From Clostridia bacterium (GTDB taxonomy: Bacteria > Bacillota > Clostridia > Christensenellales > Borkfalkiaceae): a stretch of DNA of 64,000 nt. The stretch lies in the NCBI GenBank assembly GCA_017399945.1, contig JAFQAQ010000005.1:1-64000 (forward strand). Direction: 5' to 3'. The notes below the pieces were generated by a model that worked only from the letters and a program-made list of their open reading frames with translations, had not been told where the DNA came from and did no database searches. Position numbers and translations under genes: made by a program. Positions 1 to 64,000 of this stretch are shown here, one piece after another. The first letter of the stretch is position 1, and each line of letters starts with the position of its first letter.

Positions 1-1947
1 AACAAACCTGCAACCTTCGGTTATTCTTTAGAGAACGTTCAACCCTTCAAAGGCACCTACGTTGTATCTAACAAACCTATGAGTGCTCAGGGTAACGGAA
101 CTAGCCTAGTTGCAAGCTTAGACGCAAGATACGTAGACGGCGAGGAAATCACCTTAACTGCAAGCTCTACCACTGGTACTGCAATCGTAAAGACCAACAT
201 TAGCAGTGGTTACGTAGCAGAAGGCGCTGACCTTACCGTAGGTGGAATTTATCGTTACACCACTTATGAAAACTTTGTAAATGACGCAGCAAATCGCGAT
301 TTCAGTGGATTTAGTTCTGATTATTGGACTATGGCAGGCGTTCCAGTATGGAACGGCGCAGTAAATACTTCTAACACTCAAGCATTCGTTAACGGAATTA
401 ACGTTGTTGAAGGTGGTGAAGTTACTGTTCTTACCGAATCTTCTAATGCTGTAACTGCAAAAGTAAACGGTGTTCTTGCAACCAATAACTGTGGTCTTGA
501 ACTAGTTGAAGGCAACGCTGTTACAATTGAAGGTGGAAATATCGTTGCTGGTAAGGAACTTGGTACCGCTACCGTTAAAGCAACTTGCGCTGGCGCAAGC
601 ATTACCTTTAACGTTATCGTAGAGTATCCTTTTGCAGAACATCCCGAAACCGTTACTTTCTCCGCGTTAGATGGTGACATCGATATCGATGCAATCTTCG
701 GCGAAGACGCAGGTGTAAGATTTATTCTTGACGCAGAAGGCAACGAACTTACTTATTCTGATGGTAAAGTTCTTGGCTTAAAGACTAGCGGAAAGGAAAT
801 GACTGCAACTCATATCGACGTATACGGCGCTAACAAGAACGTTCGCATTAACTTAAATGCATACACCATGATTATTGACGAGGCTAGCGACTTAGAACTC
901 TTTACCTTAAAGGGCTCTGCTGAAGACTATTCTTCTTGGAACAATGACGTAGAAGGCGACTTCGAATGGGACGGCTACTACATCTTAGGTCAAGATATTG
1001 ATTGCACCAACTACACCCACGATTTCAATGGCGAAACTAATTGGAACGCAAGTTCTTATGGTGTTCAATCAATGGTATGGTTACCTGCTGGTAAAGGCTT
1101 AACCGGTACTTTCGACGGTAACGGCTACTCAATTACTAACTTCAAATTTGGTAGTACGTCCTTATTTGGTATCGTAAACGGTGGTGTAGTAAAGAACGCA
1201 AGAATGACTATTACTACTAACGGTCAAGACGGTCACGGCTCTTTCGGCTCCTTCTTTATTAACGAAGGCAAAATGCAAGATTGTATCATAGAACAAAAAG
1301 GCGGTTCTGTTAACTCTAGATGGGCAACGAAACTCGTGTTCTACGAAGCAGACGCAACTGCAAGATTTGAAAGAATCGTTGTTCACTATGCAGGCTCTAA
1401 CACCGCACCTACTGCAGGTATGTTTGGTTCTCCTACTAACGATGCGTTTAGCCACTTTACTGATTCAATCTTCATTTCTTCACACGGCACTCAACACTAT
1501 CACCCAGTTCACGTAGAAGCTAGTGCAAACGCAAGCTTACTCTCTTGGGCTGATTGTGCAGATTGTGCTGGCACCGGTCTTGTAGAAGAAGCAGAATGTG
1601 CTACTTGCGCTGGAAACGGCAAAGTATCAACTGCAACTTCTATTGCAGGATGTAAAGTAGCATACGACGCTAAATACGTTGACGGTGTAGAAAGAAGCAA
1701 TCAAGAATCTTCTTACTATCGTAACGGTTCAAAGGTATTTACCTTAGAAGAAGGTGTATTGACTCTTGCAGACGGCAGTACGTCATACGAAATTAGCTTA
1801 GTAGAAGGCATCCGTCGTTACACTTCGTTCAACGCATTGAAGAACGACACTTCTGCAAGCTTACAAGCAGTACTTGCTAACTACACTTCAAGCATTTGGA
1901 CTATTACTGACAATAGACCTGTATTTGCAAAAACCACTCTTGCTTAA
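1..1947 (+). CDS. Modular secreted/surface protein, 3' part (5' end outside window)
   Basis: The reading frame is open from base 1, so the ATG at 79 is internal and the protein is cut by the window edge; at least 648 residues remain. Parts in order are a module with YVDG, RYTTYENF and YWTMAGVPVW (nt ~118-360), a bacterial Ig-like (Big2-type) segment (nt ~390-630), a GLUG-like stretch with GTFDGNGYSITNF (nt ~1105-1150), two CxxCxGxG motifs (nt 1555-1578 and 1597-1620), and a second copy of the first module (nt ~1650-1944). There is no LPXTG or hydrophobic tail, so any anchor lies upstream or is absent. The codon choice (many AAC, GAC, ACC, CTT) looks like a highly expressed gene. A cell-surface role is inferred and the function is unknown. 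Confidence 0.75.
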   Translation, partial: NKPATFGYSLENVQPFKGTYVVSNKPMSAQGNGTSLVASLDARYVDGEEITLTASSTTGTAIVKTNISSGYVAEGADLTVGGIYRYTTYENFVNDAANRDFSGFSSDYWTMAGVPVWNGAVNTSNTQAFVNGINVVEGGEVTVLTESSNAVTAKVNGVLATNNCGLELVEGNAVTIEGGNIVAGKELGTATVKATCAGASITFNVIVEYPFAEHPETVTFSALDGDIDIDAIFGEDAGVRFILDAEGNELTYSDGKVLGLKTSGKEMTATHIDVYGANKNVRINLNAYTMIIDEASDLELFTLKGSAEDYSSWNNDVEGDFEWDGYYILGQDIDCTNYTHDFNGETNWNASSYGVQSMVWLPAGKGLTGTFDGNGYSITNFKFGSTSLFGIVNGGVVKNARMTITTNGQDGHGSFGSFFINEGKMQDCIIEQKGGSVNSRWATKLVFYEADATARFERIVVHYAGSNTAPTAGMFGSPTNDAFSHFTDSIFISSHGTQHYHPVHVEASANASLLSWADCADCAGTGLVEEAECATCAGNGKVSTATSIAGCKVAYDAKYVDGVERSNQESSYYRNGSKVFTLEEGVLTLADGSTSYEISLVEGIRRYTSFNALKNDTSASLQAVLANYTSSIWTITDNRPVFAKTTLA

Positions 1948-1978
1948 TTAAGTAATAAAGTGGCGAATAACAAAACTA

Positions 1979-2009
1979 AAAAACCTACCCAATCGGGTAG
2001 GTTTTTTTG
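1979..2009 (+). terminator. Intrinsic terminator of the surface-protein gene
   Basis: A perfect 10-bp stem (1981-1990 with 1995-2004) closes a 4-nt loop and is followed by a T tract. It lies about 30 nt after the stop codon. Confidence 0.9.
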
Positions 2010-2064
2010 TTCTTTTATATTTGTTAGTTAAAATTAATTGTAAATAATTATTTTATATTAAAAT

Positions 2065-2092
2065 TTGACAAATAATATTATTTGGGTATAAT
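2065..2092 (+). promoter_or_regulatory. Sigma-A-type promoter of the lipoprotein gene
   Basis: A perfect -35 TTGACA (2065-2070) and a perfect -10 TATAAT (2087-2092) are separated by 16 bp. The expected start of transcription, near 2099, is only about 6 nt before the ATG at 2105, leaving almost no 5' leader. Confidence 0.75.
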
Positions 2093-2104
2093 AATATATA
2101 GTAT

Positions 2105-2800
2105 ATGAAAAAACTTTTATCTATAGTGTTATCCATAGCCATGCTTTTTACCTTTTGTGGATGTAACGTTCACCAAAGTGAAGGCAAACCTTGCGCTGAT
2201 GGGCATCACTCATTTACTAAATACGTTTATAATAACGACGAAACCTGTCTAAAAGACGGCACTCAAACTGCAAGTTGCGATAATATGTATTGTTCGGCAA
2301 CCGATACCAAGGTTAAACCTAACTCTAAACATAGCCCACAGGTAATTTTTATCGAGCAAATTGATTCCACTTGCGTTAAACACGGTTGTCTTGCCCATTA
2401 CGAGTGCGAACTTTGTCATACTTTCTTTACAGACCAAACGGCAACTAACGTTTTGGATAAAGACGGGCTAGTTTTACCGTTAGGCGAACATCAAACGGTG
2501 TTCGTTGCTGAAACAAAATCTTCTTGCGTTTCTCACGGTCTTTTATCTCACTATTATTGTGACGTTTGTGGTGGCTATTTTACCGACCAATCGGCAATTT
2601 ACAAAGTTGTGTTAGAGCAGTTGCAAAAACCTTTTTCCGACCACGTTTTCAATCCTTATTACACCGTAGACGTTAATCCGGATAAATACGGTATCGGGGA
2701 AATTTCTTGGCACTGCGTAAACTACGATATTTGTGGGGTAAGAAAAGATATTACTACCGTTACGAGAGAAGATTTGCCGGACGGCTGGATAGGTGCTTAA
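2105..2800 (+). CDS. Cys/His-rich lipoprotein, unknown function
   Basis: 231 residues. The N terminus is a lipoprotein signal peptide: MKK, a hydrophobic stretch, then FCGC with Cys20 as the likely lipidated residue. The mature part has two related repeats of the form C-x2-HG-x4-H-Y-x-C-x2-C-x3-F-x-D-Q (about residues 80-115 and 140-170). They resemble zinc-ribbon-like modules seen in extracellular proteins of gut clostridia. There is no Shine-Dalgarno sequence and the promoter sits almost on the start codon. It is likely anchored on the outer face of the membrane; the ligand is unknown. A terminator follows at 2814. Confidence 0.7.
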   Translation: MKKLLSIVLSIAMLFTFCGCNVHQSEGKPCADGHHSFTKYVYNNDETCLKDGTQTASCDNMYCSATDTKVKPNSKHSPQVIFIEQIDSTCVKHGCLAHYECELCHTFFTDQTATNVLDKDGLVLPLGEHQTVFVAETKSSCVSHGLLSHYYCDVCGGYFTDQSAIYKVVLEQLQKPFSDHVFNPYYTVDVNPDKYGIGEISWHCVNYDICGVRKDITTVTREDLPDGWIGA

Positions 2801-2812
2801 ATAAATTTATAC

Positions 2813-2840
2813 TAAACGGCAATATTTATTGCCGTTTTTT
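2813..2840 (+). terminator. Intrinsic terminator after the lipoprotein gene
   Basis: The AAACGGCA/TGCCGTTT stem is followed by a run of T. It lies inside a longer open frame that would start at 2707, which argues that the next gene starts at 2908. Confidence 0.85.
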
Positions 2841-2907
2841 ACTTGTTTTTTTTTACAATCAAGGATATAATTATATCAAATATTATATATGCCTTTACGG
2901 AGGAAGT

Positions 2908-4155
2908 ATGAAGGTTAAACTAGGTTTTATTGGTCTTGGTCAACGTGGTGCTGCGTTTGGTATGAAAGACGGCAGTATCGGGCTTTTGGGCAACGTTTTA
3001 AACAACGCTAAAGATTGTGTCGTTACCGCTATTTGCGACAAGTATCAGGAGCGTTTGGACGCCGCGTGCAAACGAATTACTGATAACGGTGATCCCACTC
3101 CGTTTATGACTACCGATTACAAACAAATTCTTACTGCCGGTGTTGACGCTATTATTATTTCTACTAGTTGGGATATGCACGTTAAAGTTGCGTTAGAAGG
3201 TATGCAAGTCGGTATTCCCGTTGCTATGGAGGTAGGTGGTACTCACGACCTAGAAGATTGTTGGAAACTAGTTGATATGTACGAAAAAACCGGTACGCCT
3301 ATTTTCTTTATGGAAAACTGTTGTTATAATAAAGACGAAGCGCTTGTTACTTCGCTCGTTAGAAACGGCGTTTTAGGCGATATTTCTTTTTGTCAAGGAT
3401 ATTATTGCCACGACCTTCGCGAAGAAATCTGCGGCGGTATAGACACCCATCACTATCGCTTGGCTGAATATACCAATTATAACTGCGAAAATTACCCCAC
3501 GCACGAACTTGGGCCTATCGCTAAGCTTCTTCATATAACCAGCGGTAATCGCTTTACTAAGGTGGTTTCTATGGCTTCTAAGGCGCAAGGCTTGCATCAT
3601 TATATTATGAACAACCCTAACTATAAAGATAGGTTAGGTGATAGGGTGTTTAAGCAAGGTGACGTCGTTACTACTATGATTGAATGTGAAAACGGCGAAA
3701 CTATTTTCCTTAAACTAGATACCACTCTTCCAAGACTTTACGAAAGGGGGCTTACTGCTAGTGGTACTAAGGGTTTTTATTGTCAAACCACGGGCGCTGT
3801 CGTTTTAGATAATATCGATCACGAAAGCACCAAGTATTCGGATATGTTCTTTACCGATAAAAACTATTCTGAATACCTTCCCGAAGAATGGCGTAGTATT
3901 ACCCCCGAACAAATGAAATCAGGTCACGGTGGTATGGATTTCGTTATGCTAAAAAACTTCGTTGATTGTGTTAAGAACAAAAAACCTTTCCCAATCGACG
4001 TTTACGATGCCGTTACTTGGATGTGTATAACTGCTTTAAGCGAACAGTCTATTGCCGGTGGTTGTATTCCCGTTGAATGTCCAGATTTTACTCGTGGTAA
4101 ATATAAAACCCGTAAAACGGTTGATACTTTTAATTTCCCAATTATTAATAAATAG
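2908..4155 (+). CDS. Gfo/Idh/MocA-family NAD(P)-dependent oxidoreductase
   Basis: 415 residues starting at ATG 2908, which has a good AGGAGG-like site (GGAGGAAGT) just upstream. The open frame extends back to 2707 but would cross a terminator. The N terminus KLGFIGLGQRG is a Rossmann dinucleotide-binding motif. The AMEVGGTHD segment near residue 105 occupies the position of the family's catalytic E-K-P stretch but has G-G instead of K-P. The C-terminal half carries the alpha/beta sugar-binding domain (SGHGGMD near residue 335). The family oxidises or reduces sugars and sugar derivatives; the substrate here cannot be read. It stands alone between two terminators. Confidence 0.85.
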   Translation: MKVKLGFIGLGQRGAAFGMKDGSIGLLGNVLNNAKDCVVTAICDKYQERLDAACKRITDNGDPTPFMTTDYKQILTAGVDAIIISTSWDMHVKVALEGMQVGIPVAMEVGGTHDLEDCWKLVDMYEKTGTPIFFMENCCYNKDEALVTSLVRNGVLGDISFCQGYYCHDLREEICGGIDTHHYRLAEYTNYNCENYPTHELGPIAKLLHITSGNRFTKVVSMASKAQGLHHYIMNNPNYKDRLGDRVFKQGDVVTTMIECENGETIFLKLDTTLPRLYERGLTASGTKGFYCQTTGAVVLDNIDHESTKYSDMFFTDKNYSEYLPEEWRSITPEQMKSGHGGMDFVMLKNFVDCVKNKKPFPIDVYDAVTWMCITALSEQSIAGGCIPVECPDFTRGKYKTRKTVDTFNFPIINK

Positions 4156-4182
4156 TTTTAGATATTATATTTTTACACATAT

Positions 4183-4222
4183 TAAAAGCAGGGCTACGTT
4201 ACGAGCCCTGCTTTTAGTTTTT
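4183..4222. terminator. Bidirectional intrinsic terminator
   Basis: A 13-bp stem (4183-4195 with 4204-4216) has A/T tracts on both sides. It can end both the oxidoreductase gene (plus) and the small cysteine-rich gene (minus). Confidence 0.85.
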
Positions 4223-4229
4223 GTTTTAG

Positions 4230-4436
4230 TTATTTACAACCGCAACCGGAGCCGCCTAAAACGCCACCGCCTGACTTACAACAAAAACATACTAAAAGTA
4301 ATGCTAATGGCAGACAGTAACAGCTGTTAAAAAGGCCGTTTAAGCAACCGCTTTTACAAAGGCAGATGATAAGAAGTATTATCAGAATCCATAGACAACA
4401 GTTGTTGCCGCCTAAAAAGTCGAAATATCCGTTCAT
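4230..4436 (-). CDS. Small cysteine-rich membrane protein (68 aa)
   Basis: The start is the ATG at 4436 (minus), which has a GGAGG site 8 nt upstream; the frame extends further upstream without such a signal. The protein has 12 Cys in 68 residues, arranged as CC, CLC, CYC, CFCC and a C-terminal GCGCK tail, within two hydrophobic segments (about residues 15-30 and 44-56). It resembles small clostridial proteins often labelled 'chorion class high-cysteine' proteins, whose function is not known. Metal binding or a spore/envelope role is only a guess. Confidence 0.7.
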   Translation of the reverse strand: MNGYFDFLGGNNCCLWILIILLIICLCKSGCLNGLFNSCYCLPLALLLVCFCCKSGGGVLGGSGCGCK

Positions 4437-4552
4437 AAAAGAACCTCCATAGTATTTTACTCTCCGCCTATGTAAATTTCGTGGCGAAGTTTTTTCTATT
4501 ATCAATATAAGCAATAAAAACTTAAAATGTTACGATTAAGGGTGTAAATTAA

Positions 4553-4581
4553 TTGCCGTAGAAAAAAAATTATGCTAAAAT
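4553..4581 (+). promoter_or_regulatory. Promoter of the ECF transporter / coaX operon
   Basis: A -35 TTGCCG (4553-4558), a 17-bp spacer and an extended -10 TGcTAAAAT (-10 at 4576-4581). The predicted transcript starts near 4588, directly before the bulged hairpin. Confidence 0.6.
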
Positions 4582-4587
4582 AATTGT

Positions 4588-4679
4588 GATTAGAGCAGAA
4601 ATCACTCGATTCTGACTCGCTGATTTATCATAATTTTTTCTTACGGATATCCCTTTGGAATTCGATTGGAGGCTTTTTT
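4588..4679 (+). promoter_or_regulatory. Structured leader RNA, pan-motif-like
   Basis: Near the predicted 5' end, a hairpin at 4593-4618 pairs GAG/CTC, CAGAA/TTCTG and TC/GA around an ACTC loop, with one bulged A on each strand (4615 and 4601). A flanking helix of 4582-4590 with 4627-4635 is possible. The pan RNA motif is known as a hairpin with conserved bulged adenosines in leaders of pantothenate genes, and the genes below are a candidate pantothenate importer and pantothenate kinase. The match is by structure and context only. Confidence 0.5.
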
Positions 4680-5270
4680 ATGGAAAACAGAGGCTTTTTC
4701 TCTGCCCGTAGAGTAACCTGGCTTGCTATATTGCTCGCTTTGGTTATCGTTATGCAGACCTTTGGTGGCGCTATCAATATCGGCGCCGTTCAACTAAACT
4801 TTACGCTTATACCTATCGTTTTAGGTGCAATTCTTCTCGGTCCGATTGCAGGGCTTATACTTGGATTGGCTTGTGGCGTAGTCGTTTTGATGCAAGTTAT
4901 GATGGGGTTAGTTCCGTTTTATACTCTTATTTGGACACATACCCCCGTCGTTGCAGCGCTTACTTGCCTGCTAAAAACCTCGATTGCAGGTCTTTTGGCT
5001 GGGTTGATATACAAACTTTTGGTAAGCAAAAACCCTTACGTTGCCATTTTCGTTGCGTCGGCTGTCGTTCCCGTTGTTAATACCGGTTTGTTCATAGTCG
5101 GTTGTGTCGGAATGTGGGATGCTATAATTACTATCGCAGGTGGTTCTTCAGTTTTTGGGTTTATCGTCGTTTCCTTAGTCGGTTTTAATTTCTTTTTCGA
5201 ACTTGCCGTTAACCTTATAGTTGCCCCTGCGCTCCATAAGGTTATAAAACTCGTTGATAAAAAGTTTTAG
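4680..5270 (+). CDS. panT: ECF transporter S component, probably pantothenate-specific
   Basis: 196 residues, about six hydrophobic segments, basic cytoplasmic ends and a short N-terminal tail. The pattern (TWLAILLALVIVMQ followed by hydrophobic repeats with PIVLGAILLGP) is typical of the substrate-binding S subunit of energy-coupling-factor vitamin importers. The start has a GGAGG site 8 nt upstream. Pantothenate is inferred from the neighbour: coaX begins 12 nt after the stop, and the leader looks like a pan element. The ECF ATPases and T subunit are not in the window and would be shared. Another vitamin as substrate cannot be excluded. Confidence 0.7.
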   Translation: MENRGFFSARRVTWLAILLALVIVMQTFGGAINIGAVQLNFTLIPIVLGAILLGPIAGLILGLACGVVVLMQVMMGLVPFYTLIWTHTPVVAALTCLLKTSIAGLLAGLIYKLLVSKNPYVAIFVASAVVPVVNTGLFIVGCVGMWDAIITIAGGSSVFGFIVVSLVGFNFFFELAVNLIVAPALHKVIKLVDKKF

Positions 5271-5282
5271 ACAGGTGTTATT

Positions 5283-6059
5283 ATGTTACTAGCGATAGAC
5301 GTAGGAAATACTAATATTAAATACGGTGTGTTTGATAACGACCAGCTCGTTGCTTCGTTTAGAGTTTCTTCTAGGTTATCTAGAACTGCCGACGAATACG
5401 GCTCGGTTTTGGTTAACTTATTAGCAAACAGAAATCTTAGTAAAAGTGATATTGACGGCGTTATTATCTCGTCGGTTATTCCTTCACTTAACTATACCAT
5501 ATGCCATATGTGCGAATATTTCTTTAATATTACGCCTATTATGGTTGGCCCGGGGGTTAAAACGGGACTTAACGTAAAAGCTGATAACCCCAAGGAAGTT
5601 GGGGCAGACATTATTGTAAACAGTGTTTCAGCGTTTAATAAATACGGTGGACCGATAGTAGTAATAGACTTTGGTACGGCAACCACTTTCGACGTTATTT
5701 CCGAAAAGAGCGAACTTTTAGGCGTTATTATCGCTCCCGGTATTAAAACTGCGTTAGAAGGTCTCGTTTCAAACACTGCGCAACTTCCAATGATTGAGTT
5801 AGACGCACCAAAAACGGTAATCGGCAAAAACACTAAACACTGTATGCAATCAGGTTTGATTTTTGGTTTTGCGGGTTTGGTTGATAATATTTTATACAAA
5901 ATAAAAAAAGAACTTGGCGTAGATACTATAAAAGTAGTTGCAACCGGTGGTCTTGGCGAAATAATCGCTAAGGAGTCTAAGGGGATTACGCTTGTTGATA
6001 GAGTTCTTACTTTGGAAGGACTTAATTTGATTTATAAGTTGAACAAACAAGTTCAATAA
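5283..6059 (+). CDS. coaX: Type III pantothenate kinase
   Basis: 258 residues, the usual length. It phosphorylates pantothenate, the first step of coenzyme A synthesis. It shows the ASKHA-fold phosphate motif at the N terminus (LLAIDVGNTNIKYGVF), DFGTATTFD near residue 129, GVIIAPGI and a late ATGGLG motif. It follows the ECF S gene by 12 nt and is followed within 11 nt by hom, so the three are probably co-transcribed. CoaX enzymes are insensitive to feedback by CoA, so control may lie at the leader RNA. Confidence 0.95.
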   Translation: MLLAIDVGNTNIKYGVFDNDQLVASFRVSSRLSRTADEYGSVLVNLLANRNLSKSDIDGVIISSVIPSLNYTICHMCEYFFNITPIMVGPGVKTGLNVKADNPKEVGADIIVNSVSAFNKYGGPIVVIDFGTATTFDVISEKSELLGVIIAPGIKTALEGLVSNTAQLPMIELDAPKTVIGKNTKHCMQSGLIFGFAGLVDNILYKIKKELGVDTIKVVATGGLGEIIAKESKGITLVDRVLTLEGLNLIYKLNKQVQ

Positions 6060-6070
6060 AGGAGAAATAT

Positions 6071-7351
6071 ATGAAAAAAGTAGGCGTTGCAATTTTGGGT
6101 TTAGGTGTCGTTGGTGGTGGTACTTACGAAATTTTAACTCAAAACAAGGAAACCTTTAAGAAAATTCACGGCCTAGACATCACGGTTGAAAGCGTTCTTG
6201 AAAAGAATAAAGAAAGGGCGTTGTCGCTAGGGATTTCCGAAGAAAACATCGCTAGTAGCATAGAAGAAGTTTGTTCTAATCCAAACGTTGATATCGTTGT
6301 TGAAGTTATCGGTGGAATAGAACCTTCCAAAACCTTCGTTACAAAAGCATTAAAAAGTGGTAAGACGGTTGTTACTTCAAATAAAGAATTGTTTGCAAGA
6401 TTTTGGCCAGAACTTGAAAAAGAAGCCAAAAAAATGCACGTTGGTTTATTTTTTGAAGCAAGTTGCGTAGGTGGCGTTCCAATTATTAGAACTCTACAAG
6501 AAGGTATGCAAGCAAACAACCTTAAATCTATTAAGGGTATTATCAACGGTACTACCAACTATATTTTAACAAAAATGTCTTCTGAAGGTTGGTCCTACGA
6601 AGAAGCTCTAAAACAAGCTCAAAAACTCGGTTATGCCGAATTTAATCCAACTGCCGACGTAGAAGGTTTTGACGCTACTTACAAGCTTTCTATCCTTTCT
6701 AGTTTGGCTTTTAACACCAAAGTTTCGGTGGAAAAAGTTTATAGAGAAGGTATTACCGGTATAGATAAAGAAGATATCGCATACGGCAAAAAAATGGGCT
6801 ACACCTTAAAGCTATTAGGTATCGGCAAAAATACCGAAAACGGTATCGAAGTAAGGGTACACCCAACCTTTATTAAAAACGACAATCCGTTGGCGTCCGT
6901 TAACGACAGTTTTAACGCTGTGCATTTAGTTGGCGATTCTGTTGGTGAAATTATGTTGTACGGAAGGGGCGCAGGTGCGTTGCCTACGGGTAGTGCAATC
7001 GTTTCAGACGTTATTTTTGCAGCAAAACATACTGAATATTATTACGCGTCTTTTGATAATACCGAAAAAGGCGCTGAAAAAACTAAGTTCGTTCCAGATT
7101 TTACAAGCCAATACTATATTAGATTGTCAGTAAAAGACGCTTCTGGCGTATTAGCAAAAATCGCAGGTGCGTTTGGAAAGAATAATATTAGCTTAAACGA
7201 AGTGTTCCAAGTATCCGTTGACGAAGGCGTTGCTCAAATTATCGTTACTACTCACGAGTGTTACGAAAGCAACATTAAAAAAGCAATGAACAAGATTTCG
7301 GCATTAGACGAGGTTATTAAAGTAAACGGTTGCATCAGAATAGAAAACTAA
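6071..7351 (+). CDS. hom: Homoserine dehydrogenase
   Basis: 426 residues. It reduces aspartate semialdehyde to homoserine on the way to threonine and methionine. A Rossmann motif GLGVVGGGTYE lies at the start, the catalytic region with GTTNYIL near residue 160 and NPTADVEG near 195 follows, and there is a C-terminal ACT domain (YYIRLSVKDASGVLAKIAG, from about residue 350) of the kind that binds threonine for feedback control. A GGAG site precedes the ATG. Its substrate is the product of Asd, encoded at 33.8-34.8 kb. Confidence 0.95.
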   Translation: MKKVGVAILGLGVVGGGTYEILTQNKETFKKIHGLDITVESVLEKNKERALSLGISEENIASSIEEVCSNPNVDIVVEVIGGIEPSKTFVTKALKSGKTVVTSNKELFARFWPELEKEAKKMHVGLFFEASCVGGVPIIRTLQEGMQANNLKSIKGIINGTTNYILTKMSSEGWSYEEALKQAQKLGYAEFNPTADVEGFDATYKLSILSSLAFNTKVSVEKVYREGITGIDKEDIAYGKKMGYTLKLLGIGKNTENGIEVRVHPTFIKNDNPLASVNDSFNAVHLVGDSVGEIMLYGRGAGALPTGSAIVSDVIFAAKHTEYYYASFDNTEKGAEKTKFVPDFTSQYYIRLSVKDASGVLAKIAGAFGKNNISLNEVFQVSVDEGVAQIIVTTHECYESNIKKAMNKISALDEVIKVNGCIRIEN

Positions 7352-7389
7352 TTATACCTTCAAGTGGTTTTAACCCTTCAAAGGTTATC

Positions 7390-7426
7390 AACGCTTTTAA
7401 GGTAGTACCCTTAAAAGCGTTTTTAA
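7390..7426 (+). terminator. Intrinsic terminator or attenuator between hom and the citrate synthase gene
   Basis: A 13-bp stem (7390-7402 with about 7409-7421) is followed by a T-rich run. It sits only about 20 nt before the citrate synthase start, so it could also act as an attenuator. Confidence 0.75.
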
Positions 7427-7442
7427 AAAGAGAGAATTTATT

Positions 7443-8795
7443 ATGAAACATAATCATCAATTTTACGCGGAAGAAGTTCACGGTTTGGCGGAAATAATTA
7501 AAAGCACCCCTAAATTTACCGAAGAAACTTACAAGACCAATCACGTTATGCGTGGTCTTAGAGACGAAAAAGGTACGGGTGTTATCACCGGTCTAACCGA
7601 TATTTCAGACGTTATTGCAAAAGACCCAAACGGTCAGCCAATTCCAGGCGAATTATACTATCGTAGTATAGACGTTAAAAAGATTATTAACGGCTATAAA
7701 GACGAAAATCGTTATGGTTTTGAAGAGACTATTTATCTTTTACTTTTTGGCAGTTTGCCAAACAAAAGTCAGCTAGAAGAATTTAAACAACTTCTCGTAA
7801 CGTATAGAAAATTACCCAAGAATTTCGTAAGAGACGTTATAATGAAAAGTCCTAGCAAGGACATTATGAACTCTATTGCTAGAAGTATTCTTATGCTTTA
7901 TAGTTACGATCATAACGCATTGGATAATTCTATTGAGAACGTTTTGAGTCAATGTTTAAGTTTAATTTCCGTAATGCCTATGTTTGCAGTATATAGTTAT
8001 AACGCACACTTGCATTACAACGAAAACAAGAGTTTGGTTATCCATAAACCCAAGCCAGAACTTTCTATTGCTGAAAACGTGTTACATATGCTTCGTCCAG
8101 ACGGAAAGTTTACTGAACTAGAAGCAAAAGTACTAGACATTGCGTTTATTTTACACGCAGAACACGGTGGTGGTAACAACTCAACTTTTACAACCCACGT
8201 AGTTACTAGTGCGGGAACGGATACTTATTCGGCAATAACGGCAGCAATTTGCTCGCTAAAAGGACCTCGTCACGGTGGTGCGAACATAAAGGTTATGGAT
8301 ATGTTTGCAGACATTAGAAAACACGTGGAAAATTGGGAAGACGACAAAGAACTTACCGAATATCTATCCAAAATGCTGAACGGTGAAGTTTTCGACAAGG
8401 CAGGTCTTATCTATGGTATGGGACACGCGGTATATACCGTTTCCGATCCTAGAGCAGAAGTGTTTAAGGGCTTTGTAGAACAACTTGCAAAAGAGAAGGG
8501 TATGCAAAAGATTTTCCGCTTGTATAATAGAGTAGAAAGGATTTCTCAAAAACTTATTATGGAAAAGAGAAAGACCTTTAAACCCGTTTCGGCGAACGTT
8601 GACTTTTATAGTGGATTTGTGTATCATATGCTAGGACTTCCAGTGGAGCTATACACCCCAATGTTTGCAGTAGCAAGAATGTCTGGTTGGGCGGCTCATA
8701 GACTAGAAGAAATCTTGAATAACGGCAAGATTATCCGTCCTGCATACGTAAGTACTAATACTAGAATTGAATATAAAGATATCGATCAAAGATAA
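7443..8795 (+). CDS. Citrate synthase family protein
   Basis: 450 residues. It condenses acetyl-CoA (or propionyl-CoA) with oxaloacetate. The catalytic signatures are present: HAEHGGGNNSTF near residue 238, GPRHGGAN near 277 and GMGHAVYTVSDPRAEV near 326, the last with the family's oxaloacetate-binding His and catalytic Asp. A family-typical N-terminal extension precedes the core. The start has GAGAG 7 nt upstream. Known relatives in clostridia make citrate for glutamate synthesis; 2-methylcitrate activity cannot be ruled out. It is flanked by terminators on both sides, so it can form its own unit. Confidence 0.92.
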   Translation: MKHNHQFYAEEVHGLAEIIKSTPKFTEETYKTNHVMRGLRDEKGTGVITGLTDISDVIAKDPNGQPIPGELYYRSIDVKKIINGYKDENRYGFEETIYLLLFGSLPNKSQLEEFKQLLVTYRKLPKNFVRDVIMKSPSKDIMNSIARSILMLYSYDHNALDNSIENVLSQCLSLISVMPMFAVYSYNAHLHYNENKSLVIHKPKPELSIAENVLHMLRPDGKFTELEAKVLDIAFILHAEHGGGNNSTFTTHVVTSAGTDTYSAITAAICSLKGPRHGGANIKVMDMFADIRKHVENWEDDKELTEYLSKMLNGEVFDKAGLIYGMGHAVYTVSDPRAEVFKGFVEQLAKEKGMQKIFRLYNRVERISQKLIMEKRKTFKPVSANVDFYSGFVYHMLGLPVELYTPMFAVARMSGWAAHRLEEILNNGKIIRPAYVSTNTRIEYKDIDQR

Positions 8796-8810
8796 TAAAC
8801 TAAAAACAAA

Positions 8811-8838
8811 AAACCGCGCTAAAATGCGCGGTTTTTTT
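8811..8838. terminator. Bidirectional intrinsic terminator between convergent genes
   Basis: A 9-bp GC-rich stem (8811-8819 with 8826-8834), with a T run on the plus side and an A-rich left flank. It lies between the convergent citrate synthase and DnaD-family genes. Confidence 0.85.
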
Positions 8839-8851
8839 GTTTATTATTAAC

Positions 8852-10534
8852 TTATTTTTTAGAATAACAATCGCATCTATGCGTGCCGACGTAACCTGTG
8901 TCGTTACACTTAGGGCAGGCGTATTTGGGCGATAAATCTTCTATCGTAAGACCAATGGTTTTTAGTAAATTTTGTGCCTTTTCGGTGACTGAAATCTTTT
9001 CGAATTCAAGAGATTTAACTAGTTCAAGGTTGTTTGCAATCTCAGCAAAAGCAAGGTCCTTTTCAATAGAATTGATTCTAGTTAAAAAGTCTGCAAGCCC
9101 TTCTAATTTCATTGCTTTTTCCGTATTCTTTTGGGCTTTGGTTACTGCAAGATTTCTACGTCTTTCGTACTCTAAATTATATTCTTCTTGCGACTGGTTT
9201 GCGTTTGTTTCAGGTCTATCCGAAATGCCTTCTACGGTAAATATTCCGTTGTTTTTCCAGTTGGACAAAACGCCGTTCATATATTGTATGGGGGAGGATT
9301 TTCCACAAGCAAGTTTTGCAGCTTCAAGTATCATTTCGTCGGAAAAATTCCAACTTTTCCACATGTCTAAATTCTCGGTATCCCAGGGGATAGGTCTACG
9401 ATTAATTCCTGCGTTAAGCAAAATTTTTCTTATGAATAAATCGGTTTTAGAAAGACCTTCAAAATAGTCGTTTACGCTAGTTAAATCAATAAATCCGCGC
9501 CCACGCATGTAGGAGATAAACTCGTCCATTTGGGACAGAGATTTTTTGTTTTGAACGTACATTTTAGAAGCGATAAAACTTAGTGTTTCGCTAGTGAAAC
9601 CAAAGGATAGCCATTTGTTTACGTAAGTATCTATTTCGGTAGATAAAACCTCTTCGTAAATGCCCAGTGCCTTGTTGATTTTTATGGTTAATTCATAAAC
9701 GGATTTTTGGCTATCTAAATAGTTTTTGATGTCTTCTTTCGTAAAGCATTTTACGTTATAAAGTTTAAGTAAAAGTTCGTTAAGTTTTTCCATAGAACCT
9801 TTCTTTAAACTCTTAGCAGTGAAGGTTATGGCGTCTACGTCAAAGTTAAGTTCGTTAATCCATTTTTTGAGAAGTTGAGAGTCTTCAACTTCGGGTAAAC
9901 GTTTAACGCCCATTGCTTGAAGTATTTTGGAAAGCTCGCTTGTTCTTAGCACGTAATCGGCAAGTTGTTTTTCAACCTTATCTACGGTATTAATTTCTCT
10001 TTGCCCAAAATCTTTTGCTACGGTTGATATGTATTTATGCCCAATCTCGTTACCCTTAATATCAACGCAATATTTTATGATCATAAGCATTGCTTCGGGT
10101 TTTATAGCGTAGGTTTCCATTATGTTAAAATAATCGGTGTATTCGGAAGTGGAAATCATACGAGTAGGTAACAGAATTTGCAAACTTTTAGTAAAGTCGG
10201 TATACTTTTCTGCTTTGATTTTTCTTGGCTTAGTTCTAGAAAGAGAACTTATTGGTAAATAGGATACGTTAAGTGGGTTTGTTGAAAGCACGCTGACTAA
10301 CCCGAATTCTTCCCAATAATAAAAACAATCGGTAACTTGTTTTTCCGTTAAATCAAGTGTTTTTGCAATGTCTTCTAGTTGAGCTTCCTTGTCGGGATTG
10401 CCACACAAAAAAAGACCGTATAGGTAAACCTTAACGGCATTTTCGCTAGAATTTGGCATGTATTCCGTTATAAAAACGTTTTCTACGGCAGTGTGTGCGT
10501 TTTTAGAAAACTCTTTGGAAAAAGAACAAGACAT
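8852..10534 (-). CDS. DnaD-domain replication protein with C-terminal zinc cluster
   Basis: 560 residues. The N-terminal 100 or so residues look like a winged helix (EDIAKTLDLTEKQVTDCFYYWEEFGLV). Three DnaB_2/DnaD-type helical modules follow, around residues 205-275, 290-355 and 375-440, each with a central W (KKWINEL, NKWLSFG, KSWNFSD). A coiled stretch follows, then a C-terminal CPKCNDTGY-x4-HRCDC cluster. That cluster is typical of the N terminus of clostridial DnaC-like helicase loaders, but no AAA+ domain follows. Role inferred: primosome assembly and loading of DnaB, which is encoded at 17.8 kb. AAGGAG precedes the ATG. It is longer than common DnaD proteins. Confidence 0.8.
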   Translation of the reverse strand: MSCSFSKEFSKNAHTAVENVFITEYMPNSSENAVKVYLYGLFLCGNPDKEAQLEDIAKTLDLTEKQVTDCFYYWEEFGLVSVLSTNPLNVSYLPISSLSRTKPRKIKAEKYTDFTKSLQILLPTRMISTSEYTDYFNIMETYAIKPEAMLMIIKYCVDIKGNEIGHKYISTVAKDFGQREINTVDKVEKQLADYVLRTSELSKILQAMGVKRLPEVEDSQLLKKWINELNFDVDAITFTAKSLKKGSMEKLNELLLKLYNVKCFTKEDIKNYLDSQKSVYELTIKINKALGIYEEVLSTEIDTYVNKWLSFGFTSETLSFIASKMYVQNKKSLSQMDEFISYMRGRGFIDLTSVNDYFEGLSKTDLFIRKILLNAGINRRPIPWDTENLDMWKSWNFSDEMILEAAKLACGKSSPIQYMNGVLSNWKNNGIFTVEGISDRPETNANQSQEEYNLEYERRRNLAVTKAQKNTEKAMKLEGLADFLTRINSIEKDLAFAEIANNLELVKSLEFEKISVTEKAQNLLKTIGLTIEDLSPKYACPKCNDTGYVGTHRCDCYSKK

Positions 10535-10572
10535 AAAACTCCTTGGAAAATTATATAAAAAAAGAAAAACAC

Positions 10573-10601
10573 TTGATTACAAGTATAAATTGTTATATAA
10601 T
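10573..10601 (+). promoter_or_regulatory. Promoter of the 16-kb operon
   Basis: A -35 TTGATT (10573-10578), 17-bp spacer and perfect -10 TATAAT (10596-10601). It predicts a leader of about 135 nt before the ATG at 10744. The leader contains a small inverted repeat (10698-10718), with nothing recognisable as a known riboswitch. Confidence 0.6.
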
Positions 10602-10743
10602 ATATAATATTATAATAGGCTTTTAGCAACCCTTTTTTAGCGAGTGGAAGTTTATTATATATTAAAAATAATCAAAAATCAACTATAAACGCCGAAATTT
10701 TAACATAAAACGTTAAAAAATCGGTTGCAGGAGAAAATTACCG

Positions 10744-12432
10744 ATGGCAGGAGAAATTCTTACCCCAATAACCGTGTGGAAAAATTTCAGAATTGAAAAA
10801 GTTCCCACTGCCCAAACTATCGGCGAATTTAAAAACGGAAACGTTCTTTTATCTCGTGTAAGAATAGACGGCAGGGTTTGTCAAGACGGGCAGGTGAAAA
10901 TTTACGCCGTGTATGCTAGAAACGTTAAAAAGACTAAACAAAACGCAATAATCATCTTTCAAAAGTTTTTAGACGGTGCAAGTGAAAAGTTAGTTATGGA
11001 ATTTGCTGAACGTGGTTATTGTGCAATGGTTGTTGACCTTTCTGGTAAGGACGGCATTAATTATAACTATACCGAATACCCTCAAAGTCTTTCTTATGCC
11101 AATTATTTATCGGCAAAAGGTAGTCTAGACAAGGTTACCGACCAAGTTACCAAGACGCCATGGTACGAATGGGGTGTTACTGCAAGATATGCGCTTAAAT
11201 ATCTTAAATCTTTTCCTTTCGTAGAAAAGGTAGGGGGCTTTGGAATAAGCGACAGCGCAACCGTTCTTTGGCACTTGGCAGGAACTACCGAAGAATTGGA
11301 TTGTGTTGCATTTTTTATGAACGCTGGTTGGAGCGCTTATAGTGGTAATTTTAAATTTAAGGCGGAAGTGGACGCGCAATTTACCGACGAACAGTTAAAA
11401 TACCTTGCGGGAATTGAACCACAAGCTTATGCAAACCGACTCAAATGCCCAACGTTTATCGCCGTGCCTACTAACTCGCCCGATTGTGATTTTGATAGGG
11501 CTCACGATACGTTGGCAAGAATAAATACTGATTATTATAAAACCATCTATTATTCAGTAGGCGATATTGATTGTATTGACAACCAAGGATTTATAAACGT
11601 ATGCACCTTCTTTGATAAGTTCTTAAAAAACAAAGGTACAAATAGTTCTCTTGCAACTTTGCCGACAATTAAGTGTGAGCAAAAAGGGAATAAACTTAGT
11701 TTAACTGTCATAGCCGATAAGTCTAAACTTAAAGAAGTAAAACTATATTCGGCGGAAGAGCAGTATAATCCCTCTCTTCGTCAATGGCAAAAGTTAAGTC
11801 ACGTTTCAGGTGGGAACGGCGTTTACGACTTTGAATATCAACCATTTTTTAAATCGGGCGTAGCCTTCTTTTTTGCCGTTGCTGTGTATCAAAACGGATT
11901 TGAAGTTGGAAGCGACGTGGTTGCAAAAAAATTCTCTCAAAAAGACTTTCCGTCCTCGTACGCAAGAAAGGTCGTGTATTCTTCTCGTGAAGACGACGCC
12001 ACTTCGTCGTTTTATCCGGCGGGTAAAAACACCGAAAAGCCTTACGGCGTAGTATTACACGAACGCTCGGTAGTTGAAGAAAAGAAAGGTGCTATGGACA
12101 TTACGGGAGTTACTTGTAAAAACGGATTATTGTCCTTTAAAGTGGGTATAAAAAAATATGCGCCAAGTAACGATAGTTTGTTGCTTATGGACGTTTACGT
12201 AAAAGAAAAAACCACGGTAACGGTAAAACTTATTTCCGATTATTTTGGCGCAAGATGTGAGTTTATTGCCTCGGCGATAGTAAACGGTGGGGAAGTATGG
12301 CACAACCTTAAATTTACTATAAATCAGTTCAAGTCGTTAGAAGGTATGGCGATTCGTTCGATAGAAAAAATACAAGCAATAGAAATCGCTGCCGACAAAG
12401 ACTTTTTAATAAACAATCTATTGTGGGTATAA
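10744..12432 (+). CDS. Alpha/beta-hydrolase-fold protein, possibly inactive
   Basis: 562 residues, no signal peptide. The first ~300 residues look like an alpha/beta hydrolase of the acyl-esterase/dienelactone hydrolase kind: a strand-rich start, ALKYLKSFPFVEKVGGFGISDS as the nucleophile elbow (GxSxS instead of GxSxG), and a later acidic stretch SPDCDFD. The expected late catalytic His is not obvious (VGDIDCIDNQGF at its usual place). The last ~250 residues look like beta-sandwich domains. GGAG precedes the ATG. It heads the operon that includes signal peptidase, dnaB and clpC. The substrate is unknown. Confidence 0.6.
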   Translation: MAGEILTPITVWKNFRIEKVPTAQTIGEFKNGNVLLSRVRIDGRVCQDGQVKIYAVYARNVKKTKQNAIIIFQKFLDGASEKLVMEFAERGYCAMVVDLSGKDGINYNYTEYPQSLSYANYLSAKGSLDKVTDQVTKTPWYEWGVTARYALKYLKSFPFVEKVGGFGISDSATVLWHLAGTTEELDCVAFFMNAGWSAYSGNFKFKAEVDAQFTDEQLKYLAGIEPQAYANRLKCPTFIAVPTNSPDCDFDRAHDTLARINTDYYKTIYYSVGDIDCIDNQGFINVCTFFDKFLKNKGTNSSLATLPTIKCEQKGNKLSLTVIADKSKLKEVKLYSAEEQYNPSLRQWQKLSHVSGGNGVYDFEYQPFFKSGVAFFFAVAVYQNGFEVGSDVVAKKFSQKDFPSSYARKVVYSSREDDATSSFYPAGKNTEKPYGVVLHERSVVEEKKGAMDITGVTCKNGLLSFKVGIKKYAPSNDSLLLMDVYVKEKTTVTVKLISDYFGARCEFIASAIVNGGEVWHNLKFTINQFKSLEGMAIRSIEKIQAIEIAADKDFLINNLLWV

Positions 12433-12444
12433 TAAAAACAAGTT

Positions 12445-12645
12445 ATGAAAATTACCGAAGGAACCATTATAGTTTCTAAAAAACAACACGCCTGTGGTGG
12501 TAACGAATGGATAGTTACTAGGACGGGCGCAGATATAAAACTAAAATGTTTAACCTGTCAACACGCAGTATTTTTGTCGGTAGATAAGGTAAGAAAAATC
12601 GCCAAGAGTTATAAACAACCAACGGCAAGTGGAGAGAATGATTAA
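12445..12645 (+). CDS. DUF951 family protein
   Basis: 66 residues with the family signature: HACGGNEWIVTRTGADIKLKC followed by a C-x2-C pair, giving a likely zinc-binding site. The family (Bacillus YyzM) is widespread in Bacillota and often near replication or ribosome genes, but its role is not established. Its stop overlaps the signal peptidase start by 1 nt (TAATG), implying coupled translation. Confidence 0.88.
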   Translation: MKITEGTIIVSKKQHACGGNEWIVTRTGADIKLKCLTCQHAVFLSVDKVRKIAKSYKQPTASGEND

Positions 12646-13271
12646 TGGTAAAAGGACAAGTTGGATTAGTAGAGCAAGAAAAAAAACGTGATCGTAACGA
12701 TTTTACGCTTACTTTAATCTTGTCGATAATCGTTGGAATAACTTTAATATTTTTTATAGTTTTTCAATATTTCGTTTTTTTGGTTACTATTGACGGCTCG
12801 TCGATGGAAAACACCCTTCAAAATGGGGAAACGCTTATTGCAAGCAGATATGCCGATATAGACCGTGGAGACATAGTAGTTATCGAAAAACAAAAAGTTG
12901 AAAAAGAGCAAACGATTAATTATTTGGTTATTAAAAGAGTAATAGGAATTGCCGGAGACGTTGTTAGAATAAATAGTGACGAAGGTTGCGTTTACTTAAA
13001 AAAGGCAGGTGAAAACACCTTCGTTAAACTAGACGAGCCTTATATAAAACAACCAAACTCAACTAGAATCGAAGGACAAAGCCAAGTTGACTTTACAGTT
13101 CGTGAAGGGGAGATATTCTATCTTGGAGATAACAGAAGACCTAGTATGGACTCTCGTTCGGACGGGTGTTGTTCAACGGAAAAAGTAATGGGTGTGGTAA
13201 AAAATTGGGCTGTCAGCATAAAAGGCTTTACTACCAAAGTATTTTCTAACGTAAGTCAAAAAACGAGTTAA
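12645..13271 (+). CDS. lepB: Signal peptidase I
   Basis: 208 residues. It cleaves signal peptides of exported proteins. One N-terminal membrane segment (about residues 22-48) follows a charged cytoplasmic start. The catalytic serine is in GSSMENT (Ser53) and the lysine in YLVIKRVIG (Lys97); GDNRRPSMDSR near residue 165 is the conserved box E. The start overlaps the DUF951 stop. A single membrane anchor is the usual Bacillus SipS/SipT design. The symbol names the family; other paralogs may exist elsewhere. Confidence 0.93.
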   Translation: MVKGQVGLVEQEKKRDRNDFTLTLILSIIVGITLIFFIVFQYFVFLVTIDGSSMENTLQNGETLIASRYADIDRGDIVVIEKQKVEKEQTINYLVIKRVIGIAGDVVRINSDEGCVYLKKAGENTFVKLDEPYIKQPNSTRIEGQSQVDFTVREGEIFYLGDNRRPSMDSRSDGCCSTEKVMGVVKNWAVSIKGFTTKVFSNVSQKTS

Positions 13272-13277
13272 AAAGAT

Positions 13278-13805
13278 ATGTTTGCGTTTATCTTTAAAGT
13301 TATAAAAGCAATTTTTAAGTTTATATATAAAATATTGAGCATATTCAACCTTCAATTTGCATTGTTGGTTGCACTTATTGGCGTAATTTTATATATAACT
13401 GGCGTGTTGTCGTCCAATGGGATATCCGTGCTTATATTTTGCGTTGTATTTATTGCTTCCATCGTGGCGGCGGTTATTATAACCGTGTGCAAACTTTTCG
13501 GCTTGGGAAAGGATAAAGAAGACGAGAAAGAAAAGAAAAAGAAGGATAAATCTGTGCAGATAGTAGAGGAAGATACGCAAAATTCAAACGTTGAATGTGT
13601 GCAAGTTAACCAACAAGAAGTTAATCTTGAAATTGTAAAAAAATCAAACGCACAAGAAAACGTTTACTCTCCCAAACAAACCTATCCAAAATATTACGCC
13701 GTAAAACAGAACAAAAATTACCTTATGGCAGAGTATCAAGACAGATACGAACTGTACTTAAAAACACCAAACGGACTTTCTAAAATAAGAACGGATTATA
13801 AATAA
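13278..13805 (+). CDS. Hypothetical membrane protein with charged cytoplasmic tail
   Basis: 175 residues. Two hydrophobic segments lie at about residues 24-43 and 48-70, followed by a highly charged stretch (GLGKDKEDEKEKKKKDK) and a soluble tail rich in Q, N and V. No family is recognised. It begins 6 nt after the signal peptidase stop and 10 nt before the next membrane-protein gene, so it is in the same transcript. A link to protein export or envelope work is possible but not shown. Confidence 0.7.
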   Translation: MFAFIFKVIKAIFKFIYKILSIFNLQFALLVALIGVILYITGVLSSNGISVLIFCVVFIASIVAAVIITVCKLFGLGKDKEDEKEKKKKDKSVQIVEEDTQNSNVECVQVNQQEVNLEIVKKSNAQENVYSPKQTYPKYYAVKQNKNYLMAEYQDRYELYLKTPNGLSKIRTDYK

Positions 13806-13815
13806 CGGAGTAAAA

Positions 13816-14346
13816 ATGATTGAATTTTTTAACGAAAGCATACTAGAAGACGCAAAAAAACAAAGAAAAGAAGTCTTGATAAAATATCTTGCGATAGTTT
13901 TTGTTTACGCAATAATAAGCGGGGTGCTTTTAGGGTGGTATTTAACCCTTCCATACGGATCAAAGACTATTGCTACGGTAAAGTGGATACATTTTCCGTT
14001 AACGGCTGTGTTCGTTGTTTTTTCATTTATTTACTTAGGCATATATTATAAAAGAATAAACAAGTATTATAAACTATGCTTAAACTTAAAAAACGGATTA
14101 AAGGAAACTTTCGAGGCGCAATTCGTCGGATATAGCCAAATGCTTGCGATAAAAGACGGGGTTGACTGTAAAGAACTAATCTTTAACGAATGGAATAAAT
14201 TTAAGGAAGTTTATTACGAAAGGCGGGTTTTCGTGCTTTACGAAATGGATTTTCCAGATATTCCAGAAAAATCAATGGTAAAATTTATTACCCAAGGTAA
14301 CGTGCTTATAAGTTATCAAATACTAAACGAAAAGGAGAATGGTTAA
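13816..14346 (+). CDS. Hypothetical two-TM membrane protein
   Basis: 176 residues. Two membrane helices (about residues 24-45 and 56-75) are followed by a soluble domain with WNKFKEVYYERRVFVLYE, the general pattern of YcxB-like domains. That assignment is weak. A GGAG-type site precedes the ATG. The stop codon directly abuts the ACT gene (14346/14347). Confidence 0.7.
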   Translation: MIEFFNESILEDAKKQRKEVLIKYLAIVFVYAIISGVLLGWYLTLPYGSKTIATVKWIHFPLTAVFVVFSFIYLGIYYKRINKYYKLCLNLKNGLKETFEAQFVGYSQMLAIKDGVDCKELIFNEWNKFKEVYYERRVFVLYEMDFPDIPEKSMVKFITQGNVLISYQILNEKENG

Positions 14347-14616
14347 ATGAAGGCAATAGTAACGGTAATTGGAAAGGACAAGTCGGGCATCATAGCAAAA
14401 GTGTCGGGCGCGTTAGCAGATAATTTAGTAAATATAGAAGATATTAGTCAAAGCATCGTTCAAGGTTATTTTACGATGATAATGCTTTGTGATATATCGG
14501 CAAGTAAGCTATCCTTAAAGGACCTTACTGCGCTTTTAGTTGAGTTAGGAAACCAAATAGGCGTATCAATACACGTACAACACGAAGACGTTTTTAACGT
14601 TATGCATAAAATATAG
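14347..14616 (+). CDS. ACT domain protein, UPF0237 family
   Basis: 89 residues, a single ACT domain (AIVTVIGKDKSGIIAKVSGAL) typical of UPF0237 proteins. These small regulators are almost always encoded directly upstream of UPF0210 proteins, as here (9 nt). The ligand is unknown; ACT domains usually bind amino acids. GGAG precedes the start. Confidence 0.92.
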   Translation: MKAIVTVIGKDKSGIIAKVSGALADNLVNIEDISQSIVQGYFTMIMLCDISASKLSLKDLTALLVELGNQIGVSIHVQHEDVFNVMHKI

Positions 14617-14625
14617 GAGCCTACG

Positions 14626-15981
14626 ATGATAAACCAAAGAGATATAATTGAAACTATAGATATGGTAGAAAAAGAACACTTTGACGTTCGAACCATAACT
14701 ATGGGACTATCACTTTTTTCTTGTATTAGGGAAGACGCGAAAACAACTGCCGATCTTTGTTACGACAAAATATGCAAAAAGGCAGATAAAATAGTTAAAG
14801 TTGCCGAAGATTTAGGAATGAAATACGGAATCCCGATTATAAACAAAAGGGTTTCCATAACTCCTGCAAGTTTACTTACTGCAAATTTTCCGGGTAAAGA
14901 AATTGTCCTTGCAAAGGCGCTAGACAAAGCGGCAAAAACTTGTGGAATTGATTTTATCGGTGGATATTCAGCGCTAGTTCATAAGAGCATGACTTCTTAT
15001 GAAAAAAGTTTTATTGAAAGCATTCCAGAAGCGCTTTCCATAACCGAACGTATGTGTTCTTCGGTAAACGTTGGTTCTTCCAAATCGGGTATAAACATGG
15101 ATGCCGTTAAAATGATGGGCGAGATCATTAAAAAATCCGCTCAATTAACTGCTGATAAAGACGGAATAGGCAGTGCAAAACTAGTCGTTTTTTGCAACGC
15201 CGTGGAAGATAATCCCTTTATGGCGGGCGCATTTAACGGTATAGGTGAAGGCGAAACGGTGGTTAACGTAGGCGTTTCCGGCCCCGGTGTTGTTCATCAC
15301 GCATTAAAGAGTTTAAAGGACGCAAGTATCGATCAAGTAGCTGAAACGATTAAAAAGACTGCGTTTAAGATTACTAGGGCTGGTCAGCTAATAGCAACCG
15401 AAGCTGCTAAAAGACTTGATGCGGAATTCGGTATCGTTGATCTATCGCTTGCACCCACTCCCGTTATGGGAGATAGCGTAGCGCATATTCTAGAAGAAAT
15501 GGGGCTTGAATCGGTTGGCTGTCACGGTACTACAGCCGCACTAGCAATGCTTAACGACGCAGTTAAAAAGGGTGGAGTTATGGCAAGTTCTAGGGTAGGT
15601 GGCCTATCTGGCGCGTTTATTCCCGTAAGTGAAGATATTGGAATGATAAGGGCTGCAAGAAGTGGTTCTATAGACCTCAACAAACTAGAAGCAATGACTT
15701 CGGTATGTAGCGTAGGTATAGATATGGTAGCAATTCCGGGCGATACCCCTGCAACTACGATATCGGGGATAATAGCAGATGAATGTGCAATCGGTATGAT
15801 AAACAACAAAACAACTGCCGTTCGTATAATTCCCGTTCCCAACAAAACGGTTGGCGACGAAGTAGAGTTTGGTGGTTTATTAGGTAGCGCACCTATTATG
15901 AAGGTAAGTGGTTATTCGTGTGAAAAACTTATAAACAGGGGCGGAAGAATGCCGGCTCCTATTCATAGTAACAAAAACTAA
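14626..15981 (+). CDS. UPF0210 (PFL/DUF711) family protein
   Basis: 451 residues, the full family length. The pairing with an upstream UPF0237 ACT protein is the standard arrangement in Bacillota. Visible family features include [35 protein letters not shown] and [16 protein letters not shown]. The fold is related to pyruvate formate-lyase, but no glycyl radical motif is seen and the reaction is not known. GGAG (in TAGGAGCC) lies upstream of the ATG. Confidence 0.92.
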
Positions 15982-15994
15982 AAGGGGTATAATC

Positions 15995-17746
15995 TTGAAC
16001 AAACAATATCAATGGGCAACTGAAGATATCTTTACGACTGATGCCGAGTGGAATAAAACTTTAGAAGAGATTGATAAAAAAATAGATTTTTCAGAGTTTA
16101 AGGGTAAACTAAATAAAGCCGAAAACTATCTTGCTCTACAAAAAAAGATAGAAAGCATTGGTTCGGTTATAGAAAAACTTTCAGTTTACGCTATGATGAA
16201 ACACGACGAAGACACCACCAACAGTCTTTACGATTCCTTTAACTCCAAAATCTACGGAATTTATGCAAAGTTTTCTTCAAGTTTAGCTTTTGTACAACCC
16301 GAACTTATTTCTCTAGACCAAGAAGTGTTAAAAAGTTATATAAACAATACGAGTCTTAGCGAATACGATTATTCGTTAAAATGCTTGTTAAAAGAAAAGG
16401 CGCACGTTCTTTCAGCCGATCAAGAAGCACTTTTGGCGGCAGGTGGTGAAGTGTTTAGCAGTTTTAGGGATATTTTTACCAAGATAGATAACGCCGACCT
16501 TCCTTTGGGAAAGATTAAAGTTGATAATAAAACCGTTCAATTAACCCATGGAACGTATTCAATGCTTTTGCAGAACACCGACGTAAAGGTGAGGCAAAAA
16601 GCATTTAAAAAGTATTATAAAGCGTATATTTCCTTGATAAACGTAATATCTTCCACCTATTACGCAAGCGTTAAAAAGAACGTTTATCTTGCAAAAGCAA
16701 GAAAATATCCTTCGGCAATGGCTTCGGCGCTTGCAGGGGAAGACGTTCCTGAAATCGTTTATAAAAATCTTTTAACTAACGTTAAAAAAGCCCTTCCAGA
16801 CCTTCACGCATATATGGGCGAAAAGAAAAAGGCGTTAGGACTTGATAAAATGCATATGTACGATATATACGTACCAACCGTTGAAGGCGTTGATTTAAAA
16901 CTAGAATACGACGACGCGTACTCGTTGGTTGTAGAAGGTCTTGCTTGCTTGGGAAGTGAATACCAACAATTACTTTTAAAAGCAAAAGAAGACCGTTGGA
17001 TAGACGTTTATGAAAGGAGTGGCAAAAGGAGTGGCGCTTATAGCGTAGCCGTTTATAATATCCATCCATACGTATTACTAAACTATCAAAAAACCACCCA
17101 CGACGTATTTACCATTGCTCACGAAATGGGGCATAGTTTACACTCTTATTTTTCTAACAAAAACCAACCTTATGCGAAAGCAGATTACACCATATTCGTT
17201 GCCGAAGTTGCAAGTACGGTTAACGAAGTGTTGCTTATAAAACACCTACTAAAAACGGCAAAAGATGATAAACTTAAAAAGTATTTGCTTTCATATTTAC
17301 TAGAAATGATAAGAACCACCCTTTTCCGTCAAACGCAGTTTTCGGAATTTGAAGACTACGCGCATAAACAAGTAGAAAAAGGAGTACCGCTTACAAAAGA
17401 TAGTCTTTGCAAAGCTTATCTAAAACTAAACAAAAAATATTACGGTAAAAATATCGTTCACGATAAAGAAATAAAATACGAATGGGCTAGAATACCGCAT
17501 TTTTATAGAGCGTTTTACGTTTATAAATATGCAACCGGTATAATAAGCGCACTGTCCATAGCAAGACGAATTTTAGAAGAAGGACAAACGGCAGTTGACG
17601 ATTACTTTAAGTTTTTGTCGTCCGGTGGCTCTGACAGTCCGGTAGAACTACTTAAAATTGCAGGCGTGGACCTAACTCAAGAAAAACCTTATCAAGACGC
17701 TTTCGCCGAGTTTAAATCGGCGCTAGAAGCGTTCGTAAAACTGTAA
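15995..17746 (+). CDS. pepF: Oligoendopeptidase F
   Basis: 583 residues, M3-family zinc metallopeptidase of the cytoplasm that cuts short peptides. The zinc motif HEMGH is in FTIAHEMGHSLHSYFS near residue 380, with the third ligand expected in the following VAEVASTVNEV. The start is TTG at 15995 with an AGGGG site 8 nt upstream; no ATG is positioned as well. Length and motifs match the family. It lies in the long operon, 18 nt before dnaB. Confidence 0.93.
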   Translation: MNKQYQWATEDIFTTDAEWNKTLEEIDKKIDFSEFKGKLNKAENYLALQKKIESIGSVIEKLSVYAMMKHDEDTTNSLYDSFNSKIYGIYAKFSSSLAFVQPELISLDQEVLKSYINNTSLSEYDYSLKCLLKEKAHVLSADQEALLAAGGEVFSSFRDIFTKIDNADLPLGKIKVDNKTVQLTHGTYSMLLQNTDVKVRQKAFKKYYKAYISLINVISSTYYASVKKNVYLAKARKYPSAMASALAGEDVPEIVYKNLLTNVKKALPDLHAYMGEKKKALGLDKMHMYDIYVPTVEGVDLKLEYDDAYSLVVEGLACLGSEYQQLLLKAKEDRWIDVYERSGKRSGAYSVAVYNIHPYVLLNYQKTTHDVFTIAHEMGHSLHSYFSNKNQPYAKADYTIFVAEVASTVNEVLLIKHLLKTAKDDKLKKYLLSYLLEMIRTTLFRQTQFSEFEDYAHKQVEKGVPLTKDSLCKAYLKLNKKYYGKNIVHDKEIKYEWARIPHFYRAFYVYKYATGIISALSIARRILEEGQTAVDDYFKFLSSGGSDSPVELLKIAGVDLTQEKPYQDAFAEFKSALEAFVKL

Positions 17747-17764
17747 TTAACACAGGAGATAAAT

Positions 17765-19252
17765 ATGGCAACAACCAAAAAAACCAACAATTTTATGGGC
17801 GATATGCCTCATAGTCTAGAAGCCGAACAAGCACTTCTTGGGTGTTTGCTTTTAGATACTAGAATACAAGTAGAGGTAGCTTCTTTTTTGAAGGAAGAGG
17901 ATTTTTACGCAGAGTCTCATAAGCACGTGTTCAGGGCAATGGAAGGTATAATAAAAAACAATCTTCCCGTTGACCTTGTAACGCTTACAGACGCCCTCGA
18001 AAAACAAGGAAACCTTGAAAACGCAGGTGGAATTAACTATATAGTTGAACTTACTAACGTTATGCCGTCTTCTGCAAACTATCAAAGATATCTAGAAATA
18101 GTTACTAGGGATAGTATGTTGCGTAAACTTATCGTAGGCGCTGCCGACATTATAGAAAATTGTAGAACTAGTACGGACAAGGTAACTTCTCTTGCTCTTG
18201 CTGAAAAAACCGTTTTTGATATTTCAAACACGGCTGACACTAGCAGTGTTGTAAGTATTGGTAAAGTTTTACCCGACGTTATGATAAAACTAGACGAACT
18301 TAGCAAAGATAAGTCGGCTTATAAGGGAATAAAGACCGGTTACAAGGGATTGGACTATTTACTTAACGGAGTACATAAGAGCGACCTTATGATACTCGCT
18401 GCGCGTCCTGCCGTTGGTAAAACGTCTTTTGCAATGAATATCGTTGAAAACATTGCTTTGCAAGGATATTCTTGCGCGGTATTCTCATTGGAAATGAGTA
18501 AAGAACAACTTGCCGAAAGAATGCTTTTCTCGGTTGCAGGCGTAAGCATGGAAAACGCAACTAAGGGAAAACTTAATAAAACCGAATGGAGAAAAGTTGC
18601 AAGGGCAAGAGAATTACTTGCTCCTGCAAAGATTTACATAGACGATTCGGCAGTTATAACTCCATCTGAACTTATATCAAAATGCCGTAGAATTAAACGT
18701 AAATATGGGCTAGACTTCGTTATGGTCGATTATATTCAACTTATGACACCAGACGCAAAACGTAGAAGCGCAGAAGCAAATCGTCAACAAGAAATAACTG
18801 AAATTTCTAGACAATTAAAGATTTTAGCAAAAGAAGTGGACGTTCCGGTTCTTGCTCTTTCGCAATTATCTCGTGCGGTAGAAACTAGAAAGGGTAGACC
18901 ACAACTATCCGACCTTCGTGAATCGGGTGCGATAGAACAAGACGCAGATATAGTTATCTTTATTCATAGACCAGACCGTGTTGCTACCGAAAAAGACCTT
19001 GCCGAAGGAAAGGTTAAAAAGAACGTTGCTGAAATTTTGATAGAAAAACACAGAAGTGGTCCTACCGGTATGGTTCAACTATACTTCAAGGGTGAATGCA
19101 CCAAGTTCGTTAACCTAAATAACGAAACGGGAGAACCCGAAGGTGAAGAAGACGGACAATCGGTAAAGGGTGAAACTTATATTGAAGGCTACGAAGACCT
19201 TCCCGTTTCCGATTTTGACGCTCCACCAGAACAAGACGACGACATCTTTTAA
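17765..19252 (+). CDS. dnaB: Replicative DNA helicase
   Basis: 495 residues. A DnaB N-terminal domain starts at MPHSLEAEQALLGCLL, and the RecA-like ATPase carries Walker A ARPAVGKTSF near residue 217 (a variant of the usual ARPGMGKT). Then FVMVDYIQLM (Walker B), LALSQLSRAVE and SDLRESGAIEQDAD follow. The ring helicase unwinds DNA at the fork. The C-terminal tail is acidic. A GGAG site lies upstream. The initiation protein at 8.9-10.5 kb is its likely loading partner. Confidence 0.97.
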   Translation: MATTKKTNNFMGDMPHSLEAEQALLGCLLLDTRIQVEVASFLKEEDFYAESHKHVFRAMEGIIKNNLPVDLVTLTDALEKQGNLENAGGINYIVELTNVMPSSANYQRYLEIVTRDSMLRKLIVGAADIIENCRTSTDKVTSLALAEKTVFDISNTADTSSVVSIGKVLPDVMIKLDELSKDKSAYKGIKTGYKGLDYLLNGVHKSDLMILAARPAVGKTSFAMNIVENIALQGYSCAVFSLEMSKEQLAERMLFSVAGVSMENATKGKLNKTEWRKVARARELLAPAKIYIDDSAVITPSELISKCRRIKRKYGLDFVMVDYIQLMTPDAKRRSAEANRQQEITEISRQLKILAKEVDVPVLALSQLSRAVETRKGRPQLSDLRESGAIEQDADIVIFIHRPDRVATEKDLAEGKVKKNVAEILIEKHRSGPTGMVQLYFKGECTKFVNLNNETGEPEGEEDGQSVKGETYIEGYEDLPVSDFDAPPEQDDDIF

Positions 19253-19253
19253 T

Positions 19254-20243
19254 ATGACTACGCAAATATTACCAATAACGAACGAGAGCCTTGAACTTGC
19301 CAAACAACTTTTGTCTAATGGACAAGTAGTTGGTATCCCAACTGAAACGGTTTACGGATTGGGTGCTGTTGCAACCGACTCTTTGGCGGTTAAAAAAATT
19401 TTTGAAGTAAAGGGAAGACCTTCTGATAATCCGTTGATTGCACACGTGCACAAAGATTATGACCTAACTAAACTGGTGGAAATAAATCATCCTTACGTAT
19501 ATCGTCTTATGCAAGAGTTTATGCCGGGACCGTTAACCCTAGTTATGCAAAGCAAGGGCGTGGTTTGTAAGGAAGCGGTTTGTGGTGGAGATACCTTGGC
19601 AATAAGAATGCCTTCGCACGAGGGTTGTCAGCAATTGCTTAAAATTTTAGATATGCCGGTAGTTGCTCCAAGCGCTAATCTATCAAAACACACTAGCCCC
19701 GTTACTGCGCGTCACGTTTATAACGACCTGAACGGATTAGTTCCTTTGATACTAGACGGTGGAAAAAGTACGGGAGGGATTGAAAGCACGGTTTTAGACG
19801 TAACGGGCGAAGTTCCACGGATTTTAAGAGCAGGGCTTGTTACTAAGGAAATGATAGAGAGTGTTACGGGGAAATGTTTAATTGCTATGCATAAGGAAGG
19901 AGATAAGGTAAAATCTCCGGGTGTAAAGTACAAACATTACAAACCAAACTGTCAAACGGCACTTTTTACCGAAGAACAAATCGATAAGGTCAACTTGTTA
20001 TACGAACAAGCCTTAAAAGACGGTCAAAAACCGTATATTATGTGTAGAAGTGATTTAATAGGAGAGTTTAAGGGTAAAAACGTGCTCGATTTAGGAAAAA
20101 CACCTAAGGAAATAGCTTCTAATTTATATGATAAATTATTGGAAGGCGAAAAAATTGCCGACCTTATAATAGCCGTAGAAATGCCTAACGAACAGGGCGT
20201 TTATATGGGAATAATGAATAGATTAAGGAAATCTTGCGGATGA
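19254..20243 (+). CDS. sua5: L-threonylcarbamoyladenylate synthase
   Basis: 329 residues from ATG 19254, which lies one base after the dnaB stop; the frame is open upstream but only inside dnaB. It makes threonylcarbamoyl-AMP for t6A modification of ANN-decoding tRNAs. A YrdC domain (GIPTETVYGLGA, KGRPSDNPL, PVVAPSANLS) is joined by the KSPGVKYKHYKP linker to a C-terminal Sua5 domain, so it is the long type (Bacillus YwlC). No Shine-Dalgarno is evident, which suggests coupling to dnaB translation. It overlaps ywlE by 4 nt (ATGA). Confidence 0.95.
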   Translation: MTTQILPITNESLELAKQLLSNGQVVGIPTETVYGLGAVATDSLAVKKIFEVKGRPSDNPLIAHVHKDYDLTKLVEINHPYVYRLMQEFMPGPLTLVMQSKGVVCKEAVCGGDTLAIRMPSHEGCQQLLKILDMPVVAPSANLSKHTSPVTARHVYNDLNGLVPLILDGGKSTGGIESTVLDVTGEVPRILRAGLVTKEMIESVTGKCLIAMHKEGDKVKSPGVKYKHYKPNCQTALFTEEQIDKVNLLYEQALKDGQKPYIMCRSDLIGEFKGKNVLDLGKTPKEIASNLYDKLLEGEKIADLIIAVEMPNEQGVYMGIMNRLRKSCG

Positions 20244-20686
20244 AACTAAAAAGGATAACCTTCGTATGTACGGGGAATACTTGCCGTAGTCCTATGGCGG
20301 AAATCATCTTGAAAAATAAACTTAAACTCGCTGGAATTAAAGGTGTAATGGTCACTAGTGCGGGTACGACGGCAATAGACGGGGAGAAGATGAGTAAAAA
20401 TTCTGCCCAAGCATTAAAAAAACTTGGATACAAACCGTACGGGTTTAAATCCAAGCGATTAACAGCCGCTATACTACTAAAAAGCGACCTTACCGTGTGT
20501 ATGACGACGGCGCATAAAATCGGAATATCAAACTTTCCGGGCGTGTATTCAGTCAGCGAATTAACGGGGAGAAGGGACGTTTCCGATCCCTACGGTGGCG
20601 ATTTATCCGTTTATTTGCAAACGCTATACGAAATTGAAGATTTATGTAACGAAATCGTTGCGATAATACTAAAAAACAAGGAGTAA
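20240..20686 (+). CDS. ywlE: Protein-arginine-phosphatase (YwlE-type low-molecular-weight phosphatase)
   Basis: 148 residues from ATG 20240, which overlaps the sua5 stop and has AAGGAA 9 nt upstream; a TTG at 20234 is too close to that site. The P-loop is CTGNTCRSPMAE with nucleophile Cys10, Arg16 and the general acid Asp in DPYGG. The residue after Asn is Thr14. In Bacillus YwlE the matching Thr11 gives phospho-arginine specificity, while tyrosine phosphatases have Ile there. It is expected to reverse McsB phosphorylation; mcsB is encoded 2 kb downstream in the same operon. Confidence 0.88.
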   Translation: MKLKRITFVCTGNTCRSPMAEIILKNKLKLAGIKGVMVTSAGTTAIDGEKMSKNSAQALKKLGYKPYGFKSKRLTAAILLKSDLTVCMTTAHKIGISNFPGVYSVSELTGRRDVSDPYGGDLSVYLQTLYEIEDLCNEIVAIILKNKE

Positions 20687-20691
20687 CAACA

Positions 20692-21144
20692 ATGAAAATA
20701 GCAATCGGTTGCGATCACGGTGGAATAAAACTAAAACCTGTTCTTATTGATTACCTAAAAAAGAATGCCATTGAATATCAAGATTTTGGTACCTACGGGG
20801 AAGAATCGGTTGATTATAACGATTTTGGCTTGGCTGTTGCAAACGTCGTGGCTAAAAAAGAGTTTGATTTAGGTATATTGATTTGTGGCACGGGAATTGG
20901 AATGAGTATCGTTGCTAACAAAGTAAAAGGAGTTCGTTGTGGACACTGTCACGACGTGTTTTCGGCTAAGATGACAAGGCTTCATAACGATGCGAACGTT
21001 TTGGCTTTGGGGGAAAGGGTGGTAGGACCGGGACTTATGATTGAAATAGTTGATGCGTTTATAAACACTCCTTTTAGTAACGAACAAAGACATCAACGTA
21101 GGGTAGATAAAATTTTAGAGTTAGAAAAAGAAAATTTCAAATAA
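20692..21144 (+). CDS. rpiB: Ribose-5-phosphate isomerase B
   Basis: 150 residues. It interconverts ribose 5-phosphate and ribulose 5-phosphate. The pattern is MKIAIGCDHGGIKLK at the start, then a CGTGIGMS phosphate/active-site loop near residue 65 containing the catalytic Cys, and GHCHD with a further conserved His. The order sua5-ywlE-rpiB matches ywlC-ywlE-ywlF of Bacillus. It starts 5 nt after ywlE with a GGAG site. Confidence 0.95.
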   Translation: MKIAIGCDHGGIKLKPVLIDYLKKNAIEYQDFGTYGEESVDYNDFGLAVANVVAKKEFDLGILICGTGIGMSIVANKVKGVRCGHCHDVFSAKMTRLHNDANVLALGERVVGPGLMIEIVDAFINTPFSNEQRHQRRVDKILELEKENFK

Positions 21145-21154
21145 GAGGGAAATT

Positions 21155-22030
21155 ATGCAAAAAGTAACCAAAGCAGTAATACCTGCTGCTGGTTTAGGCA
21201 CTAGGTTTTTACCTATTACCAAGGCCGTTCCAAAACCCATGCTTTCGGTTTTGGATAAACCGACTATTCAGTACATAGCAGAAGAGTTGTTGTCGGTGGG
21301 GATTGAAGACGTTATTATCGTAGTAAGTCCCGGCTCGGACGTTATTGAAAAACATTTCGGAAGGGCTGACGCGTTAGAACAAAGGCTTTTAGAAGACGGA
21401 AAAACAAAACTTTACGAAATAGCAAAACAAACAAGAAGATTTAACGTTACTTTCGTTGAACAAAAAGTTGCTAACGGTCTAGCAGGCGCAATTTTATGCG
21501 CAGAGCCATACGTTGGAGATCAACCTTTTGCTCTATTATTAGGAGACGAGCTTTTACACGCTGAAAACGGTCAAACTCCATGTATAAAACGTTTGGTAGA
21601 CGTTTATGAAAAGACAGGAAAAAGCGTTATTGCTACTATGGAAGTGTTTGGTGATGACGTTAGCAAATACGGTAACGTCGGCGTAGGTGACGAAACTGAT
21701 GGAATTATAACCGTCAACGGAATAGTTGAAAAACCTTCGGTTAACGACGCGCTTTCTAATTACGCTATTATAGGAAGATACGTTCTATCCGGCGAAGTTA
21801 TGGGTAGACTTAAAAACCTTAAACCTAGAAACAACGAAATCTATTTAACCGACGTTTTAGACGATTTAACGAGAGAAAATAAACTTTTAGCAAGTTGTTT
21901 TGAAGGCGAGCGTTTTGACGTTGGTGATAAGTTTGGATATATACGCGCAAACGTGGAATTTGCCTTGCGCAGTGATGAAATCAAAGAACAAACTGCCCAA
22001 TATATTAAGGAATTAGCAAAAGGACTATAA
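21155..22030 (+). CDS. galU: UTP-glucose-1-phosphate uridylyltransferase
   Basis: 291 residues. It makes UDP-glucose for envelope polysaccharides and glycolipids. The nucleotide-binding signature AAGLGTRFLPITKAVPKPML is at the N terminus, with LLGDELLH near residue 125 and VEKPSVND near 193. Length matches GtaB/GalU. It lies between rpiB (10 nt) and mcsA (9 nt), so it splits the ywlE and mcsA-mcsB-clpC parts of the operon. Confidence 0.95.
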   Translation: MQKVTKAVIPAAGLGTRFLPITKAVPKPMLSVLDKPTIQYIAEELLSVGIEDVIIVVSPGSDVIEKHFGRADALEQRLLEDGKTKLYEIAKQTRRFNVTFVEQKVANGLAGAILCAEPYVGDQPFALLLGDELLHAENGQTPCIKRLVDVYEKTGKSVIATMEVFGDDVSKYGNVGVGDETDGIITVNGIVEKPSVNDALSNYAIIGRYVLSGEVMGRLKNLKPRNNEIYLTDVLDDLTRENKLLASCFEGERFDVGDKFGYIRANVEFALRSDEIKEQTAQYIKELAKGL

Positions 22031-22039
22031 AGGATAATT

Positions 22040-22357
22040 ATGCTTGAAAAAACTTGTAGCCGTTGTGGTTATACTTTTTCACAGTTTAAAAGAACGGGAT
22101 TGTTTGGTTGCCCCGATTGTTATCAGGAGTTTTATAAAGAACTTCTGCCGACTTTGCGTTCTATACAAAAAGACGTTTACCACGCGGGAAACAAGCCTAA
22201 GTATAGCGTAGAAGACAAAGAGCTTTTGTCTGAATATAAGCGTTTAATGGAAGAAAAAGAACTTGCCGGTATTGAGGGAAGATTTTCGGATATGGCTAGC
22301 ATTTCAGAAAAAATATCTTACGTTATCGAGCAACTTAAAGTAAGGGGACTAATCTAA
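22040..22357 (+). CDS. mcsA: McsA-like activator of protein arginine kinase, short form
   Basis: 105 residues. It contains one zinc-binding half, CSRCGYTF-x9-GCPDC, and a C-terminal UvrB/UvrC-type helical motif (about residues 62-100). Bacillus McsA is about 185 residues with an additional N-terminal CxxC pair of motifs, which are missing here. Its role is to bind and activate McsB. The last base of its stop is the first base of the mcsB start (22357). No ctsR gene is found upstream, where it usually lies. Confidence 0.88.
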   Translation: MLEKTCSRCGYTFSQFKRTGLFGCPDCYQEFYKELLPTLRSIQKDVYHAGNKPKYSVEDKELLSEYKRLMEEKELAGIEGRFSDMASISEKISYVIEQLKVRGLI

Positions 22358-23370
22358 TGGAAGCAGTGCAATCGGGACTACTAGAAGGAACGGTTATAAC
22401 TAGCAGAATTAGATTGGCTAGAAACTTGCAAAATTTTAATTTTTGCATAACCAACCCTCAACTAGCAAAGGACGTAGTAAAAAAAGTATATCGTGCGTTA
22501 GTTAAAACGGATACTTTCAACCTATATTTTGCATCAAATCTTTCCGATTTAGTGTTAGAAGGTATGAAAGAAAGGCATTTGATAAGTAACGCACTTATAA
22601 AAAACAAGCAGTTTGGCGCGGCTCTTATAAATGAAAAGAAGGACGTTTCCGTGATGGTTCACGAAGAAGACGTTATAAGAGAACAATGTTTTATGAAAGG
22701 CTTGTGTTTGAGCGAGGCGTATAAACGTATAAGCGCGATTGACGATGCCATTTCAAAAAACCTTGACCTTGCTTTTGATCATAAACTAGGCTATCTGACG
22801 GCTTGCCCAACTAATTTAGGTACGGGATTACGCGCTTCGGTAATGTTGTTTTTGCCTGCGCTTACCGAGGGTGGAAAGATAAACGCCTTAGCGCAAGAAC
22901 TTTCACAACTTGGTTTAACCATTAGGGGAATATACGGCGAAGGCACGAAAGCAGAGGGCTTTACCTATCAAGTGAGTAACGAAGTTACGTTAGGCGTTAG
23001 TGAATACCAAATACTACGTTCGGTGGAAGAAGCCGTTATAAGAATATGTAAGGCTGAAAGGGAAGAAAAAGACAGACTATACAGCCGAAAACAACTTAAA
23101 ACCATGGATAAAGCAAGAAAGGCTTTTGGAATACTTACTAACTCGGTACTCCTTGGCTATGAGGAATTTTTATCATTAGTTGCCCAAGTTAAACTCGGCG
23201 CAATGCTTGGCATGATAAATATAAGTGATATTAGTCAAATAGACGATTTGATCGTGATGGTAAGACCGGCGGTTTTATGTGAACAATATCAAAGAAAACT
23301 TTCCGCGATAGACAGAGATTTGTTTAGAGCGGAAATAGTAAGTAATAAACTACTAAAAATAAAGGAGTAG
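22357..23370 (+). CDS. mcsB: Protein-arginine kinase
   Basis: 337 residues (Bacillus McsB is about 360). It phosphorylates arginines on damaged or regulatory proteins, tagging them for ClpCP. It has the guanido-kinase phosphagen fold: TSRIRLARNLQNF near residue 16, the catalytic region CPTNLGTGLRASVMLFLPAL near residue 150 with its conserved Cys, and a late R-rich ATP-binding helix. It overlaps mcsA by 1 nt and is 3 nt before clpC, so all three are translated from one message. Confidence 0.96.
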   Translation: MEAVQSGLLEGTVITSRIRLARNLQNFNFCITNPQLAKDVVKKVYRALVKTDTFNLYFASNLSDLVLEGMKERHLISNALIKNKQFGAALINEKKDVSVMVHEEDVIREQCFMKGLCLSEAYKRISAIDDAISKNLDLAFDHKLGYLTACPTNLGTGLRASVMLFLPALTEGGKINALAQELSQLGLTIRGIYGEGTKAEGFTYQVSNEVTLGVSEYQILRSVEEAVIRICKAEREEKDRLYSRKQLKTMDKARKAFGILTNSVLLGYEEFLSLVAQVKLGAMLGMINISDISQIDDLIVMVRPAVLCEQYQRKLSAIDRDLFRAEIVSNKLLKIKE

Positions 23371-23373
23371 ACA

Positions 23374-25887
23374 ATGTATTACGACGCATTTTCACGCAAT
23401 GTAAATCAAGTTATAGAATACGCTTCGGCATTGGCTGAAAGATTTAATTGTAAATATATCGGTAGCGAACACGTTTTGTTTGGACTTATTAACGTAACCG
23501 ATGGTAGAGCCGCCGCAATCTTACGCGAAGCTGAAGTTGATAACGATAGATACCTATTTTATTTTAAAAAGACCGTAGATCCCAACGTGGTTATGCCGGG
23601 AAATAGATTTACGCCAAGAACTAAACGTGTTTTTGAAAACGCGGTTGATATATCACTCAAAGCACGTTCGGGGTTCGTTGGCACAGAACATTTATTGCTA
23701 TCAATTTTGCTAGATACGGATAGCGTTGCAGTAACTATACTTTCGGCTATGCGCGTTGACGTTAAAAGCATGGCTAACGATTTGATTAATACCCTTAACG
23801 GTGATTATCAAGACGATTACGAAGACGTGCAAGAAACCGAAGAAGATAGCATCTTTGGAAAAACGTTTAAAACAAACGCAAATAATGGATACTCTAACAA
23901 TAAAAACCTTGGGAAAGAAAGGGGTGTGGAGTCGGAGGATTTGAAGGAGCTATCAAAGTTCGGCGTTGATCTTAATAGACAGGCAATAGAAGGAAAACTA
24001 GATCCCGTTATCGGCAGAAAAGAAGAAATCGATAGAGTTATTCAAATACTTTCTAGAAGAATGAAAAACAATCCCGTGCTAATAGGCGAGCCGGGTGTTG
24101 GTAAAAGTGCCGTCGTTGAAGGTTTAGCGCAAGCTATAGTTAAAGGAAACGTTCCGGAGATACTTGCTGATAAAATTGTGTTTTCCTTAGACCTTGCAGG
24201 AATGCTTGCAGGCGCAAGATACCGTGGCGATTTTGAAGAAAGACTTAAAAAAGCTATCGACGTAGTAAAGAAAAACGGTAATATAATACTATTTATTGAC
24301 GAAATCCATAATATCGTCGGTGCGGGAAGTACGGGCGAAGGAAATATGGACGCCGCAAACATTTTAAAACCAATGCTTTCTAGGGGGGAACTTCAAACTA
24401 TTGGTGCAACTACGTTAGACGAATATAGAAAATATATCGAAAAGGATGCTGCGCTAGAACGTCGTTTCCAACCCATTATAGTTGAAGCGCCAAGTCCCGA
24501 AGAAACGGTAGAAATACTTAAAGGGTTGCGCGATAAATACGAATCTCATCATGGCGTAAGCATACCTGACCAAGCAATTATGTCTGCGGTAAGCTTATCT
24601 GATAGATATATTACCGATAGGTTTTTGCCCGACAAGGCAATCGACCTTATCGACGAAGCTGCGTCTAGGGTTAGGTTAGACAGTTATAATTCGCCCGTTC
24701 AAGCTAAGCAAAAGGAAAACGAACTGAACACCTTGATTGCGCAAAAGAACGAAGCGAAAAGAAGGGACGATTTAGATAGGGCAATAAAACTTAACGCTGA
24801 AATTGAAAAGGTTAACCAAGAACTAGATGAAATTCGTCGCCTAGCAAAAGAGCAAGCCGGAAATCGTGAAAAACTTATGCTCACCCCAGACGATATAGCA
24901 AAAGTCGTAAGTAATTGGACGGGAGTACCGGTGGTAAAATTAACTCAAACGGAAACTCAAAAATTACTAAATCTAGAACAGATATTGCATGAAAGAGTGG
25001 TTGGGCAAGAAGATGCAGTAAAAGCCGTTTCAGATGCGATTAGAAGGGCTAGGGCAGGTCTTAAAGACCCGAATAGACCAATCGGCTCGTTTATATTCGT
25101 TGGTCCAACGGGTGTTGGTAAAACTGAACTTTCCAAGGCGCTTGCCGAAGCGGTTTTTGGCAATGAAGAAAATATTATAAGAATAGATATGAGTGAGTAT
25201 ATGGAAAAGCACTCGGTATCTAAATTAGTTGGTGCGCCTCCAGGATACGTAGGGTTTGACGAAGCAGGTCAACTAACTGAAAAGGTAAGAAGAAAACCTT
25301 ATTCGGTAGTATTGTTTGACGAAATTGAAAAAGCACATCCAGACGTGTTTAATCTTATGTTGCAAATTTTAGACGACGGCAGACTTACAGATAGCAAGGG
25401 AAGACTAATAAGTTTTAAGAACACCATTATTATTCTAACTTCAAACGTCGGTGCTACCGAAGTTCAGCAAAAGGCAACGCTAGGGTTTGCAAGTAGTCCA
25501 CAAGCTGAATACGACAATATGTGTTCAAAATATATGGACGCCCTAAAACAAAAGTTCCGTCCCGAGTTTTTGAATAGAATAGACGATATTATCGTATTCC
25601 AAAAACTTAACAAAGACCAAACGGCAAAAATTGCAGAGTTACTTCTTGCTAGTCTTAAAAAACGCCTTGCAGTTATGGGTGTTGAAATGGATATTACCGA
25701 CGCAGCTATGGATTGGATTACCGATAAAGGTTACGACGACAACTACGGTGCACGCCCGTTAAAAAGAGTTATTCAACGAAACGTTGAAGATAAACTTAGC
25801 GAAGAAATATTAAAAGGCGAACTTTTGGAAAATTCTACCGTAGTCATAGACTCCGACGGTGAACAACTTATTTTTACGAGAAGATAA
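23374..25887 (+). CDS. clpC: ATP-dependent Clp protease ATP-binding subunit ClpC
   Basis: 837 residues. Parts in order: a double Clp-N domain (1-145), which in Bacillus reads phospho-arginine; a linker; AAA+ domain 1 with Walker A GEPGVGKS near 226; a coiled-coil middle domain (~410-485); AAA+ domain 2 with GPTGVGKTELSKAL near 570; a ClpP-docking tripeptide LGF (in ATLGFASS) near 703; and the C-terminal D2 domain. It unfolds McsB-marked proteins and feeds ClpP, which is not encoded in the window. A GGAG site precedes the ATG. Confidence 0.97.
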   Translation: MYYDAFSRNVNQVIEYASALAERFNCKYIGSEHVLFGLINVTDGRAAAILREAEVDNDRYLFYFKKTVDPNVVMPGNRFTPRTKRVFENAVDISLKARSGFVGTEHLLLSILLDTDSVAVTILSAMRVDVKSMANDLINTLNGDYQDDYEDVQETEEDSIFGKTFKTNANNGYSNNKNLGKERGVESEDLKELSKFGVDLNRQAIEGKLDPVIGRKEEIDRVIQILSRRMKNNPVLIGEPGVGKSAVVEGLAQAIVKGNVPEILADKIVFSLDLAGMLAGARYRGDFEERLKKAIDVVKKNGNIILFIDEIHNIVGAGSTGEGNMDAANILKPMLSRGELQTIGATTLDEYRKYIEKDAALERRFQPIIVEAPSPEETVEILKGLRDKYESHHGVSIPDQAIMSAVSLSDRYITDRFLPDKAIDLIDEAASRVRLDSYNSPVQAKQKENELNTLIAQKNEAKRRDDLDRAIKLNAEIEKVNQELDEIRRLAKEQAGNREKLMLTPDDIAKVVSNWTGVPVVKLTQTETQKLLNLEQILHERVVGQEDAVKAVSDAIRRARAGLKDPNRPIGSFIFVGPTGVGKTELSKALAEAVFGNEENIIRIDMSEYMEKHSVSKLVGAPPGYVGFDEAGQLTEKVRRKPYSVVLFDEIEKAHPDVFNLMLQILDDGRLTDSKGRLISFKNTIIILTSNVGATEVQQKATLGFASSPQAEYDNMCSKYMDALKQKFRPEFLNRIDDIIVFQKLNKDQTAKIAELLLASLKKRLAVMGVEMDITDAAMDWITDKGYDDNYGARPLKRVIQRNVEDKLSEEILKGELLENSTVVIDSDGEQLIFTRR

Positions 25888-25890
25888 TAA

Positions 25891-26682
25891 ATGAAAACAG
25901 GTATATCGACAGCCTCCTTGTTCGTGCGTAAAAATACCGAACAAGCAATGCAGTTTCTAAACGAAAACAAAGTTCAAACGTGCGAGGTTTTTTTAGAATC
26001 TTATTGTGAGTATTCGCCTGACTTTATCCCTATACTTAAAAAGTATAAAGGGGAGTTAGACGTGCATTCCATACATACTTTAACCACGCAGTTTGAACCG
26101 CAACTTTATAGTATAAACGAGCGAGCGAGGGCGGATTCTTTTAAACTTTTGGATAGTACCATGCAAGTTGCAAACGCAATCGGAGCGAGGTATTATACTT
26201 TTCACGGAGTTGCAAGGCTTAAACGCACACAAATGAATATTGATTTTGATAGGGTTGCGAAATACACCAATCAGATTATTGAAACGTGCAATAAATACGG
26301 TGTTGACCTTGCCTACGAAAACGTGCATTGGGCGTACTACAACTATCTTGGTTTTTTCAAAAAACTTAAAAGTCTAGCGCCCAAACTTAAAGCGACGCTA
26401 GACGTAAAACAAGCTCGTCAAAGCCAATTGGATTATAGAGATTTAATAAACGAAATGGGAAAAGATATAGTTACCGTTCATTTGTCGGATATTAATTCTG
26501 ATGGAAAAATGTGTCTTCCCGGAAGTGGCGTTACCGATTTTTCGGAAATGTTTAATAGACTTAAAGACGTTGGGTTTGATGGCTCGTTGATTTTAGAAGT
26601 TTATAAAGACGACTTTGATAGTTACGACCAGTTGTTTAATTCGCTAGAATTTATAAAAGAATTAGCGTACAAAATTTTTTAA
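25891..26682 (+). CDS. Xylose-isomerase-like TIM-barrel protein
   Basis: 263 residues, AP endonuclease 2 / sugar-phosphate isomerase-epimerase fold. Possible metal-site residues lie in VHSIHT, YYTFHGV, LAYENVHW, TLDVKQA and TVHLSDIN, and a glutamate in LILEVYKD closes the barrel. The substrate is not determined. It is the last gene of the long operon, 3 nt after clpC and just before a strong terminator. Confidence 0.85.
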   Translation: MKTGISTASLFVRKNTEQAMQFLNENKVQTCEVFLESYCEYSPDFIPILKKYKGELDVHSIHTLTTQFEPQLYSINERARADSFKLLDSTMQVANAIGARYYTFHGVARLKRTQMNIDFDRVAKYTNQIIETCNKYGVDLAYENVHWAYYNYLGFFKKLKSLAPKLKATLDVKQARQSQLDYRDLINEMGKDIVTVHLSDINSDGKMCLPGSGVTDFSEMFNRLKDVGFDGSLILEVYKDDFDSYDQLFNSLEFIKELAYKIF

Positions 26683-26690
26683 TAAAATAA

Positions 26691-26722
26691 AAAAAGACTC
26701 CTTTATAGGAGTCTTTTAATTT
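26691..26722. terminator. Terminator of the 16-kb operon
   Basis: An 11-bp stem (26692-26702 with 26707-26717) with a TTAT loop. A/T tracts on both sides let it serve the plus-strand operon and the convergent spoVG gene. Confidence 0.9.
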
Positions 26723-26739
26723 TTGAATAAGATGATTAA

Positions 26740-27015
26740 TTAGTCTTGTTGTGGTTTTGCTTTTTCTTCTTCAAATGCTGCAAGAATTACTTTAATAAGT
26801 TCTTCTCTGGTTTCCGTTTTGATGGGGTGAGCGATATCCTTGTATTCGCCGTCTGCAGTCTTTCTGCTCGGCATAGCGATGAAGTAACCCTCATTCCCTT
26901 CAATAACCTTTATGTCGTGCACAACAAAACAGTCATCAAAGGTAACGGATGCTACTGCTTTAAGTTTGCTATCGTCTTTTTTAACGATGCGAACTCTAGT
27001 GTCAGAAATCTTCAT
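26740..27015 (-). CDS. spoVG: SpoVG family RNA/DNA-binding regulator
   Basis: 91 residues with the family pattern [11 protein letters not shown], then [21 protein letters not shown] and a C-terminal HPI-x3-TREEL helix. SpoVG proteins bind nucleic acids and affect sporulation and envelope genes. GGAAGG lies 8 nt before the ATG on the minus strand. It is transcribed away from murC; in many clostridia murC, purR and spoVG lie together, so the neighbourhood is partly kept. Confidence 0.95.
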
Positions 27016-27152
27016 TTTGTTACCTTCCTTATCATAAATATTACATTTATTTTACCATAACATACTAACCATTTCAATAGTTTTTTTAAAAAATATTGCG
27101 ATTTTTTGAAAAAAAGTTCTAAAAATAGCCTTTTTTTGCGTATTTTTTAACT

Positions 27153-28547
27153 ATGAACAAAATTAGCAGTCGTCAATTTTCAAGAATATATTTTCTCGGT
27201 ATAGCAGGAATCAATATGAGTGCGCTTGCAAAGCACTGCGTTTTGCAAGGAATTTGTGTTGAAGGTAGTGACGTTAGGCAATGCGACGAGACCAATGAAC
27301 TAGAAAAATTTGGTATAAAAGTAAACGTAGGCTCGTCGGAAAACTATATAAAGAATTTTAACCCAAGCCATTTGGTTTATACGTCTGCAATAAAAGAAGA
27401 CAACCCTGAACTTATATGGGCAATGCAAAACGACGTTAAAATACTTAAAAGAAGTGAATTTTTAGGATTAATAGTGTCTAACTACGCAAAGTCGGTTGGA
27501 GTTAGCGGTTGCCACGGAAAAACCACCACAAGCGCAATGCTTTCTTCGGTGTGTGACGGTGCAAAGAATAATCCTACGGTTTTTATAGGTGGAATAGACC
27601 AAAATTTCTCAAACTATAAAAAAGGTGATGGGGGTTTGGTAATAGTAGAAGCATGCGAGTATCAAAAAAACTTTTTGGATATTAAGCCTACTATTTCCGT
27701 AATCCTAAACGTTGATTACGACCATATGGATAGTTATTCCAATATGCAAGAACTAATAGACGCTTTTAATAAGTTTTCTAACACAGAGTATTCGGTTGTA
27801 AACGGAGATGACCAAAACTGCGCTAAACTTATTAAAAAAAATACTATAACCTTTGGTCTGTCGCCCGCTTGTGTAGTAAGGGGCGCAAACCTTTTTTGTG
27901 AACAAGGTAAATATTCTTTTGATTATTATTACGATGGAAGAAAACAAACTAGAATAAGCTTAAACGTTCAGGGTATTCATAACGTATATAACGCGCTTTC
28001 GGTTTGTGCTGTGGCAAACATTCTAAATATTCCAATAGACGTCTTAAAAGGGAAATTGCAGTCATTTTCAAACGTTAAACGTAGAATGGAAGACGTCGGA
28101 GAGTATAATGGTAAAAAAATAATTGCCGATTATGCTCATCATCCAAAGGAAATAAACGCTATATTAAATATTACGGAAAAGGAGGAAAATACTTTTTATA
28201 TATTTCAACCTCATACTTATTCTAGAACTAGGTATTTAATGGAAGAATTTGTGTCGGTGTTATCTTCAATGGATAACGTTTGTATTTATAAAACTTATCC
28301 TGCGAGGGAAGAATACGACGCGCTTGGTGACGGGCGTTATTTATATAAAAAAATAAAAAGAAAAACCAAAGGCAAGTGTTCTTACGTGAAGAATTATGAA
28401 GCTTTAAAAAGAAAAATTAAACGATTACCGAAAAAATACGTAAAAGTAATGTTCTTAGGAGCGGGCGATATTTATGATTTGGCAAATAGGATGGTAGGGG
28501 AAAATAAAAATAATAAAAAATTTAAAAAAACGATTGCAAAAATCTAA
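27153..28547 (+). CDS. murC: UDP-N-acetylmuramate-L-alanine ligase
   Basis: 464 residues. It adds the first amino acid (L-Ala) to UDP-MurNAc in peptidoglycan synthesis. IYFLGIAGINMSALA is the N-terminal nucleotide-binding motif, GCHGKTTTSAML near residue 117 is the ATP loop, and HNVYNALS, DYAHHPKEI and FQPHTYSRT are Mur-ligase signatures. No clear Shine-Dalgarno sequence precedes the ATG, whose leader is mostly T and A, so translation may be weak or the start unusual. Confidence 0.93.
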   Translation: MNKISSRQFSRIYFLGIAGINMSALAKHCVLQGICVEGSDVRQCDETNELEKFGIKVNVGSSENYIKNFNPSHLVYTSAIKEDNPELIWAMQNDVKILKRSEFLGLIVSNYAKSVGVSGCHGKTTTSAMLSSVCDGAKNNPTVFIGGIDQNFSNYKKGDGGLVIVEACEYQKNFLDIKPTISVILNVDYDHMDSYSNMQELIDAFNKFSNTEYSVVNGDDQNCAKLIKKNTITFGLSPACVVRGANLFCEQGKYSFDYYYDGRKQTRISLNVQGIHNVYNALSVCAVANILNIPIDVLKGKLQSFSNVKRRMEDVGEYNGKKIIADYAHHPKEINAILNITEKEENTFYIFQPHTYSRTRYLMEEFVSVLSSMDNVCIYKTYPAREEYDALGDGRYLYKKIKRKTKGKCSYVKNYEALKRKIKRLPKKYVKVMFLGAGDIYDLANRMVGENKNNKKFKKTIAKI

Positions 28548-28562
28548 CAATTGGTGTATTAT
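28534..28562 (+). promoter_or_regulatory. Promoter of the dehydrogenase gene
   Basis: A -35 TTGCAA (28534-28539), 17-bp spacer and -10 TATTAT (28557-28562), straddling the end of murC. The expected transcript starts near 28569, which is why an in-frame ATG at 28570 is not taken as the gene start. Confidence 0.5.
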
Positions 28563-28599
28563 ATAGATAATGAATTTTATAATAGGAGAAAATTGCAAA

Positions 28600-29559
28600 A
28601 TGATACAGAAGAAGAGAAAGATTGCAGTACTTGGAACTGGTAACGTAGGCGCTACCGTTGCTTATGCTTTAACTTTACAGGGCGTATGTTCCGAAATAGT
28701 ATTAGTTGATATTAACAAAGAAAAGGCAGAAGGCGAAGCGTTAGACCTTTCTCAATGCGCTGCTTGCGTACCCTCTGTAAAAGTTTGGAGCGGTGAATAT
28801 GAAGACGTTAAGGATTCCGACATCGTAGTAGTTACTTTTGGCGTAGGTAGAAAACCCGGTCAATCCAGACTTGACCTTGCAAAGATTAATATTGGTATCT
28901 TAAAGAGCGTTATGCCTAACGTTGCAAAAATTGCACCTAACGCACTTTACGTAATAGTTTCTAACCCTGTTGACGTATTAACTTACGTTACTATGAAATG
29001 CACCGGTCTTCCTGCCAACCAAGTAATCGGTACTGGTACTTTACTTGACTCTAATAGATTAACCCAAGCAGTTGCTGAATACTGTGGTGTAGACGCACAC
29101 AACGTAAACTCTTACGTTTTAGGTGAACACGGCGATGCTTGTATGGCTCCTTGGAGTTTATGTAACGTTGCAGGCTATCCTGTAAAAGAATACTGCAAAA
29201 AGTTTATGGGCGTTAGTGAAGAACAGTTAGACGTTGAATTAGAAAACATCTATACCGGCATGGTTGCAGCAGGCTCTAAGGTTATTAAAGCAAAAGGCGC
29301 AACTTTCTATGCAATTGCAGCTTCTGCCGTTCAACTTATCAAAGCACTAGTTGCAGACACCAACACTATTTTACCCTTATCTACCGTTCTTAACGGTGAA
29401 TACGGTGCAAAAGATCTTTGCATGGGCGTTCCTTGCATGGTTGGTGGTTCTGGATTTAAGAAGGTTATCGAACTTCCTTTAACCGATGCAGAAAAGAAAC
29501 TTTTCGACGAAAAGATTGCTTCTTTAGACGCAACCTACAACGCGCTTGAAGTAAGATAA
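28600..29559 (+). CDS. L-lactate/malate dehydrogenase family protein
   Basis: 319 residues from ATG 28600 (AGGAG 11 nt upstream). The family reduces pyruvate to lactate or oxaloacetate to malate with NADH. Seen are KIAVLGTGNVGATVAYAL (Rossmann), LVDINKEKAEGEALDL, the substrate Arg in TLLDSNRL, and catalytic His in GEHGDACMAPWS. KGATFYAIA matches lactate dehydrogenases. The coenzyme loop, however, reads GRKPGQSR: Arg84 stands where classic lactate dehydrogenases have the substrate-selecting Gln and malate dehydrogenases have Arg. Codon use suggests high expression. Lactate is the default call; malate is a real alternative. Confidence 0.85.
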   Translation: MIQKKRKIAVLGTGNVGATVAYALTLQGVCSEIVLVDINKEKAEGEALDLSQCAACVPSVKVWSGEYEDVKDSDIVVVTFGVGRKPGQSRLDLAKINIGILKSVMPNVAKIAPNALYVIVSNPVDVLTYVTMKCTGLPANQVIGTGTLLDSNRLTQAVAEYCGVDAHNVNSYVLGEHGDACMAPWSLCNVAGYPVKEYCKKFMGVSEEQLDVELENIYTGMVAAGSKVIKAKGATFYAIAASAVQLIKALVADTNTILPLSTVLNGEYGAKDLCMGVPCMVGGSGFKKVIELPLTDAEKKLFDEKIASLDATYNALEVR

Positions 29560-29580
29560 TTAAATACCCAAACATATACA

Positions 29581-29690
29581 TTGTAAAGGGGAGTAGTTGA
29601 CGCGTGTTAACGCGTGTGTGCTATCGTCAGTACGGATTTTTATCCCGGTAGTACAGAATTACAAAAGTAATTTTAACGAGACTTTTACCG
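29581..29690 (+). promoter_or_regulatory. yybP-ykoY (manganese) riboswitch
   Basis: The hallmark pieces are in order: AAAGGGGAGTAG at 29585-29596, TATCGTCAGTACGG near 29622-29635, CCCGG at 29644-29648, a small ATTAC/GTAAT hairpin, and AACGAGACTTTTACC at 29675-29689. P1 pairs 29583-29589 with 29682-29688, including one G-U pair. Known members bind Mn2+. The 3' strand of P1 is also the 5' arm of the terminator at 29679, so metal binding would free transcription. Confidence 0.9.
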
Positions 29691-29719
29691 TAATTTTCTT
29701 ACGGTAAAAGTCTCTTTTT
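29679..29719 (+). terminator. Riboswitch expression-platform terminator
   Basis: A perfect 15-bp stem (29679-29693 with 29699-29713), a 5-nt loop and a T tract. It shares bases 29682-29688 with riboswitch P1, so the two folds exclude each other. Confidence 0.9.
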
Positions 29720-29733
29720 CTAAGGAGATAATG

Positions 29734-31035
29734 ATGAAAATTTTTGTTTTGGCAGTTTTTATTTTAATGTACGTTTTTATTATAGCGTTACCTAAACATA
29801 AAACTTGGTCAACGGGAATTGCAGCGCTTATTACCAGTGTTGCGCTAATAATAAATAAGGATTTTCTTATTTACGAACCATTTCTAAATATTAAACTAGA
29901 CGTTATATTTATGTTGGTTGGTATAATGGTAACGGTTGGTATGTTTGCCGACAGTAAAATGCCGAATAAACTAGCGGACAAGTTAATTTCAAAAATGCCT
30001 AACGCGTTATTTGCACTTGTGTTTTTAGCTGTTCTAAGCGGAGTAGTTTCTGCTGTGGTTGATAACGTTGCAACCGTTTTAATGCTTGCTCCAATCGGTA
30101 TTGCCGTTGCAAGAAAAATTAACGTTTCCCCTATTCCAGTTATTATATCAATTGCAGTGTCTTCTAACTTACAAGGCGCTGCAACGTTAGTTGGTGATAC
30201 CACGTCTATAATGCTTGCCGAAGCACTTGGAATGAACTTTTTTGACTTTTTCGTATTCCAAGGCAAAGCTTCAATCTTTTGGGCAGTTGAACTTGGTATG
30301 CTTTTTACTATTCCCATTCTTATATTAATTTTTAGAAAAGAAAACAAAAAACTTGAATACGCAATGGAAAACGTAAAAGTAAATACCATTGCTCCCACAA
30401 TTATTTTGCTTGTAAACTTTGCTTTATTGGTAGTGTCTTCCTTTATTGATTTTCAAATTAAAATAAACGGAATGGACGTAACCAAAGGTTTAATTTGTCT
30501 TGCATGTGGATTGGTTTCGGTTATAGTTTATACTATAAGTCAAAAAAATAAACTGTCAGATAACTTAAAGAATAGTTTAGACTTGGAAACGATATTCTTC
30601 CTAATTTTCTTGTTTATAATTATAGGTTGCGTTGAAAAGGTTGGTATAATAGCTGATATAGGAAACGCGTTTAGCAAAATAGGTAGTAAAAATCTATTCT
30701 TGCTATACACCATAATCGTATTTAGTTCGGTGGTATTCTCTGCGTTTATTGATAATATACCATACGTAGCAACCATGCTTCCCGTTATAAACGTTTTATC
30801 AACAACGTTACCCGCTGGCGCTTCAACGGTATTATATTTCGGATTGTTGATAGGTGCTACCTTAGGTGGAAACTTAACAACCTTTGGCGCTTCGGCAAAC
30901 ATCGTTGGTATCGGTATATTAAGAAAGGAAGGATATGACGTTAAAAATGCAGACTTCTTTAAGATAGGTATTCCGTTCACCTTAGTTGCAGTTTTAGCCG
31001 GTTACGTTTATACTTGGCTCGTATGGGGCATCTAA
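29734..31035 (+). CDS. ArsB/NhaD-type ion transporter, candidate Mn2+ exporter
   Basis: 433 residues from the second of two adjacent ATG codons (29734), which is better spaced from AAGGAG than 29731. About 11 hydrophobic segments and the superfamily motifs VVDNVATVLMLAPI (~residue 108) and SAFIDNIPYVATMLP (~340), each with Asp-Asn in a half-membrane segment, as in ArsB, NhaD and CitM-like carriers; GATLGGNLTTFGASAN is near 376. The substrate cannot be read from the family, but the Mn2+ riboswitch directly upstream points to manganese efflux. It stands as a single-gene unit. Confidence 0.85.
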   Translation: MKIFVLAVFILMYVFIIALPKHKTWSTGIAALITSVALIINKDFLIYEPFLNIKLDVIFMLVGIMVTVGMFADSKMPNKLADKLISKMPNALFALVFLAVLSGVVSAVVDNVATVLMLAPIGIAVARKINVSPIPVIISIAVSSNLQGAATLVGDTTSIMLAEALGMNFFDFFVFQGKASIFWAVELGMLFTIPILILIFRKENKKLEYAMENVKVNTIAPTIILLVNFALLVVSSFIDFQIKINGMDVTKGLICLACGLVSVIVYTISQKNKLSDNLKNSLDLETIFFLIFLFIIIGCVEKVGIIADIGNAFSKIGSKNLFLLYTIIVFSSVVFSAFIDNIPYVATMLPVINVLSTTLPAGASTVLYFGLLIGATLGGNLTTFGASANIVGIGILRKEGYDVKNADFFKIGIPFTLVAVLAGYVYTWLVWGI

Positions 31036-31059
31036 AAAGCTAATATTACAAAATAATAA

Positions 31060-31095
31060 AACACCCTGAACGTTACGTTCAGGGTGTTGTTTTTT
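31060..31095. terminator. Bidirectional terminator between convergent units
   Basis: A 13-bp stem (31060-31072 with 31076-31088) and T tract. It lies between the ArsB/NhaD-type permease gene and the minus-strand sepF gene. Confidence 0.9.
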
Positions 31096-31106
31096 AAATA
31101 ATATAA

Positions 31107-31436
31107 TTAAAAAATTTCTACGCCGTAAGGGGAGAACATAAACACGTTTTTTTCCATTTCATAAACACCGCCACCTAACGCGTAAACGGCACCGGAAAGC
31201 ATGTCCAACACGCGAATTTGTGTTTCGGTTTTAAGGTTGGTTAAATGTACGAGTGCTGTTTTGTTGGATTTTAAAGCATCAATTATTTTTTCTACGTCGT
31301 CAAAAGAAGTGGGGATAAACACGGAAACCGGTCCTTTTTTTTCTTGTTGAGGAGTAGTGTTTAAGGAAAGATTGCTTCTTTCGGCAATCTCTGATTTGGG
31401 TTTAGGTTCTTTACCAAAAAAATCTAATAATCCCAT
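31107..31436 (-). CDS. sepF: Cell division protein SepF
   Basis: 109 residues. An amphipathic N terminus (MGLLDFFG) binds membrane, then a variable linker, then the SepF core (VFIPTSFDDVEKIID, ALVHLTNL, VLDMLSGAVYALGG). SepF tethers FtsZ rings to the membrane. Shorter than Bacillus SepF (about 150), mainly in the linker. The start overlaps the yggS stop by 1 nt (TAATG), the usual ylmE-ylmF order. Confidence 0.95.
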   Translation of the reverse strand: MGLLDFFGKEPKPKSEIAERSNLSLNTTPQQEKKGPVSVFIPTSFDDVEKIIDALKSNKTALVHLTNLKTETQIRVLDMLSGAVYALGGGVYEMEKNVFMFSPYGVEIF

Positions 31437-32110
31437 TAATCTTTTCCTCCGTAATTTCTATTTCCAAAAATAGCGCTTCCTAATCTTATCATATTACTAC
31501 CGTTTTGTACGGCTATTTTATAATCTTTACTCATTCCCATGGAAAGATAATCAAAATTAGAAAGTTCTTTTTTAAGTATATCAAATAATGCTCGCATTTT
31601 CAAGCATAAATTTTTAATAAGTTCAGTGTCGTCGGTTAATGGAAGCATTGCCATAATCCCACGAACTTTAAGCCCCTTTAATTTAGCAATCTCTTTGACG
31701 CCTTCTACGGCAAAATTTGGATCTAAACCACCTTTTTGTTCTTCTTGTCCGATATTAATTTGAACTAAAACGTCCTGTATTACGTTCTTTTTAAGGGCAA
31801 TTTCAGAAACTGTCGTTGCAAGGTGAAGACTATCTATGGAATGAATCAAATCGACTTTTCCAACGAGATATTTAACTTTATTGGTTTGTAGGTGCCCAAT
31901 AAAGTGTTGGCTCGCGCCTTTAATAAGGTCGGTTTTTTCTCTAAATTCATTAACCTTGTTCTCGGCAACGCATTTTAATCCGTATTCAATGCTTTGATTA
32001 ATAATCTCAACGGGAACGGTTTTTGTTGCTCCTACAAGGGTAACTGGCTCGCCTAGATTATTGCCTGATTTTATAAAATCAAAAACCTGTTCTAAGTTCT
32101 TTCTTAACAT
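31436..32110 (-). CDS. yggS: YggS-family pyridoxal phosphate-binding protein
   Basis: 224 residues, alanine-racemase-type barrel. VTLVGATKTVP carries the PLP lysine; FIGHLQTNK, VQINIGQEEQKGG, GIMAMLP and LSMGMSKDYKIAVQNGSNMIRLGSAIFG are family signatures. These proteins balance PLP and amino-acid pools rather than catalyse a known reaction. It overlaps both dapB and sepF by 1 nt, so it is translationally coupled to both. Confidence 0.95.
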   Translation of the reverse strand: MLRKNLEQVFDFIKSGNNLGEPVTLVGATKTVPVEIINQSIEYGLKCVAENKVNEFREKTDLIKGASQHFIGHLQTNKVKYLVGKVDLIHSIDSLHLATTVSEIALKKNVIQDVLVQINIGQEEQKGGLDPNFAVEGVKEIAKLKGLKVRGIMAMLPLTDDTELIKNLCLKMRALFDILKKELSNFDYLSMGMSKDYKIAVQNGSNMIRLGSAIFGNRNYGGKD

Positions 32111-32865
32111 TATTTACCGTTAATAACGTCGTTCATATTATAAATACCAGACGTTTTATCCTTAATAAATATAGCGGCTTTAATGGCGCCATTTGCAAAA
32201 ACGGCTCTATCAGTTGCTTGATGATAAAGGGTAATCGTTTCGTTTTCGCTAGCAAACAAAACTTCGTGTTCGCCAACGATATTACCACCTCTTACAGCGT
32301 GAATACCAATTTCGTTTTTATCTCTTTTTCCAACGATACCTTCTCTGCCGTAAACGTAGAACTTTTCAGGTTGAACTTGCTTTACGCCGTCGGCAAGCAT
32401 AAGGGCAGTGCCACTTGGCGCGTCAACCTTTTGGTTGTGGTGTTTTTCAATAATCTCCACGTCAAAGTCTTCCAAGGCGAGCGCTGCTTTTTTAACTAGG
32501 TCGATAAGCACGTTTACGCCGAGTGACATATTTGCAGAACGGAAAATAGCAATCTTTTTAGAAGCACTTTCAATCTTGGTAATTTGTTCTTGGGAATACC
32601 CAGTCGTGCAAAGAACGACGGGAATTCTCTTGCTGATAGCAAAATCAAGAACGGAATCAAGGTTTGACGGTACTGAAAAATCAATTACAACGTCTATATT
32701 ATGGTATACTTTATCAAAACTGTCGTAAACGGGAAAATCTTTATTAGAAACGTCTAAAAATCTATCAACACCACAAACGGGAGTGGTGTTTTGGTCTGAT
32801 TTAGCAGCAAGATAAACCTTGTTACCCATTCTGCCAAGAGCGCCGCTTATAAGAATATTAACCAT
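32110..32865 (-). CDS. dapB: 4-hydroxy-tetrahydrodipicolinate reductase
   Basis: 251 residues. It reduces the product of DapA with NAD(P)H, giving tetrahydrodipicolinate for DAP and lysine. ILISGALGRMG is the nucleotide motif, VDFSVPS follows, and IEKHHNQKVDAPSGTAL near residue 140 holds the catalytic His-His and Lys. It starts 5 nt after dapA. Confidence 0.96.
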   Translation of the reverse strand: MVNILISGALGRMGNKVYLAAKSDQNTTPVCGVDRFLDVSNKDFPVYDSFDKVYHNIDVVIDFSVPSNLDSVLDFAISKRIPVVLCTTGYSQEQITKIESASKKIAIFRSANMSLGVNVLIDLVKKAALALEDFDVEIIEKHHNQKVDAPSGTALMLADGVKQVQPEKFYVYGREGIVGKRDKNEIGIHAVRGGNIVGEHEVLFASENETITLYHQATDRAVFANGAIKAAIFIKDKTSGIYNMNDVINGK

Positions 32866-32870
32866 GTGGT

Positions 32871-33764
32871 TTACTCCTTAACTTTAAGACCGAAGTCTTT
32901 TAAGATTTTAATCATTTGCAAAGTATGTTCTGGTTCTAATTCGGTAAGGGGAGCCCTAACGATACCAGATCCTAATCCTAATAACTCAATAGCCTTTTTA
33001 ACGGGGATTGGGTTAACTTCACAGAACATAATGTCGATTAAAGAAAGTAGACTTTCTTGAAGAGCGATAGCTTTTTGGTTTTCGCCTGCAAAATAAAGTC
33101 TTGCAACGTCACCAACTTCCTTTGGAACGACGTTTGATGCAACTGAGATAAGTCCTAACGAACCTATCGAAAGCATTGCTAGATTAAGGTTGTCGTCACC
33201 TGAATAGAGAGCGGTTTTATTGCGAATAAGTCTTGCAGTTTCACAAATTTGTTCCATGTTGCCACACGCTTCTTTAATACCGCCGATATTTTTATTTTCA
33301 GCAATTTCAGCCATGGTTTGTGGCAAAATATTAACGCCGGTTCTTGCGGGAACGTTATAGCAAAGTACGGGGATATCAATGTTATCGCAAACGTCGTTAT
33401 AATATTTAACTAAACCCTTTTGCGTGCATTTGTTATAGTATGGGGTAACGACTAAAAGACCGTCGGCACCAACTTTTTGTGCTAATTGGCTTTTTTCGAT
33501 GGCTTTTTTAGTGCAGTTACTACCCGTGCCGAGAATAAACTTAGTTCTACCTGCGATTTTATCGTAAGAAAACTTAGCCACTCTATCATACTCTTGGTCA
33601 GAAATGGTAGGGGCTTCGCCGGTAGTGCCCAAAATACACAAAGCGTCTATTTGATTTTGAATTTGAAACTCAATTTGTCTTTCCAAAGCAGGATAGTCAA
33701 TACCATCTTTGGTAAAGGGGGTGATAGCAGCAGTGCAAGTACCCTTAAAAATAGTCTTATTCAT
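32871..33764 (-). CDS. dapA: 4-hydroxy-tetrahydrodipicolinate synthase
   Basis: 297 residues. It condenses pyruvate with aspartate semialdehyde. TAAITPFTKDGIDY is at the N terminus, LGTTGEAPT is the substrate loop, YYNKCTQKGLVKYY holds the active-site Tyr, and the Schiff-base Lys is in GIKEACGN near residue 162. Length and motifs match the family. It follows asd by 20 nt. Confidence 0.96.
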   Translation of the reverse strand: MNKTIFKGTCTAAITPFTKDGIDYPALERQIEFQIQNQIDALCILGTTGEAPTISDQEYDRVAKFSYDKIAGRTKFILGTGSNCTKKAIEKSQLAQKVGADGLLVVTPYYNKCTQKGLVKYYNDVCDNIDIPVLCYNVPARTGVNILPQTMAEIAENKNIGGIKEACGNMEQICETARLIRNKTALYSGDDNLNLAMLSIGSLGLISVASNVVPKEVGDVARLYFAGENQKAIALQESLLSLIDIMFCEVNPIPVKKAIELLGLGSGIVRAPLTELEPEHTLQMIKILKDFGLKVKE

Positions 33765-33784
33765 AAATATCCTTAATCAAAAAA

Positions 33785-34804
33785 TTATTTGTTTAATTGA
33801 TCTTTAACTGCGTCTAACGCAATAGCTTTTTCAGCTATTTGAATAGCGTTGGTTGCAGCGCCTTTTCTAATGTTATCAGCAACAATCCAAAGGTTAGCGC
33901 CTGAGTCAACCGTATCGTCGATTCTAATTCTACCAACGAATACTTCGTTTTTATTTTCAGCAGTAATCGCCATAGGATAAACGTTGTTCTTTACGTCGTC
34001 TTGAATGATTACGCCCTCTGCGTTAGAAAGGACTTTTTTAATATCTTCAACCGTACAAGGTTTTTCAAACTCTACGTTAACCGATTCACTATGTCCGTAA
34101 TAAACGGGAACACGTACGCACGTTGCGGTAACTTTAAGGTCGGGTTGGTTAAGAATCTTTCTAGTTTCAAAAACCATTTTGTCTTCTTCTTTGGTGTATC
34201 CGTTATCTAGGAAAACGTCTATGTGGGGAAGACAGTTGCCAAAAATGGGATAGGGGAATTTTTGTGGAGCTTCGCCACAAATTCCACCTTTTAGGTCGTT
34301 AAAACCTTTAACGCCGGCACCCGAAACGGCTTGATAAGTAGAATAAATAACCCTTTTAAGACCGAAAGCTTGTTGCAAGGGTTTTAATACTACCATAGCT
34401 TGTATGGTAGAGCAATTGGGGTTTGCAATAATATTCTTATGCCATTTAATATCTTCGGCGTTACATTCGGGAACTACTAACGGAACTTCGGGATCTCTTC
34501 TCCAAGCGTTAGAGTTATCGATAACTAGCGCGCCGTACTTAGCAAAAACGGGCGCGAATTGTTTACTAACGTCGCCACCTGCGGAGAAAAACGCGATGTC
34601 GATTTTTTTATCAGCTACGTTTTGTTCGCATAATTCGATAACGGTGTAATCCTTATCGCAAAAGTTAACATTATTACCTGCTGATTTTGCAGATGCAAAT
34701 AAATATAACTGATCTATGGGAAGGTTTCTTTCAGCAAGAACTTCCAACATTTTTCTTCCTACCATACCGGTTGCGCCAACAACGGCAACGTTGTACTTTT
34801 TCAT
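33785..34804 (-). CDS. asd: Aspartate-semialdehyde dehydrogenase
   Basis: 339 residues. It makes aspartate semialdehyde, which feeds both DapA and Hom. VAVVGATGMVGRKML is the NADP motif, ANPNCSTIQ near residue 128 has the catalytic Cys, and PVYYGHSESVNVEF has the later conserved Tyr-Gly-His. It is the first gene of the minus-strand asd-dapA-dapB-yggS-sepF operon. AGGAG precedes the ATG. Confidence 0.96.
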   Translation of the reverse strand: MKKYNVAVVGATGMVGRKMLEVLAERNLPIDQLYLFASAKSAGNNVNFCDKDYTVIELCEQNVADKKIDIAFFSAGGDVSKQFAPVFAKYGALVIDNSNAWRRDPEVPLVVPECNAEDIKWHKNIIANPNCSTIQAMVVLKPLQQAFGLKRVIYSTYQAVSGAGVKGFNDLKGGICGEAPQKFPYPIFGNCLPHIDVFLDNGYTKEEDKMVFETRKILNQPDLKVTATCVRVPVYYGHSESVNVEFEKPCTVEDIKKVLSNAEGVIIQDDVKNNVYPMAITAENKNEVFVGRIRIDDTVDSGANLWIVADNIRKGAATNAIQIAEKAIALDAVKDQLNK

Positions 34805-34838
34805 AATAAGTCAAATCTCCTAAAAATAAGTTGTCTAT

Positions 34839-34867
34839 AGTTTAACAAAACTTATAGTAAAAGTAAA
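34839..34867 (-). promoter_or_regulatory. Promoter of the asd operon
   Basis: On the minus strand: -35 TTTACT (34862-34867), 17-bp spacer, -10 TAAACT (34839-34844). The leader is about 30 nt, with no room for a lysine riboswitch. Confidence 0.5.
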
Positions 34868-34916
34868 GTTTTTTTAACTTAATATGCTTTTTTTTATTTA
34901 AATTTAAACTAATATG

Positions 34917-34925
34917 TGCTATAAT
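34917..34925 (+). promoter_or_regulatory. Extended -10 promoter of the membrane protein / hslO operon
   Basis: TGcTATAAT at 34917-34925 is a perfect extended -10; the -35 (TTTAAA, 34897-34902) is weak. It overlaps the ATG at 34914, which therefore cannot be the start codon. Confidence 0.6.
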
Positions 34926-34958
34926 ACAAATAGTGGCGCAAAGCCTTTGGAGCAACAG

Positions 34959-36248
34959 ATGGCATATAGTGGATATAAAGGATTCATAGATAGACTAGTA
35001 ATCGGAAAAGAAAAGTCCGAATCATACGCTAGAAATACCCTTCCGTCAAATAGATGGGAGTTGTTTTGGGATATAATCAAAAATAGACTTGGTAGATTAA
35101 TGTTGGTTAACCTGCTAGTTTTATTGTTTTTTATACCTGTTTTCTTGCTTATAGGATTCCGTTACTTAATGCTAGTAAACTACGGCTCTATGTATCCCTT
35201 CTCCCTTGGTTTTGGTACTGGATACATGGCGGGAGCGAGTTTTGCAGGGCTTCCTGAAACTATTGCGTATAATACCAATTTAGTAGTGTATTTATTAACC
35301 CCGATCGTCTTTGCAATAGCGGGCGTAGGTATTTCGGGTGGCGCTTACGTAATTAGAAATATGGTTTGGACGGAAGGCGTTTTCGTTGCAAACGATTTTT
35401 GGAAAGGCGTTCGACAGAATATAAAAAGCGTTTTGATGATAATGCTTATATTCTCGTTCGTATTTTATGCGTCAGTACTATTGATATCCTTGTGTGACAC
35501 GAAAACTGCTGCGGCGGCAAACGCAAGTTGGGTTTTTTATCTTTTAAAAGCCCTTGCGATCGTGCTACTAGTATTCGTTAGTATAGTTACTCTTTACGCG
35601 ATAAGTCTTACGGTAACTTATGAAATGAATATTTTTCAATTATTCCGTAACGCCTTTATAATAACCGTTGCAATGCCGATAAGGGCAGTATTCTTTGCTG
35701 CGTTATCTCTATTTCCGTTTGCGTTTTTATTCTTAGGTGAATTTTTCGCGGCGATAGGAACTATACTTATACTTTTAATATCCTTTTCTTGGTTTTTCCT
35801 TTTATGGACCGACTATACCCAATGGATATTTGATAGATACATTAACGATAGAGTAGCGGGCGCGCAAAAGAATAGGGGTATTTATCAAAAGAATAAAAAA
35901 GAACAAGCTGACGATAAAGATAATCAAGCTGCGTCGCTTAAAAAGTACAAAGAACAACTTGAACTTCTTAAACTTAGCAGCCTATCCAATAAACCCATAA
36001 AACCGATTACCGACGAAGAAATTACTCTTGCTGAACTACCTGAATCCTTTACGAGAAAAGATATAGAAAAACTTAACCAAAGTCGTAAGGAAATGTACGA
36101 GGATCATGAACGTTACGTTGCGGAACATATGAGCGACGATAAGTTTAAGGATATGTACGCTGACCAAAAGAACGGCCAAAAAGACGAAAGACAAAAACGT
36201 ATGGAAAGGGCAAGAAAAGAACTTGCTAAACGCGACAAAAAAAGATAA
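34959..36248 (+). CDS. Multi-pass membrane protein, DUF624/YesL-like in outline
   Basis: 429 residues from ATG 34959 (GGAG 5 nt upstream); the open frame begins at 34914 but that codon lies in the promoter. About six hydrophobic segments occupy residues 40-290, starting with WELFWDIIKNRLGRLMLVNLL. A soluble, very charged tail of about 130 residues is rich in K, D and E (DKRKRMERA-type helices). The first part resembles the YesL family only loosely. The function is not known. It leads the operon with hslO. Confidence 0.7.
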   Translation: MAYSGYKGFIDRLVIGKEKSESYARNTLPSNRWELFWDIIKNRLGRLMLVNLLVLLFFIPVFLLIGFRYLMLVNYGSMYPFSLGFGTGYMAGASFAGLPETIAYNTNLVVYLLTPIVFAIAGVGISGGAYVIRNMVWTEGVFVANDFWKGVRQNIKSVLMIMLIFSFVFYASVLLISLCDTKTAAAANASWVFYLLKALAIVLLVFVSIVTLYAISLTVTYEMNIFQLFRNAFIITVAMPIRAVFFAALSLFPFAFLFLGEFFAAIGTILILLISFSWFFLLWTDYTQWIFDRYINDRVAGAQKNRGIYQKNKKEQADDKDNQAASLKKYKEQLELLKLSSLSNKPIKPITDEEITLAELPESFTRKDIEKLNQSRKEMYEDHERYVAEHMSDDKFKDMYADQKNGQKDERQKRMERARKELAKRDKKR

Positions 36249-36266
36249 TTAACAAGGGAGAAAGAA

Positions 36267-37124
36267 GTGGATAAACTGCTTAAAACCTTAATATTCGACG
36301 ACCAAATCAGCCTTTCTATTCTTGAAACCACCGATATGGTAAACAAAGCAATTGAATATCACTCTCTTTCGCCCGTGTGCGCTGCTGCGCTTGGAAGAAC
36401 GCTTACCGTTTGCACGTTTATGTCGCAAGGCTTAAAAAACCAAAAGGACAAACTTTCGGTAACCGTTAGCGGTAACGGACCAATAGGGAAAATTACCGTT
36501 TGTGGTAACGGGGATTTGCAAATGCGTGGTTACGTTGATAACCCTCAGGTTGATCTTCCACTCAACTCAAAAGGAAAGTTAGACGTTGGTGGTTGTGTGG
36601 GAAAGAACGGAAGAATTACCGTTATTAAAAGCATGGGGCTAAAAGACCCGTATTCAGGAAGCTGTCAATTGGTTAGTGGAGAAATTGCAGAAGATTTTAC
36701 TGCATATTACGCTTTTAGCGAACAACAACCTACGGCAATCGCGCTTGGTGTAAAAATAGGCACCGATGGAAAATGCGTGGGCGCAGGTGGGGTAATAGTT
36801 CAAGCGTTACCTTTTGCTCAAACGGAAAATCTTATTAAAGCAGAAGAGATTATTAAAAACCTAACCAACCTATCGACCTTAATAGAAAACGGCAGTGCGG
36901 AAGAAATATTAAAAACATATTTTGGCGATTTAAAATACACCGAATATCACCCTAAATACGAGTGCATATGTTCTAAAGAATACCTAGAAAAAATCTTGAT
37001 TTCTCTCGGTAAGGAAGAACTTTGCGATATAGTGCAAAAAGAAGGTAGCGTTAAGGTTACTTGCGAATTTTGCAGAAAGGAATACGAGTTTACGCAAGAG
37101 GACGTCGACCGTTTGTTTAACTAA
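36267..37124 (+). CDS. hslO: 33 kDa redox-regulated chaperonin (Hsp33)
   Basis: 285 residues, GTG start with GGAG 9 nt upstream. A holdase chaperone switched on by oxidation: the N-terminal core has TVSGNGPIGKITVCGNG and GYVDNP, and the C-terminal redox switch has the four zinc cysteines as CIC (near 233) and CEFC (near 267). The stop overlaps the next start by 1 nt (TAATG). Confidence 0.95.
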   Translation: MDKLLKTLIFDDQISLSILETTDMVNKAIEYHSLSPVCAAALGRTLTVCTFMSQGLKNQKDKLSVTVSGNGPIGKITVCGNGDLQMRGYVDNPQVDLPLNSKGKLDVGGCVGKNGRITVIKSMGLKDPYSGSCQLVSGEIAEDFTAYYAFSEQQPTAIALGVKIGTDGKCVGAGGVIVQALPFAQTENLIKAEEIIKNLTNLSTLIENGSAEEILKTYFGDLKYTEYHPKYECICSKEYLEKILISLGKEELCDIVQKEGSVKVTCEFCRKEYEFTQEDVDRLFN

Positions 37125-38812
37125 TGATAAAAAGACAGGACAATCTTTTATTTTTTAATAATACCACTCAAAAGTACAGAGAATTAGCTGAGATAAAAGC
37201 CGAAAAAGGTGATTATCTTGAATCTCTGGGCTTTTTGTTTACTGCTCTAAAAAATGAAAAAAGTGCAGACGTTTATGCTGATATTGCTTGCAATTACGCA
37301 GAAATGGGACTTTATATTACGTCTAACGAGTATTGGTATAAATACCTTTCGATTTGTTCTGACAAACAAGTGGGTTTTGCATACGAACAACTTGCAATAA
37401 ACTTTTTTTATATGGATAATTTTAATCTGTCGGGATACTATTTTCATCAAAAGTTATCAAAGGACGGGTTTATTTCCCAAGATAATTTAGACGAAGACGT
37501 TTTGAATTTTTTTAACGATGCGATAGATAAAAGACCTGCGTATCACGTAGCCTATCCTTTTGAAAGGGCAGACTATTCTTTTGAAAAGAAACTAGCAAAA
37601 CACGCAATCACTTCGGGTGAGTATAACGGCGCAAATAGAATATACAATAAAATACCAATGCAATGTATGAATGAAGAAGACGCTGGCGAATACGCATTTT
37701 CCCTTTTTTTATCCGGTGACGAAAAGGGGATGAAACAAGTATGTAAAGATTCGTTAATCACGCACGGCGAAAACGTCACTGCATACTGTAATTTATCTTC
37801 GCTATATTTTGCAAAAGGCGACAAGGAAAAAAGCCAATATTATTATAAAATGGCGCTAGGAGTATATACGGGAAAAGAGCACGAGGTGTACAAAATTGCT
37901 ACTTGCGCTATGGAACAAGGTGATCATCAAACTGCAAACCAATCGCTAGCAAGAATACTAAGTGATAGAACGTACGACGTAACTATGCGATTTTTGTATG
38001 GGATAACGCAACTTAATCTAGGCAAATTTCAACTAGCTGAAAAAACCTTTTCGGAAGTATATAGAACTTTGCCAAACGACAAAGTTATGCAATTTTACGC
38101 AGTGTATTCAAGCCAACTATCTCGCGGAGGGAAATGCGAAAAGAATTATTTGCCCTTAGAATATATACTAGATTACCCAACGCAAATTTTAAGAAATAAC
38201 AAAAAACTTATAAGCGAAATGTTTACGGGAAAAATATCCTTGCGTGGAAAGGGTTGCTATAAATACAAAGACGTTTTAGAATGGGGACTAAAACAACCTG
38301 ATTATGACTATGCGAAGAAAAGTGTTTGCGTTCTAAGTACTCTAAAAGATGGTTGGGCAAAGAATATTTTGCTTGATTCTCTTATGGATAAAGACGTTAA
38401 TTCGCAAATAAAACAAATGATAATCGGCATGATAATTATTGCCGGATATAAAGAGAGATTTTGTGCAGTATTAAACGATTTTTTCGTTAGTATAAAACCA
38501 AGGAAATTAATCTTTGAAGATAAGGTGGATGGAGATATTTATCTTGCTGCATACGCCGTTGCCGTAAGCCGTTTAGCTTATTGGAATATAGATGCTTTCG
38601 AAAAGGTTGGTTTTTCTATAAACAAAATCTATAAAAAACTTAATTTTTCGGTTGTGGAAATGGGTATGTCCCCAGAAGAACTTGCAACCGTTGCGATAAT
38701 TATTAGCAAGATAGATAAACTTGGCGATTCGGCAAAAGTATGTAAGTATATGGAAGTAAGCGAAAGCAAGGTAAAAAGCTGTTTGCAGCGACTTAAAGGA
38801 GATAAACAATGA
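37124..38812 (+). CDS. TPR-repeat protein with C-terminal helix-turn-helix-like segment
   Basis: 562 residues. TPR-like helical pairs cover roughly residues 15-110 and 185-330, for example YKYLSIC, AYCNLSSLYFAKGDKEKSQYYY and MRFLYGITQLNLGKFQLAE. The C-terminal ~50 residues (MSPEELATVAIIISKIDKLGDSAKVCKYMEVSESKVKS, given in part) suggest a small helix-turn-helix. No known family is recognised. It is translated coupled to hslO and overlaps the next gene by 4 nt (ATGA), which suggests a function with Hsp33 or as a scaffold. Confidence 0.75.
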   Translation: MIKRQDNLLFFNNTTQKYRELAEIKAEKGDYLESLGFLFTALKNEKSADVYADIACNYAEMGLYITSNEYWYKYLSICSDKQVGFAYEQLAINFFYMDNFNLSGYYFHQKLSKDGFISQDNLDEDVLNFFNDAIDKRPAYHVAYPFERADYSFEKKLAKHAITSGEYNGANRIYNKIPMQCMNEEDAGEYAFSLFLSGDEKGMKQVCKDSLITHGENVTAYCNLSSLYFAKGDKEKSQYYYKMALGVYTGKEHEVYKIATCAMEQGDHQTANQSLARILSDRTYDVTMRFLYGITQLNLGKFQLAEKTFSEVYRTLPNDKVMQFYAVYSSQLSRGGKCEKNYLPLEYILDYPTQILRNNKKLISEMFTGKISLRGKGCYKYKDVLEWGLKQPDYDYAKKSVCVLSTLKDGWAKNILLDSLMDKDVNSQIKQMIIGMIIIAGYKERFCAVLNDFFVSIKPRKLIFEDKVDGDIYLAAYAVAVSRLAYWNIDAFEKVGFSINKIYKKLNFSVVEMGMSPEELATVAIIISKIDKLGDSAKVCKYMEVSESKVKSCLQRLKGDKQ

Positions 38813-39642
38813 TAAAAATTATTGATATGGACAAGTTGTTCGACGATTATATTTCAGATTTCGTCCATCAAAATATAGGAAAAATAAATGCTGAAGAAAT
38901 AGAAAACAGCATACCCCAATTATACGAAAAATTCGGAAGAGAAAAGCTAAGCGAATTAGGGAATAAATCTCCCGAAGAGTTCTATAAAGGATATAGTCCA
39001 GAAGAGTTATTAGAGTGTTTAAAGGCGCATTTGGATAAAAAGGTGCCCGTATCCGATTTTCTTTGTGAAACCATACAAAACGACGTATCTAACGAACAGG
39101 CATTATTAAACCAATTAAACCAAGATTTACCCGAAGAATTAACCTTGTATTTAATGAATATGTTAGACGCAATGGGTAGTAAAAAATGCGCTAATAGATA
39201 TTTAGAATTTATCACTTGGGATTACAGCGAATCTATAAAAGAACTTGCAACAGAATTGTTGTGTAATATGGCAGATCTTGTAAAAGATAATATCGTTGGA
39301 CAGTTTAAGGATTGCGCTGAACCAATAAAAGCATATCTTACACAAGTTTTATCATACGCGTCTAAGGACGATAAAGTGTTCGATATTTTAATTGAGGAAT
39401 TCGTTAAAAATCAAGATAATATTCCACTTTATGCAGGTTATTTAGCGAAGTATGGCGACGAACGCGCGTTACCATTTTTAAAAACGGCAATAGAAGGTGA
39501 GAAGATTAATTATTTCGATTTTGAAGAACTTAGGTTTGCAATTGAAGCTCTTGGTGGGGAATATCAGCAAGAAAGAGATTTTTCTGCCGATAAGATTTAT
39601 CAAAAGATAAAACAATCCAAAAGCAATAGCAAAAAAGTATAA
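38809..39642 (+). CDS. Helical-repeat (HEAT-like) protein, unknown function
   Basis: 277 residues, acidic and mostly helical. Short repeats such as IKELATELLCNMADLVKD and GYLAKYGDERALPFLKTAI look like HEAT-type pairs. No catalytic motif is seen. It overlaps the TPR gene (ATGA at 38809), so the two proteins may form a complex. A homology search would be needed for a name. Confidence 0.75.
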   Translation: MIKIIDMDKLFDDYISDFVHQNIGKINAEEIENSIPQLYEKFGREKLSELGNKSPEEFYKGYSPEELLECLKAHLDKKVPVSDFLCETIQNDVSNEQALLNQLNQDLPEELTLYLMNMLDAMGSKKCANRYLEFITWDYSESIKELATELLCNMADLVKDNIVGQFKDCAEPIKAYLTQVLSYASKDDKVFDILIEEFVKNQDNIPLYAGYLAKYGDERALPFLKTAIEGEKINYFDFEELRFAIEALGGEYQQERDFSADKIYQKIKQSKSNSKKV

Positions 39643-39687
39643 AAGTATCTAGCAAGGGCATAATAAACCTATTAAACGGAGGTTATT

Positions 39688-39819
39688 ATGTCTAAAAGAA
39701 AAAAATCTAAAATAAAAAAACTTACCGACGAAGAATACGGTCAATATATAATGGCGTTAAAAGACGAGCAACCGCCTGCGATTATTAAAAAAACTGAAAG
39801 TCCAAACGACCAAAAATAA
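39688..39819 (+). CDS. Small basic protein (43 aa)
   Basis: The ORF has a strong GGAGG site 6 nt before ATG and ends just before a terminator. The N-terminal half is very basic (SKRKKSKIKK), the rest acidic/polar with QPPAIIKK. It lies 45 nt after the HEAT-like gene and may be the last gene of that operon. No family is recognised; translation is inferred from the ribosome binding site and position. Confidence 0.55.
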   Translation: MSKRKKSKIKKLTDEEYGQYIMALKDEQPPAIIKKTESPNDQK

Positions 39820-39821
39820 TT

Positions 39822-39855
39822 AAAAAATCTTCCACATGCGGAAGATTTTTTTTAA
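39822..39855 (+). terminator. Terminator of the hslO operon
   Basis: A 12-bp stem (39822-39833 with 39840-39851) and T run, directly after the 43-residue ORF. Confidence 0.9.
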
Positions 39856-39931
39856 TACGATTGTGTTTTTTATAAAAAAGTTGTATAATAGATTGGTAAA
39901 GTTTATTATAAACTGTTTTGGAAGATGAATA

Positions 39932-41071
39932 ATGATTGAAATTAAACGAGTAAAAACAAAAAAAGACGTTAGGCTTTTTGCGTCTTATCCCGTTAAACTA
40001 TATAAAGATTGTCCTTACTACGTTCCTTCGTTAAGAAGCGACGAAATGAATACTTTTAATCCAAAAGTAAACGCTAGCATAAGGGAAAATCCTTTTGCTG
40101 GGTTTTTAGCATACAAGGACGGTGAACTTGTTGGTAGGGTTGCAGCCATTATCAGCAAAGAAGATAATGCGAACACAGGGGTTAACGCAGTAAGGTTTTC
40201 GCGCTTTGAGTGTATTGACGATATAGAAGTTTTTAAGGCTTTGCTTGGCGAAGTGGAAAAGTTCGGTAAAGAACGTGGGATGGATATAATTCACGGTCCG
40301 TGGGGATTTACCGATCAAGATAGGGAAGGTATGCTTACCTATGGTTTTGATAAAAGAAGCACCTACGCGACTAACTATTATTATCCATACTTTTGTCAAA
40401 GGATGCAAGAACTTGGCTTTGAAGACGAGTCTAAATGGCTAGAATACGATTTTACCATTCCCGAAGTTCCATATGACAGAATGGATTCGTTAGTAGATAG
40501 AATAAAGAAAAAGTATTCTTTGGTAGACGTTTCCGAAACTATGAGTGTTAAAAAGATCCTTACTCTTTATGGTGACGAATTTTTTGAAACCTTAAATCAG
40601 TCCTATGGTAAACTAGATGGATACGTTCCCGTAAACGGTGACGTAAGAAAGAATATTTTAGACCAATTCGCAACCATAATTAACCCCAAATATATTAGTG
40701 TTCTGGTTGATAAAAACGGGCATATTGCAGCTTTTGGCATAGTTCTTCCGTCTATTTGTAATCCTTTGATAAAGCACAAGGGAAAGTTGTTTCCATTAGG
40801 TTTTATAGGAGTATTAAGGAGTATAAAAAACCCAAAAGAACTTGAAATGGGGCTAATCGGCGTTAGGGACGAATATAAAAACACGGGCGTAAATTCCATA
40901 ATTATAAGTAGAATAATGCGTAACGTAGTAGGTGATAAAATTCAAAGAATTGAATCTAACCCTATGCTAGAAACTAATCATAGCATACATCAGATGTGGA
41001 AATTTGCCGAGTATGAAATTATTAAAAAACGCCAAACTTATAAAAAGAAAATAGGTAATTTAATCAAGTAA
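39932..41071 (+). CDS. GNAT-like acyltransferase family protein
   Basis: 379 residues. An N-terminal part with YKDCPYYVPSLRSDEM and GPWGFTDQDREGML, and a C-terminal acyltransferase-like half (YISVLVDKNGHIAAFGIVLPS, then EMGLIGVRDEYKNTGVNSIII, then NPMLETNHSIHQMW). The pattern matches the YghO-like GNAT proteins that are common in gut bacteria; the acceptor is unknown. It is a single-gene unit between two terminators. Confidence 0.75.
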   Translation: MIEIKRVKTKKDVRLFASYPVKLYKDCPYYVPSLRSDEMNTFNPKVNASIRENPFAGFLAYKDGELVGRVAAIISKEDNANTGVNAVRFSRFECIDDIEVFKALLGEVEKFGKERGMDIIHGPWGFTDQDREGMLTYGFDKRSTYATNYYYPYFCQRMQELGFEDESKWLEYDFTIPEVPYDRMDSLVDRIKKKYSLVDVSETMSVKKILTLYGDEFFETLNQSYGKLDGYVPVNGDVRKNILDQFATIINPKYISVLVDKNGHIAAFGIVLPSICNPLIKHKGKLFPLGFIGVLRSIKNPKELEMGLIGVRDEYKNTGVNSIIISRIMRNVVGDKIQRIESNPMLETNHSIHQMWKFAEYEIIKKRQTYKKKIGNLIK

Positions 41072-41089
41072 AACCAAATAAAAATATTA

Positions 41090-41122
41090 AAAAAGGCTAG
41101 CGATATTCGTTAGCCTTTTTAT
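41090..41122. terminator. Bidirectional terminator
   Basis: A 13-bp stem with one G-U pair (41090-41102 with 41108-41120), between the GNAT gene (plus) and the histidine kinase gene (minus). Confidence 0.85.
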
Positions 41123-41142
41123 TAGTAAAAACCTAATGTTTT

Positions 41143-42312
41143 TTATATTATTACGGTAATGGTCATTGACTTTTTATACTCGGATTTAGCATATATTTTC
41201 CATTTGTTTTGAATAGATATATTTTTCGCTATTGCAAGACCTAGACCACTGCCACCGTATTCTCTTGACCGAGAATCTTCTGCACGATAAAATCTTTCAA
41301 AAATTTTAGAAGAATCTTTATTTGGAACGTTGCTCCCCGTGTTTTTTACAGTTAAAACGGTTCTGTGTTTATGTATTTTTAATCCTACGTTAATCGTTCC
41401 GTTCTCAGAAGAGTATTTAATTGCGTTATCCAAAAGGATTTCTAAGGTTTTTCTAACGCTAACCCTATCGGTATTTACTCTTATTCCCTCTTGAACGTCC
41501 ATAACGATACGTTTATTTTTTTCAAACACAACGGCTTCGAAAGGAAGAACGACGTTTACCACTTCTTCGCTAATATCAAAATTTTCTTTTTTTAAAACGA
41601 GTTTATCTTCGTCTATTTTTGCCATTTGAAGCATGTCTTCAACAAGTTCTGATAATCTAGAAGTCTGTTCTTGAATATTTGAAATCCACTTTGGGTCGTT
41701 ATCAGTTTTCATAACCTCAGCGTTGGCTGAAATAATGGCTAGGGGAGTTTTAAGTTCGTGACTAGCATCGGAAATAAATTGTTTTTGTCTATTAGTTGCA
41801 TCAATAATTGGTTGAAATATCTTGTTTGCGTTAACGTTAGCAAGCCAAATCATAACGAAAAATCCTGCAACGCAAATTATTAAAGCAACAAAAACGTTAG
41901 AATAAAGCCTACTAAAAGTAATCGTTGCGTCCGTTGCAAAAACTTTGTAAACTGAACCGGTTTTAACTAGTTTATAAAAAATCTTGCCGTTCTTTCCACT
42001 AGTAAGTTTTTCCGACTGGTTAAAAATATCTTTTAATAAATTTTGAACGTTAATATCCTTAAAAGCCCCGTCGTCGTGTTTTTCGCTAATAACAGTGCCG
42101 TTAAGAGAAAGTTCTGCAAACAAACCGTTTGGTGGCACAGACGAGTTTGAATCTATATTATAAACCGATTCCACGTCGTTTATATTGTCCATAACGACTT
42201 TTAAGTTAGAAACGTACAAAAGAATAAAAATTGAAATAAAAAGTGCTAGAAATATAGCTAAAAGTATAAAAGTATGAGATTTTAGATACTTCTTTTTGGC
42301 GGTGTTAACCAT
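41143..42312 (-). CDS. Two-component sensor histidine kinase
   Basis: 389 residues from ATG 42312 (minus), with GGAG 6 nt upstream; it overlaps the response-regulator gene by 8 nt. Membrane segments at about residues 14-36 and 140-162 frame an extracellular sensor region. The phospho-acceptor His is in SDASHELKTPLAII, followed by the ATPase domain with DNAIKYSSENG (N box), FERFYRAEDSRSREYGGSGLGLAI (F and G boxes). No HAMP domain is obvious. The signal is unknown. Confidence 0.93.
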   Translation of the reverse strand: MVNTAKKKYLKSHTFILLAIFLALFISIFILLYVSNLKVVMDNINDVESVYNIDSNSSVPPNGLFAELSLNGTVISEKHDDGAFKDINVQNLLKDIFNQSEKLTSGKNGKIFYKLVKTGSVYKVFATDATITFSRLYSNVFVALIICVAGFFVMIWLANVNANKIFQPIIDATNRQKQFISDASHELKTPLAIISANAEVMKTDNDPKWISNIQEQTSRLSELVEDMLQMAKIDEDKLVLKKENFDISEEVVNVVLPFEAVVFEKNKRIVMDVQEGIRVNTDRVSVRKTLEILLDNAIKYSSENGTINVGLKIHKHRTVLTVKNTGSNVPNKDSSKIFERFYRAEDSRSREYGGSGLGLAIAKNISIQNKWKIYAKSEYKKSMTITVII

Positions 42313-42982
42313 TTTTTTCTCCAAGAACGTAGCCAATGCCACGGATAGATTTTATTTCCACTTTACTACCGATAGAAGAAAGTTTTCTTCTTATAAAAGA
42401 AACGTATACTTCAATAGTGTTGTATTCGGCTTCGCTATCGTAACCCCAAATTTTTTCAATAAAACGCGTTTTATTTATAACTTTTCCCGCCGACAAAACA
42501 AGCATTTCCATAATTTGAAATTCTTTTTTGCCTAATGGAATAGATTTATCGTTACACGTAACTAAAAAATTATCTCTATCTAGAACTAGGTCGCCGTAAG
42601 AAAGTTTATCGCCGGTAAACTGTTCCTTTCTTCTTAGCAATGCTTTGATTCGCGCAAGTAATTCGTCAAAGGAAAAGGGTTTAGTAAGATAGTCGTCTGC
42701 ACCCAAGTTTAATCCTCCGATAACGTCGGAAGTTTGTGACTTTGCCGATAGAATGAGAACGGGAGTATTTATCCCTTTGTTTCTTAGTGCTTTTAATACG
42801 GAAAAGCCGTCCATCTTGGGCATCATTACGTCTAACACGATTAAATCGTAAATATCGGTTAGGGCGTAGTCCAAACCTTCTTCTCCGTCGTAAGCACAGT
42901 CAACCGAGTATTTATTTTGTTTTAATATCACGGCGATTGCGTCGGTTAAAGCGCGCTCGTCGTCCACCAATAAAATTTTCAT
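42305..42982 (-). CDS. OmpR-family response regulator
   Basis: 225 residues. The receiver domain begins MKILLVDDERALTDAI; the phospho-acceptor Asp is in LIVLDVMMPKMDG (~51), Lys in LTKPFSFDELLARIKALLRR (~101). A winged-helix DNA-binding domain follows (EFQIMEMLVLSAGKVINKTRF, VEVYVSFIRRKL-like). It is first in the pair with the kinase. Targets are not known. Confidence 0.95.
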   Translation of the reverse strand: MKILLVDDERALTDAIAVILKQNKYSVDCAYDGEEGLDYALTDIYDLIVLDVMMPKMDGFSVLKALRNKGINTPVLILSAKSQTSDVIGGLNLGADDYLTKPFSFDELLARIKALLRRKEQFTGDKLSYGDLVLDRDNFLVTCNDKSIPLGKKEFQIMEMLVLSAGKVINKTRFIEKIWGYDSEAEYNTIEVYVSFIRRKLSSIGSKVEIKSIRGIGYVLGEKNG

Positions 42983-43160
42983 AATTCAATTATACGATAT
43001 TATTGTTGAATAAAACTTTAAAAAATTTTTTAATATTTTTTGAAAATTTAAAGTTTTTCAATAAAGTTTCAAGTTTCGTTTGTTAATATAAACTTGCAAA
43101 GGACGAAAAGTTCTTTTTATAAATGCCTACACACTCTCAATAAACTTTTTCCTAAGGTAG

Positions 43161-43190
43161 AGCGCCGGATTTTCCGGTGCTTTATCTTTT
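43161..43190 (+). terminator. Orphan terminator-like hairpin
   Basis: A 9-bp stem (43161-43169 with 43173-43181) followed by TTATCTTTT on the plus strand. No plus-strand gene precedes it: the region 42983-43228 separates two minus-strand genes. It could end an unannotated small RNA. Confidence 0.45.
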
Positions 43191-43205
43191 AAAACTTTTT
43201 AAAAA

Positions 43206-43231
43206 GCCCGCAAGAACGCGGGCGTTTTTTA
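43206..43231. terminator. Terminator of the phosphoribosyltransferase gene
   Basis: A GC-rich 6-bp stem (43206-43211 with 43218-43223) with A/T runs on both sides. On the minus strand it follows the phosphoribosyltransferase stop. Confidence 0.75.
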
Positions 43232-43768
43232 TAGTAAGGGTATGCTTGCCAAATATTCAACGTCCTTGCGATTTTTTGCTTGGCCTTCGGCAAGAACGAA
43301 TAGTTTTTTTTGTATTATGCCACCAGCTTTAATAACGAGGTTTTCTAGTCCTTTAAGACTTTCTCCCGTGGAAACAACGTCATCAACTATTGCAACTTTT
43401 TTACCTTTAATAAGGTCAACGTCGTGTTTTGAAAGGTATAAACATTGTTTTTGACCTGTGGTTATAGACGAACCGTATTCAACAAAAATGCCGTCTTGCA
43501 TATAAAGTTTTTTGCTTTTTCTAGCAACGGCGTAATATTCCATACCACGTTCCCTTGCAACAACGTGTGCAAGTTGTAATCCCTTAGATTCTGCCGTAAT
43601 AACAACTTCACAACCATCGCAAAGCTTAGCAAGTTCTTTGCCACAATGTTCGGTCATATCGGTTGCCCCGTGAAGATTAAAAAAAGCAATTTTTAAGTCT
43701 TTTGCGATTTCTAATATCGGTAAATAAGCCGTGTAACCTTTAATATCAACCTTAAAAAATCCGTCCAT
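43229..43768 (-). CDS. Purine-type phosphoribosyltransferase
   Basis: 179 residues. The PRPP-binding signature VAIVDDVVSTGESL lies near residue 128, with TAESKGLQLAHVVARE (~58) upstream and a flexible loop in between (YMQDGIFVEYGSSITTG). The layout matches adenine or xanthine phosphoribosyltransferase. Which base is used cannot be read. A GAAGG site precedes the ATG. It is a single gene with its own terminator. Confidence 0.85.
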   Translation of the reverse strand: MDGFFKVDIKGYTAYLPILEIAKDLKIAFFNLHGATDMTEHCGKELAKLCDGCEVVITAESKGLQLAHVVARERGMEYYAVARKSKKLYMQDGIFVEYGSSITTGQKQCLYLSKHDVDLIKGKKVAIVDDVVSTGESLKGLENLVIKAGGIIQKKLFVLAEGQAKNRKDVEYLASIPLL

Positions 43769-43887
43769 AATTTCACCTTCTTGTTTTATTGAAATATTTT
43801 ATCACTTTTAAGACTGTTTGTCCATAGTAAAATCATATAATTTGTCATAAGAGCATAGATTTTATAAGTAAACGGGGGTAAGGTTAA

Positions 43888-46587
43888 ATGGATTTTTACA
43901 CTCAATCAGTAGAAAAGACCTTAACGGCAGTAAATTCTAACGCCACAAACGGATTAGACTATTCGGCACTTAAACAAAACGCTGATAAATACGGGTATAA
44001 CAGCCTTACTCAAAAAAAGAAAAAGAGTTTTTTTAAAAAGGTAATAGACGCCTTAAAAGAACCCATGCTTATAATACTATTATTCGGGTTTGCAATCACC
44101 TTTGGTGCGAATTTAGGTAAATACTTAAAAACGGGCGAAGGTGATTTTATAGAATGTTTTGGAATATTGGCAGCAGTAGTGCTTTCGGTAGGAATTACTT
44201 TGTTTATGGAAGGTAGTTCTGAACGTGCTTTTGCATCGCTAAATAAGATTTATCAAAATCAAACGGTAAAAGTTATTCGCTCGGGCGAAGTAGTGGTGTT
44301 AGATAGACGATTTTTAACCGTTGGGGATATCGTTTTTTTAGAAGCAGGGGATAGAATCGTCGCTGATGGACGTCTAATTGAAAGCACTTCGCTTACCGTT
44401 GACGAGTCGGCGTTAACAGGCGAAAGTCTTTCTGTAAGAAAGGATTGTCATAAGATATTAGACAAATCCGTTGTTCTTGCAGAAAGGGTAAACTGTGTAT
44501 ATTCAGGCACTTTCGTAACGGGTGGAAGTGGAAAGATGGTTATTACTTCGGTTGGTGATCACACGGAATTAGGTAGAATTGCCGGTGAACTAAATGAAAA
44601 ACAATCTACAACTACCCCCTTACAACAAAAGCTTAACAAACTTGGCAAAACCATTACGGGTATTGGCGCAACTTGTGCGCTGATAATTTTGGTTATATCT
44701 ATGGTAAGATTAGCTCTTGTCGGGCAGTTTACCTTTAATAACGTTCAAGACCTATTGATAGATTGTATAGTTTTAATCGTTGCGGCAGTTCCGGAAGGAC
44801 TTCCTACTATCGTTGCTATGTCGCTTGCGCTAAACATGATAAAACTTGCTAGTCAAAACGCTCTTATAAAAAAGATGTCGGCAACCGAAACGGCAGGCGC
44901 AATAAGTATTATTTGTTCGGACAAAACGGGAACGCTTACTAAAAATCAAATGAGCGTTGTAGGCATTTGTTCAAGTCAATATTGCGTAAATGCAAGTAAA
45001 CTTCAAAATCAAATTTTTATACAAAACTTTATTTGCAACAATACGGCTGAAATCGTAAAGGAAGGCAGAAAAACCGTTTATAAAGGGAGTGGAACGGAGT
45101 GTGCGCTATTAAAAGCGTGCATTGAAAAGGATAAAGGATTAGACTACGCAGAATATAGAAAAAATTATCCTATTACCTATCGTTTACCTTTTTCTAGCGA
45201 CAATAAATATATGATTACGGTTATTCGGCAAGAGGGTGCGTATAGGTCTTTAATTAAAGGCTCGCCGGAGACCGTGCTTTTAAGGTGTAAATTAACTAGC
45301 GCGCAAAAAGAAACGGTTTTAAGGAACATATCCGAACGCCAAAAGAACGCCGAAAGGATTTTATGTTTTGCGCACTTGGATATGGAAAGAAGTGATGAAA
45401 ATCTAGCAGAAAGGTCACAAAACTACGTTTACGATGGGTTTGTTGCACTTGCCGACCCAATAAGACCAGAAGTAAAAAAAGCCGTTTTAGACTGCAAGAA
45501 AGCAGGGATTAAAGTAAAGATTTTAACGGGTGATAACGTTACTACTGCTTATGCTGTTGCAAAGCAACTAGGAATTGCCCAAAACGAAAGTAACGTAGTG
45601 AACGCTTTATACTTAGAAAGTTTATCCGACCAAGAACTAAAAAGAATGCTCGGTAAAATTAACGTTATAGCGAGAAGCACCCCAATCGTTAAGCTAAGGG
45701 TGGTAAGAGCGTTAAAAGAGATGGGTGAAGTGGTTGCGGTAACGGGCGACGGAATTAACGACGCGCCTGCAATTAAACACGCTGACGTTGGAATAGCAAT
45801 GGGTGTTGCCGGCAGTGAAATCACCAAAGAAACAGCTGACGTTGTGCTTTTAGACGATAGCTTTGCCACCGTGGTTAAAACGGTATCTTTTGGAAGAAAC
45901 GTGTATAAAAACCTTCAAAGGTTTATACTCTTTCAATTATCGGTAAACCTTTCGGCGCTTTTGTTTATAACTATATGCACGTTATTAAACTTGCCAAATC
46001 CTTTTAACACCTTGCAACTTCTTTGGATAAACGTAATTATGGACGGACCTCCGGCCCTTACGTTGGGCTTAAATTCGGCAAACGATAGTTTAATGAGCCA
46101 TAAACCCGTTAAAAGGTCGGACGGAATAGTAAGTAAAGGAATGTTGCTTAGAATTATGCTTAACGCTTTGTTCGTTTGTGGGGTAATGGTTTTGCAAACG
46201 TTAACCAACTTTTTGGGCGCAAGGCAAAGCCAATTAAAAGGCGTAAGTTTCACTTTGTTTATTTTGTTCCAACTCTTTAACGCGTTTAATAGCATTGAAC
46301 TTGGCGACGAGAGTATACTAAAATCAGTATGGAAAAATAAGATAATGTTGTATACCTTTGGTGGAGTCTTTTTATTGCACGTAATTATAGTGCAAACTTG
46401 TTCGGGGTTGTTTGGCGTAAGTCCCGTGGACTTTATAACTTGGTGTAAGTGCATTTTAACTGCCTTTTCAATTATAGTTATTACAGAGATAGTTAAACTA
46501 ATTGTAAGAAAAACGAGAAACACCAACGTTAATTTATTTGCAAAAAGACAAATAAACGTACTGAAAAATTCTACAAACGACGGTTAA
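43888..46587 (+). CDS. Cation-transporting P-type ATPase, Ca2+ (P2A) type
   Basis: 899 residues. Actuator motif LTGES (~172), PEGL in membrane helix 4 (AAVPEGLPTIVAMS, ~300), phosphorylation site SDKTGTLTKNQM (~347), nucleotide-domain KGSPE, hinge TGDGINDAPAIKHAD (~620), and NVIMDGPPALTLG in helix 6 with the Asn/Asp calcium ligands. It lacks metal-binding domains at the ends. These pumps expel Ca2+ from the cytoplasm. GGGGG lies upstream of the ATG. Single-gene unit with ytxC following by 38 nt. Confidence 0.93.
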   Translation: MDFYTQSVEKTLTAVNSNATNGLDYSALKQNADKYGYNSLTQKKKKSFFKKVIDALKEPMLIILLFGFAITFGANLGKYLKTGEGDFIECFGILAAVVLSVGITLFMEGSSERAFASLNKIYQNQTVKVIRSGEVVVLDRRFLTVGDIVFLEAGDRIVADGRLIESTSLTVDESALTGESLSVRKDCHKILDKSVVLAERVNCVYSGTFVTGGSGKMVITSVGDHTELGRIAGELNEKQSTTTPLQQKLNKLGKTITGIGATCALIILVISMVRLALVGQFTFNNVQDLLIDCIVLIVAAVPEGLPTIVAMSLALNMIKLASQNALIKKMSATETAGAISIICSDKTGTLTKNQMSVVGICSSQYCVNASKLQNQIFIQNFICNNTAEIVKEGRKTVYKGSGTECALLKACIEKDKGLDYAEYRKNYPITYRLPFSSDNKYMITVIRQEGAYRSLIKGSPETVLLRCKLTSAQKETVLRNISERQKNAERILCFAHLDMERSDENLAERSQNYVYDGFVALADPIRPEVKKAVLDCKKAGIKVKILTGDNVTTAYAVAKQLGIAQNESNVVNALYLESLSDQELKRMLGKINVIARSTPIVKLRVVRALKEMGEVVAVTGDGINDAPAIKHADVGIAMGVAGSEITKETADVVLLDDSFATVVKTVSFGRNVYKNLQRFILFQLSVNLSALLFITICTLLNLPNPFNTLQLLWINVIMDGPPALTLGLNSANDSLMSHKPVKRSDGIVSKGMLLRIMLNALFVCGVMVLQTLTNFLGARQSQLKGVSFTLFILFQLFNAFNSIELGDESILKSVWKNKIMLYTFGGVFLLHVIIVQTCSGLFGVSPVDFITWCKCILTAFSIIVITEIVKLIVRKTRNTNVNLFAKRQINVLKNSTNDG

Positions 46588-46625
46588 TACTTATAAAAAT
46601 CCGATTGGAGCGCAAACTAAACCGT

Positions 46626-47345
46626 ATGGCAAATATAACCGTAACAGATACCGTGCAAAACGGAGATAATTTATATTATATACAGTCTTCTCTTGGAGAA
46701 ATGTTAAAAAGAGTTGATTGTAAACTTAAAAAGGAAGATTTGGACGGCAGAAGTAAACTTACCATCGAACACCCAGAATACTACTCAGACATATTTAAGA
46801 CGGAGATACATGATAAAGTAGCGGAGATTATCGCGATAAAGTATAAATACGATTATTTTAAAAGGAACTTAAAATTAAGTGGGCTTAGTATAAAGGAAAA
46901 AGAAATTCTTTTAGTAAGTATGATTGCCGCCGATTTAGAAGAGGATAAACGTTATGCGTACGAAAGAATAAAAAAACAAAACGAAATATGTATTGACGGA
47001 ATATTTAATTTTAGACTACAACAACTTAAAGGGAAGTGGCAAGAAGTAGTTTCTTATATGCCGGACTGTTTCTTTCCCGATCAATTAAAAGAATTCGTAA
47101 CTTATCTAAAAGAACACCGGAAAAAACGCGTTTACGTAGACAACGGAAGAGTATACGATAATTATTATAGAAGAATGAAAAGATGTTCTTTAATTGAATA
47201 CGACCAAGTTAATGTCGTTCGAGAATTGATACTAACTAATTGTGGGGAAGTTGAGATAAGTGGAAAGTTACCCCAAGACGACGAAAAGTACGTAAAAGAG
47301 TATTATTCAAACAAAATAATATTTTCAACGGGATATTTTAGTTAA
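46626..47345 (+). CDS. ytxC: YtxC-like sporulation protein
   Basis: 239 residues from ATG 46626. A GGAG at 46607-46610 is 15 nt away, so the start is uncertain; a TTG at 46605 lies on that site itself. Mainly helical and charged, with VAEIIAIKYKYDYFKR, CIDGIFNFRLQQLKGKW and FVTYLKEHRKKR. The content and the position directly before thrS match YtxC of Bacillus and clostridia. The molecular role is not known. Confidence 0.75.
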   Translation: MANITVTDTVQNGDNLYYIQSSLGEMLKRVDCKLKKEDLDGRSKLTIEHPEYYSDIFKTEIHDKVAEIIAIKYKYDYFKRNLKLSGLSIKEKEILLVSMIAADLEEDKRYAYERIKKQNEICIDGIFNFRLQQLKGKWQEVVSYMPDCFFPDQLKEFVTYLKEHRKKRVYVDNGRVYDNYYRRMKRCSLIEYDQVNVVRELILTNCGEVEISGKLPQDDEKYVKEYYSNKIIFSTGYFS

Positions 47346-47349
47346 ACGG

Positions 47350-47378
47350 TTGACAAAAGAAGGTTTAGGGGGTAAAAT
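47350..47378 (+). promoter_or_regulatory. Promoter of the thrS T-box leader
   Basis: A perfect -35 TTGACA (47350-47355), 17-bp spacer and -10 TAAAAT (47373-47378). The leader starts near 47385. Confidence 0.75.
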
Positions 47379-47384
47379 ATTTTT

Positions 47385-47608
47385 ACAAACTAAATTGTCG
47401 AATTGTTGGACAAGTAGCGTTCAGGGCGTTTTTTAGAGAGCGGGCGGCGGTGTGAATCCCGTAAACAAACTGAAAGGTGAAACCACCGACAAAGACTGGG
47501 TTAGCCGTTTGCTTTTAAACGGAAAGAGTGGTCACGCACGTCGTGGCAATTAAGGTGGAAACGCGGAATTATTTCGTCCTTAAGGCAAAATGCCTTAAGG
47601 ATTTTTTA
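47385..47608 (+). promoter_or_regulatory. T-box leader of thrS (threonine)
   Basis: T-box parts are visible: AGAGAG near 47435, the specifier stem with GGTGTGAATCCCG, a likely ACC threonine specifier at 47482-47484 in GTGAAACCACC, and the T-box sequence AAGGTGGAAACGCG near 47552-47565. The bulge TGGA would pair with an uncharged tRNA 3' end. The terminator at 47578 is the alternative fold. Uncharged tRNA-Thr should allow read-through into thrS. Confidence 0.9.
47578..47608 (+). terminator. T-box-controlled terminator
   Basis: A perfect 10-bp stem (47578-47587 with 47591-47600), a 3-nt loop and a T run. Its 5' arm includes the CGTCC-side bases that would form the antiterminator. Confidence 0.9.
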
Positions 47609-47621
47609 TTAGGAGGATCAA

Positions 47622-49553
47622 ATGAAAGTTACATTAAAAGACGGCTCTTTTTTAGAGTTTGACGCACCGATTACCGTTGGTGAAGTTGCAAAAACTATTT
47701 CCGAAGGTTTATATAGAAACGCAGTTTGCGGTAAGGTAGACGGCGTTTTGGTTGACCTTTCGGACAAAATCGAAAAAGACTGTGAACTAAGCATTATTAC
47801 GTTAAAGGATAAAGAAGGTTTGGACGTGTATCGCCACACCTGTTCGCACGTTTTAGCGCAAGCGGTAAAGAATATTTACCCTACTAGCAAGCTTGCAATC
47901 GGACCTACAATTGAAAATGGTTTTTATTACGATATTGACTTTAAAACGCCTATCTCTAAGGACGATTTATTAAAAATCGAAAACGAAATGAAAAACATTA
48001 TTAAAAGTGATTTACCCATAGAACGTTTCGTTTATAGCAAGAAGGACGCCTTAAAAATTCTTAAAGATTTTTCCGAGCCTTATAAGGTAGAACTAGTAAA
48101 CGATTTGCCTGCTGGTAGTACCATTTCTTTTTATAAACAAGGTGCTTTTATGGACCTATGTAGAGGACCGCATCTTCCTTCTACCGGTAAGATTAAAGCC
48201 TTTAAACTTACTTCTATCACCGGTGCGTATTGGAAGGGTGACGAAAAGAACAAGATGCTTGCGCGTATTTACGGCACTGCTTTTGAGAAAAAGAGCGAGT
48301 TGGAAGAATACCTTAACGCTTTAGAAGAAGCAAAAAAGCGCGACCACAACAAGTTGGGTAGAGAATTGGGTATTTTTATGACCGAAGAAGTAGTTGGACA
48401 AGGTCTTCCAATATTAATGCCAAAGGGCGCAAAGATTCTTCAAATACTTGAAAGGTTTGTTGAAGACGAGGAAGAAAAACGTGGTTTTATGATCACAAAA
48501 ACTCCTTATATGGCTAAAAACGATTTATATCGTATTTCTGGTCACTGGGATCATTACAGGGATAAAATGTTCGTTTTGGGCGACGAAAATTCTCCTGAAG
48601 CAATGGCGCTTCGTCCAATGACTTGTCCTTTCCAATACCAAATTTATAAAAACGGATTGAAGAGTTATAGGGATTTACCTTGCCGTTATAGTGAAACTGC
48701 AACCTTGTTTAGAAAAGAAGCTAGTGGCGAAATGCACGGTCTTATCAGGGTTCGTCAGTTTACTCTTTCGGATGGACACTTAGTTTGCCGTCCCGACCAA
48801 GTAGAAGAAGAATTTAAGCGTTGTTTAGACCTTTCTTATTATATCTTAGAATGTCTTGGCATGCGTGATGACGTTACCTTCCGTTTTAGTAAACGAGGCA
48901 AAGCTAATAAGAGCAAGTATATAGATAATGACAAGGCTTGGAACGAAACTGAAGCTTTAATGAAAAAGATTCTAGACGATTTAGGCATAGATTACGTTGA
49001 AGCAGACGATGAAGCGGCTTTCTACGGGCCTAAGTTAGACGTTCAAAGCAAAAACGTTTACGGCAAGGAAGATACTATTATTACCTTGCAATTAGACTTT
49101 GCCGCAGCGCATAGTTTTGATATGACGTACGTTGACGAAAACGGCAACAAAGCATATCCTTTCATTATCCACAGAAGTTCTATCGGTTGCTATGAAAGAA
49201 CGCTTGCAATGCTTATCGAAAAATACGCAGGCGCTTTCCCATTGTGGATTTGCCCCGTTCAAGTTAAGGTATTAAGTCTTACTGAAAGAACTGCTGATTA
49301 TGCAAACCAAATAGTTGAAAAACTTAAAATGGCAGGTTTACGTGCAGAAGCGGATACTAGAAACGAAAAGCTTGGCTACAAGATTAGGGAAGCTCAACTT
49401 GAAAAAGTTCCATATATGTTTATCGTTGGCGATAAGGAACAAGAAGAAAACAAGGTTTCTGTAAGAAGTAGGAAAGAAGGCGATCTCGGTGTTAATACGC
49501 TAGAAGATATTATCGCAAAACTGATTGAAGAAGATAGAACTAAAAAAGTTTAA
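47622..49553 (+). CDS. thrS: Threonine-tRNA ligase
   Basis: 643 residues, full length. A TGS domain (VTLKDGSFLEFDAPITVGEVAK) leads into the editing domain with HTCSHVLAQAV (the H-x3-H zinc/editing site, ~75). The class II core has MKNDLYRISGHWDHY (motif 1 region), MALRPMTCPFQYQIY with the zinc Cys, FRKEASGEMHGLIRVRQF (motif 2) and RSSIGCYERTLAMLIEKYAG (motif 3). A C-terminal anticodon-binding domain follows. AGGAGG precedes the ATG. Confidence 0.98.
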   Translation: MKVTLKDGSFLEFDAPITVGEVAKTISEGLYRNAVCGKVDGVLVDLSDKIEKDCELSIITLKDKEGLDVYRHTCSHVLAQAVKNIYPTSKLAIGPTIENGFYYDIDFKTPISKDDLLKIENEMKNIIKSDLPIERFVYSKKDALKILKDFSEPYKVELVNDLPAGSTISFYKQGAFMDLCRGPHLPSTGKIKAFKLTSITGAYWKGDEKNKMLARIYGTAFEKKSELEEYLNALEEAKKRDHNKLGRELGIFMTEEVVGQGLPILMPKGAKILQILERFVEDEEEKRGFMITKTPYMAKNDLYRISGHWDHYRDKMFVLGDENSPEAMALRPMTCPFQYQIYKNGLKSYRDLPCRYSETATLFRKEASGEMHGLIRVRQFTLSDGHLVCRPDQVEEEFKRCLDLSYYILECLGMRDDVTFRFSKRGKANKSKYIDNDKAWNETEALMKKILDDLGIDYVEADDEAAFYGPKLDVQSKNVYGKEDTIITLQLDFAAAHSFDMTYVDENGNKAYPFIIHRSSIGCYERTLAMLIEKYAGAFPLWICPVQVKVLSLTERTADYANQIVEKLKMAGLRAEADTRNEKLGYKIREAQLEKVPYMFIVGDKEQEENKVSVRSRKEGDLGVNTLEDIIAKLIEEDRTKKV

Positions 49554-49560
49554 TTTATCA

Positions 49561-49592
49561 AAAAACTCGGTAGAATCTACCGAGTTTTTTTG
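49561..49592. terminator. Terminator of thrS and spoIIE (convergent)
   Basis: A 14-bp stem (49561-49574 with 49576-49589) with a T run. It lies between the convergent thrS and spoIIE genes. Confidence 0.9.
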
Positions 49593-49608
49593 TTTTAGTA
49601 ACCTTATT

Positions 49609-51891
49609 TTATATAGCCGACTGTTTTTTGAACACCCTTACGGCAAGGGCAGTCATATCGTCGTTTGGCGTGTTTTGATTAAGAGACAAGGCTTTTGCCA
49701 ACAACCCGTCGGTAAGTGTTTGGGGGTTTCTTGCCGGCACGCTTCTTAAATAATCAATTATTTCTCCACTAGAACCGAAAGCGTCGCTTATTCCGTCGGT
49801 AATAAGAACTATTATACCGTCTTGGTCTATTTTCGTTTTACAAACGGAAGGTCTTAAATCGTCTAAAATACCTAGTGGTAACGAATTACCTTCGATTATT
49901 CGTACGCCGTTTTCACTAACTATAAAACCGTATGGAGAGCCGTATTTAATAAAATCAGCCTGACAAGTGTTTAGGTCTATTACAGAGATGTCTATTGCAG
50001 TAAAAGAGTCCTCGGTATTTATTGCTAAAAGTTTATTTACGGTGGTTAAAATTACCTCGCCTGAAAGTCCCGCTTTGTAAAAACTTTCTATTAAAGAAAG
50101 CGCGACGGAAGAAATCTTTTCCGCCTGTTCGCCACTTCCCATTCCGTCGGATAATGCTACCAAAAATTTGTCTTCGGATATTTTTATTATAGAATGAGTA
50201 TCGCCACTTGTTTGAGAGCCTTGTTTTACTGCGCGTGATATTCCAAAAACTGCGTCGAAAGGCGCTCTTTTTTTATAAACTAAATAAATTTTTCCTTGGC
50301 TAATTTCAATTTTTTCGCATAAAATTACGTCAAAACCCACTGTTTTTCCTATTAACCTAGTGATTCCGTCAAAAGAGAATTGTTCGCCACTTATAACGAG
50401 GCTTATGCAAAAGTTAACGCCTTCGCCAAATACTAAAAGTTCGTTTACAATAAAACCGTTTTTTAGAAGATTATTGGTAATAATCTTTTCAATTTTACTT
50501 TGATATTTAAGGGTTGCTCCCGATTCTAAAGCAAGGTTTTTTAATATTTGAGAAATTCCCTCGGCTTCCATTGCTAATAAATCTCTGCCAACGCTTACGT
50601 TTTTCTTTTCTATACAATAAGCTCTATAATCAGCAAGCAATTTATTAACGTAATACAATAACTCGGACGGTTTTGTACACAATTCACTTAAATCTCTTGG
50701 TAAATCTATTAAAGAAAGTTTACCTTTTGCAAAACCAATGTTGACGATTTTTTCAAGACCTTGTTGTCTAGTATCCTTTTGTTTTTTACAATTTAAGTTT
50801 TTTTCACAGCCATCACAAACAGAACTTAACGTTTGTTTTACGATAATATTTTTTGCCGTTTCACCCGACATTTGTTTTTGTTTAAAGGTTTCAAAGGCTT
50901 GTTTCATTTCGGCAAAAACTCCCGATAGTTCGTATAGCCTATTAGATAACATTATTCGGTTTCTGTTTATGGTTTGTCTAACCAACTGCTTTTCATTAAA
51001 AGCTTGTATTTTTTCTTTTAGATTTGCAAGAAAGTTGGTAGGTATAATGCAAAAAACTATACTTCCAACGCCTAAGCATAAGGAATTTATTAAACTATAC
51101 GTAGGATAAACTGAAAAAATAAGTTGGACGATAAAATCTATTAGAATTATTGATAAACTTGACAAATATCTATTAACTTTAATTATTGCTTGGGCGCAAA
51201 TTCCCCATAATAAGCAAACGGAAACGAAACCTACGTTCCCGTAATAAATAGAAAGGCTTATTCCCAAAACGGCTGATATCAACACGGTAGAGCCGAACTT
51301 AAACAAATAGCAACAAACGGGTATTATAAAAGCGCAAATACCTGCCCAAAAAAGAGGAGAGATAAAATTACATATTCCTAGACCGATAACGGCGACAACA
51401 ACGATTAACGAAGCGTGTTCGTCGTAGGTAAGTTTATATTTCAATCCCTTTTTTCCAATGCAGACAAGACAGTTATATGTAAAGAAAGCCAGCATGCAAC
51501 AAAGTAGGGTAAAAACTATTCTTCTTTCTAAAAGAATTTGATTATTAAGGTCGCCGAGCAGTATAAAACCAATTAAAGACAAACCCGTTAAGGCGCAAAA
51601 AAGGTTTTGGTGGTCTTTGTGATTTTTCTTAAAAATGAAAGACAATATACAATAAAACAAGCAAACGATACCAATCGAACCTAGCATACCGTTTGCGCCC
51701 GAAAGAACGAACGATAATATAAGTAGTAGAGAACAAACGATTGGGTTAGTTCCGATTGCCACTGCCGAAGAATACAAAGCGACCGAATAAGGCATTACTT
51801 GTTTTTCAATATGATTAAAGCATAAGAATAATAATAGTAAGGCAAGATGGGCTAACACGTTGACGTAACTAAACGAACTTTTTTTAATCAA
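49609..51891 (-). CDS. spoIIE: Stage II sporulation protein E (membrane phosphatase)
   Basis: 760 residues from TTG 51891, which has AAAGGAG 6 nt upstream; an ATG at 51963 has none. About ten membrane helices occupy residues 10-300, followed by a linker with two Cys clusters (CDGCEKNLNCKKQ near 375) and a C-terminal PP2C phosphatase with ALSDGMGSGEQAEKI (~590) and LITDGISDAF (~720). In Bacillus it dephosphorylates SpoIIAA to activate sigma F in the forespore. spoIIAA is not in the window. Confidence 0.95.
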   Translation of the reverse strand: MIKKSSFSYVNVLAHLALLLLFLCFNHIEKQVMPYSVALYSSAVAIGTNPIVCSLLLILSFVLSGANGMLGSIGIVCLFYCILSFIFKKNHKDHQNLFCALTGLSLIGFILLGDLNNQILLERRIVFTLLCCMLAFFTYNCLVCIGKKGLKYKLTYDEHASLIVVVAVIGLGICNFISPLFWAGICAFIIPVCCYLFKFGSTVLISAVLGISLSIYYGNVGFVSVCLLWGICAQAIIKVNRYLSSLSIILIDFIVQLIFSVYPTYSLINSLCLGVGSIVFCIIPTNFLANLKEKIQAFNEKQLVRQTINRNRIMLSNRLYELSGVFAEMKQAFETFKQKQMSGETAKNIIVKQTLSSVCDGCEKNLNCKKQKDTRQQGLEKIVNIGFAKGKLSLIDLPRDLSELCTKPSELLYYVNKLLADYRAYCIEKKNVSVGRDLLAMEAEGISQILKNLALESGATLKYQSKIEKIITNNLLKNGFIVNELLVFGEGVNFCISLVISGEQFSFDGITRLIGKTVGFDVILCEKIEISQGKIYLVYKKRAPFDAVFGISRAVKQGSQTSGDTHSIIKISEDKFLVALSDGMGSGEQAEKISSVALSLIESFYKAGLSGEVILTTVNKLLAINTEDSFTAIDISVIDLNTCQADFIKYGSPYGFIVSENGVRIIEGNSLPLGILDDLRPSVCKTKIDQDGIIVLITDGISDAFGSSGEIIDYLRSVPARNPQTLTDGLLAKALSLNQNTPNDDMTALAVRVFKKQSAI

Positions 51892-52106
51892 AACAAACTC
51901 CTTTACACTCTTTTTTTTAGAATATAACAGACTAACGCATAAAAATTGGTGTAAAATGGTCAATTTTGATAATTATTGAAAAATCCGTGAGTTTACGTTA
52001 TACGTCTTTTTAATAACGGTTATAATTAAAAGTTTTGCAAAAACCCTTTACAAGTTTTCAATTTGTATAGTAAAATAAATATATAAAAAGTATAGGTAGG
52101 CAAATA

Positions 52107-53081
52107 ATGATTAACGTTGGTATTGTTGGATACGGTAACCTTGGAAAAGGCGTTCAAATTGCCATTTCTAAAACCAAAGATATGAACCTAGTAGGTATTT
52201 TTACTAGAAGAAATCCTAACGACTTAGTTCCGGTTATTAGCGCACCCGTTTACTCGGTTGAAAAATTAAACGATTTTACCGAAAGTATAGACGTGCTTTT
52301 ATTATGTGGTGGCTCGGCGACAGACCTTCCACAAAACACTGCTAAATATCTTGAACGCTTTAATACGGTTGATTCTTTTGATACTCACGCTAAAATTCCA
52401 CAATATTTTGATAGTTTAGACGCCGTTGCGAAAAATCACGGCAAACTTTGCGCAATAAGTATCGGATGGGATCCCGGTTTGTTTTCTATTATGCGTCAAT
52501 TATTTGGCGCCGTTTTGCCTGATGGTAACGACTATACCTTTTGGGGTAAGGGCGTTTCACAAGGTCATAGCGATGCTATAAGAAGAATAAACGGTGTTAA
52601 AAACGCAATTCAGTATACCATTCCAAAAGAAGGTGCGTTAAATAGCGTTAGAAAGGGCGAAAATCCAATCCTTTCAACTGGTGATAAGCATTTAAGGGAA
52701 TGTTACGTTGCTTTGGAAGACGGCGCGGATAAAGAGTGGGTGGAAAACCAAATTAAAACAATGCCCAATTATTTTGCCGACTATCAAACGATAGTAAATT
52801 TCGTTTCCGAACAAGAAGTTTTGCGTATGCAACAAAAACTTTCGCACGGTGGGCTTGTAATACGCTCAGGCAAAACGTCTAATGAAAATGCCGACGTAAT
52901 AGAATTTTCCTTAAAACTTGATTCAAACCCAGAATTTACTGGAAGTGTTTTGGTGGCTTATGCGCGTGCCGTTTCCAGACTTGCAAAAGAAGGAAAGGTA
53001 GGGGCTCTTACCGTTTTCGATATTCCTTTAAAATATTTATCTCCGTTATCTAATGATACCCTTAGGGCAACCTTACTTTAA
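52107..53081 (+). CDS. ddh: meso-diaminopimelate dehydrogenase
   Basis: 324 residues. It converts tetrahydrodipicolinate directly to meso-DAP with NADPH and ammonia. VGIVGYGNLGKGVQ is the NADPH motif; SFDTHAKIP, SIGWDPGLFSIMRQ and WGKGVSQGHSDAIRRI are Ddh signatures. It completes the DapB route in one step. The gene is 18 kb from dapB and on the other strand. The ribosome binding site (TAGGTAGG) is moderate. Confidence 0.95.
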   Translation: MINVGIVGYGNLGKGVQIAISKTKDMNLVGIFTRRNPNDLVPVISAPVYSVEKLNDFTESIDVLLLCGGSATDLPQNTAKYLERFNTVDSFDTHAKIPQYFDSLDAVAKNHGKLCAISIGWDPGLFSIMRQLFGAVLPDGNDYTFWGKGVSQGHSDAIRRINGVKNAIQYTIPKEGALNSVRKGENPILSTGDKHLRECYVALEDGADKEWVENQIKTMPNYFADYQTIVNFVSEQEVLRMQQKLSHGGLVIRSGKTSNENADVIEFSLKLDSNPEFTGSVLVAYARAVSRLAKEGKVGALTVFDIPLKYLSPLSNDTLRATLL

Positions 53082-53090
53082 GGAGAAATT

Positions 53091-54401
53091 ATGAAATTTG
53101 GTAAAAAGCTATTTACAAAAATCGTATCTTTGGTTTTAATAATCGTTCTTGCTTTTTCGTTTGGTGGGTGTACGATAGATTCTTTGCTTGAACAAGTTTT
53201 AGGGCATACCCACGAATATACGGTTAAGTATGACGATAATAATCATTGGAAAGAGTGTTCTTGTGGAGAAGTTATAGACGTTTTTGCTCACGATTGGGAT
53301 CAAGGAAAGGTTATCACTCAATCAACTACTACCCAAAAGGGCGAAAAATTGTTTACGTGTCCTTGTGGAAAAACGAAGACACAGGAACTTCCTTTGATAG
53401 TTGAGGCAAGCGGTCAATTATCTTTCCATTTTATGTTGCTTGGTAACGATAATGCAGGCGATTGCGTGTACGTTAAGGCTGGCGACAACGATATTTTAAT
53501 CGATGCTGGCAGTAGGGCTAATAGTATAGACGATATTCAGTCATACGTTGACCAATACGTTACCGATAATAAATTCGAATACGTAATAGCAACCCACGCC
53601 CATCAAGACCATATCGATGGATTTGCTAAATCGGAAGGCAGTATTTTTGATTTATACGAATGTGAAACTATAATCGATTTTCCAAAGACCGATTCAACCT
53701 CTAAAACCTACGAAAGATACGTGGAAGAACGTAACGCCGAAATTGAAAAAGGCGCAAAACATTTTACTGCGCTTGAATGTTATAACCAAAGTAAACAAGG
53801 CGCTCAAAGATTCTATAATCTTTCGGAAGACGGCAATATTAAACTAGAAATTTTGTATAATTACTTTTATGAAAATAAAGGTGATGAAAACGATTATTCG
53901 GTTTGCGTAATGTTCCACCACGGCTCTCGTCAATTTTTATTTACCGGTGACCTAGAAAAAGAGGGAGAAGAAAAACTTGCCGAATTTTACGATTTTTCGC
54001 AAGTAGAACTCTTTAAAGCAGGTCATCACGGCTCAAAAACTTCTTCTAACGATTGTTTGCTTAATGAAATTCAACCAAAAATATGCGTGGTGTGTTGTTG
54101 CGCAGGCTCGGTTGAGTATACCCAAGAATTTGACAATACCTTTCCAACACAAGCGTTTATTGATAGAATATCTAAACATACCGATAAGGTGTACTTACCT
54201 ATAATGATTGACGTTGTGTTTAATGAAGAGAAAAACAAATACCAAAATGCAGAAGAATACGTACTTATGAACGGTAATATAGTGGTTAGTTCGGACGGGC
54301 AAACGGGCGTTACGGTAACTTGTTCTAATAACAACACAATTCTAAAAGATACCGATTGGTTTAAGAATAACAGAACTTGTCCAACTGATTGGTTAAATTA
54401 A
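53091..54401 (+). CDS. Secreted metallo-beta-lactamase-fold lipoprotein (ComEC-like)
   Basis: 436 residues. Lipoprotein signal with Cys27 in FGGC. A short Cys/His module follows (CSCG, CPCG, HDW, about residues 40-105), related in style to the lipoprotein at 2105. The rest is a metallo-beta-lactamase hydrolase: THAHQDHIDG (~180), FTGDLEKEGE (~287) and KAGHHGSKTSS (~310). These match ComEC-type and late-competence-like MBL domains that act on extracellular substrates. Substrate unknown. It starts 9 nt after ddh. Confidence 0.85.
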   Translation: MKFGKKLFTKIVSLVLIIVLAFSFGGCTIDSLLEQVLGHTHEYTVKYDDNNHWKECSCGEVIDVFAHDWDQGKVITQSTTTQKGEKLFTCPCGKTKTQELPLIVEASGQLSFHFMLLGNDNAGDCVYVKAGDNDILIDAGSRANSIDDIQSYVDQYVTDNKFEYVIATHAHQDHIDGFAKSEGSIFDLYECETIIDFPKTDSTSKTYERYVEERNAEIEKGAKHFTALECYNQSKQGAQRFYNLSEDGNIKLEILYNYFYENKGDENDYSVCVMFHHGSRQFLFTGDLEKEGEEKLAEFYDFSQVELFKAGHHGSKTSSNDCLLNEIQPKICVVCCCAGSVEYTQEFDNTFPTQAFIDRISKHTDKVYLPIMIDVVFNEEKNKYQNAEEYVLMNGNIVVSSDGQTGVTVTCSNNNTILKDTDWFKNNRTCPTDWLN

Positions 54402-54414
54402 ATGTAAAATATTA

Positions 54415-54447
54415 AAAGATAGCGATTTATATCGTTATCTTTTTTTA
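54415..54447 (+). terminator. Terminator of the ddh / MBL lipoprotein unit
   Basis: A 12-bp stem with one G-U pair (54415-54426 with 54431-54442) and a T run. Confidence 0.85.
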
Positions 54448-54507
54448 TTATTATGCTAGTATAAAAAGGAAAATTTTTACAAATAATATCTCTTAAAAGG
54501 AGAGTTT

Positions 54508-55053
54508 ATGAGAGCTACGGGTATAGTGAGAAGAATCGACGATTTAGGGCGAGTTGTAATCCCAAAGGAGATAAGAAGAACTTTAAGAATCAAGGAAGGA
54601 GATTCGTTAGAAATATTTACCGATAGAGAAAGTTTGGTTTTGCAAAAGTATTCTCCAATAAAATCAATAGAAGCTAACGCGCAAACGGTTGCCGACGGGT
54701 TATACGAACTTACGCAAAAACAGTGTGTAGTTTGTGATAATGATAGAGTATTGTGCGTTTCAGGTAGTAGAAATAAGGATTTTTGCGGAAGGGAACTTTC
54801 TAGTCAACTAGAAAGCGCAGTAAAAAGAAGAAAGAGTATAACTCAAAGCAGAGTAGACGGAGTTTCCGTCCTTCCAGTGTTTGAAGGCGAGCAAACCGAA
54901 TTAGTGGAAAATAGAATAATCGTCCCAATCGTCAATCAAGGTGATTGTTATGGGGTGGTCGTATTAAGCGACGCTAACAAAAACGAAAAGCCACAACCAA
55001 ACGACGTAAAATTCGTTCAATTAGGTGCAAAACTGCTAGCCAATCAAGTTTAA
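54508..55053 (+). CDS. spoVT: Stage V sporulation protein T
   Basis: 181 residues. The AbrB-type swapped-hairpin DNA-binding domain MRATGIVRRIDDLGRVVIPKEIRR is followed by a GAF-like sensor domain (from about residue 55). SpoVT adjusts sigma G genes in the forespore. GGAG lies 7 nt before the ATG. Its own unit is set off by a terminator before it and a hairpin after it. Confidence 0.95.
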   Translation: MRATGIVRRIDDLGRVVIPKEIRRTLRIKEGDSLEIFTDRESLVLQKYSPIKSIEANAQTVADGLYELTQKQCVVCDNDRVLCVSGSRNKDFCGRELSSQLESAVKRRKSITQSRVDGVSVLPVFEGEQTELVENRIIVPIVNQGDCYGVVVLSDANKNEKPQPNDVKFVQLGAKLLANQV

Positions 55054-55055
55054 CG

Positions 55056-55080
55056 AAAGCCGTATAAAGTACGGCTTTTA
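55056..55080 (+). terminator. Hairpin between spoVT and spoVB
   Basis: A 9-bp stem (55056-55064 with 55070-55078) and a short T run. It may terminate spoVT or attenuate read-through into spoVB, which has no strong ribosome binding site. Confidence 0.6.
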
Positions 55081-55088
55081 ATTTACAT

Positions 55089-56453
55089 ATGAAATTGTTT
55101 AAGGATCAATTTATAAAGGGTGCAACCTTTTTAGGCGTAGGAACTTTAATTTCAAAAATATTAGGTGCTATTTATAGAGTTCCGTTAACAAATATGATAG
55201 GCGGTTATGGAATGGGAATTTATCAAACTGTATTCCCATTATATGCTATTTTATTGGATTTTTCGGGAGCCGGTGCGCCTAGCGCGATTTCTAAAATAAT
55301 ATCCTCTTATAACGGCGTGGATAAAGAAAATTACGCCTACGGATATTTGAAAACTGCTATAAAAATTTTTTCCTTTTTAGGTTTAATTTTCACGTTGTTT
55401 ATGTTCGTATTATCGGGGGTAATATCTAAACTTCAAGGCTGTCCACAAGCAAGGTTGCCGTATCTATTTTTATCGCCGGCAATAGTTTTCGTTTGTATCG
55501 TTTCTTGTTATAGGGGATATTTTCAAGGACTTTTAGATATGAAACCCACGGCGTATTCTCAAATTGTCGAACAGTTGATAAAACTTATTTTAGGTCTTTT
55601 TTTAGCAAGATTGTTCTATCCAAACGTTGAGCTGTCGGTAGTAGGAACTACGCTTGCTATAACTATTTCAGAAATAGTAGCTATGATTTATTTAGTAAGG
55701 GTATATAAAAAACGAAACAATAAACTCAACTTGAAATTAGTTTATTCTAACAGTAACTTTAAATGCAGGGCAAAAACGCTAATAAAAACTTCAGTTCCTT
55801 TCGTTTTGCTTGGTGTAGCGTTACCTTTATCGCATCTCATAGACAGTTTTTTGGTTGTAAATATAATGAACGACTATACTGATAAAGCAACGGTTTTATA
55901 CGGACTTATGTCGGGTGCAGTGCATACGATAACTAATTTACCCGTAGCGGTGTGTTACGGCATATCAACGGTAACTATCCCGTCAGTATCTAGCGCCCAA
56001 GACGTGAACGAAAAAAACAAAAGAATAGAAAAAAGTTTGCTGTTAACGCTTTTAGTATCGTGCATATGTGCATTTGGGTGTTATTTTTTTGCGCCTTTTG
56101 CAGTAAAAATATTGTTCGGTGGACTATCAATAGTAGAAAGGAATATAACCGTGGGACTATTAAGGTTTTGTTCACCGTGTATAGTTTTATTGTGCCTTAT
56201 GCAAACTCAAAACTCTGTTTTAGTTGCAAAAAACAAAATATTTTTTCCTGTGATAACTTTGTTTATAGGCGTCGCATTAAAAACTGTGGTTAGCGTAATA
56301 GGGTTAAGGCAAAGCTCTATAAATATTTACGGAAGCGCAATTGGTTTAATTACTTGCTATTTTTTCGTATGTTTGGTAAACTTAGTTATGATAATTTATT
56401 TAAAGGTGAAAGATGAAAGTAAGTCCCGTTGCGTTAGGCAACCTGCAAGTTGA
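55089..56453 (+). CDS. spoVB: SpoVB-type MOP flippase (polysaccharide/lipid II family)
   Basis: 454 residues, about 14 membrane helices. GATFLGVGTLISKILGAIYRVPL at the N terminus is typical of the SpoVB/MurJ-like branch of the MOP flippases. SpoVB is needed for spore cortex in Bacillus. No clear Shine-Dalgarno precedes the ATG. Its 3' end overlaps dus by 41 nt. Confidence 0.85.
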   Translation: MKLFKDQFIKGATFLGVGTLISKILGAIYRVPLTNMIGGYGMGIYQTVFPLYAILLDFSGAGAPSAISKIISSYNGVDKENYAYGYLKTAIKIFSFLGLIFTLFMFVLSGVISKLQGCPQARLPYLFLSPAIVFVCIVSCYRGYFQGLLDMKPTAYSQIVEQLIKLILGLFLARLFYPNVELSVVGTTLAITISEIVAMIYLVRVYKKRNNKLNLKLVYSNSNFKCRAKTLIKTSVPFVLLGVALPLSHLIDSFLVVNIMNDYTDKATVLYGLMSGAVHTITNLPVAVCYGISTVTIPSVSSAQDVNEKNKRIEKSLLLTLLVSCICAFGCYFFAPFAVKILFGGLSIVERNITVGLLRFCSPCIVLLCLMQTQNSVLVAKNKIFFPVITLFIGVALKTVVSVIGLRQSSINIYGSAIGLITCYFFVCLVNLVMIIYLKVKDESKSRCVRQPAS

Positions 56454-57351
56454 AAATAACGTTTTTCTTGCGCCCATGGCAGGGTATACCGACTATCCGT
56501 TTAGAAAGATTGCTCTAAAACAAGGGTACGGACTTTGTTTTACCGAACTTGTTAGCGCAAAAGGATTAATGTATGGTGGAAAAAACAACGACGATTTAGT
56601 TTTTTGCGGGCAAGATTGCGATAAGACGGCAATACAAATTTTTGGTTCCGATGCGTATAGTATGCGTTGGGCGTGTGAGTCCAATTATCTAAAAAATTGT
56701 AAAATAGTTGATATTAATATGGGGTGTCCCGTGCCAAAGGTATTTAAAAATGGTGACGGAAGTGCCTTGTTAACCGATATTAAAAAAGCCGAATACATAA
56801 TAAAAGAATGCGTTAAAAGTAATAAGATTATTACTGTCAAAATTCGTACGGGACAAGTTCACGGCGACGACGTCGCAACCGATTTTTGTATGATGGCTGA
56901 ACAATGTGGCGCAAAGTTAGTCACTATACACGGCCGTGTTCGTGAAGATTATTATTCGGGAGAACCCGATTACAACGCAATTTATAAAGCAAAACTTTCG
57001 GTTAAAATTCCAATCATAGCAAACGGTGGAATATTTACGATGGAAGACGCAAATGCGATGATGGATAAAACGGGCGCGGACGGCGTTATGCTTGCAAGGG
57101 GTGCAATTGCAAACCCATTTTTAGTAAGCGAATTAACTAATCAAAAGCCTACGTGCAATTTAAAAGATTTTATAAAAGAACATATAGAAAACGTAAAGTC
57201 GTTTTACCCCGAAAGACGTGGGGTGTTGGAGTTTAGAAAGTTCGTTTCTTATTATTTAAGGGGTATTAGAGACGTAAAGCAAAACAAACTAGACTTATAT
57301 AAATGCCATGATTTTGATTCGGTTTTATCTATTATCGACCAAATTCTTTAA
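56413..57351 (+). CDS. dus: tRNA-dihydrouridine synthase
   Basis: 312 residues, FMN-dependent reduction of uridine in tRNA. It starts inside spoVB with AAGGTG upstream. VFLAPMAGYTDYPFRKIA, the catalytic-Cys motif INMGCPVPKVFKNGDGSAL (~98), KIRTGQ, IHGRVREDYYSG and NGGIFT are family signatures. The product is a Dus of the DusB type or similar; target positions are not determined. Confidence 0.93.
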   Translation: MKVSPVALGNLQVENNVFLAPMAGYTDYPFRKIALKQGYGLCFTELVSAKGLMYGGKNNDDLVFCGQDCDKTAIQIFGSDAYSMRWACESNYLKNCKIVDINMGCPVPKVFKNGDGSALLTDIKKAEYIIKECVKSNKIITVKIRTGQVHGDDVATDFCMMAEQCGAKLVTIHGRVREDYYSGEPDYNAIYKAKLSVKIPIIANGGIFTMEDANAMMDKTGADGVMLARGAIANPFLVSELTNQKPTCNLKDFIKEHIENVKSFYPERRGVLEFRKFVSYYLRGIRDVKQNKLDLYKCHDFDSVLSIIDQIL

Positions 57352-57404
57352 CAATTAACAGCCAAACGAAATACAATAGAGTATATATCTTTAAGGAGAA
57401 ATAT

Positions 57405-58085
57405 ATGAAGGTTTGTTTGGTTACCGAAGGAACGGTTAATTGCACGTGGCAAGATAATTTGCCGGAGATTAGTAAGCAAGACGTCGTTGTGTTTGGGTTT
57501 AACGGATTAGGACTAGTAAGTTATAAAAAAGAACTCAGTGGAGAAACCGAATATTTTCAAGACGTAGCCAAACTATCTAAACAACTTTCGTCGGTAGTGA
57601 TATGTGGTTGCGATACGGATACCTACGGGGTTTTTAGACATTCGGCGGTAATTGCCGATAAAGGTAAAATACTAGGAGTTTCCGATATGGCTCATACCAT
57701 TGACGAAAGCGAGTTTGTTGCTGGTGGAAATTATCGCGTATACGATACTTCTTATGGGAAAATTGGTATTATCATCGCAGAAGATTTGTTTTTTCCTGAA
57801 TCGGCAAGAGTGCTTGCGCTCTGTGATGCTGATTTGATAGTATGTTTATTTAAAAAGCAAGAAAATTTTATGCCACAAATAATGATTAGGGCTTGTTCTT
57901 ATGCAAACGGTGTAATTATGGCGCTTTGCGCAAAAGAATACGGTGCTATTTCCGATATAAAAGGAAATATTATTACGGCAGGGAATTCGTCGATTATAAA
58001 AAAAGACGTAAACGTTGAAAAAGATTATCACCTAATCGGTCATAGGCAGAGAGGGTTATATAGAGAATTTAATTCCGGTTACTAA
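57405..58085 (+). CDS. Nitrilase-superfamily protein lacking the catalytic triad
   Basis: 226 residues, carbon-nitrogen hydrolase fold, shorter than usual. The nucleophile segment that should read ICYDxxFPE is IIAEDLFFPESAR, so the catalytic Cys is Ala. The Glu region is VVFGFNGLGLVSY, without the Glu of FPE, and the Lys region is VSDMAHTI, without the Lys of Y-K-x-H. It is therefore probably a pseudoenzyme. AAGGAG precedes the ATG, and trmL follows by 9 nt. The role is unknown. Confidence 0.75.
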   Translation: MKVCLVTEGTVNCTWQDNLPEISKQDVVVFGFNGLGLVSYKKELSGETEYFQDVAKLSKQLSSVVICGCDTDTYGVFRHSAVIADKGKILGVSDMAHTIDESEFVAGGNYRVYDTSYGKIGIIIAEDLFFPESARVLALCDADLIVCLFKKQENFMPQIMIRACSYANGVIMALCAKEYGAISDIKGNIITAGNSSIIKKDVNVEKDYHLIGHRQRGLYREFNSGY

Positions 58086-58094
58086 GGAGATAAA

Positions 58095-58586
58095 ATGGCT
58101 TTTAATATTGTTTTAGTAGAACCTGAAATACCGCAAAACGCAGGTAATATCGCAAGAACTTGCGCCGTCACGGGCAGTAAACTTCATCTGGTAAGACCAC
58201 TAGGCTTTGAAGTTACGGACAAGCAACTAAAAAGGGCAGGACTAGATTATTGGCACTTTTTAGATATTACCTATTACGATAGTATAGAAGAAGTTATGGA
58301 CAAGTATTATAACGGAAAGAATTTTTGGTTTTTTTCCACAAAAGCTAAAAATATTCATTCGGACGTTAAGTATTCCGACGGAGATTTTTTAGTGTTTGGA
58401 AAAGAAACCAAGGGACTTCCTGAAAGTTTGCTTAAAAAACATTACGACGAGTGTGTAAGACTTCCAATGATGGACGAAACTCGTTCGTTAAACCTTTCGA
58501 ATTCCGTTTGCGTGGGCGTTTACGAGGGACTAAGACAATTAGGTTATCCCAATCTTAAAACACAAGGTGAGATACCTAAAAGATAA
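58095..58586 (+). CDS. trmL: tRNA (cytidine/uridine-34-2'-O)-methyltransferase
   Basis: 163 residues, SPOUT-family methyltransferase for the wobble base of leucine tRNAs. The trefoil-knot motifs are present: IPQNAGNIARTCAVTGSKLHLV (~12), VFGKETKGLP (~100) and MDETRSLNLSNSV (~127). AAGGAG lies upstream. It lies beside dus, so two tRNA-modification genes share the neighbourhood. Confidence 0.95.
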   Translation: MAFNIVLVEPEIPQNAGNIARTCAVTGSKLHLVRPLGFEVTDKQLKRAGLDYWHFLDITYYDSIEEVMDKYYNGKNFWFFSTKAKNIHSDVKYSDGDFLVFGKETKGLPESLLKKHYDECVRLPMMDETRSLNLSNSVCVGVYEGLRQLGYPNLKTQGEIPKR

Positions 58587-58637
58587 TATTATATAAATTA
58601 CATATACCAAAACTTTTTTACCTTGGCTTGCAATCGT

Positions 58638-58667
58638 TTGACATATTTAATAAGATTTTTTTATAAT
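58638..58667 (+). promoter_or_regulatory. Promoter of the Na/Pi cotransporter gene
   Basis: A perfect -35 TTGACA (58638-58643), 18-bp spacer and perfect -10 TATAAT (58662-58667). Confidence 0.75.
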
Positions 58668-58701
58668 TTTAATGACAAAAGATTAAAAAGGGAGAAAATT
58701 A

Positions 58702-60393
58702 ATGTCTTTTATATGGAACCTTTTCTTTATGTTCGGTGGCGTTGCAGTAATGATGATGGGCATGAAGATTATGGGTGGTGGACTTGAAAAGTTTGCCGGT
58801 GGAAGCATGAAAAAGATGCTTGGCAAAGCGACGACTAATCGTTTTGCAGGCGTTGGCGTTGGTCTTGCAGTTACTAGCATTATTCAAAGTTCGACGGCGA
58901 CTACGGTTATGCTTGTTGGTTTTGTAAACGTGGGTATAATGAATCTCGTTCAAGCAACCAACGTGATAATGGGCGCAAATATAGGAACTACCGTAACGGC
59001 GCATATCGTTTCTTTTTCGGGTGTGGGCGGTGGAGTTGATATTGGTGCTATCGCCGCAATGATAGGTTGTGTAGGCGTTCTTGTTGCAATGCTTGTAAAA
59101 AACGAAAAGGCTGTTAATATTGGTAATATTTTGGCTGGTCTTGGCCTTATTTTCGTAGGTTTAGAGTTTATTTCTACCTATGCAAAGGAAATAATGTTTC
59201 AAGATAACGGACAACCTTATGAGTTTGTGAAAATCGTATTCCAAGGCGACCACTTTCCGTTACTTTTGGTTGTCATTGGCATAATTATTACTGCGTTAGT
59301 GCATAGTTCTTCGACGATTACTTCGCTAATGGTCGTATTAGCAAGCATAAACGTGTTATCCTTTGAAAACGCCTTGTTTTTAGCGTTAGGTTCTAATATC
59401 GGAACGTGTATTACTTCATTACTTTCGTCAGTTGGCACTTGCACCAACGCAAAACGCACGGCGGTTGTGCATTTATTGTTTAACTGCATTGGTTGTTTAT
59501 TGTTTATTGCGCCAATATGGATATGGAGTAGGTACGTAACCAACTTCTTTGCAAGTATGTCTAGTGACGTTGGTCAACAAATAGCAATTTTCCATACGAT
59601 GTTTAACGTTATAACGACTTTTTTGTTGTTGCCTTTCTCGCATCTTGTTGTTAAACTTGCAGAACTAATTATTCCGGAAAAAACTAGTGAAGAAGACGAT
59701 CAAATGCGTTTACACTTCCTAGATAATTTATTAATTGAAACTCCTGCGGTTGCAGTTGGTAATATTAGAAAAGAAGTTAATAGGATGTCTGATATTGCAC
59801 GAGAAAACTTAAACCTTTCTATGCAAATGCTTTTAGAAGCAAAAATGGACAACGACAAAAAAATTCAATCTAACGAAAAAGTTCTAAACTACCTAAACCA
59901 TGCAATTACGAAGTATATGACAAAGCTTATGTCAAAGGAACTTTCTGTTGAAGACGATAAAAAATTGAGTTCGTATTTCCACGTAGTATCCGACCTAGAA
60001 AGGGTAGGCGACTATTCGGAAAATATCATGGAATACGCAGAAAGATTGCATAGTCAGGAAGTAACCTTCTCTCAAGACGCAGTTGCGGAGCTTGAAGAAG
60101 TGTTAGGAGCGTTAAACCAATTGTTTGAAAAGACCTTGCTTGCTTTTGATAAAAGGGACGTAAGCATATTAAACCAAGTTGCTGACCTTGAAGAAAGAAT
60201 CGACCAAATGACTTCTAAACTAGAAGACAAGCATATAGAACGTGTAAAACAAGGTTGTTGTGACGCCCAACTTGGATCGGTTTACTTGCAAACGGTTTCT
60301 AACTTAGAAAGAGTGGGTGACCATATAACCAACGTGGCGTTCAGTATTACCAAGTATAGAAAGCTTAGCCAACCGATAGTAGAGAATAAATAA
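58702..60393 (+). CDS. Na+/phosphate cotransporter with PhoU-like tail
   Basis: 563 residues. Two Na/Pi repeats each carry the QSS-type motif (SIIQSSTATTVMLVGFV ~55; ALVHSSSTITSLMVVLA ~197) in about 8-9 membrane helices. The last ~200 residues are two PhoU-like three-helix regions (SNLERVGD-type motifs near 433 and 533) in the cytoplasm. It is expected to import phosphate, or possibly export it. GGGAG precedes the ATG. Confidence 0.93.
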   Translation: MSFIWNLFFMFGGVAVMMMGMKIMGGGLEKFAGGSMKKMLGKATTNRFAGVGVGLAVTSIIQSSTATTVMLVGFVNVGIMNLVQATNVIMGANIGTTVTAHIVSFSGVGGGVDIGAIAAMIGCVGVLVAMLVKNEKAVNIGNILAGLGLIFVGLEFISTYAKEIMFQDNGQPYEFVKIVFQGDHFPLLLVVIGIIITALVHSSSTITSLMVVLASINVLSFENALFLALGSNIGTCITSLLSSVGTCTNAKRTAVVHLLFNCIGCLLFIAPIWIWSRYVTNFFASMSSDVGQQIAIFHTMFNVITTFLLLPFSHLVVKLAELIIPEKTSEEDDQMRLHFLDNLLIETPAVAVGNIRKEVNRMSDIARENLNLSMQMLLEAKMDNDKKIQSNEKVLNYLNHAITKYMTKLMSKELSVEDDKKLSSYFHVVSDLERVGDYSENIMEYAERLHSQEVTFSQDAVAELEEVLGALNQLFEKTLLAFDKRDVSILNQVADLEERIDQMTSKLEDKHIERVKQGCCDAQLGSVYLQTVSNLERVGDHITNVAFSITKYRKLSQPIVENK

Positions 60394-60408
60394 AATATAT
60401 AACCTTAT

Positions 60409-60453
60409 ATCCGCCGTTAAACGTTTGACAAACGGCGGATTTGTTTATATAAT
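60409..60453 (+). promoter_or_regulatory. Overlapping dyad and promoter of pgk
   Basis: A perfect promoter: TTGACA (60425-60430), 17 bp, TATAAT (60448-60453). A perfect 10-bp inverted repeat (60409-60418 with 60431-60440) encloses the -35 in its loop and fills half of the spacer. It may terminate the upstream cotransporter gene (a T-rich stretch follows), act as an operator, or both. Confidence 0.75.
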
Positions 60454-60514
60454 TAATCTATAAAACTCGTAAAAATAAACAAATCGTGAAATAATCGATT
60501 TGCGGAGGTAGAAT

Positions 60515-61825
60515 ATGAACAAGAAATCTATTAAAGACGTAGTTGTAACCGGAAAAAGATGTCTCGTTAGGGTTGACTTTAACGTTCCTATGAAAGACGG
60601 AAAGATTACCGACGAAAACCGTATTAACGGAGCACTTCCTACGATTAAATATTTAATCGAAAACGGTGCGAAAGTTATTTTGTGTTCGCACATGGGAAAA
60701 CCACACAACGTTTTGACCGAAGGTTTTGGTCTTACTAAAAAGGAAAAGAAGGCTGTTGAAGCTCTTCCCGTTGAAGAACAAGCAGTTGCAAAGGCTGAAT
60801 ATCTAAAAAAGGCGCTTAAAGATAAAGAAAAATTCTCTCTCCGCCCCGTTGCTGAAAGATTAAGTGAATTACTTGGCAAACAAGTTGTTTTTGCCACCGA
60901 CGTTGTTGGTGAAAGCGCAGATAAGGCAGTTGCATCCTTAAATAACGGCGACGTTTGCTTGTTAGAAAACACCAGATTTATGGCTGGTGAAGAAAAACGT
61001 GACGAAGCTCTTTGCAAAAAGTTGGCTTCCTATTGCGATATTTACGTAAACGACGCTTTTGGTACTGCACACCGTTCACACGCTACTACTGCGGCTATTG
61101 CTGAATACGGATTCGTTGATACTGCAGTGTGTGGTTTCCTTATTGAAAAGGAACTTGCCGTTATGGCAGACGCTTTGGAAAACCCCGTTCGTCCTTTTGT
61201 TGCTGTATTAGGTGGTGCAAAGGTTGCTGATAAACTTAAAGTTATTTCTAACCTCTTAGAAAAATGCGATACCTTAATTATTGGTGGCGGTATGGCTTAT
61301 ACCTTCCTTAAAGCAAAGGGTTACGAAGTAGGTAAGTCCTTAGTTGACGATGAACAAATCGATTACTGCAAGCAAATGATGGCAAAAGCTGAAGAACTTG
61401 GCAAAAAACTTCTTCTTCCCGTTGATACTGTTGCTGCTGAAAGTTTCCCCAATCCTATAGACGCAGAAATAGAAGTTGCTCAATTCGACGCTGACGCAAT
61501 ACCATCTGACAAAATGGGCTTAGATATTGGCGATAAAACTGCTGAAATTTTTGCAAACGAAGTTAAGAGTGCAAAAACGGTTATTTGGAACGGACCAATG
61601 GGCGTGTTTGAAAACCCAATTCTTGCAAAGGGTACTATTGCAGTTGCGAAGGCACTTGCAGAAACTACTGCAACTACCATTATCGGTGGTGGTGACTCTG
61701 CTGCAGCCGTTACTACTTTAGGATTTGCTGATAAAATGACGCATATTTCCACTGGTGGTGGCGCTTCATTAGAACTATTCGAAGGCAAAAAACTTCCTGG
61801 TATTGAATGCTTAAACAATAAATAA
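60515..61825 (+). CDS. pgk: Phosphoglycerate kinase
   Basis: 436 residues. The ATP-forming step of glycolysis: 1,3-bisphosphoglycerate to 3-phosphoglycerate. [31 protein letters not shown] and the ATP-binding GGGDSAAAV (~390) are signatures. About 40 residues longer than the usual ~395, because of a charged insertion after the HMGKP loop (about residues 68-108, [20 protein letters not shown]). It is followed by tpiA. GGAGG lies upstream. Confidence 0.96.
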
Positions 61826-61866
61826 TTCGGCGTAGCTGAATAAAATAATAACTAACGGAGATTACT

Positions 61867-62619
61867 ATGAGAAAACCTATTATTGCTGGAAACTGGAAAA
61901 TGAACAAAACCGCAAAGGAAGCAGTTGAACTTATCAACGACCTTAAACCTTTGGTGGCTAAATCCAAACCCGAAGTTGTAGTTTGCGTGCCTTATACTGA
62001 TTTGTGGGCAGTTGCAGACGCAATTAAGGGCAGTAAAATCAAACTTGGCGCTGAAAACGTTGCTTGGGCAGATAACGGTGCGTTTACCGGTGAAATTTCG
62101 GCAGATATGCTTAAAGAAATCGGTGTTGAATACGTTATTATCGGTCACAGCGAAAGAAGACAATACTTTGGCGAAACCGACGAAAGCGTTAACGCAAGAT
62201 TAAAACAAGCTTTAAAGAAAGAATTAAAACCCATCGTTTGTGTTGGCGAAACCTTAACTGAAAGAGAAAAGAACAAAACTAAAAGAGTTCTTAAAAAACA
62301 AGTATTAGACGGATTTAAGGATATTACTGCACAAGATTTTGAAAATATCGTTATTGCATACGAACCTGTTTGGGCTATCGGCACTGGCAAAACCGCTACT
62401 GCCGAAGACGCTAACAAAACTATCGGTTATATCAGAAGTTTGGTTAAGAAGACTTGGGGCGCAGAAGTTGCAAAAGCTCTTCGTATCCAATACGGTGGAA
62501 GTATGAAACCCGGCAATGCAAAAGAACTTATGGCTATGCGCAACATCGATGGTGGATTAATCGGTGGTGCAGCGCTAAAAGCAGAAGATTTTGCAGGTAT
62601 CGTTAACTACAAAAAATAA
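61867..62619 (+). CDS. tpiA: Triose-phosphate isomerase
   Basis: 250 residues. RKPIIAGNWKMNK has the catalytic Lys, GHSERR the His (~95), and AYEPVWAIGTGKTA (~165) the catalytic Glu and phosphate loop; QYGGSMKPGNA ends the active site. Codon choice suggests high expression. It is 41 nt after pgk with GGAG upstream, so a glycolytic pair is co-transcribed. Confidence 0.97.
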   Translation: MRKPIIAGNWKMNKTAKEAVELINDLKPLVAKSKPEVVVCVPYTDLWAVADAIKGSKIKLGAENVAWADNGAFTGEISADMLKEIGVEYVIIGHSERRQYFGETDESVNARLKQALKKELKPIVCVGETLTEREKNKTKRVLKKQVLDGFKDITAQDFENIVIAYEPVWAIGTGKTATAEDANKTIGYIRSLVKKTWGAEVAKALRIQYGGSMKPGNAKELMAMRNIDGGLIGGAALKAEDFAGIVNYKK

Positions 62620-62626
62620 ATAATTT

Positions 62627-62655
62627 AAGGGCTTTATAAAAAGCCCTTTTATATT
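62627..62655 (+). terminator. Terminator of pgk-tpiA
   Basis: A 9-bp stem (62627-62635 with 62640-62648) followed by a T-rich stretch. Confidence 0.85.
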
Positions 62656-62709
62656 TTTAAAAATATATTGCTATTTATAATTTATATATGTAAATGAGTG
62701 TAAAAATCT

Positions 62710-62738
62710 TTGACTTTAAAGTCATAATTTGTTAGAAT
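62710..62738 (+). promoter_or_regulatory. Promoter of the purine operon with a 14-bp palindrome
   Basis: A -35 TTGACT (62710-62715), 17 bp, and -10 TAGAAT (62733-62738). TGACTTTAAAGTCA at 62711-62724 is a perfect palindrome covering the -35, a candidate operator. Confidence 0.65.
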
Positions 62739-62744
62739 AAAAAA

Positions 62745-62883
62745 GTAATTTATTTTTTCTTTCTTGTAGGCGTAATTTTTGTTTCGCCTTGCATCAAAGG
62801 TTTGCAAAATATTTGCATTACCGGCGCACTCAGCTTGATAAAAAGTTTCAGTGTGCTTTATGTTTTTTTATAGGAGATTGACG
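62745..62883 (+). promoter_or_regulatory. Structured leader of purE, possible attenuator
   Basis: About 138 nt with three hairpins: AGGCG/CGCCT (62768-62790 region), GGT-TGCAAA with TTTGCA-ACC (62808-62832 region), and GCGCACT with AGTGTGC (62824-62856 region) followed by a T-rich TTTATGTTTTTTT run. The last resembles a terminator, close before the start codon. None of the purine, PRPP or ZTP riboswitch hallmarks is recognisable, so the ligand or mechanism is open. Confidence 0.5.
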
Positions 62884-63372
62884 GTGAAAAAAGTTGGCAT
62901 AATAATGGGAAGCGATAGTGATTTACCCGTAGTTACAAAAGCCATAAACGTGTTGAAGGAGCTAGATATTCCATATCAAGCTCACGTTTTCTCGGCGCAT
63001 CGTACTCCCGAACAAGTTAGTGAATTTACTAAGAGCGCAAAAGAAAACGGTTATGGTGTAATCATTGCTTTTGCAGGCATGGCGGCTCATCTTGCTGGCG
63101 CGGTTGCTGCAAATACCGTTCTTCCCGTAATAGGCGTTCCCTGTAAATCATCAAACTTAGACGGGCTTGACGCGCTTTTATCGACCGTGCAAATGCCAAC
63201 GGGCATTCCGGTTGCAACCGTTGCGATAGACGGTGGCGCAAACGCAGGGCTTCTTGCCGCTCAAATTATAGCATGCTCGGATGAGGCGTTATACTCTAAA
63301 CTCAAACAAAAAAGGGAAAACGACGCCCTAAAAGTATTAAAAAAAGACGCAGACTTGCAAGAGAAACTGTAA
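62884..63372 (+). CDS. purE: N5-carboxyaminoimidazole ribonucleotide mutase
   Basis: 162 residues from GTG 62884, with AGGAG 7 nt upstream; an in-frame ATG at 62851 has none and lies in the leader. It moves the carboxyl group to make CAIR in purine synthesis. [12 protein letters not shown] (~8), SAHRTPE (~40, with the catalytic His) and [12 protein letters not shown] (~73) are signatures. First gene of a purine operon that continues beyond the window. Confidence 0.96.
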
Positions 63373-63442
63373 AAAGTTGCTCTTAAAGACTCTGCGTCTT
63401 TATTAGTTAATAAAGAAAATATTTTTTTTAGGAGATATATAT

Positions 63443-64000
63443 ATGAATAAACTTGTTTACTCTGGCAAAACCAAAGACGTCTTTGAACTTGAAAACGGAA
63501 ATTATTTGCTTAAATTTAAAGATGATTGTACCGGTAAAGACGGTGTGTTTGATCCCGGTGAAAACTCAGTTGGACTTACCATCGAAGGCGTTGGCGACGT
63601 TAACCTTCGCATGTCTATTTATTTTTTTGAAAAGGTAAATAATGCAGGTATAAAAACCCATTACGTTAGTGCTAATCTTAATGATACTACTATGGAAGTA
63701 TTGCCTGCAAAAGTTTTCGGTAAAGGACTAGAAGTAATTTGTAGATACAAAGCAGTTGGTAGTTTCTATCGTCGTTATAGTGATTACGTTGAAGAAGGTG
63801 CTGACCTTCCTGCATACGTAGAGACCACTTTTAAAAATGACGAAAAGGGCGATCCACTAGTTACAAAAGACGGTTTAGTAGACTTAAAGGTTATGACTAG
63901 CGAACAATACGACGCTGTTAAAGACATGACTCAAAAAATCACTAAAATAGTTGCCGACGATTTGAAAGAAAAGGGATTAGACCTTTACGATATTAAATTT
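63443..64000 (+). CDS. purC: SAICAR synthetase, 3' end outside window
   Basis: At least 186 residues, open to the last base. It ligates aspartate to [24 protein letters not shown] at the start is the nucleotide-binding motif, and [16 protein letters not shown] (~100) is the substrate loop, both typical of PurC. AGGAG precedes the ATG. A small hairpin (63385-63401) lies between purE and purC. The order purE-purC is usual. Confidence 0.93.

Follow-up and report, generated by a model that had tools for sequence, protein, structure and literature searches.

The locus and its leader

The window considered here is the whole stretch of 64,000 nucleotides that was analysed, positions 1–64,000 of the forward strand of contig JAFQAQ010000005.1 (assembly GCA_017399945.1), from a Clostridia bacterium of the Borkfalkiaceae whose genus is one of uncultured gut bacteria. 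It carries a unit in which an L-lactate dehydrogenase gene, a riboswitch leader and the gene of an ArsB/NhaD-type permease follow one another:

28570–29559, forward strand: L-lactate dehydrogenase gene ldh (NCBIfam L-LDH profile above its cut-off)
29580–29691, forward strand: yybP-ykoY (Mn2+) riboswitch aptamer (models R2 and R1, covariation; RF00080 at 22 bits, under its cut-off)
29583–29589, forward strand: P1.1 5' strand, GUAAAGG (pairs with 29682–29688; 98% of cells paired in 31 leaders)
29590–29595, forward strand: L1 core of the GGGGAGUAG motif (invariant columns)
29596–29598, forward strand: P1.2 5' strand (pairs with 29675–29677; all cells paired, with UA/CG changes on both sides)
29600–29615, forward strand: P2 hairpin (changes on both sides in 6 of 6 pairs)
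29618–29654, forward strand: P3 arm with L3, UCGUCAGUACG (invariant CGUCA)
29656–29673, forward strand: P4 hairpin (74% of cells paired; both-side changes in 5 of 7 pairs)
29678–29719, forward strand: intrinsic terminator (16-bp stem, 5-nt loop, T5)
29722–29727, forward strand: ribosome-binding site AAGGAG (from the sequence)
29731–31035, forward strand: gene of an ArsB/NhaD-type (CitMHS, IT superfamily) permease of 434 amino acids (Pfam; AlphaFold2 model and structure matches)
31060–31088, no strand assigned: bidirectional terminator closing the unit (sequence scan)

The permease gene probably starts at 29734 rather than 29731, a choice favoured by the spacing to the ribosome-binding site and by the fact that most relatives begin with MK. 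A sequence-only reading of this DNA had described a single transporter gene behind the element; one permease does follow it, but the unit is not free-standing, since ldh ends only 23 nt before the start of P1.1. The same gene lies directly upstream of leader and permease in the source-genus loci examined, and a consensus scan found no promoter between ldh and the leader in the window and none that is consistent in relatives. Because ldh adjoins the leader and no promoter match separates them, the permease is probably reached by read-through from ldh, which would make ldh the source of transcription and the riboswitch its gate. Outside the source genus the arrangement differs: in Butyrivibrio hungatei (L022), for example, the locus lacks ldh, and upstream of the leader stands a promoter-like TTGACA-17-TAAACT.

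Class and switching of the riboswitch

Assignment of the leader to the yybP-ykoY class draws on two purpose-built models. R1, made from 31 leaders, matches 29580–29691 in the window with an E-value of 3e-25 and recovers both verified Mn2+ riboswitches of Escherichia coli, those of mntP (5e-9) and alx (1e-5). R2, trained without the source genus on nine other Clostridia leaders and these two E. coli riboswitches, matches the same coordinates at 67.6 bits (E 3.8e-16), its sole match in the 64 kb up to an E-value of 10. Homology to proven Mn2+ riboswitches is thus found from both sides, R1 reaching the E. coli pair and R2, which includes that pair, reaching the window. The leader carries the motifs of the class, namely GGGGAGUAG in L1, UCGUCAGUACG in L3, CCGG, and GAGACUUUUAC in the 3' strand of P1.

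The alignment of 31 leaders supports helices P1, P2, P3 and P4 around a junction by covariation, with 90% of cells paired and both-side changes in 25 of 35 base pairs; none of 500 shuffles matched any of the five covariation measures. The L1 (GGGAGUAG) and L3 (CGUCA..) cores are invariant in these leaders, and so is A29629, the counterpart of the adenosine that contacts Mn2+ through its N7 (A41 in Lactococcus lactis and A48 in Xanthomonas oryzae; PMC6754395). On the strength of the R2 match, the covariation and this adenosine, the class named in the sequence-only reading stands: the window leader is a standard representative of a riboswitch class already known. Sensing of Mn2+ by the leader is near certain, and the RNA very probably binds the ion itself. 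Two leaders of related permeases, L035:2840-2934 and L076:2828-2926 (33 and 41 bits with R1), seem to be without P2 and are possibly a three-way-junction variant of the class.

The Rfam model RF00080, proposed earlier as a check on the element, gave a divided answer. There is no match for the window leader at the gathering cut-off of 45 bits, but the isolated 186-nt stretch scores 22 bits with an E-value of 1.5e-4. We read the sub-threshold score as a weak negative because just two of the nine control genomes with an RF00080 match reach the Rfam cut-off, and it was this weak performance that led us to build new models from relatives. In a separate scan of 20 loci whose leaders are clearly of the yybP-ykoY type, such as L185–L252, RF00080 at an E-value of 0.01 gave one match, at L224, on the strand of the leader and under the gathering score. 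The model is insensitive in Clostridia.

A mutually exclusive P1 and terminator had also been claimed, and the coordinates agree. The terminator stem pairs 29678–29693 with 29699–29714, followed by T5, and its 5' arm includes the entire 3' strand of P1.1 (29682–29688), so that only one of the two structures can form at a time. Of 38 related leaders, 35 were found by script to share this overlap, and two of the three misses show it by eye.

The closest known parallel is the yoaB Mn2+ riboswitch of L. lactis (PMC11087558, PMC6754395), a transcriptional ON switch that has in common with the window leader the four-helix aptamer, the L1 and L3 cores, the Mn-contacting adenosine and a P1.1 3' strand that doubles as part of an intrinsic terminator. 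It differs in its target, a P-type ATPase rather than an ArsB/NhaD-type permease, and in its setting, since the window switch sits between ldh and the permease. The E. coli mntP and alx leaders are of the same class, with targets in the MntP and TerC families, and according to PMC11647493 the mntP switch acts on translation. In L. lactis, Mn2+ stabilises P1.1 and thereby permits transcription (PMC11087558). By analogy with that layout, the window leader would be a Mn2+-sensing transcriptional ON switch. At low cytoplasmic Mn2+ the 3' strand of P1.1 would be drawn into the terminator and transcription would stop; at high Mn2+ the ion would bridge L1 and L3, with N7 contributed by A29629, and the bound aptamer would keep P1.1 closed, so that no terminator forms and the permease is made. 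At the related locus L001:2900-3000, where the permease is 65% identical and ldh lies upstream, the aptamer is lost and the terminator kept, for which reason that permease gene may be silent or under some other control.

Conservation of the pair and other targets of the class

R1 finds the leader in 40 of 44 source-genus genomes, and coordinates together with open reading frame comparison place it directly before the permease in 34 of the 44. Among the remaining six leaders, one (G018) is cut by contig ends, one (G013) has no assignment, and four (G005, G011, G023 and G061) precede a P-type ATPase. In public genomes, 27 of 80 related permease loci have a leader in front, 13 in the clade of the window and 14 elsewhere, in Lachnospiraceae, Oscillospiraceae and other Clostridia; 52 of the 80 have none in front, a few of these being cut by contig ends. 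On the permease tree the leader's presence requires 11 changes, at least 10 of them forced by supported branches, and none of 500 shuffles gave a number as low. The link between leader and permease has therefore been made or lost many times.

The P-type ATPase is a second target in the genus. With the filters off, ten further source-genus genomes have an own leader of the class before a P-type ATPase, 10 of the 17 source-genus ATPase upstream stretches carrying one, and most of these ten genomes also carry the permease with its leader. The rule of exactly one riboswitch per genome, which we had entertained, was an artefact of strict filters and is rejected on the count of 10 of 17. We also rejected replacement of the permease by the ATPase at one and the same locus, as the switches of G005, G011, G023 and G061 have different gene surroundings that lack ldh. 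The ATPases of G005 and G011 were scanned, and both score best, under the cut-off, with the PMR1-type (Ca2+) profile. At L032:1631-5770 a permease without a leader, a riboswitch (2986-3090) and a P-type ATPase follow one another on one strand.

In the genome of the window itself one riboswitch of the class was found. There is an MntP homologue with no leader detected before its gene, and TerC, UPF0016, Nramp and a DtxR/MntR-type regulator were not found in this assembly, which is about 93% complete. With a lone riboswitch and no MntR/DtxR regulator, the sole Mn2+ sensor identified in this genome is the one that controls the permease. The window also encodes, at 43894–46218, a P-type ATPase that has 36% identity to the ATPase under riboswitch control in G005; no riboswitch leader precedes it.

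Among 71 leaders from the rest of the order, beyond the source genus, the first downstream gene to be recognised is a Na/Ca exchanger in 21, a P-type ATPase in 16, an oxaloacetate decarboxylase beta subunit in 15, MntP in six, a Na/Pi-PhoU gene in four, a permease of the window type in two and a Band 7 protein in one, with none assigned in six. The identity of the ligand is less certain for these order-level leaders because they score lower (29–70 bits) and some of their L3 loops are altered. The permease is one of several carriers under a yybP-ykoY switch in Clostridia.

Several of these loci deserve mention in their own right. The commonest target, the Na/Ca exchanger-type carrier, is found at L191, L197, L207, L208, L211, L214, L252 and others; control of yrbG by a yybP-ykoY switch has already been reported in Vibrio vulnificus (PMC13274385). 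Oxaloacetate decarboxylase beta follows a leader, lying in the first ~150 nt, at L194, L200, L203, L209, L218, L219, L226, L227, L236, L243, L245, L248 and others, and the leaders of L226 and L243 have CGCUAACAC in L3 in place of CGUCAACAC, which might reflect a changed metal specificity. A leader of the class stands before a Band 7/SPFH protein at L222, and a DUF368-type (undecaprenyl-phosphate translocase-like) gene occurs farther behind the leader at L192. The Na+-linked targets raised the question of a Na+ riboswitch of the DUF1646 class, a candidate we rejected on finding no such Rfam match on 20 loci.

The permease and its probable substrate

The sequence-only reading placed the target among ArsB/NhaD/CitM-type carriers, and profile and fold both bear this out. 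Pfam assigns the permease to CitMHS (147 bits, 7e-43) and, slightly above the cut-off of 22.2, to ArsB (24.7 bits, 1.9e-5), while the records of its relatives are annotated as ArsB/NhaD family transporters. No NCBIfam model exceeds its cut-off, the weak matches being to MamN, ArsB, DASS and NhaD (NhaD_1 at 19.6 bits against a cut-off of 80). The AlphaFold2 model (pLDDT 87.6) is closest to the arsenite pump ArsB (PDB 10tp; Z 39.3, 3.0 A over 413 residues), followed by NaS1 (Z 35.9) and INDY. Profile and fold together place the protein in the ArsB/NhaD permease branch of the IT superfamily. The Pfam and NCBIfam scans list IT-superfamily families alone, and so place it in none of MntP, TerC, UPF0016, P-type ATPases and CDF.

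Within this fold the permease has a residue pattern of its own. D111-N112, D341-N342, D156, N381 and N390 are invariant in 41 relatives, which sets two invariant acids, D111 and D341, at the hairpin tips beside the tip asparagines. The alignment to ArsB equates N112 with Asn111, N342 with Asn337 and D156 with Asp148, so the asparagines of both tips and the Asp148 equivalent are kept. Unlike ArsB, the permease has acids before the tip asparagines in both repeats, and Ser380, Asp370, Lys374 and Asp112 of the pump (residues from PMC13381914) are replaced by Ala387, Thr377, Asn381 and Val113. The DASS family has the fold in common with it (VcINDY at Z about 28, NaS1 at about 36), but where DASS carriers have SNT in the first hairpin the permease reads D-N-V, the second repeat having an invariant D-N-I, and its score is far under the DASS profile cut-off. 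On these residue tests both an arsenite pump and a DASS anion carrier were rejected. Two extra acids beside the ligand asparagines would make the predicted pocket a better fit for a cation than for arsenite or an anion.

We consider that the best explanation of these observations, and a reasonably probable one, is that high Mn2+ switches on a Mn2+ exporter of ArsB/NhaD (IT-superfamily) fold. The permease would be an elevator-type carrier of the ArsB/NhaD branch whose most likely activity is the export of Mn2+ against H+ or Na+; Mn2+ is the substrate we favour with fair confidence, and efflux is the direction suggested by an ON switch. Of the two readings offered earlier, a Mn2+ efflux system of a different fold and an exporter of another ion tied to Mn2+ status, the first is the better supported because PMR1-type P-type ATPases stand under leaders of the same class in the genus. 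This is the class to which Mn exporters known to be under riboswitch control belong. The invariant acids D111 and D341, next to the tip asparagines, also fit a cation. Against this reading stand the MntP homologue in the window genome, since Mn2+ efflux may be served already, and the 52 of 80 permease loci with no leader in front.

The second reading is that Mn2+ is a mere signal and that the permease carries a different ion (Na+, Ca2+, or an anion such as phosphate or citrate) whose transport helps under Mn2+ stress; it is unlikely but has substance. Given the Na/Ca exchanger, oxaloacetate decarboxylase beta and Na/Pi-PhoU genes behind order-level leaders, a place behind the riboswitch is not in itself enough to mark a protein as a Mn2+ exporter. 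The NhaD and DASS profiles match the permease weakly, and anions are the substrates of many of its fold relatives. Yet the other leaders of the class found in the genus precede P-type ATPases, PMR1-like in the two tested, and D-N in place of the DASS SNT argues against an anion. That several carriers stand under the switch speaks for a part in exporting metals or ions, while keeping this alternative alive.

Pairing with ldh raises the possibility that the permease carries lactate or another organic acid, the Mn2+ switch being a metabolic link, and the DASS and TRAP structures among its fold relatives would fit such a role. We regard this as improbable, since outside the genus the leader and permease are found where ldh is absent and where they have their own promoter-like site (L022), and the other target in the source genus is a P-type ATPase and no acid carrier. 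Import of Mn2+ as a metal-citrate complex, in the manner of the CitM/CitH-type CitMHS carriers, is suggested by the name of the Pfam family, and CitM of Bacillus is an established importer of Me2+-citrate. It is nonetheless very improbable here: an importer induced by high Mn2+ would worsen the Mn2+ load, and no CitM/CitH-type model is among the NCBIfam matches. An arsenite efflux pump, for which the best structure match and the marginal Pfam hit speak, can be practically dismissed on NCBIfam ArsB scores of 39–47 bits against cut-offs of 415–760 and on the four replaced ArsB residues.

The reading as a Mn2+ exporter may have a parallel in E. coli YbiR, a protein distantly related to the permease (BLASTP E 0.01; hhalign E 3e-5 but with a probability of 72%) whose gene overlaps the end of mntR and so adjoins the Mn regulator gene. 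YbiR differs in being only about 20% identical and in having no riboswitch, and its position by mntR is a hint of independent support for a connection between such permeases and Mn.

The main bacterial families of Mn2+ efflux are CDF, MntP, UPF0016 and P-type ATPases, to which TerC is added (2026 paper, PMC13274385). The riboswitch class is known, and the target family is the new part; we found no prior report of a Mn2+ riboswitch paired with an ArsB/NhaD permease in a search that did not take in the founding papers of the class, where an earlier mention is possible. Clostridia Mn2+ regulons are probably under-annotated, because RF00080 misses most such switches. The clade has invariant D-N at the tips of both hairpins and is repeatedly found under Mn2+ riboswitch control across Clostridia; whether it is a further elevator-type family of bacterial Mn2+ exporters seems to us evenly poised. 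Because the coupling of a Mn2+ ON switch to this kind of carrier is conserved and has arisen repeatedly, the clade is a candidate for another such family, with a fold otherwise known for anions and arsenite. The coupling may also shed light on proteins like E. coli YbiR, whose gene lies next to mntR.
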